Below are positions 1 to 32,020 of a stretch of DNA of 32,020 bases, piece by piece (within the stretch, counting starts at the first letter, position 1; every line of letters starts with the position of its first letter). Source of the DNA: Leisingera sp. JC1 (GTDB lineage: Bacteria; Pseudomonadota; Alphaproteobacteria; Rhodobacterales; Rhodobacteraceae). A model generated the notes under the pieces. The model ran no database searches and was not told the DNA's origin. It saw nothing but the letters and a program-made list of their open reading frames with translations. The stretch spans positions 32,615-64,634 of the forward strand of contig NZ_LYUZ01000035.1 of NCBI RefSeq assembly GCF_001679925.1, read 5' to 3'. The translations under genes were made by a program, and so were the position numbers.

Positions 1-263
1 AGCGGCTTGCCGGACCAGCTGGCGTCATCGTCGTTGACGCTGTCAAACCCGCTGGCGCCGCCCGCGTTGGTGTCGGCATCGACCGCCTTGGAGTACCAGC
101 CGATGCGGGTGTTGATGTCGGTGTTATTGATGCCTGCCGCCGCCACGCGGATCAGCACCTCGCCAGGGCCGGGCTGCGGCACCGGCACATCTGTGCGGTA
201 TTCCAGTTTTTCGATGCCGCCGTGGCCGGTCAAAAGAACTGCCGCCATTTTTTCCGGAATCAT
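1..263 (-). CDS. Zinc-type alcohol dehydrogenase / quinone oxidoreductase (MDR family), N-terminal part
   Basis: The minus-strand frame starts at ATG 263 and runs open off the left edge, giving 87 residues that begin MIPEKMAAVLLTGHGG. The run VPVPQPGPGEVLIRVAAAGIN is the typical GroES-like N-terminus of medium-chain dehydrogenases, which reduce or oxidise alcohols, aldehydes or quinones with NAD(P)H. A GGGAGG ribosome site lies 7 bases before the ATG. The catalytic and cofactor domains lie outside the window, so substrate and zinc dependence cannot be judged. It follows the Rieske/ALDH operon on the same strand but is separated from it by two hairpins and about 200 bases, so it is probably transcribed separately. 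The family call is firm; the function is open. Confidence 0.8.
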   Translation of the reverse strand, partial: MIPEKMAAVLLTGHGGIEKLEYRTDVPVPQPGPGEVLIRVAAAGINNTDINTRIGWYSKAVDADTNAGGASGFDSVNDDDASWSGKP

Positions 264-323
264 GTCCCGTCCTCCCTGCAAGCATGCTGCCCAAATGCGG
301 GGACCGGTTTTGGGCTACTCGAA

Positions 324-367
324 CATGCAAATTCAAAAGCTCAGGCCTGTACCCCGTGCATGCAAAT
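324..367 (-). repeat. Two direct 9-bp repeats upstream of the MDR gene
   Basis: The 9-mer CATGCAAAT (ATTTGCATG on the gene strand) occurs at 324-332 and again at 359-367, 35 bases apart, in the 130 bases ahead of the dehydrogenase start at 263. Two copies this close in GC-rich DNA may be regulator half-sites, but no regulator is assigned. Confidence 0.35.
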
Positions 368-394
368 GAATGCGGCACAGGCCTTGGAATTAGA

Positions 395-454
395 TTGGCC
401 GGCCCTCCCCTGCCGGCCAAAACAGGGCGCCTCCCCCGCGGAGGCAGCGCCCTG
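395..454 (-). terminator. Tandem terminator hairpins after the Rieske/ALDH operon
   Basis: Reading the minus strand after the stop at 464, a GC hairpin (arms CAGGGCGC and GCGCCCTG, 423-454) is followed at once by TTTT (419-422), as in a Rho-independent terminator. A second perfect hairpin with 9-bp arms TTGGCCGGC/GCCGGCCAA lies at 395-420 and shares the T tract. Together they close the operon before the MDR gene. Confidence 0.7.
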
Positions 455-463
455 AAACTTGTC

Positions 464-703
464 TCACAGCTCCAGCGGATGCGCGCGGCCTCGGTCCGCC
501 AGGCGGCGGTTCAGTACCTTCGCTTCCGGCAATCCGGCCTCCAGCGCAAAGACAAAGGCGTGGGTCAGGTAGAAGCAGGCCGCGTCAATTTTGCCCGCCG
601 CCTCCGCCTGGTCACCGGCCAGCGTGTACAGCCGGACCAGCTCTGCGCTGTCCTTGTCTTCATGCGCCTTCAGAAGTGCACGGTCGAGGTCTACGCGCTC
701 CAT
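464..703 (-). CDS. Small conserved-looking protein of unknown function, last gene of the Rieske operon
   Basis: This gene encodes 79 residues, MERVDLDRALLKAHEDKDSA to GRAHPLEL. Its ATG at 703 lies three bases after the TGA of the aldehyde dehydrogenase (707-709), so it is almost certainly cotranslated with it. The sequence is mostly alpha-helical by composition (an LVRLYTLAGDQAEAAGKIDAA-like helix pair resembling a single TPR-type hairpin). It has no signal peptide, membrane span or recognisable catalytic motif. I do not recognise the family. The position suggests an accessory role to the oxygenase or the dehydrogenase, such as a scaffold or chaperone, but that is inference only. Confidence 0.75.
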   Translation of the reverse strand: MERVDLDRALLKAHEDKDSAELVRLYTLAGDQAEAAGKIDAACFYLTHAFVFALEAGLPEAKVLNRRLADRGRAHPLEL

Positions 704-706
704 CCC

Positions 707-2158
707 TCAGCCCTTCAGCGAGATCGCGATGTTCTTGGTGCGCACGTAGTTATACAGCGCCTCCAAACCCTTCTCGCGCCCGAAACCGGATTTGCCGACC
801 CCGCCGAACGGGGTGGAGATGCCGCCCGCGAACCATTCGTTCACGAACACCTGACCGGCGCGCAGACGGTTCGCGACGCGATGCGCGCGCGCCAGGTCGC
901 GGGTGAAGACGCCGGCCACCAGCCCGAACTCGGTGCCGTTGGCCATGGCAATCGCCTCGGCTTCGGTGTCAAACGGCGTAAAGCAGGTGACGGGGCCGAA
1001 AATCTCCTCCTGCGCGACACGGGATGCGGGGTCCACATCCGCCAGAATGGTCGGCGCCATGAAATAGCCCTCCCGCTCCAGCCGGGCACCGCCGGATGCC
1101 GCGCGGGCGCCGCTTTGGCGGGCGGTGGCAGCCAAGGTTTCGATGCCATCCAGCTGGCGGGCAGAGATCACCGGCGTGAGGCCAGGGTTTTCCAGCCCGT
1201 GTCCGACGCTCAGGCCATTTGCCAGCGCGGCGGCACGTTCGACTGCTTCGTCGTAGATCGAGCGGTGCACCAGCACCCGCGACATGGCGGAACAGACCTG
1301 CCCGGCGTTGTAGAAGATGCCGCTTTGCAGGGAGGACATCAGCGTGTCCAGATTGGCGTCCTCAAACGCCACCGCGGCAGATTTTCCACCCAGCTCCATC
1401 AGTGCAGGCGTCACCGGGTTGGCGGCCGCGCGCAGGATCGCCTGACCGGTCGGAACTGATCCGGTGAAGACGATCTGGTCAACGGCGGTGCTTTCCACCA
1501 GCCGCGCGCCCAGTTCTGCGCCGATGCCGTTCAGGATCGACACCGCCCCGGCCGGAACCTCAGCGCGTTCCAGCGCCACGCCCAGCATCGCCAGCGCCAT
1601 CGGGTCCAGCTCCGGCGATTTGATGATCACCGAATTGCCCGCAGCCATCGCAGGCGCCAGCGACCGCGCCGCGATCGACACCGGAAAGTTCCACGGCACG
1701 ATCTGGGCGGAAACACCGTAGGGCTCATAGACCGTATAGTCAGCGTAATCAGGGCCAAGCGGGATCGACTTGCCTTCGATCTTGTCGGCCATGCCGCCGT
1801 AATATTCGAAATACTGCGCGGCCTCTTCGAATTCATCATGCGCCGCGCTGAGGCTCTTGCCGCTTTCCCGGCACAACAGCTCCGCGCCTTCGTCCGCGAT
1901 GCCGCGGATTTCAGCCGCGATACGCTGCATCAGCTGGCCGCGTTTGGCGGGTTTCATCGCGGCCAGATCGCCGCGCTCGAAACTTGCCCGTGCTGCCTCC
2001 AGCGCTTTGGCTAGGGACTCCTCACCCGCCAGCGCGCAGTCACCCACGTGGCTGCCGTTGCCCGGATCCTCGACGGCCATGCGTGCACCGCCGTCGCCTT
2101 CGACCCAGGAACCGGCCAGGAAATTCCTGGCCAGCCCGTCGTTCAGGAAAGAACTCAT
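707..2158 (-). CDS. NAD(P)-dependent aldehyde dehydrogenase (betaine-aldehyde-dehydrogenase-like)
   Basis: This 483-residue ALDH oxidises an aldehyde to a carboxylate. The start ATG at 2158 overlaps the TGA of the Rieske gene (ATGA), which implies translational coupling; the frame is open farther upstream, but that stretch is antisense-like and inside the Rieske gene. Visible motifs are the cofactor-loop PWNFP with Asn157, the general base Glu255 in MELGGKS, and the nucleophile Cys289 in NAGQVCSAMSR. The C-terminal STPFGGVGKSGFGREKGLEA is typical of betaine-aldehyde and aminobutyraldehyde dehydrogenases. Pairing with a Rieske oxygenase fits either of two roles: oxidising the aldehyde left when a C-N bond is cut (as malic semialdehyde after carnitine cleavage), or a betaine-aldehyde step. 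The sequence cannot decide between them. Confidence 0.93.
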   Translation of the reverse strand: MSSFLNDGLARNFLAGSWVEGDGGARMAVEDPGNGSHVGDCALAGEESLAKALEAARASFERGDLAAMKPAKRGQLMQRIAAEIRGIADEGAELLCRESGKSLSAAHDEFEEAAQYFEYYGGMADKIEGKSIPLGPDYADYTVYEPYGVSAQIVPWNFPVSIAARSLAPAMAAGNSVIIKSPELDPMALAMLGVALERAEVPAGAVSILNGIGAELGARLVESTAVDQIVFTGSVPTGQAILRAAANPVTPALMELGGKSAAVAFEDANLDTLMSSLQSGIFYNAGQVCSAMSRVLVHRSIYDEAVERAAALANGLSVGHGLENPGLTPVISARQLDGIETLAATARQSGARAASGGARLEREGYFMAPTILADVDPASRVAQEEIFGPVTCFTPFDTEAEAIAMANGTEFGLVAGVFTRDLARAHRVANRLRAGQVFVNEWFAGGISTPFGGVGKSGFGREKGLEALYNYVRTKNIAISLKG

Positions 2159-3309
2159 GCCTCGCGGCCCTTGGTCACCTGATCGGCCACCCAGGCGTGG
2201 AAGTTGTGGGTCGGCCCGTCCATCGCCGGCGAGAAACGGCCGCCGTCGAACAGCTCGCCATGGCGGCCCTTCTGCATGCCCTCGACAACAAAGACGTCTT
2301 CTTCGAACACGGTCTTCCACAGCTTGGCGTTCTCGGTGCGCAGCTCTTCCAGCTCCGGGGTCTCTTCCGGCGATTTGGAGTAGTAGAGCTCGATATGCTC
2401 GACGGTGTTTTCGGTGTCGACCGGTTCCAGGATAATCGCAAAGGCATGGTCGCGCTGCACACCCAGCAGGACGTTGGGGTAAACCGCAGTGTATTCGCCG
2501 CCCTCGTCCCACTTGCTGCTGAGGCCCTCGAAATCCGGGAACACTTCGTCGTTTTCGCCCTTCAGCTGGCGGTAAACCAGGGTGCCCTGGCCGGAATACT
2601 TGCCCGGCACCTCAATGTTGTAGTGGTCTTCCAGCCGGGAATAGCTGTTGAGGCCCGGATGCACCCACGGCAGATGATAGCTCTCGCAGTAGTTCTCCAC
2701 TGCCAGCTTCCAGTTGGTTTTGACTTCCAGCTTGAAGCCGGAGTCTTCGCCGCCGTGATGCACCGGGGTGTCGAATTCCTTCCAGCGCTCCAGCAGGTCG
2801 GCATGGGCCTCCTCGAACTCCGGCGCGGAGCCGTCAACGTTCACAAACACCACGTCGCGCCAGACGTAGGAGCGGATGCGGACCAGGCCCAGCTCGTCCA
2901 GCTTGATGTCTTCATGCTTGTTGTTGCCGGGGCCGCCCACATGCGGGGTGGAGACCAGGCGGCCATCCAGGCCATAGCACCAGCTGTGATAGGCGCAGCG
3001 GATCGCGCCGCGGATCTTGCCGGCCTTCTCGACCAGGATCATGCCCCGGTGGCGGCAGGTATTCTGGAAAACGCCGATCTCGCCGTCCTTGTCGCGCACG
3101 ATCAACAGCGGCATGCCCAGGAAATTCACCGGCTTCGCATAGCCCGGCTCCGGCACGTCCTTGCCAAAGCCGATACCGGACCAGTTGGCAAACAGCACCG
3201 AACGTTTTTCTTCGGCAAAGACGGCGGGGTCGATGTAATGGGCGTTCGGCAGGCCGTTGGCAACGTTGACCGGAGCCATCACCGGGGCAAGCGAGTCATG
3301 CTTGTTCAT
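2155..3309 (-). CDS. Rieske-type non-haem iron oxygenase, alpha subunit, probably acting on a quaternary amine
   Basis: This 384-residue oxygenase subunit carries a Rieske [2Fe-2S] site (C85-x-H87 in CRHRG; C105 and H108 in CAYHSW) and a mononuclear iron site with H212 and H217 in ENYCESYHLPWVHP. The residue bridging the two metal sites is Glu209, where ring-hydroxylating enzymes usually have Asp. As I recall it, Glu is typical of quaternary-amine oxygenases (carnitine oxygenase CntA, stachydrine demethylase Stc2). I chose the ATG at 3309, with GGAGA eight bases upstream, over an upstream ATG that would add 23 residues. It is translationally coupled to the aldehyde dehydrogenase. No ferredoxin-reductase partner is in the window. 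Likely reactions are N-demethylation or C-N cleavage of a betaine; the substrate is not determined. Confidence 0.93.
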   Translation of the reverse strand: MNKHDSLAPVMAPVNVANGLPNAHYIDPAVFAEEKRSVLFANWSGIGFGKDVPEPGYAKPVNFLGMPLLIVRDKDGEIGVFQNTCRHRGMILVEKAGKIRGAIRCAYHSWCYGLDGRLVSTPHVGGPGNNKHEDIKLDELGLVRIRSYVWRDVVFVNVDGSAPEFEEAHADLLERWKEFDTPVHHGGEDSGFKLEVKTNWKLAVENYCESYHLPWVHPGLNSYSRLEDHYNIEVPGKYSGQGTLVYRQLKGENDEVFPDFEGLSSKWDEGGEYTAVYPNVLLGVQRDHAFAIILEPVDTENTVEHIELYYSKSPEETPELEELRTENAKLWKTVFEEDVFVVEGMQKGRHGELFDGGRFSPAMDGPTHNFHAWVADQVTKGREA

Positions 3310-3405
3310 CTGGGGTCTCTCCAAGGCAGGAAAAAGATGTGCGCGTTCTGCGCCATTGAAGGCAGAGACCAGATTCACTCAATATCAGGAATTTTCGCGC
3401 TGAGG

Positions 3406-4320
3406 TTAGCTGAGCTCATCCGAGCTTCGATTGACCTCGCCAATCACCCATTTGCGAAGCAAACGGGCGGATTCCGACAATTCCGCGTCCGGCCGTCCGA
3501 CCAGATGGAAGCCGTGCGGCGCCGCCAGAACATGCGGGCCGATCGGCACCAGCTGGCCGGTGGTCAGCAGTGGGTGCAGCAGCCGCTGCCAACCTAAGAC
3601 CAGCCCCACCCCGTCCTGCGCCGCCTGCAGCGCTACGGCGTAGTTGTTGACCCGCACACCGGGCGCGATGGGGCCGTCATAGCCCAGCTGCTGGAACCAG
3701 TCCGCCCAGGTGGTCCAGCTCTTGTCGTCGGACTCCAGATGCAACAGCCGCTCTTGCGCCAGATCCTCCAGCGGGCAGCCGGTCAGCCGCTCCGCCAGTT
3801 CCCGGTTGCCGACCGGCACCAGATGGTCGCGGTAAAGCTCCGTCTGTTCCAGACGGGTATCGCGCTCGCGCCCGTAGCGGATGTAGAAATCCACATCCGG
3901 CATGCTGCGCAGCGGCCGGTCGTTGACGATCTGGTTGACGTTCACATCCGGGTTCTGCCGCCAGAACCGCACCACTGAGGGCGACAGCCACAGCGAGGCC
4001 ACCGCCGATGTGGAGCCGATGGTGACGGTATCGCCGGTCTGCCGGTCGCGGATGGTCTTGAGGCTGAGGGAAATCTTGGAAAACGACGAGGCGAGGGTTT
4101 CAAACAGCGCCTCGCCCTCTTCTGTCAGCTCCACGCCCCGGTGCTTGCGCTGAAACAGCGGCGCCTGCAGCTCCGCCTCCAGCGCCTTGACCTGGTGGCT
4201 GACCGCACCGGGGGTGACGGACAGTTCCTGCGCCGCGTTCTTGAAGCTCAGATGCCTTGCCGCGGCCTCGAACGCGGCCAGGGTGGTCAGCGGCGGCAGG
4301 TTGTAATGGCGGCGGGACAT
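3406..4320 (-). CDS. LysR-family transcriptional regulator (GcvA-like)
   Basis: This 304-residue regulator has an N-terminal winged helix-turn-helix (residues about 9-68, FEAAARHLSFKNAAQELSVT followed by PGAVSHQVKALE), then a periplasmic-binding-protein-like effector domain. The ATG at 4320 has AGGAG seven bases upstream. The gene lies 96 bases upstream of the Rieske oxygenase on the same strand, so it may be read through into the operon or regulate it. The inverted repeat TCCTCAT-N6-ATGAGGA at 4354-4373, just before its start, has the spacing of a LysR-type operator and suggests autoregulation. The effector is unknown; a betaine or its breakdown product would suit the neighbourhood. Confidence 0.92.
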   Translation of the reverse strand: MSRRHYNLPPLTTLAAFEAAARHLSFKNAAQELSVTPGAVSHQVKALEAELQAPLFQRKHRGVELTEEGEALFETLASSFSKISLSLKTIRDRQTGDTVTIGSTSAVASLWLSPSVVRFWRQNPDVNVNQIVNDRPLRSMPDVDFYIRYGRERDTRLEQTELYRDHLVPVGNRELAERLTGCPLEDLAQERLLHLESDDKSWTTWADWFQQLGYDGPIAPGVRVNNYAVALQAAQDGVGLVLGWQRLLHPLLTTGQLVPIGPHVLAAPHGFHLVGRPDAELSESARLLRKWVIGEVNRSSDELS

Positions 4321-4353
4321 CTGCGGCTCCTGGCATATGGCTCGGGTGAGTGA

Positions 4354-4373
4354 TCCTCATTTCAATATGAGGA
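4354..4373 (-). promoter_or_regulatory. Inverted repeat upstream of the LysR gene, operator candidate
   Basis: Perfect 7-bp arms TCCTCAT and ATGAGGA are separated by TTCAAT, centred about 43 bases before the LysR ATG. The A/T-rich interrupted dyad fits a LysR-type site. A weaker dyad TTTCAT-ACG-ATGAAA lies nearby at about 4418-4432. Confidence 0.5.
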
Positions 4374-4432
4374 AAACATCTTTGAAGGCCAGACCGGAAA
4401 TTTCAGGCGGGAGCCGTTTTCATACGATGAAA

Positions 4433-4483
4433 CCGGCCATGAAAAATCGATTTTTCATGGCCGGAAACCGCGCCGGTTTCCGG
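4433..4483 (-). terminator. Two adjoining perfect hairpins downstream of the GlxA-type regulator
   Basis: Directly after the regulator's stop (4489) lies a 10-bp stem with a 3-base loop, CCGGAAACCG/CGGTTTCCGG (4461-4483). It shares its CCGG with a perfect 32-bp palindrome at 4433-4464 centred on ATCGAT. The first probably ends glxA-type transcription. The second has no loop as DNA and might instead be a protein site or a bidirectional terminator. Beyond it, the minus strand continues with TTTCATCG, so the T tract is weak. Confidence 0.55.
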
Positions 4484-4488
4484 CTGCC

Positions 4489-5439
4489 TCACTCGATCCG
4501 GCTGCGTTGCAGCATCGGGGTCACGTTGAAGGCGGCCTTGTAGACCCGTGAAAAGTGCCCTGGGCTGTCGAACCCGCAGGACAGTGCCACGTCTGTGACC
4601 GAGGCCTCGGTCTGGATCAGCAGGTTGCGGGCGCGTTCCAGCCGCATCTCCATCGAGTACTTTTTCGGCGAAGTGTTCAGGTATTTGCCGAACAGCCGCT
4701 CCAGCTGGCGGGTGGAGATGCCGATCTCCTCTGCAATGCGGGCGGGGGAGATGGGATCGCTGATGTGGTCATGCATCATCTGGATGGCGCGGGCCAGATG
4801 CGCGTTGCGCATGCCGTTGCGCGATTGCAGCGAAACCTTCTGTTCAGCCGTGGCATTGCGCACCGCGTTATAGACCATCTGGTCGGCAACCGCGACCGCC
4901 AGGTCATAGCCGTGTTCCCGCTCAATCAGGTGCAGCATCAGATCCGCCGTGGCAGTACCGCCGGAGGCGGTAACGTGTTTTTCGTCGGCCACAAACACGC
5001 TGCGCACCAGGTTCACCTCCGGGAACGCCTCCATGAAGCTGTCGTGGTACTCCCAGTGGATCGCTGCCTGCATACCATCCAGAAACCCGGCCTCCGCCAG
5101 CACCCAGGCGCCGGAGCACAGCGCGCCCACCGCAACGCCGCGCGCCTTTTCCCGCCTCAATGCCGCCAGCAGCGGTTTTGTCACATGATTGCGCATATGG
5201 ATGCCCGAAAGGGCAAACAGGCGGTCGCTTTTCGGAGTCGCGTCAAACCCGTAGTGCACCAGCGTCACAGATCCATTGGAGCAGGTCGCGGTCTCGCCGT
5301 TTTCCGATCCGAACGACCATTCGTACAAGTCCTCGCCGCTGACAAGGTTGGCGATCCTGAGCGGCTCCACCGCGCAGGAAAACGCCAGATGCGAGAACTC
5401 CTCCACTAGGAGAAAGGCAAAATGCTGTGTCTTGGTCAT
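4489..5439 (-). CDS. GlxA-family transcriptional regulator (DJ-1/PfpI-like plus AraC domain), GbdR/CdhR-like
   Basis: This 316-residue regulator has an N-terminal DJ-1/PfpI-like sensor domain (about residues 5-170, with the elbow motif GALCSGAWVLAEAG) and a C-terminal AraC double helix-turn-helix (about 220-312, IAEEIGISTRQLERLFGKYL and VALSCGFDSPGHFSRVYK). This architecture is shared by the regulators of glycine betaine (GbdR) and carnitine (CdhR) catabolism. The ATG at 5439 is the first that begins the sensor fold; the open frame extends farther up into proX antisense. It is the first gene after proX on the same strand, 73 bases away. An activator of the betaine genes on both sides is the likely role. 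Confidence 0.9.
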   Translation of the reverse strand: MTKTQHFAFLLVEEFSHLAFSCAVEPLRIANLVSGEDLYEWSFGSENGETATCSNGSVTLVHYGFDATPKSDRLFALSGIHMRNHVTKPLLAALRREKARGVAVGALCSGAWVLAEAGFLDGMQAAIHWEYHDSFMEAFPEVNLVRSVFVADEKHVTASGGTATADLMLHLIEREHGYDLAVAVADQMVYNAVRNATAEQKVSLQSRNGMRNAHLARAIQMMHDHISDPISPARIAEEIGISTRQLERLFGKYLNTSPKKYSMEMRLERARNLLIQTEASVTDVALSCGFDSPGHFSRVYKAAFNVTPMLQRSRIE

Positions 5440-5461
5440 GGCTTGCCCCAGAAAAGAGGGA

Positions 5462-5487
5462 CTGCGCGAGGGGGTTGCCCCGCGCAG
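5462..5487 (-). terminator. Hairpin between proX and the GlxA-type regulator
   Basis: The arms CTGCGC and GCGCAG, continued by GGGG/CCCC across a small bulge, form a stable stem, and the minus strand then reads TCCCTCTTTTC. It resembles a leaky intercistronic terminator that would lower regulator expression relative to the abundant binding protein. Confidence 0.45.
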
Positions 5488-5512
5488 CCCGGTGGCACGG
5501 GTGTGCCTGCTA

Positions 5513-6502
5513 TTATTCCGCTGCCGCGCGGGCCGCGTCCAGCCAGCTGTCGTAAGTTTCGCGGTTGGCCTCGATCCATGCGTCCACGTGGCGGTCGATG
5601 TCGTCCGAGCTGTCCTCGCCATCCGCAATCAGCTTGTTCTGGGCCGAGATGTCGTTGATGTCGATCTTGGCCAGTTCGAACAGCTTGGTCGCGGCCGGGT
5701 TGGCGGCCAGGAACTCATCGGTGGCAACAACGCGGATGCTGTCCACGGCGAAACCCAGGTCCTTGCCATTGAAGGTGGTGTCGCCGGCGGCACCGTCGGG
5801 CAGCGAGGAATAGGGCACCGCCAGGAACTCCACATCCTTGCCCGGCACCAGGGCGCCGGAGACCCAGTAGGGCGTCCAAGTGTAGTAGAGCACGTTTTCG
5901 CCGGCTGCGTTGCGGGCGATGGTGTCGGCGATGATGGCGTTATAGGCCCCCTGGTTGTGGTTCACGGTGTCGCGCAGGCCGAATTCACTCAGCTGATGCT
6001 CGATCACCCGCTCGCAGCCCCAGCCCGGCACGCAGCCGGCCAGATCGGCCTTGCCGTCGCCATCGGCGTCGAACATTTTGGCCTTTTCCGGGTCGGTCAG
6101 GTCGCCCAGGTTCTGGACCCCTGCATCATAGGCCGACTTGTTGACCAGATAGCCCTGCAGCGCGCCCTCGATCAGGGTGCCGACCTTCTCCAGCACCGCG
6201 TCGCCGCCGGACTCCTCAAAGAAGGTATGGTGCAGGGTATTCCAGTGCACCGCGGTGAAATCGGCGTCGCCGGTTCCCAGCGCCAGATGCACGGTCTGCG
6301 CCTCGACTTCCTGCGGCTCGGCCACCTCATAGCCCAGATCCTCCAGCGCGCGGAACAGGATGCGGTGCTGGAAGAACTCCTCCAGATAGGACTGGATCAC
6401 CGGGCGCACGGTGACGCCTTCGCCGGGTTTCTCGCTGGCAAACACAGCGCCTGCCAGCATGGTCGAGGCTGCCAGCGCAGCCAGTGCGGTCTTCCTGAAC
6501 AT
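5513..6502 (-). CDS. proX: Glycine betaine / proline betaine ABC transporter, periplasmic binding protein
   Basis: This 329-residue secreted protein has a signal peptide at about residues 1-22 (MFRKTALAALAASTMLAGAV, cleavage near VFA-SE). It closely follows E. coli ProX: DADGDGKADLAGC, a probable disulphide pair Cys157/Cys163 in GCVPGWGCE, and TWTPYWVSGAL. Trp87, Trp161 and Trp209 fall where E. coli ProX has the three-tryptophan box that cages the trimethyl- or dimethylammonium group of glycine betaine or proline betaine. That supports binding of a betaine rather than an amino acid. It is the third gene of the proVWX set, 39 bases after proW. Given hpbD in the window, the natural ligand may be hydroxyproline betaine or proline betaine, which is inference. 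Confidence 0.93.
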   Translation of the reverse strand: MFRKTALAALAASTMLAGAVFASEKPGEGVTVRPVIQSYLEEFFQHRILFRALEDLGYEVAEPQEVEAQTVHLALGTGDADFTAVHWNTLHHTFFEESGGDAVLEKVGTLIEGALQGYLVNKSAYDAGVQNLGDLTDPEKAKMFDADGDGKADLAGCVPGWGCERVIEHQLSEFGLRDTVNHNQGAYNAIIADTIARNAAGENVLYYTWTPYWVSGALVPGKDVEFLAVPYSSLPDGAAGDTTFNGKDLGFAVDSIRVVATDEFLAANPAATKLFELAKIDINDISAQNKLIADGEDSSDDIDRHVDAWIEANRETYDSWLDAARAAAE

Positions 6503-6541
6503 GAATAGGTCCTCCCTTGGGTGTTCAGATGAAAGTGAAAG

Positions 6542-7477
6542 TCAGTTTTTGCCGGCCAGGCGCAGCACCGCGCCGACCGGACCGCCCTGCCACCAGTGGC
6601 GGTGGCCGCGGTCACGACCCGACTGGCCCATTCCTTGCGTGATGCGGTCCAGCACGATGGCCAGGATCACGATGCCGAGGCCGCCAACCAGCGCCTTGCC
6701 CGCATCCAGGCGGCCCATGGCGCGCAGCACCTCGTTGCCCAGCCCCTTGACCGAGATCATCGAGGCGATCACCACCATCGACAGCGACAGCATGATGGTC
6801 TGGTTGACGCCGGCCAGGATGGTTGGCGTGGCCAGCGGCAGTTCGACCTTGAACAGAATCTGGCGCGGGCTGGCGCCAAAGGCGCGCGCGGCCTCCACCA
6901 CAGAGGCATTGACGCCGCGGATGCCAAGGCTGGTGAGGCGGATCAGCGGCGGCAGCGCAAAGATGATCGTCACGATCACGCCGGAGACATTGCCGATGCC
7001 AATCAGCATCACAACGGGCACCAGATACACAAAGGCCGGGATCGTCTGCATGGTGTCCAGCACCGGCCGCATCGCCGCTTCGAACCGGTCGTTCTTGCCC
7101 GCCAGCACCCCAAGCGGCAGGCCGATGATGAAGCACAGGATCACCGCCGACACCACAATCGCCAGTGTGGTCATCGCCAGCCCCCAGGCGTTCGGCGACA
7201 AAAAGCCAAGCGCCAGCATCGACACGCCGACCAGAATAGCCACCCGGCGGCCCGCGGCCTGCCAGGCGATCAGCACCAGCAGCGCCAGCATAATTAGCGG
7301 CGGCACCGCATTCAGCGCAGTGTCGATGCCGACGATCATCTCGTTGAAGAACTTCTTCACCGGCTGGATCAACGCACGGTTGGCAATTGCCCACTGCTTG
7401 ACCCCATCCGCCGATTCAGCCAGCCCCAGATCAACCGCGGAAAACGGGTCGAGGATGCTGTTGGTGTTTTCTGCCAT
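6542..7477 (-). CDS. proW: Glycine betaine / proline betaine ABC transporter, permease
   Basis: This 311-residue inner-membrane permease of the ProW/OpuAB type has hydrophobic spans (for example [40 protein letters not shown] as read from the frame, and [20 protein letters not shown]). The coupling-loop signature is around [20 protein letters not shown], which contacts the ATPase. The extended cytoplasmic N-terminus (about 60 residues) is normal for ProW. The start ATG 7477 lies 12 bases after the proV stop with a GAGG-type ribosome site. It works with ProV and ProX to import betaines, as osmolytes or as nutrients; the catabolic neighbours favour the second use. Confidence 0.93.
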
Positions 7478-7489
7478 GGTCTTGCCTCC

Positions 7490-8572
7490 TCAGATCGCTT
7501 GGCTGCCGTCGTCGCCGGCGTGGCCCTGGATGCCGCGCAGCAGGGCGTTCTTGGTAACGATGCCGATGGGCTTGCCATCCGCCTTGACCACCACCGGGTG
7601 CTGGGTGGTGATCGACAGGTTGACCAGATCGTCCAGCGAATGGTCGGGGTGCGCTTCCGGCCAGCTGCCGAGGTCGATCGGCCCCTGCCGCTGTTCGAAG
7701 GCGGCGACCGGCTCCATGATCTTGCCCGCGGAAATCAGCTCCAGCTTGGAAATGCCCGCGACGAAATCGGCGACGTAGTCGTCCGCCGGGTTAGTCACGA
7801 TGTCCTCCGGCGTGCCGACTTGCACCAGCGCCCCGTCCTTCATGATGGCGATGCGGTCGCCGATGCGGATCGCCTCGTCCAGGTCGTGGGTGATGAACAG
7901 GGTGGTCTTCTTCATCTCCGCCGACAGCGACATGAACTTGTCCTGCAGCTGGCGGCGGATCAGCGGGTCGAGCGCCGAAAACGGTTCATCCATCAGCAGG
8001 ATCGACGGGTCGGCGGCAATGGCGCGCGCCAGCCCCACCCGCTGCTGCATCCCGCCCGACAGCTCATCGGGGTATTTCTGGTCCCAGCCGTTGAGGTCCA
8101 CCGCGTCGATGGCGCGCATCGCATTCTCGCGGCGTTCGCGCACATCGTGGCCGCGCACCTCCTGGCTGAAGGAGACGTTTTCTAGCACGGTGCGGTGCGG
8201 CATCAGCGCCATGTTCTGGAACACCATGCCGATCTTCTCCGCCCGCACCTCGCGCAGGTCCTTGGCGGACAGCTGATTCACGTCCTGACCTTCGATGAAT
8301 AGCTGGCCCGAGGTCGGCTCGATCAGCCGGTTCACGTGGCGAATCAGGGTCGACTTGCCCGACCCCGACAGGCCCATGATGCAAAAAATCTCGCCCCGCC
8401 CGACGGTGAAGGTCGCATCCTGCACCCCCACCACACAGTCGAAGCGGTCGCGCACCTCAAGCTTGCCAAGCCCCTGTTCCTGCACGGCTTTCATTGCCTC
8501 ATCAGCGCGGCGGCCAAAGATCTTCCACAGATTCCGGCAGTCAATCACGGCCTCATCAGGTTGCGTCGTCAC
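7490..8572 (-). CDS. proV: Glycine betaine / proline betaine ABC transporter, ATP-binding protein
   Basis: This 360-residue ATPase has the Walker A GLSGSGKST (residues 67-75), signature LSGGMQQ (171-177), Walker B ILLMDEP (191-197) and switch His in LFITHD. A C-terminal CBS-like stretch follows (about 285-350, ITTQHPVVVKADGKPIGIVT), as in ProV and OpuAA, where CBS domains sense ionic strength. Only about one CBS repeat is present, shorter than in E. coli ProV (about 400 residues). The start is GTG at 8572, preceded by GGAGGAGGGGA. It is the first gene of the proVWX operon and is divergent from the GntR regulator across 161 bases, so that regulator may control both directions. Confidence 0.94.
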   Translation of the reverse strand: MTTQPDEAVIDCRNLWKIFGRRADEAMKAVQEQGLGKLEVRDRFDCVVGVQDATFTVGRGEIFCIMGLSGSGKSTLIRHVNRLIEPTSGQLFIEGQDVNQLSAKDLREVRAEKIGMVFQNMALMPHRTVLENVSFSQEVRGHDVRERRENAMRAIDAVDLNGWDQKYPDELSGGMQQRVGLARAIAADPSILLMDEPFSALDPLIRRQLQDKFMSLSAEMKKTTLFITHDLDEAIRIGDRIAIMKDGALVQVGTPEDIVTNPADDYVADFVAGISKLELISAGKIMEPVAAFEQRQGPIDLGSWPEAHPDHSLDDLVNLSITTQHPVVVKADGKPIGIVTKNALLRGIQGHAGDDGSQAI

Positions 8573-8669
8573 CTGTTCCCCTCCTCCAGAAAACTTTCAT
8601 GACATACAGCACATTTTTTCTCTGTACACAATTTGTATTTTCTCATAACACAGAATGAGCAATCAGGTT

Positions 8670-8709
8670 GCACAGACCTGTGCCGCCGGGCCATCCTGCC
8701 GGCACAGGT
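8670..8709. promoter_or_regulatory. Overlapping palindrome and hairpin between proV and the GntR regulator
   Basis: A perfect interrupted palindrome GCACAG-AC-CTGTGC (8670-8683) overlaps the left arm of a longer hairpin, ACCTGTGCCG (8676-8685) with CGGCACAGGT (8700-8709). The two structures exclude each other in RNA. In DNA they amount to repeated CACAGGT/ACCTGTG half-sites directly ahead of the GntR start at 8734, which suits an autoregulatory operator that could also cover the divergent proV promoter. Confidence 0.5.
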
Positions 8710-8733
8710 TCAGATGCAACGATGGAGACTGAG

Positions 8734-9444
8734 ATGAAGGACGCGTCCAAAAACAGGAAAGCAGAGCTTTATGGCCACCTGAAAACGGCCATCATGACGC
8801 TTGCCCTGCGGCCGGGCGCCGATCTCGACGAATCGAAACTGTCGGAGGAGTTCCAGCTGTCGCGCACCCCGCTGCGCGAAGTGCTGCGCCAACTGGCGGG
8901 CGAAGGCTATGTCGATCTGCGGGAAAACCGCGGCGCGCGGGTCAGCGAGATGTCGCACATGACCCTGCGCGATTTCTTCCTGGCGGCGCCGATGATCTAC
9001 GGCGCGGTGCTGCAGCTGGCGGCCAAAAACGCCACCGAGGTGCAGATCGCCGCGCTGAAGGCGGCGCAGGAGGATTTCAAAGCGGCGCTGCGCACCGGTT
9101 CCGGCGCTGACCGGGCGATGGCCAACAACCGCTTTCACGAGATCACCGGCGAGATGGCCGACAACATCTATCTCGCCCCCTCCTTTCAGCGTCTGCTGAT
9201 CGACCATGCCCGCATCGGCATGACCTTCTACCGCCCCCAGGACCGCCAGATGGCGGACAACCTGGGCGAGGCCAGCACCCAGCACGACGCCATCATCGCG
9301 GCCATCGAGGCCGGCGACGAGGCGGCGGCGGGGCAGCTGGCGATTGACCATTGGAACCTGTCGCGCGACCAGATCGAGCTGTTCGTCATGCCCGCCGGGC
9401 TTGACGTGCCGCTGGGGACGGTGGCGCGCAAAACCCCTGCATGA
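8734..9444 (+). CDS. GntR-family regulator, FadR/FCD subfamily, of the betaine/hydroxyproline operon
   Basis: This protein is 236 residues from the ATG at 8734, which has GGAG six bases upstream; ATG 8722 and TTG 8668 are possible longer starts. The N-terminal winged helix (about residues 10-70, LYGHLKTAIMTLALRPGADL then KLSEEFQLSRTPLREVLRQL) is GntR-type. The C-terminal all-helical FCD domain (about 80-215) carries likely metal or ligand residues in NNRFHEI and STQHDAIIAAI. Its stop is two bases into the start region of the lyase gene, so the operon is self-encoded. It probably represses proVWX and the downstream genes until a betaine or proline-derived effector binds. The equivalent cluster in Pelagibaca also carries a regulator (hpbR), as I recall; orthology is not proven. 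Confidence 0.9.
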   Translation: MKDASKNRKAELYGHLKTAIMTLALRPGADLDESKLSEEFQLSRTPLREVLRQLAGEGYVDLRENRGARVSEMSHMTLRDFFLAAPMIYGAVLQLAAKNATEVQIAALKAAQEDFKAALRTGSGADRAMANNRFHEITGEMADNIYLAPSFQRLLIDHARIGMTFYRPQDRQMADNLGEASTQHDAIIAAIEAGDEAAAGQLAIDHWNLSRDQIELFVMPAGLDVPLGTVARKTPA

Positions 9445-9452
9445 GGACCCAG

Positions 9453-10370
9453 ATGACCCCAATATTCCGGTTTGAGGGGATATACACCCCCGTCGTGACG
9501 CCCCATTTCGAGGACGGCAGTGTCAATTGGGACGCGCTGGCTGACGTCATCGAATACCTGATTGACGCCGGCGTGCACGGGCTAATATCCGGCGGCTCCA
9601 CCGGCGAAAACTACGCCCAGACCGTGGAGGAGCGCATCGCGCTTGCCCGCTTCACCCATGAACGGCTGGCGGGCCGCCTGCCGCTGGTGGTGGGCACCGG
9701 CGCGATGCTGACCAGCGACTCCATCGCGCTGGCGCAGGGCGCCAAGGAAATCGGCGCGGATTCGATCCTGCTGGCCTCGCCCCCCTACTCGGTCCCGACC
9801 GACCGCGAAAACGCGCTGAACGCGCTGGCCATTGACAAGGCCGCCGATCTGCCGGTGATGCTCTACAACTACCCGCACCGCACCGGCACCATGATGGGCG
9901 AGGAGTTCCTCGACCGGGTCGGCCGTTCCCGCAACTTCTGCGGCATCAAGGAAAGCTCCGGCGATATCAACCGGGTGCACCTGCTGGCCCGCGACTACCC
10001 GCATATCCAGCTGGGCTGCGGCATGGACGACCAGGCGCTGGAATTCTTTGCCTGGGGCGCGCCCTTCTGGGTCTGCGGCGGCTCGAACTTCCTGCCCAAG
10101 GAACACGTCGCGCTCTACAATGCCTGCGTGATCGAGGGCAACTTTGCCAAGGGCCGCCGCATCATGTCGGCGATGATGCCCTTGATGCGCGTCCTCGAAC
10201 AGGGCGGCAAGTTCATCCAGACCATCAAGCACGGCGTCACCATGAACGGCATCGAAGCCGGTGCCATGCGCGCGCCGCTGAAGGGGCTGAACAAGGACGA
10301 CAAACGCGCGCTGGAACAGGTCGTACGGGTGCTGAAACAGAAAATCGCAGATATCGAGGCGGAGGGTTAA
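9453..10370 (+). CDS. Dihydrodipicolinate synthase-family lyase, candidate pyrroline-hydroxycarboxylate deaminase (HypD-like)
   Basis: This 305-residue TIM-barrel class I aldolase-fold enzyme has the Schiff-base Lys166 (CGIKESSGD), the proton-relay Tyr140 (LYNYPHRTG) and the GSTGEN loop. I chose the ATG at 9453 because GAGGA lies five bases upstream; an in-frame ATG at 9441 overlaps the GntR stop but has no ribosome site. Members of this superfamily include true DapA, KDG aldolases and the deaminase HypD, which turns 1-pyrroline-4-hydroxy-2-carboxylate into 2-oxoglutarate semialdehyde. It lies beside an aldehyde dehydrogenase and an FAD amine oxidase under one GntR gene, with hpbD opposite, so HypD is my preferred role. 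DapA itself is unlikely here. The exact substrate is inferred. Confidence 0.85.
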   Translation: MTPIFRFEGIYTPVVTPHFEDGSVNWDALADVIEYLIDAGVHGLISGGSTGENYAQTVEERIALARFTHERLAGRLPLVVGTGAMLTSDSIALAQGAKEIGADSILLASPPYSVPTDRENALNALAIDKAADLPVMLYNYPHRTGTMMGEEFLDRVGRSRNFCGIKESSGDINRVHLLARDYPHIQLGCGMDDQALEFFAWGAPFWVCGGSNFLPKEHVALYNACVIEGNFAKGRRIMSAMMPLMRVLEQGGKFIQTIKHGVTMNGIEAGAMRAPLKGLNKDDKRALEQVVRVLKQKIADIEAEG

Positions 10371-10373
10371 GGA

Positions 10374-11873
10374 ATGACTTTGCTTACTCAGGACGAATAC
10401 AAATCCATCGCCGCCAATCTGGACCTGCCCACGGGCGCGTTCATCGACGGCAAGTTCTGCCCGACCGCGTCCGGCAAGACCTTTGAAACCGTGAACCCGG
10501 CCACCGGCGAAAAGCTGGCGGATATCGCCTCCTGCGGTGCCGCGGACGTTGATTTCGCGGTTGAAAAGGCGCGCGAGGCCTTCGACGATGGCCGCTGGTC
10601 CCGCCTGCACCCGTCAGAGCGCAAGGACGTGCTGATCCGTCTCTGCAAGCTGATGACCCGCAACGCCCATGAACTGGCGGTGATGGAAAGCCTCGACAGC
10701 GGCAAGACCATCTATGACTGCGAAACCGTCGATGTGCCGGAGACCATCCACTGCCTGAAATGGCACGCGGAGGCGATCGACAAGATCTATGACCAGGTGG
10801 CGCCAGCGTCGGACGATCACATCGCCATGGTGGTGCGCGAGCCCATCGGCGTGGTCGGCCTGGTGCTGCCCTGGAACTTCCCGCTGCTGATGCTGGCCTG
10901 GAAAATCGGCCCGGCTCTGGCCGCAGGCTGCTCCCTGGTTGTGAAACCGGCGGCGGAAACCACCCTGACCGCGCTGCGCGTGGCCGAGCTGGCGATGGAA
11001 GCCGGCCTGCCCCGCGGTGTCTTGAACATCGTGCCCGGCGGCGGTGCCGATGTGGGGGAACCCATCGGCCGCCACATGGATATCGACATGGTCTCCTTCA
11101 CCGGCTCCACCGTGACCGGCAAGCGCTTCCTCACCTATTCGGCGGAGTCGAACGCCAAGGAAGTGGTGCTGGAGATGGGCGGCAAGAACCCCGCCATCGT
11201 CATGGACGACGCCGAGAACCTGGACCGGGTGGCATCGCATATCGTCAACGGCGCCTTCTGGAACATGGGCGAAAACTGCTCCGCCTCCTCCCGCCTGATC
11301 GTGCACAAGGACGTCAAGGCAGAGCTGCTGGAGCGCATCGCCCATCACGCCAAGGCTTGGAACGTGGGCGATCCGCTGGACCCGGAAACCCGCATGGGCG
11401 CACTGGTGTCCAAGGCGCATTTCGACAAGGTCTGCAGCTATCTGGAGCAGGCCGAAAACGTGGTGCTGGGCGGCAAGGCGCATGACGGCGCCTTTGTCGA
11501 GGCAACCGTGGTCGAAGTGCCGGGCAATGACGCGGTGCTGGCGCGCGAGGAAATCTTCGGCCCCGTCCTGTCGGTGATCGAGATTACCGGCTTTGACGAG
11601 GCCATCCGCATCGCCAATGACACCGAGTACGGCCTCTGCGCGTCGATCTTCACCGCCAACGCCAAACGCGCCATCCGCGGCGCCCGCGCCATCCGGGCAG
11701 GCACGGTGACCGTGAACAGCTTTGGCGAGGGCGACATCTCCACCCCCTTCGGCGGCTACAAACAGTCGGGCTTTGGCGGCCGCGACAACTCGGTTCACGC
11801 CCACGACCAGTACACCCAGCTGAAAACCATCTGGATCGACCTGGCCGACGACGCAGACGAGGCCGTGGATTGA
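10374..11873 (+). CDS. Aldehyde dehydrogenase, candidate 2-oxoglutarate semialdehyde or aminoaldehyde dehydrogenase
   Basis: This 499-residue NAD(P)-dependent ALDH has Asn168 in LPWNFP, general base Glu267 in LEMGGKNP, nucleophile Cys302 in MGENCSASSR, and the C-terminal STPFGGYKQSGFGGRDNS. Over its length it resembles PuuC (gamma-glutamyl-aminobutyraldehyde dehydrogenase) most. It starts three bases after the lyase stop with an AAGGA ribosome site, and its TGA overlaps the TTG start of the FAD oxidase. Two roles fit: oxidising 2-oxoglutarate semialdehyde to 2-oxoglutarate (HypE-like) in hydroxyproline degradation, or oxidising an amine-derived aldehyde made by the neighbouring oxidase (PuuB-PuuC-like). 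The neighbouring lyase favours the first. Confidence 0.92.
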   Translation: MTLLTQDEYKSIAANLDLPTGAFIDGKFCPTASGKTFETVNPATGEKLADIASCGAADVDFAVEKAREAFDDGRWSRLHPSERKDVLIRLCKLMTRNAHELAVMESLDSGKTIYDCETVDVPETIHCLKWHAEAIDKIYDQVAPASDDHIAMVVREPIGVVGLVLPWNFPLLMLAWKIGPALAAGCSLVVKPAAETTLTALRVAELAMEAGLPRGVLNIVPGGGADVGEPIGRHMDIDMVSFTGSTVTGKRFLTYSAESNAKEVVLEMGGKNPAIVMDDAENLDRVASHIVNGAFWNMGENCSASSRLIVHKDVKAELLERIAHHAKAWNVGDPLDPETRMGALVSKAHFDKVCSYLEQAENVVLGGKAHDGAFVEATVVEVPGNDAVLAREEIFGPVLSVIEITGFDEAIRIANDTEYGLCASIFTANAKRAIRGARAIRAGTVTVNSFGEGDISTPFGGYKQSGFGGRDNSVHAHDQYTQLKTIWIDLADDADEAVD

Positions 11874-13210
11874 CCGCCTACACCGCCAAACGCCTGCCCC
11901 GGCAGACCGGCGCGGCGGGATGGAATGCCATCCTGCCGCCGCAGGCCGCGCTGCCGGTGCTGGAAAGTGATCTGACCGCCGATGTGACCATCATCGGCGG
12001 CGGATTTGCGGGCCTGTCCGCCGCCCGCCGCCTGCACCAGCTGGACCCCTCGCTGAAGGTGGCTTTGCTGGAGGCCGGGCGCTTTGCCGAGAGCTCCGCC
12101 GGGCGCAATTCCGGTTTCATGATCGACCTGCCGCATGATCTGGCCTCCGACAATTACGCCGGATCGGGGCTGGAGGCGGACAAGGCCGCGATTGCCTTTA
12201 ACCGCAGGGCCATCGGGTTCGCCAAGGGCGTGGCGGAGGACTGCGCCCTGCCGCAGGAGATGTTCGACCCCGCAGGCAAGATCAACGCCGCCGCCACCCG
12301 CGCCGGCGACCAGCACAACCGTGATTTCGCCGCCCATCTGGAGCGGCTGGGCGAGCCGCATCAGCTGCTCAGCCAGCAGGACATGCAGGAGCGCACAGGC
12401 AGCCCGCACTACACCTCCGGCCTCTATGCGCCCGGCACGGTGATGATCCAGCCCGCCGCCTATATCCGCGCCCTTTCGGCACATCTGGCCGGGCAGATCA
12501 GCGTCTTTGAAAACACCCCCGCCACCGGGTTTGAAAAACAGGCGGATGGCTGGTGCGTCAGCACCCCCAAGGGGCGCATCAGCACCGGCAGAATTATCCT
12601 CGCCAACAACGGCCACCTGGAAAGCTTCGGCTTCTACCAGCGCCGCCTGATGCACATCTGCCTTTATGCCTCGATGACCGAGCGGCTGACGCCGGAGCAG
12701 ATCAAACGCCTGGGAGGCACACCGCGCTGGTCGGTCACGCCTGCGGACCCGATGGGCACCTCCGTCCGGCGGATTTCCGGCTCTTACGGCGACCGCATCC
12801 TGGTCCGCACCTGCTCCAGCTTCCACCCGACAATCGAGACCAGCGACATGCGCCTGCGCAACGCCGGCTGGGTGCAGGACCGCAAGTTCAAAGAACGCTT
12901 CCCGCAGCTGCAAGGTGTCAAGATGGAACACCGCTGGGCCGGGATGCTCTGCCTCAGCCGTAACGGCTCCGCCGCGTTCGGCGAGCTGGACCAGGGCGTC
13001 TACTCCGCCTGCTGCCAGAACGGCCTCGGCATCGCCCGCGGCACGCTGCAAGGCATGGGCATTGCCGAATTGGTGCTGCAGGGCGGATCACAGATCGCCA
13101 GCCATTTCCTGGCCCAGCCGATGCCGCCCAAACTGCCGCCTGAGCCCTTTGCCTCGCTCGGCGCCAATACCTACCTGATGTGGAAGGAATGGCGGTCCGG
13201 CAAGGAATAA
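11870..13210 (+). CDS. FAD-dependent amine/amino-acid oxidoreductase (DadA/PuuB family)
   Basis: This 446-residue flavoenzyme has the Rossmann dinucleotide motif DVTIIGGGFAGLSAARRL near residues 37-54 and a second FAD-contact stretch VYSACCQNGLGIARGTLQG near the C-terminus. The N-terminal extension before the FAD motif is typical of PuuB/OrdL-type gamma-glutamylputrescine oxidases. The start is an unusual TTG at 11870 whose last bases overlap the TGA of the preceding ALDH (TTGA), so initiation probably depends on coupling. In a hydroxyproline-betaine pathway it could oxidise cis-4-hydroxy-D-proline to the pyrroline (HypO-like) or remove an N-methyl group oxidatively. In a polyamine pathway it would act like PuuB. 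It is the last gene before the convergent SDR operon. Confidence 0.9.
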   Translation: MTAYTAKRLPRQTGAAGWNAILPPQAALPVLESDLTADVTIIGGGFAGLSAARRLHQLDPSLKVALLEAGRFAESSAGRNSGFMIDLPHDLASDNYAGSGLEADKAAIAFNRRAIGFAKGVAEDCALPQEMFDPAGKINAAATRAGDQHNRDFAAHLERLGEPHQLLSQQDMQERTGSPHYTSGLYAPGTVMIQPAAYIRALSAHLAGQISVFENTPATGFEKQADGWCVSTPKGRISTGRIILANNGHLESFGFYQRRLMHICLYASMTERLTPEQIKRLGGTPRWSVTPADPMGTSVRRISGSYGDRILVRTCSSFHPTIETSDMRLRNAGWVQDRKFKERFPQLQGVKMEHRWAGMLCLSRNGSAAFGELDQGVYSACCQNGLGIARGTLQGMGIAELVLQGGSQIASHFLAQPMPPKLPPEPFASLGANTYLMWKEWRSGKE

Positions 13211-13215
13211 TGGCT

Positions 13216-13274
13216 GGGGGCTCTGCCCCCCCCGCCTGCGGCGGCTCCCCCGGAGTATTTTTGCAAAGGTGAAC
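13216..13274. repeat. REP-like GC hairpin spacer ending in a T-rich tail, convergent terminator
   Basis: Between two convergent genes lies GGGGGC-TCT-GCCCCC, then a second small hairpin CGCC-TGC-GGCG, then CTCCCCCGGAGTATTTTTGC. I recognise this layout from memory as a spacer repeated in many Rhodobacteraceae genomes after genes. The hairpins followed by TATTTTTG would end transcription of the plus-strand operon; the gene on the other strand stops at 13311. The repeat-family claim needs a search. Confidence 0.6.
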
Positions 13275-13310
13275 AGGGGGGCCGGCTTTCTATCTCCAGC
13301 CACCTTCGGT

Positions 13311-14041
<731 letters not shown>

Positions 14042-14045
<4 letters not shown>

Positions 14046-14776
14046 GACACCGGTTTCCCGCCATTCACCTCCACCAGCGCGCCGCACATGTAGCGCGCCG
14101 CGTCCGAGGCCAGGAACATCACCACATCGGCGATATCCTCCGGCTCGGCGATCCGGCCCAGCGGAACGCTCCTGCCCAGCTCCGCCACCGCGGTCTCCGG
14201 ATCAAAGCCCCGCTTGGCAAAACCGGTCCGCAGCATCGGCGTGTTCACCTCATTCGGGCAAACCGCGTTGATGCGGATGCCCTGATGCGCGTGGTCCATC
14301 CCCATGCACTGCGTCAGCGAGGCAATTGCCGCCTTGGTCATGCAGTAAAGCGCATGGTTCGGCCCCGGGTTCCTGCCGCCCCAGCAGGACGCGGTGTTGA
14401 CGATGGCGCCGCCGCCATTGCGCGCCATGATCGGGATCGCCGCGCGGCAGATGCGGAACGGCGCCTCCACGTTCACTCCCATCGACAGGTCCCAATCAGC
14501 GTCCGAGGTCTCGGTCACCGGGCCGCGGGTGATGACGCCTGCGTTGTTGATGACGATGTCCAAACGCCCAAGCGCCAGATGCGCGGCTTGCGGCAGTGCG
14601 TTGGCGTATTCGGCATCCAGCAGATCGCCGGGCAGATGCGCCTCAGCCTCGATTGCGCTGGTATCCCGGTCGGCAACCGCCACCTTTGCCCCCGCTGCCT
14701 GCAGGCGCTGAACGATAGAGGCACCAATACCTCCCGCCGCGCCGGTGACCAGCGCGCATTTTCCCTGAAAATCCAT
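14042..14776 (-). CDS. Short-chain dehydrogenase/reductase (SDR), first of a pair
   Basis: This 244-residue SDR has the motif TGAAGGIG (residues 11-18), NNAG (77-80), Ser130, Tyr144 and Lys148 (YCMTK). The active-site Ser lies in [12 protein letters not shown], unusually rich in Trp and Gly and without the common small residues, so the substrate pocket is probably distinctive. ATG 14776 has GGGAGG eight bases upstream and begins 14 bases after the hpbD stop. It forms an operon with hpbD and the second SDR. Two SDRs beside an epimerase suggest stereoselective oxidation and reduction of a hydroxyl group, possibly an epimerisation through a ketone; this is inference. Confidence 0.92.
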
Positions 14777-14790
14777 ATTTCCTCCCGAAA

Positions 14791-15894
14791 TCAGAATGAT
14801 GCCACCGGCGCGCCGAACCGGCTTTCATCCGGGGTGATGCCCAGGCCCGGCCCCTGCGGAACCGCGATATGGCCGCCCTCGATGCGGATGCCGTTTTGCG
14901 TGTCGTAGTTGCCCTCGATGTATGGCGCCGCCAGCCAGACGCCCTCCAAAAGGCCCGGCTTCACGGTGGCGCCGATCTGGGTGCAGGCCGCCGCGATGAT
15001 GTCGCCGCCCCAGCTGTCATCGCAAGTATGCGGCAGGTTGCGGGCCTCGCAGATGTCGCGAAAGGCGCGCATCGGATGCAGCCCGCCGATCCGGGTGACC
15101 TTCATCCCGAAACCATCCACCAGCCCGGTGCCCGCCGCGGTGATCACCGTGTTCAGGCTGGTGCTGTTTTCATCCATATACAGGCCGTGGCTGATCTGCG
15201 GCCGGATTTTTTGCAAATCTTCCAGCGTGTTGCAGGGCTGCTCCATGATAAAGGGCACATCGAGGCATTCCCGGCTGACGCGCAGCGCATCGCGCGTGGT
15301 CCAGCCGCGGTTGCCGTCCACCGCCAGACGCATTCCCGAGCCGCCGATCTTCTCCCAGACCTTGCGGATGGTTTCGATGTCCAGCTCCACCGGCCGCCCG
15401 CCGACCTTCACTTGCAGGCGGGGATAGCCCTCCGCCAGCTTCTCTGCCGCCAGCCGCGCGATCTCATCCGGCGCTCCAACACCGGTGGCATAGTAGGACG
15501 GCACCCTGTCTGTGGCCGCGCCGCCCAGCAGGGTTGAGACGCTGACGCCCAGCTGCCTGCCCAGAAGGTCATGCGCGGCAATATCAATGGCGGCCTTGGC
15601 ATAGTTGTGACCGTTCAGCAGCCCGTCCATGCGCCGGTGCAGGGTCACGGGCGCCACCTCGGCGCCAATCAGCCCCTCCGCCATCGCAATCAGCGCCGCA
15701 CGGGCGCCGGCGGCATGGGCCTCGGCATAGGTGGGGCCAACCGGGCAGGTCTCGCCCCAGCCCGCCTGGCCGTTCTCCGCCACCAGCTTCACCAGCGTCG
15801 TGTCCAAGGCCCAGACCTCGGCATTTGCCATGGTATAGGGGCCGTTTTTCACCGGCAGATCGTGCTTGTAGATATGGATTTCCGCGATTTTCAT
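14791..15894 (-). CDS. hpbD: 4-hydroxyproline betaine 2-epimerase (enolase superfamily)
   Basis: This 367-residue enolase-superfamily protein matches the P. bermudensis enzyme HpbD along its whole length as I remember that sequence ([20 protein letters not shown] start, [40 protein letters not shown]). The acid/base lysines fall at Lys163 and Lys265. The magnesium ligands are Asp193, Glu218 and Asp241. Tyr56 and Trp320 are present and, as I recall, line the cage for the dimethylammonium group. HpbD racemises C2 of trans-4-hydroxyproline betaine and proline betaine, the first step when these osmolytes are used as carbon and nitrogen. ATG 15894 has AGGTG upstream. It sits in an operon with two SDRs, behind a terminator hairpin after the MttB gene. 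High confidence in orthology. Confidence 0.93.
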
Positions 15895-15908
15895 TTATGC
15901 ACCTGAAG

Positions 15909-15942
15909 AAAAAAGGCCCGCCCATATTCATTGGGGCGGGCC
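15909..15942 (-). terminator. Rho-independent terminator between the MttB-family gene and hpbD
   Basis: A perfect 9-bp stem GGCCCGCCC/GGGCGGGCC (15915-15942) with a 10-base loop is followed on the minus strand by TTTTTTC. It lies between the MttB stop (15959) and the hpbD start (15894). It must partly stop transcription, so hpbD is either expressed at a lower level than the methyltransferase or relies on read-through. Confidence 0.8.
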
Positions 15943-15958
15943 AGTCGGGGAGGAGAGA

Positions 15959-17515
15959 TCAATAGCTCTGGTTCAACTCGTCGGCGGCAGGAATTTCCCT
16001 CTCGCGCCGTGCGATGTAATCCAGCAATTCTTCGTTCTTGGCCTCGTCCAGCTTCGGTTCCTGGTATTCCGCCAGCAGCTTCTTGGCGCGGGTCAGGGCG
16101 CGTTCGGTGATCTCGACGCTGCCTTCGGCCTGCCATTGCTCGATTGAGTTGTTGTCGAACAGCTCCGGCATGAAGAACGCCTCCTGGAAGTTCTCCTGCG
16201 TATGCGGGTGGCCTAGGTAGTGGCCGCCGGGGCCGACATCCGGCACCGCGGCAATGGCCTGGTCGAAATCGTCCCACTTGGGGCCTTCCGCCATCCGGTA
16301 GGCCATCGCGCATTGCTCTGCATCGACGATGAACTTGGCGACAGAGCAATGCATCCCGGCCTCGTTCCAGCCCGCCGAGTGCCAGATGTAGTTTGCGCCC
16401 GCATGGATCACTGCCGACAGGGTGGTGGCGGATTCATACCCCGCCTGCGCGTCGAACGTCTTGGCACCGCCCAGCGTGTTGGAGGTCCGCCACGGCACAT
16501 CGTAGTAGCGCGCCATCTGGCCGATCATGAAGTTCATCAGGCTGATCTCGGGCGTGCCCGCCATCGGCGCGCCGGACTTCATGCTGACGGTCGACAGGTA
16601 GTGGCCATAGATCGCCGGGGTGCCCGGGTTGCAGACCTGGGTATAGGCCAGCGCCGACAGCGCCTCTGCGTTCAGCTGCGCAACCGAGGCTGCAACAGAA
16701 GCGGGGGTATTGGCGCCGCCCAGAACAAAGGGTGAGCACAGCACCGGCTGGCGGCGGGCGCCAAAGGCACGCATGGCGCCCAGCATGGTCTCATCCCAGA
16801 CCAGCGGCGAGTTGCCGTTGCAGTTACCGGTGGTTACGGGATTGTTCATGATGAACTCTTCCCCGAACAGGATGGCGCACATGTCCATCACGTCCTCGGC
16901 GTTCTTGGGGCTGGTGGTCATGCCCATGAACGTCTTGTCGGAGTATTTCATCGACGAATAGGTGATCCGCAGGTGGCGCTGGCTGATCGGATGGTCATAC
17001 GGCTCGACGATGTGGTGTGCCGAGGAATGCAGGGCCGGCATCATATGCGCCAGCTTGTGGAACATCGCCAGGTCGTCCAGCATCGGGTTGCGGCGCACAT
17101 CGTCCAGGTCGCGCAGGAACGGCGCGCCGGTCATCGGCACAAAGATCGAATGCTTGCCGCCCAGGCGCACGTTCTTTTTCGGATCACGCGCGTGATAAGT
17201 GAAATCGCTGGGAATGGTTTTGATCAATTCCCGCACCAGGCCGCGGTCGAGGTAAACCAGTTCGCCCACGACCTTGGCGCCGGCGCGTTTCCAGTCCTCC
17301 AGCGCGATGGGGTCGCGGAACTGGACGCCGACGTTCTCCAGGATATCCATCGAGGCATTGTCGATCTTTTCGACCTGGCCGCCGTCCATCACCTCGCACA
17401 GCGGGATGTTGCGGGTCAGGCCCGGCAGCATGTCGAACTTGGGGGCGGTGCGCAGGGCGCGGCGGGCGTTGCGTCCGCCGGAGCGTGCGCGGGTGGCAGT
17501 GGCTTGCTCAGTCAT
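15959..17515 (-). CDS. Trimethylamine methyltransferase (MttB)-family protein without pyrrolysine
   Basis: This 518-residue member of the MttB family has no in-frame amber codon, so it is a non-pyrrolysine homologue. Relatives such as MtgB and MtpB move a methyl group from glycine betaine or proline betaine to a corrinoid protein. A basic N-terminal tail (residues 5-22) precedes the TIM-barrel region; the stretch NTLGGAKTFDAQAGYESATT is the part I would align to the pyrrolysine region of archaeal MttB. ATG 17515 has AGGAG ten bases upstream. No corrinoid-binding protein, RamA-type activator or methyl-tetrahydrofolate transferase is in the window. With hpbD next in line, a proline/hydroxyproline betaine demethylase is the likely role, but this is inferred. 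Confidence 0.9.
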   Translation of the reverse strand: MTEQATATRARSGGRNARRALRTAPKFDMLPGLTRNIPLCEVMDGGQVEKIDNASMDILENVGVQFRDPIALEDWKRAGAKVVGELVYLDRGLVRELIKTIPSDFTYHARDPKKNVRLGGKHSIFVPMTGAPFLRDLDDVRRNPMLDDLAMFHKLAHMMPALHSSAHHIVEPYDHPISQRHLRITYSSMKYSDKTFMGMTTSPKNAEDVMDMCAILFGEEFIMNNPVTTGNCNGNSPLVWDETMLGAMRAFGARRQPVLCSPFVLGGANTPASVAASVAQLNAEALSALAYTQVCNPGTPAIYGHYLSTVSMKSGAPMAGTPEISLMNFMIGQMARYYDVPWRTSNTLGGAKTFDAQAGYESATTLSAVIHAGANYIWHSAGWNEAGMHCSVAKFIVDAEQCAMAYRMAEGPKWDDFDQAIAAVPDVGPGGHYLGHPHTQENFQEAFFMPELFDNNSIEQWQAEGSVEITERALTRAKKLLAEYQEPKLDEAKNEELLDYIARREREIPAADELNQSY

Positions 17516-17557
17516 GGCAGGGGTCTCCTTTGACAGTGAGTTTCACCAAATGAATCG

Positions 17558-17597
17558 GGTTTCACCTGCAGGATTGCGAAATCCGGTTGCAGAAACC
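17558..17597 (-). promoter_or_regulatory. Nested inverted repeat upstream of the MttB-family gene
   Basis: The outer arms GGTTTC and GAAACC, with inner TGCA on both sides and GGATT/AATCC at the centre, give a nested dyad about 40-80 bases before the methyltransferase ATG. It is a good operator candidate for a dimeric regulator (GntR, LysR or GlxA type). Confidence 0.4.
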
Positions 17598-17763
17598 GAC
17601 ACTCTGTCCGGCGGAACCGGCCTTAGGTCAGGACCCGTGAATCCCGCACAAGGCGCAGAACATGCAAACAGACCCTAAACCTGCAGATTTTCCGGGAATC
17701 TCCCTGCCTTAACGACTCGCCGGCCGCACCGGTCTTGCGCATCATGCATACCGCAGCGAAAAA

Positions 17764-17772
17764 TTATCCACA
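17764..17772 (+). promoter_or_regulatory. DnaA box
   Basis: TTATCCACA matches the DnaA consensus TTATNCACA exactly and lies 214 bases before the repA start. One perfect box close to the replication genes suggests host DnaA takes part in initiation or in repA regulation. Confidence 0.55.
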
Positions 17773-17902
17773 GGCCGTGAAACCTCGTCCGAAGGATCAC
17801 ACTACTTGCAATTTCAATGACTTGCGGTAGTTTCATTCGAAAAACACCATGCAAGGCGGGGAACCGGCTAGCCCGTCTGCAACCTCTAACTGAAGGAATC
17901 TA

Positions 17903-17932
17903 TTGCACAACTGCGTTCGCATTGCGTATAGA
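17903..17932 (+). promoter_or_regulatory. Probable repABC promoter
   Basis: TTGCAC (17903-17908) and TATAGA (17927-17932) are separated by 18 bases, ending 54 bases before the repA GTG. It is the best sigma-70-like match in the gap. Confidence 0.5.
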
Positions 17933-17985
17933 AACGATAAATAAAGCGCTGACGCAAAACAGCGTTACTATCGAGAGGGCAGCAG

Positions 17986-19161
17986 GTGGCAGTAGCACTC
18001 CACATCAATCAGCGTATCCGCGAGAACGCGGAGAACCTCAGTGCGGCCCTCAACAGCCACATGCTGGCCAGTTTTGCGCCGGATGCAAGGAAGGAATTGC
18101 GCCTGTTCAGCGCGGGCGAAGCGGCCGAGATGCTGGGGATCTCTCCCAGCTTCCTGCGCAAGCTGCATTTTGACGGCAAATTCCCCGAGGTGCACACCAC
18201 GCCGGGCGGCCGCCGCCATTATTCCGCCGCCGACCTGATGGAGATGCGCAAGATCCTGGATGCCGCGGCCAAAACCCCCGGCACCTACCTGCGCGGCCGC
18301 CGTGAGGGCGACAAGGTGCAGGTGCTGTCGTTCCTGAACTTCAAGGGCGGATCGGGCAAGACCACCTCGTCCATTCACACCGCGCAGCGGCTGGCGCTCA
18401 AGGGCTACCGGGTGCTGGCGGTGGATATCGACCCGCAGGCCTCGCTGACGACGCTTTTCGGCTACCGTCCAGAGGTCGATTTCCTCGAAACAGGGACGAT
18501 TTATGACGCAATCCGCTATGATGACCCCCTGCCCCTGCGCGACATCATCCAGGAAACCTATTTCGCCAATCTGGACCTCGCTCCCGGCGGGCTGATCCTG
18601 CAGGAATTCGAACACGAGACCCCGCAGGCGCTGATCAACAACGTGCAGCCCGCGTTTTTCTCGCGCATGGCGGCGGCGCTGGAGGAGGTCGAGAAGGATT
18701 ACGACGTCATCATCTTCGACTGCCCGCCGCAGCTGGGCTATCTGACGATGTCGGCGCTCTGCGCCTCCACCGGGGTGATCATCACCGTGGTGCCGAACAT
18801 GCTCGACATCGCCTCGATGTCGCAGTTCCTGCAGATGTCAGCCGAACTTCTGGACGTGGTCTCCAACGCAGGCGCCGCGCTGGAATTCGATTTCCTGCGC
18901 TTCCTCATCAACCGTTACGAGCCAAACGACGGCCCGCAGCAACAAGTGGTTGCATTTCTGCGGCAGCTGTTCGGCGAGGAAGTGATGGTCGCCCCGATGC
19001 TGAAATCCACCGCGATTTCCGACGCGGGCCTGACCCAGCAAACCGTCTATGAGGTCGAAAGGTCCATGTTTCACAGGTCAACCTACGACCGTGCGGTCGA
19101 TTCACTGAATCAAGTTAACGATGAAATAGAATCGCTCCTTCAACAAGCATGGAGGCGTTGA
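17986..19161 (+). CDS. repA: Plasmid partition ATPase RepA (ParA type)
   Basis: This 391-residue repABC-type ParA has an N-terminal MerR-like helix-turn-helix (about residues 43-75, SAGEAAEMLGISPSFLRKLH and GGRRHYS) for operator binding. The deviant Walker A is FKGGSGKTT (119-127), the second ATP motif is VDIDPQASLT (147-154), and Walker B is DVIIFDCPPQ. It moves the replicon copies apart by ATP-driven gradients and, with RepB, represses its own operon. The start is GTG at 17986 with GAGAGG upstream. Its stop TGA overlaps the repB ATG by one base (TGATG). This identifies the window as carrying a repABC replicon, typical of low-copy megaplasmids and chromids in Alphaproteobacteria. Confidence 0.97.
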   Translation: MAVALHINQRIRENAENLSAALNSHMLASFAPDARKELRLFSAGEAAEMLGISPSFLRKLHFDGKFPEVHTTPGGRRHYSAADLMEMRKILDAAAKTPGTYLRGRREGDKVQVLSFLNFKGGSGKTTSSIHTAQRLALKGYRVLAVDIDPQASLTTLFGYRPEVDFLETGTIYDAIRYDDPLPLRDIIQETYFANLDLAPGGLILQEFEHETPQALINNVQPAFFSRMAAALEEVEKDYDVIIFDCPPQLGYLTMSALCASTGVIITVVPNMLDIASMSQFLQMSAELLDVVSNAGAALEFDFLRFLINRYEPNDGPQQQVVAFLRQLFGEEVMVAPMLKSTAISDAGLTQQTVYEVERSMFHRSTYDRAVDSLNQVNDEIESLLQQAWRR

Positions 19162-20135
19162 TGGCACGCAAAGGCATTCTCAGCACGGCACTCAGCAGCC
19201 CGGCAGCATCCGCTGGCGGGCCGAAACCCAAAATGATGCCCCGCGGTGCGGTCGGGGCGCTGCAATCCTCGCTCAGCAAGCTGCAGGAAAGCGCGGTGCA
19301 GGAAATTGACGCCGCGCTGATCGATGACGCGGGCTACGAAGACCGGCTGGGTCTGGACGGCGCCGCGCATAACCAGTTGAAGGAGAGCCTGCGGACCTAT
19401 GGCCAGCAGGTGCCGGTGCTGCTGCGCCCCCACCCCAAGGCGCCGGGGCGGTTCGAAATCGTCTACGGACGCCGCCGCCTGATGGCGCTGCGGGAACTTG
19501 GCATGGCCGTAAAGGCGATGGTGCGGCAGCTGGACGACCACGCGCTGGTGATGGCGCAGGGGCAGGAAAATACCTCGCGCCTGGACCTCAGCTTTATCGA
19601 AAAGGCGTCCTTTGCGGCACAACTGCAGGACGGCGGCTATGACCGGCAGACAATTGCCGCGGCGCTGTCAATCGACCTGCCGATGGTCTCACGGATGCTG
19701 AAGGTCGGCACGGCGTTTGAACTGCCGTTCCTGCGGGCAATCGGCTCCGCCCCCGGGATCGGCCGCGACCGCTGGATGCTGCTGGTCAAGCTGTTTCAGG
19801 ACCCCGCCGCTCGGGCCCGGGCAATCACCCGGACCAACCGGCCCGATTTCACCACTTTTGACTCCGACGGGCGGTTCGAGGCGGTTCTGACCCATGCTCA
19901 GGGCGTGAGCCAGGAGGTGAAAGCCCCCCCTGCCCCGCCAAAGACCCGCGCCCTGCCCGGCAGCAACGGCGCTGAGGTCGCAGGCATCAAGACAACCGCC
20001 AAGGGCATCACCCTGACGATCTCCGGCAAGCACGCGCCCGGCTTTGACGCCTGGTTCGACGAAAACGCCGAAGAGATCATGGCAGAGCTTCACGGCCGCT
20101 GGCAGCAAGACCAGCCCGAGCAGCCGGAAGACTGA
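19161..20135 (+). CDS. repB: Plasmid partition protein RepB (ParB type)
   Basis: This 324-residue repABC ParB homologue begins MARKGILSTAL. It has a ParB CTPase/nuclease-like core (VYGRRRLMALRELG, residues 101-114, and GQENTSRLDL, 134-143) and a helix-turn-helix at about 161-183 (DRQTIAAALSIDLPMVSRML) that reads the centromere palindrome. A Pro/Ala-rich linker leads to the C-terminal dimer domain. ATG 19161 was preferred over ATG 19149 because GGAGG precedes it and it overlaps the repA stop. RepB loads onto parS; the four ATTGTCAGCTGACAAT-type palindromes at 21447-23393 are the obvious sites. Confidence 0.96.
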   Translation: MARKGILSTALSSPAASAGGPKPKMMPRGAVGALQSSLSKLQESAVQEIDAALIDDAGYEDRLGLDGAAHNQLKESLRTYGQQVPVLLRPHPKAPGRFEIVYGRRRLMALRELGMAVKAMVRQLDDHALVMAQGQENTSRLDLSFIEKASFAAQLQDGGYDRQTIAAALSIDLPMVSRMLKVGTAFELPFLRAIGSAPGIGRDRWMLLVKLFQDPAARARAITRTNRPDFTTFDSDGRFEAVLTHAQGVSQEVKAPPAPPKTRALPGSNGAEVAGIKTTAKGITLTISGKHAPGFDAWFDENAEEIMAELHGRWQQDQPEQPED

Positions 20136-20176
20136 GCAAGAGCAGAGAAAACAGGACAGGAGGCACGTAAGCAGGC

Positions 20177-20230
20177 AAAAGAAAAGCCCCCCAGGACATT
20201 ACATCCCAGAAGGCCGTTCTCAGATTTAGC
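20177..20230 (-). ncRNA. repABC counter-transcribed antisense RNA (incompatibility RNA)
   Basis: The repB-repC gap encodes a short minus-strand RNA of about 54 nt. The 3' end is an 11-bp stem (20186-20214, G-U pairs included; loop about 7 bases) followed by TTTTCTTTT, a clear Rho-independent terminator. A promoter lies upstream at 20237-20266. All known repABC systems have such a ctRNA here; it pairs with the repC leader, limits RepC synthesis, and so sets copy number and incompatibility. The exact 5' end is estimated. Confidence 0.8.
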
Positions 20231-20236
20231 ACCTTT

Positions 20237-20266
20237 GGAATAGCCTCTCAGACTCGTCAGTGTCAA
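20237..20266 (-). promoter_or_regulatory. Promoter of the antisense RNA
   Basis: On the minus strand, a consensus TTGACA (20261-20266) is followed after 18 bases by TATTCC (20237-20242), placing the start about 20230. The perfect -35 box suggests the strong, constitutive expression expected of a ctRNA. Confidence 0.65.
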
Positions 20267-20268
20267 CT

Positions 20269-20300
20269 CTGTGCGCCGCACAGGGGCGGGTATTTTTGTC
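20269..20300 (+). promoter_or_regulatory. Leader hairpin with T tract upstream of repC
   Basis: CTGTGC-GCC-GCACAG (20269-20283), a GGGCGGG run and then TATTTTTG precede the repC ATG by about 30 bases. It looks like the attenuator stem of repABC leaders, forming when the ctRNA is bound and stopping repC transcription or hiding its start. Confidence 0.55.
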
Positions 20301-20315
20301 TTTCGTGAAAAAATC

Positions 20316-21467
20316 ATGGAACAGGCGTCCCAAATCGCATTTGGGCGGCAGGATCCGTGCGGCCGGCTGGCGGGTACTCACGACAAGTGGGACCTTCTGG
20401 CTGCACTGACGCACGCCGCCGCGGAATTTGAACTGAGCCACCGCACCCTCGGCGTCCTGAAGGCGCTGCTGACGTTTTTCCCGGAGCGCGCATTGCCAGC
20501 CGAACCGGACAGCGCCATTGTGTTCCCGTCGAACCGCAAGCTGATGGAACGGCTGAACGGGATGCCCGAAAGCACCCTGCGCCGCCATCTGGCCGCCCTC
20601 ACCCGCATCGGTATTGTCAGCCGGAAGAACAGCCCCAACCGCAAGCGTTACGCGCGCCGCAGCGGTAATGACATGGCCCTGGCCTTCGGTTTTGACCTCT
20701 CTCCCCTCGCCCGCCACGCAAGCCAGATCTTTGATGCCGCGCTGGAAGCCAAGGCCCGTGCCGAGCGTCTGGCGGTGCTGCGCGACCGGGTTGCCGTGCT
20801 GCGGCAGGAATTGCTGGAGCTGGCGGATGAGCCCTGCGAAACGCTGCTGGAAACCGCCCGTAAACTGCTGCGCCGCAAACCCTGCGAAGCCGAATTGTCC
20901 GCGATGAGCAATCTGCTGCGCGCGGAAATTGCCAGCCGGACACCAGAGGAGCCCCCGCAAGGCTCCCTGCCCTCTGCACCCAAACTGAGCGCCCCTGACA
21001 GCCAGAATGAGCGGCACATACAGGATTCAGTAAAAAAAGATTCTGACTCTGAAGAGGCGCAGCCCAAAACGCCCTGCCCCGAACCTCAGCATTCAGGTGC
21101 AACGTCTGGCAATGCAGAGAATGCCGGTGATCTCGCCACCGTCTTGCGCGCCTGCCCCGAAGTGCAAACCTATTACCCCGGTGCGCTGCGCAGCTGGCAG
21201 GATGCCGACCGCATTGCCGAAACCCTGTCACCGATGATGGGGATCGAAATGCCGGTTCTGAGCGATGCACGTGCTGCCATGGGCCGCAAGGAGGCGGCAA
21301 CGGCTGTCATGTGCATGCTGGAGAAACTCGGCTCCATCCGCAGCCCCGGCGCTTACCTCAGACGCTTGGCGCAGAAGGCGCGTGCGGGCCAGTTTTCCAC
21401 GGCACCGATGCTGAACGCACTGCTGCAGGCGGGGAACCGGGCGGAGATTGTCAGCTGCCAATTTTAG
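20316..21467 (+). CDS. repC: Replication initiator RepC
   Basis: This 383-residue RepC-family initiator runs from ATG 20316; an in-frame GTG at 20271 would place the start inside the leader hairpin and is rejected. The N-terminal two-thirds has the FGRxxP-like opening (FGRQDPCGRLAG) and winged-helix DNA-binding segments (SNRKLMERLNGMPESTLRRH and LAALTRIGIVSRKNSPNRK). The C-terminal domain after about residue 270 is joined by a low-complexity linker. RepC binds the origin, which in this family lies within repC itself; an AT-rich stretch at 21025-21053 is the likely melting region. The last codons (IVSCQF and the stop) are also a parS-like palindrome. Its ribosome site is weak, as expected for a gene held down by antisense RNA. 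Confidence 0.95.
   Translation: MEQASQIAFGRQDPCGRLAGTHDKWDLLAALTHAAAEFELSHRTLGVLKALLTFFPERALPAEPDSAIVFPSNRKLMERLNGMPESTLRRHLAALTRIGIVSRKNSPNRKRYARRSGNDMALAFGFDLSPLARHASQIFDAALEAKARAERLAVLRDRVAVLRQELLELADEPCETLLETARKLLRRKPCEAELSAMSNLLRAEIASRTPEEPPQGSLPSAPKLSAPDSQNERHIQDSVKKDSDSEEAQPKTPCPEPQHSGATSGNAENAGDLATVLRACPEVQTYYPGALRSWQDADRIAETLSPMMGIEMPVLSDARAAMGRKEAATAVMCMLEKLGSIRSPGAYLRRLAQKARAGQFSTAPMLNALLQAGNRAEIVSCQF
21447..21462. promoter_or_regulatory. parS-like palindrome 1, overlapping the end of repC
   Basis: ATTGTCAGCTGCCAAT differs from the perfect palindrome ATTGTCAGCTGACAAT at one base and encodes the last residues of RepC, just before its TAG. Confidence 0.7.
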
Positions 21468-21546
21468 CAAGCTGCCGGGTTTCAGAGACCAGTTTGGCCC
21501 GGTGAGCACTGGACTTCAGCTTCTTCAAAACAGGGTCCAGAGGTGA

Positions 21547-21562
21547 ATTGTCAGCTGGCAAC
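21547..21562. promoter_or_regulatory. parS-like palindrome 2
   Basis: ATTGTCAGCTGGCAAC matches the consensus palindrome at 14 of 16 positions, 85 bases after site 1. The left half and centre are intact. Confidence 0.65.
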
Positions 21563-21692
21563 TATTAGGAACACAGCGAAACCCGCCCTGTGCATGAAGC
21601 CGGTTTCCATCGGGAAACGGATGTGGACCGGCGCAGAGTTTGAGGCTGAAAATCACCCGCGGCACCTCCCGGCAAAGGCCTCTTTTGACTGA

Positions 21693-21710
21693 AATTGTCA
21701 GCTGACAATT
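21693..21710. promoter_or_regulatory. parS-like palindrome 3, perfect
   Basis: AATTGTCAGCTGACAATT is a perfect 18-bp palindrome 130 bases after site 2. Multiple copies near repABC are expected of the RepB centromere. Confidence 0.82.
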
Positions 21711-21811
21711 CTTTCTTTTGCCTGGGGCTCCGGCCGCATTGGACCATTGCTTTCAGCGCCACGCCGCGGCCACAGTGGCGGAAAGATTCCCAGCCAGAAG
21801 GCAAGGTTTTC

Positions 21812-23137
21812 ATGCTCTCCATCCTCAAGAACCGGACCTACCGGCATCTGTTCCTAGCCCAGATCGTGGCGCTCAGCGGCACCGGACTGGCGACAGTGGC
21901 GCTTGGCCTTCTGGCCTATGATCTGGCCGGGGAGCGTGCCGGTGTGGTGCTGGGCACCGCATTGACGATCAAGATGGTGGCCTATGTCACCGTGTCCCCG
22001 ATTGCCGCCGCCTGGGCCGAACAGGTGGACCGGGGCAGGATGCTGATCGCGCTGGACATGGTGCGGATGGCGGTTGCGGTTTGCCTGCCGTTCGTCACGG
22101 AGGTCTGGCAAGTCTATCTGCTGATCTTCGTGCTGCAATCGGCCTCAGCTGGTTTCACGCCTGCCTTCCAGGCCTCGATCCCCGACGTGCTGACGGAGGA
22201 GAAGGATTATACCCAGGCTTTGTCGCTGTCGCGGATGGCGTATGAACTGGAAAGCCTCATCAGCCCAATGCTGGCCGCGGCTCTGCTGGTTCTGGTCAGC
22301 TCCTCGACACTGTTCTGGGGCACTGCGGCGGGGTTTGCAGCCTCAGCCTTGCTGCTCGTCTCCATCGTTCTGCCGTCGCCAGCGCCCAAGGCGCCGCGGC
22401 CGATCTGGCAGCGCACCACCCGCGGCATCCGGAATTATCTGCGCACACCGCGGCTGCGCGGGCTGCTGGCAATGAACTGGGTGGTCTCGGCGATGGCGGC
22501 GATGGTGCTGGTCAATACAGTGGTGCTGGTGCGCGCCGGGCTGGGGCGGGGCGAAAGCGCAGTGGCGCTGGCCTTGGCCTGTTTCGGCGGTGGCTCGATG
22601 CTGTCGGCGATGCTGCTGCCGCGGCTGCTGGAGCGTGCTCCTGACCGCAGCGTGATGCTGGCGGGCGGCGTGCTGGGGACTGCCGCATTGGGGCTGCTGG
22701 CGCTGGCAGCACTGGCACTGCCGCTGAGCTTTGCACGGCTGGCAATTGCCTGGTTTGTTATCGGCCTCGGCTATTCCGCCGTGATGACGCCCTCGGGGCG
22801 GCTGCTGGCGCGCTCGGCCCATGCAGAGGACCGGCCTGCAGTCTTTGCTGCGCAGTTCACCCTTTCGCATGCCTGCTGGCTGGTCTTCTATCCGCTGTCG
22901 GCCTGGCTGATGGCGGTCTGGGGGGCAGGGCCGGCGATGCTGGTGCTGGCGCTGCTGGCTGCTGCCGGGCTGATCGTGGCGCAGCGCCTGTGGCCCGCGG
23001 ACAGTGCCGCGCCGGTGGCACACAGCCACCCGGACTTGCCGCCGGATCATCCGCATTTGCAGGGCGGCCACCCGCATGCGCATCCGATCATCATCGACGA
23101 TCTGCACCCCCGGATCCCGCGGAAAGAGGGGATCTAG
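21812..23137 (+). CDS. MFS exporter with His-rich C-terminal tail (NreB/EntS-like)
   Basis: This 441-residue inner-membrane protein has about 12 hydrophobic segments and the MFS_3 layout (FLAQIVALSGTGLATVALGL at the start; the loop AEQVDRGRML in place of the usual DRxGRR motif). Its last 41 residues are cytoplasmic or exposed and carry eight histidines among Pro/Asp (AHSHPDLPPDHPHLQGGHPH and on). NreB-type nickel exporters share an MFS body with a His-rich tail, so divalent-metal export (Ni, Zn, Co or Cu) is a reasonable guess. EntS-like siderophore or drug export is the alternative. ATG 21812 has AAGG upstream; the frame stays open 39 codons farther up, through the region after parS site 3. 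It lies between repC and the hut operon, apparently as a single gene. Confidence 0.88.
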   Translation: MLSILKNRTYRHLFLAQIVALSGTGLATVALGLLAYDLAGERAGVVLGTALTIKMVAYVTVSPIAAAWAEQVDRGRMLIALDMVRMAVAVCLPFVTEVWQVYLLIFVLQSASAGFTPAFQASIPDVLTEEKDYTQALSLSRMAYELESLISPMLAAALLVLVSSSTLFWGTAAGFAASALLLVSIVLPSPAPKAPRPIWQRTTRGIRNYLRTPRLRGLLAMNWVVSAMAAMVLVNTVVLVRAGLGRGESAVALALACFGGGSMLSAMLLPRLLERAPDRSVMLAGGVLGTAALGLLALAALALPLSFARLAIAWFVIGLGYSAVMTPSGRLLARSAHAEDRPAVFAAQFTLSHACWLVFYPLSAWLMAVWGAGPAMLVLALLAAAGLIVAQRLWPADSAAPVAHSHPDLPPDHPHLQGGHPHAHPIIIDDLHPRIPRKEGI

Positions 23138-23168
23138 GGGCCCTGGGCCAAGCCGCAGCTTATTCATT

Positions 23169-23184
23169 TTATGACTAGACATAA
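23169..23184 (+). promoter_or_regulatory. Palindromic operator candidate in the hut promoter
   Basis: TTATGACTAGACATAA is symmetrical at all but one pair of positions (arms TTATG/CATAA, centre CTAG) and lies 58 bases before the hutI start. CATAAT within it could be the -10 box, so a bound repressor would block transcription. It does not match the HutC consensus as I know it. Confidence 0.5.
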
Positions 23185-23241
23185 TCGCCTAAATGAGTAG
23201 CTTATTGCCAAACCGGTAATGAAGCGACTCGGGGGGATTCC

Positions 23242-24450
23242 GTGACGGGAAACTATGTTCTGACAGGCGCGCGGCTGGCCACGATGGCCGGAACGGACAC
23301 GCCTTACGGGCTGATTGAAGACGGCGCTGTTGCGGTTTCCGACGGGAAAATCGTCTGGGCCGGGCTGCGGCAGAAATTGTCAGCTGACAATTTTCCCTGG
23401 AAGCATGTTGATCTGAACGGGCGGCTGGTCACGCCGGGCCTGATCGACTGCCACACCCATATCGTATTCGGCGGTAACCGGGCGATGGAGTTCGAGATGC
23501 GCCTCAATGGCGCGTCATATGAGGAAGTCGCTAGGGCAGGGGGCGGCATCGTCTCCACCGTGTCGGCCACCCGCCAGGCATCGCTTGAACAGCTGGTGCA
23601 GGATGCGCTGCAGCGCCTGGATGCGCTGATCGCCGAGGGCGCAACGGTTGTGGAGGTGAAATCCGGCTACGGGCTGGATCTGAATACCGAGCTGAACATG
23701 CTGCGCGCTGCCCGCCGCCTCGGTGAACTGCGCCCGGTGACGGTGAAAACCACCTTCCTCGGCGCCCATGCCACCCCCGGAGAATACAAGGGCCGCGACG
23801 ATGAATACATCGACGAAGTCTGCATTCCCGCCCTGCGCGCGGCCCATGCGGAGGGGCTGGTGGATGCGGTCGATGGCTTCTGCGAAAACATCGCCTTTGC
23901 GCCTGCGCAGATCGAACGGGTGTTCAAGGTCGCGCAGGAGCTGGGCTTGCCGGTGAAACTGCATGCCGAGCAGCTGAGCCATCAAGGCGGCACCGCACTG
24001 GCGGCGCAGTACGGCGCGCTGTCGATCGATCACGTGGAATACGCCACCGAAGACGACGCCAGGGCGATGGCGGCCGCTGGCTCCGTTGCGGTGATCCTGC
24101 CCGGTGCGTTCTACACCATCCGCGAAACACAGATGCCGCCGATTGACCACTTCCGCACCCATGGCGTGCCGATGGCATTGGCGACCGACTGCAATCCCGG
24201 CTCTTCGCCGCTGACCTCGCTGCTGCTGACGATGAACATGGGCTGCACCCTGTTCCGGATGACGCCGGAGGAAGCGCTGGCAGGCGTCACCCGCAACGCG
24301 GCCCGCGCGCTGGGTCTGACGGACCGCGGCCAGATTGCTGCCGGCATGCGTGCCGATCTGGCGGTCTGGGACGTGGAAACGCCCGGCGAGCTCGCCTACC
24401 GAATCGGCTTCAACCCGCTTTACACCCGTATCTATGAGGGAAAACGATGA
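23242..24450 (+). CDS. hutI: Imidazolonepropionase
   Basis: This 402-residue amidohydrolase-superfamily enzyme hydrolyses imidazolone-5-propionate to N-formimino-L-glutamate. The metal site begins with His71-x-His73 in [10 protein letters not shown]; further landmarks are the [10 protein letters not shown] strand and [10 protein letters not shown] near the C-terminal catalytic Asp. The length is normal. The start is GTG 23242 with a GGGGGG ribosome site. Codons 45-51 (KLSADNF) are encoded by a perfect parS palindrome, in the variable N-terminal segment just before the conserved [14 protein letters not shown]. The stop overlaps the hutH ATG (ATGA). First gene of the histidine-degradation operon. 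Confidence 0.96.
23374..23393. promoter_or_regulatory. parS-like palindrome 4, perfect 20 bp, inside hutI
   Basis: AAATTGTCAGCTGACAATTT is the longest copy of the partition palindrome in the window. It is 1,664 bases beyond site 3 and lies within the hutI reading frame, where it encodes KLSADNF without breaking it. Confidence 0.8.
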
Positions 24451-25970
24451 TCGAGATGATCCCCGGCACGGTGACGCTGTCCACGCTGGAAGATATCTAC
24501 CGCAACCTGACCCCGGCCAAGCTGGCGTCTTCGGCGCGTGAGCCGGTGGAGGCCGCCGCGAAAATGGTGGCAGAGGCCGCTGCGGGTGAGGAAGCCGTCT
24601 ATGGCATCAACACCGGTTTCGGCAAACTGGCCTCGACCAAGATCGCACCGGCTGACACCGCCACCCTGCAGCGCAACCTGATCCTCAGCCACTGCTGCGG
24701 GGTAGGGGAGGCGCTGCCGGAGGACAAGACCCGGCTGATGATGACGCTGAAGCTCTTGTCGATGGGCCGCGGCGCGTCGGGCGTGCGCTGGCTGGTGATC
24801 GAGCAGATCGAGCAGATGCTGGAACGCGGCGTGGTGCCGGTGATCCCGTCGCAGGGGTCCGTGGGCGCGTCGGGCGACCTGGCACCGCTGGCGCATATGG
24901 CGGCGGCGATGATCGGGGCAGGGGAGGCCACGTTCGAAGGCACCCGCATGTCCAGCGCGGAAGCGCTGAAAAAGGCCGGGTTAGAGCCTATTGTGCTGGG
25001 ACCCAAGGAAGGCCTGGGGCTGATCAACGGCACCCAGTTCTCCACCGCCTGCGCGCTGGGGGGGCTGTTTGACGCCTGGCGCATGGCAGAGGCGTCTATG
25101 GCGATTGCCTCGCTGAGCACCGACGCCATCATGGGCTCCACCGCGCCGCTGATCGCCGACATCCACACCCTGCGCGGCCATGCCGGGCAGATCGACGTGG
25201 CCCGCGAAATGCGCGGGATCATGGACGGGTCTGAGATCCGCGAGAGCCACCGCGAGGGCGACACCCGCGTGCAGGACCCGTACTGTATCCGCTGCCAGCC
25301 GCAGGTGGTGGGCGCGGCACTGGACGTACTGCGGATGGCCGCCAAAACGCTGGAGATCGAGGCCAATGCCGTCACCGACAACCCGCTGGTGCTGGTGAAC
25401 GAAGGCCGGATCGTCTCGGGCGGCAACTTCCACGCCGAATATGTGGGCTTTGCCGCGGATCAGATCGCGCTGGCCGTCGCCGAAATCGGCGCCATCGCGC
25501 AGCGCCGGGTGGCGCTGATGGTGGATCCGACCCTCAGCCACGACCTGCCGCCGTTCCTGACGCCGGATCCAGGCCTCAATTCCGGTTTCATGATTGCCGA
25601 AGTCACAACCGCCGCGCTGATGAGCGAGAACAAGCATCTGGCCAACCCCTGCGTGACCGACTCGACCCCGACCTCGGCCAATCAGGAGGACCATGTGTCC
25701 ATGGCCGCCCATGGCGCGCTGCGGCTGTCGAAGATGAACGCCAACCTGTCGGTGATCCTCGGCGTCGAAATGCTCTGCGCCGCACAAGGGGTGGAGGCGC
25801 GCGCGCCGCTCATGACCTCCGCCCGGCTGCAGGACGTGCTGGCAATGCTGCGCACCGATATCCCCGCGCTGGCAGAGGACCGCTACCTGGCGCCCGACAT
25901 CGAAGCCGCCAGCGCCATGGTCCGTGCGGGACGGATTGCGGAGGCCGCAGGCGTGAAGGTGACGGCATGA
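24447..25970 (+). CDS. hutH: Histidine ammonia-lyase
   Basis: This 507-residue enzyme deaminates histidine to urocanate. The Ala141-Ser142-Gly143 triad in [14 protein letters not shown] forms the MIO electrophile, and Tyr52 in VYGINTGFG is the catalytic tyrosine. Other family signatures are [11 protein letters not shown] and [20 protein letters not shown] (the latter close to the invariant QDxYSxRCxPQVxG). ATG 24447 overlaps the hutI stop. Normal length; cytosolic homotetramer by family knowledge. It catalyses the first chemical step though it is the second gene of the operon. Confidence 0.97.
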
Positions 25971-26752
25971 TCGAAGTGACCCAAGGCACCTCGCCGCTGG
26001 TGCTGGGCTTGCCCCACACCGGCACCGATGTGCCGCCGGACATCTGGGAGTGCCTGAACGAGACGGGCAGGGCGCTGGCCGATACCGATTGGCATATCCA
26101 TGACCTGTATTCCGGGCTGGCAGAGGAGGTGACAACCGTCCGCACACCGGTCCACCGCTATGTGATCGACGTGAACCGCGATCCGGGTGGTATCAGTCTA
26201 TATCCCGGGCAAAACACCACCACTCTGGTGCCGCTCACGGATTTTGACGGGCTGCCGATCTGGCAGGAGGGCAAGGAACCGGATGAGGCGGAGATCACCC
26301 GCCGCCGCGACGCCTATCACGCGCCCTATCACGCGGCGCTGACGGCGGAGATGCAGCGGGTGAAGGCGATCCATGGCTTTGCCATCCTCTACGACTGCCA
26401 CTCAATCCGCGGCGACATTCCGTTCCTGTTCGAGGGCCGCCTGCCGGATTTCAATGTGGGAACCAACATGGGCGAAACCTGCGACGCTTCGATCGAGGCG
26501 CTGACCGTGGCCCAATGCGCGGCGGCGGAGGGTTATACCTCCACCCTCAACGGCCGTTTCAAGGGCGGCTGGACCACCCGCCACTACGGGCGCCCTGCGG
26601 ACGGCCTGCACGCTATCCAGATGGAGCTGGCGCAGGCCACCTACTGCCAGGAAAGCCCGCCCTGGACCTATCTGCAGGAGCGCGCGGAAGAACTGCGCGC
26701 CCATCTCACCAACATTCTGACTGATCTCAAAAACTGGAGGCCCTCGGCATGA
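25967..26752 (+). CDS. hutG: N-formylglutamate deformylase
   Basis: This 261-residue member of the N-formylglutamate amidohydrolase family hydrolyses N-formyl-L-glutamate to glutamate and formate. Likely metal-binding landmarks are LPHTGTDVP near residue 18, [11 protein letters not shown] near 65, and [16 protein letters not shown] near 145. It is not the ureohydrolase type of HutG, so the operon belongs to the five-step route in which HutF first deiminates formiminoglutamate. It overlaps hutH and hutU by four bases on each side. No hutF is in the window. Confidence 0.93.
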
Positions 26753-28431
26753 GCGATCCCCGCAAGAACACCCGCGACATCTTTCCGCCCACCGGCCCGG
26801 AAATCACCGCCAAGTCCTGGCTCACTGAGGCGCCGATGCGGATGATGATGAACAATTTGCATCCCGACGTCGCGGAAAACCCGCATGAGCTGGTGGTCTA
26901 CGGCGGCATCGGCCGCGCCGCGCGCACCTGGAAGGACTTCGACCTCATTGTCGAAAACCTGAAAAACCTCGAGGAAGACCAGACCCTGATGGTGCAGTCC
27001 GGCAAGCCGGTCGGCGTGTTCCAGACCCACAAGGACGCGCCGCGGGTGTTGATCGCGAACTCGAACCTCGTACCGCATTGGGCCAACTGGGACCACTTCA
27101 ATGAGCTCGATAAGAAGGGCCTGATGATGTACGGCCAGATGACCGCTGGCTCGTGGATTTACATCGGCACCCAAGGCATCGTGCAGGGCACCTATGAGAC
27201 CTTTGCCGAGGCCGGTCGTCAGCATTACGGCGGTGACCTGAAGGGTAAGTGGATCCTGACCGGCGGCCTGGGCGGCATGGGTGGCGCGCAGCCGCTGGCA
27301 GCCGTGTTTGCCGGTGCCTGCTGCCTCGCGGTGGAGTGCAACCCCGACAGCATCGACTTCCGCCTGCGCACCAAATATCTGGACGAGAAAGCCGAAACCC
27401 TCGACGAAGCGCTGGAGATGATCGAGCGCTGGACCGCGGCAGGTGAGGCGAAATCCGTGGGCCTCTTGGGCAACGCGGCAGAGATCTTCCCGGAGCTGGT
27501 GAAACGCGCCGAAGCAGGCGGCATCCGCCCCGATATCGTGACCGACCAGACCTCCGCCCACGACCCGGTCAACGGCTACCTGCCGCTGGGCTGGACCATG
27601 GGCGAATGGAAAGAGCGCCGAGAATCGGACAAGAAAGCGGTGGAAAAGGCCGCCCGCGCCTCGATGAAGGTGCAAGTGAAGGCGATGTGCGACTTCCACG
27701 CGATGGGTGTGCCCACGGTGGATTACGGCAACAACATCCGCCAGATGGCGCTGGAGGAGGGGCTGGAGAACGCCTTTGACTTTCCGGGCTTCGTGCCCGC
27801 CTATATCCGCCCGTTGTTCTGCAAGGGCATCGGCCCGTTCCGCTGGTGCGCTCTGTCGGGCGATCCGGAGGATATCCGCAAGACCGACGCCAAGATGAAG
27901 GAGCTGTTCCCGGAGAACGAAGGCCTGCACCGCTGGCTGGACATGGCGCAGGAACGCATCGCCTTCCAGGGCCTGCCTGCGCGGATCTGCTGGATCGGCC
28001 TCGGCGACCGGCACAAGGCCGGCCTCGCGTTCAACGAGATGGTCCGCAATGGCGAGCTGTCGGCACCGGTGGTGATTGGCCGCGACCATCTGGACTCGGG
28101 TTCTGTCGCGTCTCCGAACCGGGAGACAGAGGCGATGATGGACGGTTCTGACGCGGTCTCTGACTGGCCGCTCTTGAACGCGCTGTTGAACACCGCTTCC
28201 GGCGCGACCTGGGTGTCGCTGCACCATGGCGGCGGCGTTGGCATGGGCTTCTCGCAGCATTCCGGCGTGGTGATTTGCTGCGACGGCACCGAGGACGCAG
28301 ACCGCCGCATTGGCCGCGTGCTGTGGAATGACCCGGCGACCGGCGTCATGCGCCATGCGGACGCGGGCTATGACATCGCCAAGGACTGCGCGCGGGAGCA
28401 CGGGCTGAACCTGCCCGGCATCCTGGGCTGA
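26749..28431 (+). CDS. hutU: Urocanate hydratase (urocanase)
   Basis: This 560-residue enzyme converts urocanate to imidazolonepropionate with tightly bound NAD. It shows the NAD-binding glycine loop [19 protein letters not shown] (about residues 170-188), the catalytic-Cys segment [14 protein letters not shown] (around 360-373), and the near-universal [15 protein letters not shown] in the C-terminal third. Full length. ATG 26749 overlaps the hutG stop (ATGA), and a strong terminator follows 28 bases after its stop. Fourth and last gene of hutIHGU. Confidence 0.97.
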
Positions 28432-28458
28432 TAATTCAGCCCGCCAAACAAACCTGGG

Positions 28459-28492
28459 TAGCCGGTTTCCAGTGAGGAGGCCGGCTATTTTT
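28459..28492 (+). terminator. Rho-independent terminator of the hut operon
   Basis: A 12-bp stem TAGCCGGTTTCC/GGAGGCCGGCTA (two G-U pairs, loop AGTGA) is followed by TTTTT. The right arm and T tract overlap the last codons and stop of the convergent GntR gene, so the two genes share this end. Confidence 0.85.
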
Positions 28493-29159
28493 CTTGCAAC
28501 AGCCGTTCGGCGGTGTGTTTGGCGTCGCTCAGGTGCCGTTCGATGGCGGCCTGTGCAGCCTTTGCATCCCCTGACACAATTGCCTCGCAGATATCCTGCA
28601 TATGGGCGGGGCCGGGCTTCTGGCGCTCCGCGGTAGACAGCGTCACTGCCCGCAGCCGGCTGATGCGGCCGTTCAGACGCTGGGCGATTTCCCAGGCGAC
28701 GTTGTGGCCGGCGCCATCGAAGATGATCCGGTAAAACTCCGTCGTGGCGCGCAGCATCGGGGTGGGCACGCCTGCGCCCACGGCCTCTTGCAGGCTCTGC
28801 AGTGCCGCCCGCAACTGCTCTGCCAGTTGCGGCGTGATGTTGCGGGCGCATTCGGTGGCGGCGGCGGTCTCCAGCATCTGGCGGATGTCGTAGATCTGCC
28901 GCGCGTCGGCCCATGTGAGCTGCGCCACAATCGGCCCCTTTCCGGGCAGGATCTCCACCAGCCCCTCTGCCTCCAGGTACCGGATCGTTTCGCGCACCAC
29001 GGTGCGGCTGACGCCCAACTGGTCACACAGGGGCCGCTCCACCAGCCGTTCGCCGGGGGCAAACTGGCCGGAGATGATCGCCTCGCGCATCCGCTCCTGC
29101 ACGATGTCGCGCAGGGTCTGCGGCTGGTGGTCGATTTTGCTCATGATGGGGCTGGTCAT
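28485..29159 (-). CDS. GntR-family regulator, FadR/FCD subfamily, divergent from the DUF1185 operon
   Basis: This 224-residue regulator starts at ATG 29159 with GGAAG five bases upstream; an ATG 36 bases farther up lacks a ribosome site. The winged helix (about residues 15-75, VQERMREAIISGQFAPGERL and QLGVSRTVVRETIRYLEAEG) is followed by an FCD helical effector domain (about 90-215). It sits convergent to hutU but divergent from the amino-acid-synthesis/LLM operon, with a double palindrome in the shared promoter region. It therefore most likely regulates that operon and itself, not hut. It is not HutC, which has a UTRA effector domain. The effector is unknown. Confidence 0.91.
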   Translation of the reverse strand: MTSPIMSKIDHQPQTLRDIVQERMREAIISGQFAPGERLVERPLCDQLGVSRTVVRETIRYLEAEGLVEILPGKGPIVAQLTWADARQIYDIRQMLETAAATECARNITPQLAEQLRAALQSLQEAVGAGVPTPMLRATTEFYRIIFDGAGHNVAWEIAQRLNGRISRLRAVTLSTAERQKPGPAHMQDICEAIVSGDAKAAQAAIERHLSDAKHTAERLLQEK

Positions 29160-29206
29160 GGTTCTTCCGATAGCAACGGGGGCAGGGCGGAACAAGTCTG
29201 CATTGA

Positions 29207-29229
29207 CATACTGTATGATGGTATACCAT
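29207..29229. promoter_or_regulatory. Tandem GntR operator candidates in the divergent promoter
   Basis: CATAC-T-GTATG (29207-29217) directly abuts the perfect palindrome ATGGTATACCAT (29218-29229), whose TGGT-AT-ACCA core resembles FadR-type FCD operators (TGGTNNxACCA). A -35-like TTGACA at 29203-29208 overlaps the first palindrome, so binding would block polymerase for the plus-strand operon. Confidence 0.7.
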
Positions 29230-29266
29230 ATTACGGCAACTGGAATCAGACAAGAAAGACCCGCCC

Positions 29267-29869
29267 ATGCCCGCCGAAATCCGCAAGACGCTGCTGCATG
29301 TCGAAGAGACCCTGATCGAGGGCGGCAAGGCAGCGGAAACCCCGCTCAAGATGATTGCCGCGGTGGCGGTGATCAAAAACCCCTGGGCAGGGCAGGGGTT
29401 TGTCGAGGACCTGCGCCCTGCGATCCATGATTGCGCTCCGGGTCTTGGCGAGAAGCTGACGGCGATGATCCTGGAGGCTGCCGGCGGCGGCGATAAGGTT
29501 GAGGGCTACGGCAAATCCGCCATCGTTGGTGTGAATGGCGAGGTCGAGCATGCCTCTGCCCTGATCCACACGCTGCGGTTCGGCAACCACTTCCGCGAGG
29601 CGGTGGGGGCGAAATCCTACCTCGCCTTCACCAACACCCGCGGGCCGGCCAATGCCTCGCTGCAGATCCCGCTGATGGACAAGAACGACGGCGGGCGGCG
29701 CAGCCATTACCTGACCATCCAGCTGTCCGTGGCGGATGCGCCGGGCCCGGATGAGATCGTGATCGCGCTTGGCGCCTCCATCGGCGGGCGGCCGCATCAC
29801 CGGATCGGCGACCGCTATCAGGACCTGAAGGAACTGGGCCATGACGTCGACAATCCTGCCGCTGTCTGA
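29267..29869 (+). CDS. Amino acid synthesis family protein (DUF1185)
   Basis: This 200-residue cytosolic protein matches the family named 'amino acid synthesis' (DUF1185), whose biochemical role is not established as far as I know. Recognisable stretches are KTLLHVEETLIEGGKAAETP, AVAVIKNPWAGQGFVEDLRP, GYGKSAIVGVNGEVEHASAL and ALGASIGGRPHHRIGDRYQD. The conserved His, Glu and Lys residues suggest an enzyme, but I cannot name the catalytic set. Despite its name, the context is catabolic: first gene of an operon with a hydrolase, a flavin reductase and a flavin monooxygenase under a GntR regulator. The next gene starts 29 bases before its stop. Confidence 0.88.
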   Translation: MPAEIRKTLLHVEETLIEGGKAAETPLKMIAAVAVIKNPWAGQGFVEDLRPAIHDCAPGLGEKLTAMILEAAGGGDKVEGYGKSAIVGVNGEVEHASALIHTLRFGNHFREAVGAKSYLAFTNTRGPANASLQIPLMDKNDGGRRSHYLTIQLSVADAPGPDEIVIALGASIGGRPHHRIGDRYQDLKELGHDVDNPAAV

Positions 29870-30644
29870 GCCTTACGGGGCTGTCACCTGCCTGCGGGCA
29901 GGGGAGGGGTCTCCGCTGGTGCTGATCCACGGGGTCGGCATGCAATCGGCGGCCTGGGGGCCGCAGATTGAGGCTTTTGCGCAGACCCATGAGGTCATCG
30001 CGCTGGACATGCCCGGCCATGGCGGCAGCGCGCCGCTGCCGGAGGGGGCGGAACTGCCGGATTATGTGGCGTGGCTGCATGGCGCACTGCAGGCTCTAAA
30101 CTTAGGGCCTGTCTCGCTTGCAGGCCATTCCATGGGTGCGCTGATTGCGGGCGGCTATGCTGTCAGCCATCAGGAAAACGTGGCCCGGGTGGCGCTGCTG
30201 AACGGGGTGTTCCGCCGTTCCTCAGACGCACGGGCTGCGGTTGAGGCGCGCGCGGCTGAAATCCGCACGGGCTGCTTTGACTTGGAAACGCCGCTGGCGC
30301 GCTGGTTCGGGGACAGCCCCGCCGACCAACAGGCGCGGGCGCAGGTGGGTAAGTGGCTGTCTGCTGTGAACCTGCAAGGCTACGCCGCCGCCTATACCGC
30401 CTTTGCCCGCGGCGACAGCACCTATGCCGACGGCTTTGCGGGCATAAGCTGCCCGCTGCTGGCGCTGACCGGCGACGGGGATCCGAACTCAACGCCGGAA
30501 ATGGCGCAAGCGATGGCCGCCGCCGCGCCGCAGGGCAGGGCCATTGTCATCGAAGGCCACCGGCATATGGTCAATTTGACTGCACCCGCAGAGGTCAACG
30601 CGGCCCTGCACGACTGGCTGAACACCGAAGGAGCAACGTCATGA
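29841..30644 (+). CDS. Alpha/beta-fold hydrolase
   Basis: This 267-residue hydrolase has the oxyanion motif LIHGVGMQSAAWG (about residues 28-40), nucleophile Ser97 in LAGHSMGALIAGG, a probable acid in LALTGDGDPNS, and catalytic His in EGHRHMVNL near residue 244. It lacks a signal peptide and is probably cytosolic. It starts 29 bases inside the DUF1185 gene behind AAGGA and ends in an ATGA overlap with the flavin reductase gene, so all are coupled. Such hydrolases often open lactones or esters made by flavin monooxygenases, which would fit the last gene. The substrate is unknown. Confidence 0.92.
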   Translation: MTSTILPLSEPYGAVTCLRAGEGSPLVLIHGVGMQSAAWGPQIEAFAQTHEVIALDMPGHGGSAPLPEGAELPDYVAWLHGALQALNLGPVSLAGHSMGALIAGGYAVSHQENVARVALLNGVFRRSSDARAAVEARAAEIRTGCFDLETPLARWFGDSPADQQARAQVGKWLSAVNLQGYAAAYTAFARGDSTYADGFAGISCPLLALTGDGDPNSTPEMAQAMAAAAPQGRAIVIEGHRHMVNLTAPAEVNAALHDWLNTEGATS

Positions 30645-31567
30645 GCGAGATTGACCCGCGCGCCCTGCGAAACGCATTCGGGACCTTCATGACCGGCGTC
30701 ACCGTGGTGACAACGCATGATCCGGACGGAAACCCCATCGGCTTTACCGCCAACTCCTTCACCTCCGTGTCGCTGGATCCGCCGCTGGTGCTGGTCTGCA
30801 TCGCCAATTCCTCCAGCAATTACGCGGCGTTTGAGCAAGCGGGCGGGTTTGCCGTCAATGTGCTGGCAGAGGACCAGAAGGACGTCTCCAACACCTTCGC
30901 CCGCCCGGTCGAGGACCGCTTTGCTGCCGTCAGCTGGCAGAAGGGGCCTGAGGGCAGCCCGGTGTTCGAAGGCGTCTCTGCCTGGTTCGACTGTTCCATG
31001 CACAACCGGGTCGAAGCCGGTGATCACCTGATCCTGATCGGCCGGGTGGAGGCGTTTGAGACCTCGCCCGCGCCGGGTCTGGGATACGCCCGCGGTGCCT
31101 ATGTGACAGCGGCGGCGGAGGCCGAGGCGCTGAGCCAGGGGGCTAAGCTGATTGTCTCGGCCCTGATTGAGCATGAGGGCAAGGTGCTGCTCATGGGCAA
31201 CGACCAGGGCAAGCTGACGCTGCCGGAAATCCGGGTCGGCAAGGAGGGCGCCTCTGCCGCCTTGGCCAAGCTGATCGCGGACACCGGCGTCGAGGCTGAG
31301 CCGGGGTTCATCTATTCTGTTTACGAAGACAAAGCGCGCGAACATCAGCATATCTCGTTTCTGTGCCAATCGGCCGGCGGCACACCGGCCAAGGGTGTTT
31401 TCACACCGCTGACCCAATCCACGCTGATGGACATTGCCGACGCGGCTATGTGCACCATGCTGGAACGGTTCGCGAGTGAGGCCCGGATGGGCAATTTCGG
31501 GGTGTATTATGGCAATCAGACCACCGGGCAGGTCCGCCCCGTGGCGACAGGGAGCAAAGGCGCATGA
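30641..31567 (+). CDS. Flavin reductase fused to a degenerate Nudix-like domain
   Basis: This protein has 308 residues, about twice the usual flavin reductase length. Residues 5-160 form an FMN-binding split-barrel reductase (FGTFMTGVTVVTTHDPDGNP, GFTANSFTSVSLDPPLVLVC, WFDCSMHNRVEAGDHLILIG) that supplies reduced FMN to a partner monooxygenase. Residues about 165-300 (SALIEHEGKVLLMGNDQGKL, then LPEIRVGKEGASAALAKLIA, then DTGVE) follow the Nudix layout, but the REx2EE catalytic acids are replaced (KL and AD). It is therefore probably a binding or structural domain, not a hydrolase. ATG 30641 overlaps the hydrolase stop, and its TGA overlaps the LLM start. Confidence 0.88.
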   Translation: MSEIDPRALRNAFGTFMTGVTVVTTHDPDGNPIGFTANSFTSVSLDPPLVLVCIANSSSNYAAFEQAGGFAVNVLAEDQKDVSNTFARPVEDRFAAVSWQKGPEGSPVFEGVSAWFDCSMHNRVEAGDHLILIGRVEAFETSPAPGLGYARGAYVTAAAEAEALSQGAKLIVSALIEHEGKVLLMGNDQGKLTLPEIRVGKEGASAALAKLIADTGVEAEPGFIYSVYEDKAREHQHISFLCQSAGGTPAKGVFTPLTQSTLMDIADAAMCTMLERFASEARMGNFGVYYGNQTTGQVRPVATGSKGA

Positions 31568-32020
31568 AATTTTCCCTCTTTGCGCATATGGAGCGGATTT
31601 CCGCGGCAGACGATCAGAAGCAGCTGTATGACGAGTTCATCCAGCTGTGCAAAATTGCCGATGACGGCGGGATGCATGCGGTCTGGACGGGTGAGCATCA
31701 CGGGATGAATTTCACCATCTCGCCGAACCCGTTCCTGAACCTCATCGACGTGGCGCGGCACACCAAGAACGTGCGGCTGGGCACGGGGACGGTGATTGCG
31801 CCGTTCTGGCATCCGATCCGGCTGGCGGGCGAGGCGGCGATGACCGATATCATCACCAATGGCCGCCTGGACCTGGGCATCGCGCGCGGCGCCTATTCGT
31901 TTGAATACGAACGCATGATGCCCGGCATGGACGCCTGGGAGGCGGGCCAGCGGATGCGGGAGCTGATCCCGGCGGTGCAGGGCCTGTGGCAGGGCGATTA
32001 CGCGCAGGAGGGGGAGTTCC
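31564..32020 (+). CDS. LLM-class flavin-dependent monooxygenase, N-terminal part
   Basis: This gene is open to the right edge, giving 152 residues of a luciferase-like monooxygenase that begins MKFSLFAHMERIS. Typical family features are ADDGGMHAVWTGEHHGMNF (FMN-face histidines), RLGTGTVIAPFWHPIRLAGE, and TNGRLDLGIARGAYSFEYE. It uses FMNH2 from the preceding reductase and O2 to oxidise an unknown substrate. It overlaps the reductase gene by four bases. The set resembles the Rut pyrimidine pathway in enzyme types (LLM, flavin reductase, alpha/beta hydrolase), but RutB, RutC and RutE are not seen. Confidence 0.92.
   Translation, partial: MKFSLFAHMERISAADDQKQLYDEFIQLCKIADDGGMHAVWTGEHHGMNFTISPNPFLNLIDVARHTKNVRLGTGTVIAPFWHPIRLAGEAAMTDIITNGRLDLGIARGAYSFEYERMMPGMDAWEAGQRMRELIPAVQGLWQGDYAQEGEF

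Follow-up and report, generated by a model that had tools for sequence, protein, structure and literature searches.

The window analysed here, a stretch of 32,020 nucleotides from the 5.19-Mb genome of Leisingera sp. JC1, carries the genes repA, repB, and repC, followed on the same strand by the gene of an MFS transporter and by the hut genes. The features considered below are as follows.

17986–19161, plus strand: repA, encoding a ParA-type ATPase with a match to an N-terminal helix-turn-helix (Pfam)
19149–20135, plus strand: repB, encoding a protein with ParB_N and RepB domains (Pfam), the proposed reader of the palindrome
20316–21467, plus strand: repC, encoding an RP-C replication protein, with the start chosen inside a longer open frame that begins at 20271
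21448–21461, no strand: one-mismatch copy TTGTCAGCTGCCAA, within the 3′ end of repC
21548–21561, no strand: one-mismatch copy TTGTCAGCTGGCAA, intergenic, 3′ of repC
21693–21710, no strand: 18-bp palindrome AATTGTCAGCTGACAATT, in the spacer that separates repC from the MFS gene, with the exact 14-mer TTGTCAGCTGACAA at 21695–21708
21814–23137, plus strand: MFS transporter gene, between repC and hutI
23242–24450, plus strand: hutI, encoding imidazolonepropionase, with a GTG start at 23242
23374–23393, no strand: 20-bp palindrome AAATTGTCAGCTGACAATTT, inside codons 45–51 of hutI, a proposed parS-type site of RepB
24447–28431, plus strand: hutH, hutG, and hutU, the remaining hut genes, in an order shared with annotated plasmids

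As in other repABC replicons, the three rep genes point in one direction and their products match the Pfam families AAA_31, ParB_N together with RepB, and RP-C together with RP-C_C. Additionally, the sequence of RepB shows weak similarity to ParB and Noc chains (E values of 7e-10 to 4e-4). When a 3.45-kb query comprising repC, the MFS gene, and hutI was used, the closest plasmid records were Leisingera plasmids of 145–356 kb, and 16 plasmid records span at least 80% of the query. In the L. thetidis record, the part from the MFS gene to hutI is matched without this repC. The same repC–MFS–hutI locus is present in a 220,701-bp plasmid of L. methylohalidivorans, classed as RepC-8 in the portion of PMC3910543 that deals with it, and hutI is plasmid-encoded in that species (PMC4197683). 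A 275,981-bp plasmid of L. daeponensis is also classed as RepC-8 in the corresponding portion of PMC3910554, and for a 245,600-bp plasmid two tables are in conflict, giving either RepC-2 or RepC-8 (PMC3910702). The term RepB-8 for the protein of this locus is a label only, taken from the locus shared with the RepC-8 plasmid of L. methylohalidivorans.

The palindrome in hutI and its conservation

The sequence AAATTGTCAGCTGACAATTT at positions 23374–23393 is a perfect palindrome of 20 bp that lies in frame within hutI, where it forms codons 45–51 and reads KLSADNF in a script translation of the window. Its sequence and coordinates agree exactly with the first-pass annotation, which had also claimed that this palindrome matches copies near repC and is the longest of them. 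These copies are indeed found at 21448 and 21548, with one mismatch each, and at 21695, where the match is exact; the hutI copy is the longest of its motif family, because the next longest extends over only 18 bp (21693–21710). Among all zero-spacer palindromes in the window it is the second-longest. The longest one, a perfect palindrome of 32 bp (CCGGCCATGAAAAATCGATTTTTCATGGCCGG, 4433–4464), lies between two reading frames and is unrelated to the palindrome of hutI.

With up to one mismatch allowed, the 14-mer TTGTCAGCTGACAA occurs four times in the 5.19-Mb genome; two of the copies are exact, the other two have one mismatch, and the four lie inside 2 kb between the 3′ end of repC and hutI. 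At the composition of the window, only 0.006 exact 14-mers would be expected by chance per 5.19 Mb, and the reversed form of TTGTCAGCTGACAA, used as a control pattern, has no match in this genome. In 15 of 19 repC genes of the genus, the stop codon of repC is the TGA of the palindrome. At positions 21448–21467 of the window, this TGA is changed to TGC and repC is three codons longer.

The palindrome had been proposed to fall in a variable loop ahead of a conserved segment, and sequence alignments bear this out. In an alignment with solved HutI chains, a one-residue gap adjoins the palindrome-coded segment; in outgroup proteins, the residues of the site vary freely, often reading LPAD or LPAE, and are followed by a conserved stretch that ends with LIDCHTH. 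The HutI protein would tolerate the palindrome because codons 45–51 appear to lie in this variable loop.

All 21 genomes of the genus that were searched (G000–G020) contain hutI, and the palindrome is found at the same codons in each of them. The 14-mer is exact in 18 and has one mismatch in three (G005, G010, and G020), and all 20 bases are identical in seven. The sole substitution within the 14-mer, shared by these three genomes, changes TCA to CCA (Ser to Pro) and yields TTGCCAGCTGACAA, a variant that is found among other sites of the array too. Four further named plasmids, drawn from the records that matched the 3.45-kb query, carry the exact 14-mer in hutI. Outside the genus, the 14-mer is present in none of 32 hutI genes (64–82% protein identity), with at least four mismatches at the aligned site in all of them; these genes comprise 27 loci that were the best matches among 134 genomes matched, as well as five other loci. 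Four more distant hutI loci, screened to no more than two mismatches, also have no site. Among the hutI genes examined, the palindrome is thus found in all of those inside the genus and in none of those outside it (21/21 vs 0/32).

The conservation extends to the choice of codons. When synonymous changes are counted on a tree built from the 21 hutI genes, the LSAD codons have none, compared with 3.14 for the average degenerate codon, and for random codons of equal degeneracy the probability of such a result is about 5e-4. Of 398 four-codon segments of the gene, six are free of synonymous changes, and three of these six overlap the LSAD site. Against selection at the site it may be held that, taken singly, 12% of the hutI codons with at least four-fold degeneracy are likewise free of such changes, and that a second stretch of hutI, MGCTLF, is equally invariant; this stretch, however, consists of common codons. 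At the palindrome, the codons TTG, TCA, and GCT account for only 11%, 14%, and 7%, respectively, of the codons for their own amino acids in these hutI genes (site included). Synonymous conservation at the site is therefore in excess of that in the rest of the gene, as would be expected of a coding parS under selection at the DNA level. The bases flanking the 14-mer follow the pattern of the array as well. Compared with a 22-bp consensus derived from 51 array sites outside hutI (AAAATTGTCAGCTGACAATTTT), the hutI site of the window differs at a single position in the flanks, and the scores of all 21 hutI sites lie inside the range of the other array sites.

Association with the RepB type

In 19 of the 21 genomes, the contig that carries hutI also encodes a cognate RepB (75–100% identical), 1.7–3.4 kb upstream of the gene; that of G006 is 81% identical to RepB of the window. 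All 19 have two or three sites in the region that extends from the end of repC to 0.3 kb beyond it, together with the hutI site at +135 (+147 in G008). The latter is found 1.8–2.2 kb past repC in 18 of these genomes and 0.45 kb past it in G008. The array and the hutI site persist in G005, where the MFS protein is only 46% identical, and they are kept in G008, where, as in G001, no MFS gene was found in the stretch.

It is the RepB type, and not the presence of hut, that the palindrome tracks, since plasmids of other genera with no hut gene in the stretch examined, as well as G040, carry copies at or past the end of repC. In 11 plasmids from nine other genera (RepB 63–69% identical), picked from 97 records matching RepB, the exact 14-mer is present at or just past the end of repC in ten and differs by one mismatch in the eleventh, from Alisedimentitalea; the stretches of these plasmids that were examined contain no hut gene. 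G040, a genome of another genus with a RepB that is 59% identical, has the palindrome exactly at two places past repC, and another copy is located on a separate contig, without RepB in the 16 kb examined there. In two Phaeobacter plasmids among the 11, a third exact copy lies farther out, about 1.7 kb past repC (L215, 5355; L216, 12041); it is intergenic and located at a distance resembling that of the hutI site. In turn, plasmid pP73A of Celeribacter indicus (L219, 3497–4000) has seven exact copies from the end of repC to 0.5 kb past it, in addition to a one-mismatch copy in repC. In the JC1 genome, none of the five other RepB-like matches (28–37% identical) has such a palindrome nearby, because the window contains every copy that has at most one mismatch.

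The motif is a RepB-type-specific palindrome with copies at or near the operon, as are the parS sites of repABC replicons. For RepABC-1 to RepABC-8 plasmids, the relevant sections of PMC5613091 and PMC9426580 describe diagnostic palindromes near repC that act as anchors of RepB. The general repABC parS consensus GTTNNNNGCNNNNAAC, as it appears in the section of PMC9040568 concerned with it, matches in the central GC and the inner TT...AA. At its outermost position, where the consensus has G/C, A/T is found in 90 of 102 half-sites, and the hutI site of the window has A/T there too. This outer base is not comparable with the group-specific palindromes, since these are given as 14-mers where PMC5613091 presents them. 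Sequence comparison shows the array of near-identical 14-mers, its tie to the RepB type, and the synonymous constraint in hutI.

We consider it probable (roughly 0.82), on the strength of these comparisons, that the hutI palindrome is the repC-distal member of the plasmid's candidate RepB parS array, a site that selection on the DNA sequence maintains within a metabolic gene. The array would consist of three to four near-identical 14-mers, two or three of them around the end of repC and one at hutI +135. By analogy with ParB biology, RepB, a member of the ParB family, would bind each 14-mer, load there, and spread; since it would do so from each of them, the hutI copy would be an added loading point about 1.9 kb past repC, in the complex moved by RepA at segregation. 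Selection would hold the rare codons TTG, TCA, and GCT in order to preserve the palindrome, and may perhaps have favored a change of Pro to Ser that also preserved it.

Two genomes, G001 and G019, have no cognate RepB, their best RepB matches being only 29% and 39% identical, and no match to repA, repB, or repC was found in the 6.5–7.4-kb stretches comprising their hutI and upstream DNA. Both have kept the hutI site, with 20 identical bases in G001 and the 14-mer in G019. In G001 this site is the only copy in the genome at up to one mismatch, and in G019 the hut genes are located on a plasmid with a different RepB (37%), encoded about 48 kb away. The first-pass annotation had suggested that a metabolic gene serving as part of a centromere would tie hut to this replicon. 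The suggestion agrees with the cognate RepB found upstream in 19 of 21 genomes; it fails in G001 and G019, so that the link between hut and this replicon can evidently be broken. The refuting case named in the same annotation, conservation of the 20 bases in hutI genes far from any repABC locus, is present in a limited form in these two genomes.

The retention of the site in G001 and G019 would also be expected if the palindrome were a relic, either a former RepB site or an ancestral chance sequence, now inherited as coding DNA without function. The copies of the genus are probably of one origin, and the LPAD or LPAE loop of many outgroups is only a few changes off. As an explanation for the genus this seems improbable: the hutI genes of G000, G001, and G019 differ from those of their nearest relatives at 23–29% of four-fold sites, and still not one synonymous change is placed in the LSAD codons across the tree of 21 tips, and the flanking bases also fit the array consensus. 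The two genomes themselves are not decisive, because the divergence is small and a recent loss of RepB could have spared the site by chance; their own hutI sites may be relics. Decay of the sites after the loss of RepB was considered and rejected as a pattern. While G019, which has no RepB, has two exact sites of nine, compared with 9/12 in G002, G003, G006, and G011 and 8/13 in G010, the pattern is broken by G004 (7/17) and G005 (1/3), which have RepB, and by G001 (1/1), which does not (all counts for sites with up to one mismatch).

Copies outside the array

Because the 14-mer also occurs outside the array, the motif alone is no proof of a role as a centromere. Exact copies on chromosome-size contigs number four each in G003, G006, and G010, at least four in G002, three in G011, and one in G004, and one or two such copies are found outside the array contig in G007, G013, G018, G019 (there, outside the hutI plasmid), and G020. 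In G002, G003, G004, G006, G010, G011, and G014, such copies on chromosome-size or large contigs lie in trmFO, in a Mur-ligase gene, or at intergenic sites, and have the same length as the differing sequence of the other genomes (loci L104–L123, L133, L146–L166, and L263–L283). At L124, L125, L127, L132, and L138, the copies are on plasmid or unassigned contigs of relatives; each is close to where a long open frame ends on its 3′ side, and the translation is LSADN or LSADK. A degenerate pattern, TTGYCAGCTGRCAA, is matched at 139 places in the 21 genomes of the genus, with none for its reversed control; the JC1 genome has four of these places, of which three fall in the window and the remaining one would correspond to intergenic site C, described below.

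Two of the genes that carry copies were compared across the genus. In trmFO (Pfam GIDA), the exact 14-mer is present in seven of 21 genomes and a one-mismatch copy in G019, with three to five mismatches in the other 13; six of these 13 genes read CTGGCCGCCGACAA, and the DNA of the 13 is 86–91% identical to the query. A Mur-ligase gene has the exact sequence in G002 and G010, one mismatch in G003, and six to eight mismatches, at equal length, in the other 18 genomes. The copies in both genes are in frame and read L-S-A-D, like the one in hutI. On the hutI tree, the genomes with the trmFO site cluster together with G019, G005, and G020, which have no exact trmFO site. Among the intergenic copies, group B has the exact palindrome in eight of 21 genomes and related palindromes in others. 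Group C has the exact palindrome in four of 20 aligned genomes (G008, with a partial match only, is omitted), and in eight of the 20 a related palindrome, TTGCCAGCTGGCAA, is located at this site.

The presence of several chromosomal copies in some relatives, part of them intergenic, and the related palindrome at site C would suit an operator bound by a transcription factor of hut, of the MFS gene, or of a chromosomal regulon, instead of a partition site. Such a role is unlikely, and more so than that of a relic, since copies with up to one mismatch in the JC1 genome are limited to this locus, the array is kept in G008 without a detected MFS gene and in the 11 plasmids whose examined stretches lack hut genes, and the hutI site is positioned 135 bp inside the gene, away from the promoter.

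It might be speculated, tentatively and with more doubt than belief, that in some Leisingera the RepB palindrome was written at unchanged length into chromosomal genes, so that hutI would belong to a wider set of docking sites located in genes. If a sequence like CTGGCCGCCGACAA became TTGTCAGCTGACAA in trmFO, and a 14-mer differing at six to eight positions gave way to it in the Mur-ligase gene, both then reading L-S-A-D, RepB may dock at defined chromosomal positions and link the segregation of plasmid and chromosome. It is also possible that another protein of the same specificity acts at the chromosomal copies. The titles and abstracts of open-access literature contained nothing pertinent on a plasmid ParB acting on host chromosomes.

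The palindrome could fold in the mRNA as a stem with an AGCU loop, but a hairpin or attenuator within hutI is very unlikely, as the 91-nt context folds no better than its shuffles (z −0.57, with an equally good fold in 47 of 200) and the 14-mer recurs in intergenic DNA outside hutI. Finally, one palindrome alone would not be extraordinary, since about 0.1 palindromes of at least 20 bp are expected per window (mean of 0.10 in 60 dinucleotide-shuffled windows), but chance is refuted by the comparative data, the palindrome sharing its motif with three neighboring copies, being rare genome-wide, and being kept in 21 of 21 genomes.

Comparison with known systems

As a distal member of the candidate parS array, the hutI palindrome would be a natural and clear-cut example of a single DNA segment that obeys two codes, that of an enzyme and that of a candidate centromere, and would offer one possible reason for a metabolic operon staying beside a replication module. 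In turn, the chromosomal copies raise the question of whether they are addresses for the plasmid partition protein on the host chromosome. A published conjecture, that repABC plasmids select parS sites in downstream genes, becomes directly testable here, because there are outgroups without the site and two genomes without the partition protein. The titles and abstracts of the open-access literature searched report no partition site in hutI, and the word parS is absent from those papers checked by word search that name hutI together with either Leisingera or repABC.

Chromosomal parS sites inside genes, for example in Bacillus subtilis, are sites of the ParB family within coding sequence. The site described here differs from them in that it belongs to a plasmid repABC system and to an array adjoining the replication gene.

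Compatibility-group palindromes of roseobacter RepABC plasmids were reportedly described by Petersen et al. in 2009. Judged by the sections of PMC5613091 and PMC9426580 that present such palindromes, the hutI-type motif resembles them in being a perfect 14-bp palindrome near repC that is specific to the RepAB type, and the central CAGCTG is common to it and to groups 1 and 2 (TTAACAG/CTGTTAA and TTCACAG/CTGTGAA). It differs from them in its own motif, TTGTCAG/CTGACAA, and in having one member in hutI. The scan, as outlined in PMC5613091, reached 500 bp beyond repC and would miss the hutI site.

The closest parallel is provided by Czarnecki et al. 2022 (PMC9040568), in whose account of Rhodobacterales repABC replicons parS sites are located 0.5–4 kb past repC, also within ORFs that include cas3, casA, and casB, and where positive selection of intragenic parS sites is proposed. 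A word search of its main text for Leisingera, histidine, and the hut genes gave no hit, and the site may stand in its supplementary tables. As far as those sites are described there, they share with the hutI site the bacterial order, the position past repC, and the location inside an ORF, whereas the present case differs in involving a metabolic gene, hutI, and in that conservation at the codon level throughout a genus and absence of the site from outgroups are documented. Intragenic parS sites past repC are thus already known in Rhodobacterales from that account (PMC9040568), and the hutI site would be a well-supported further member that adds genus-wide evidence.
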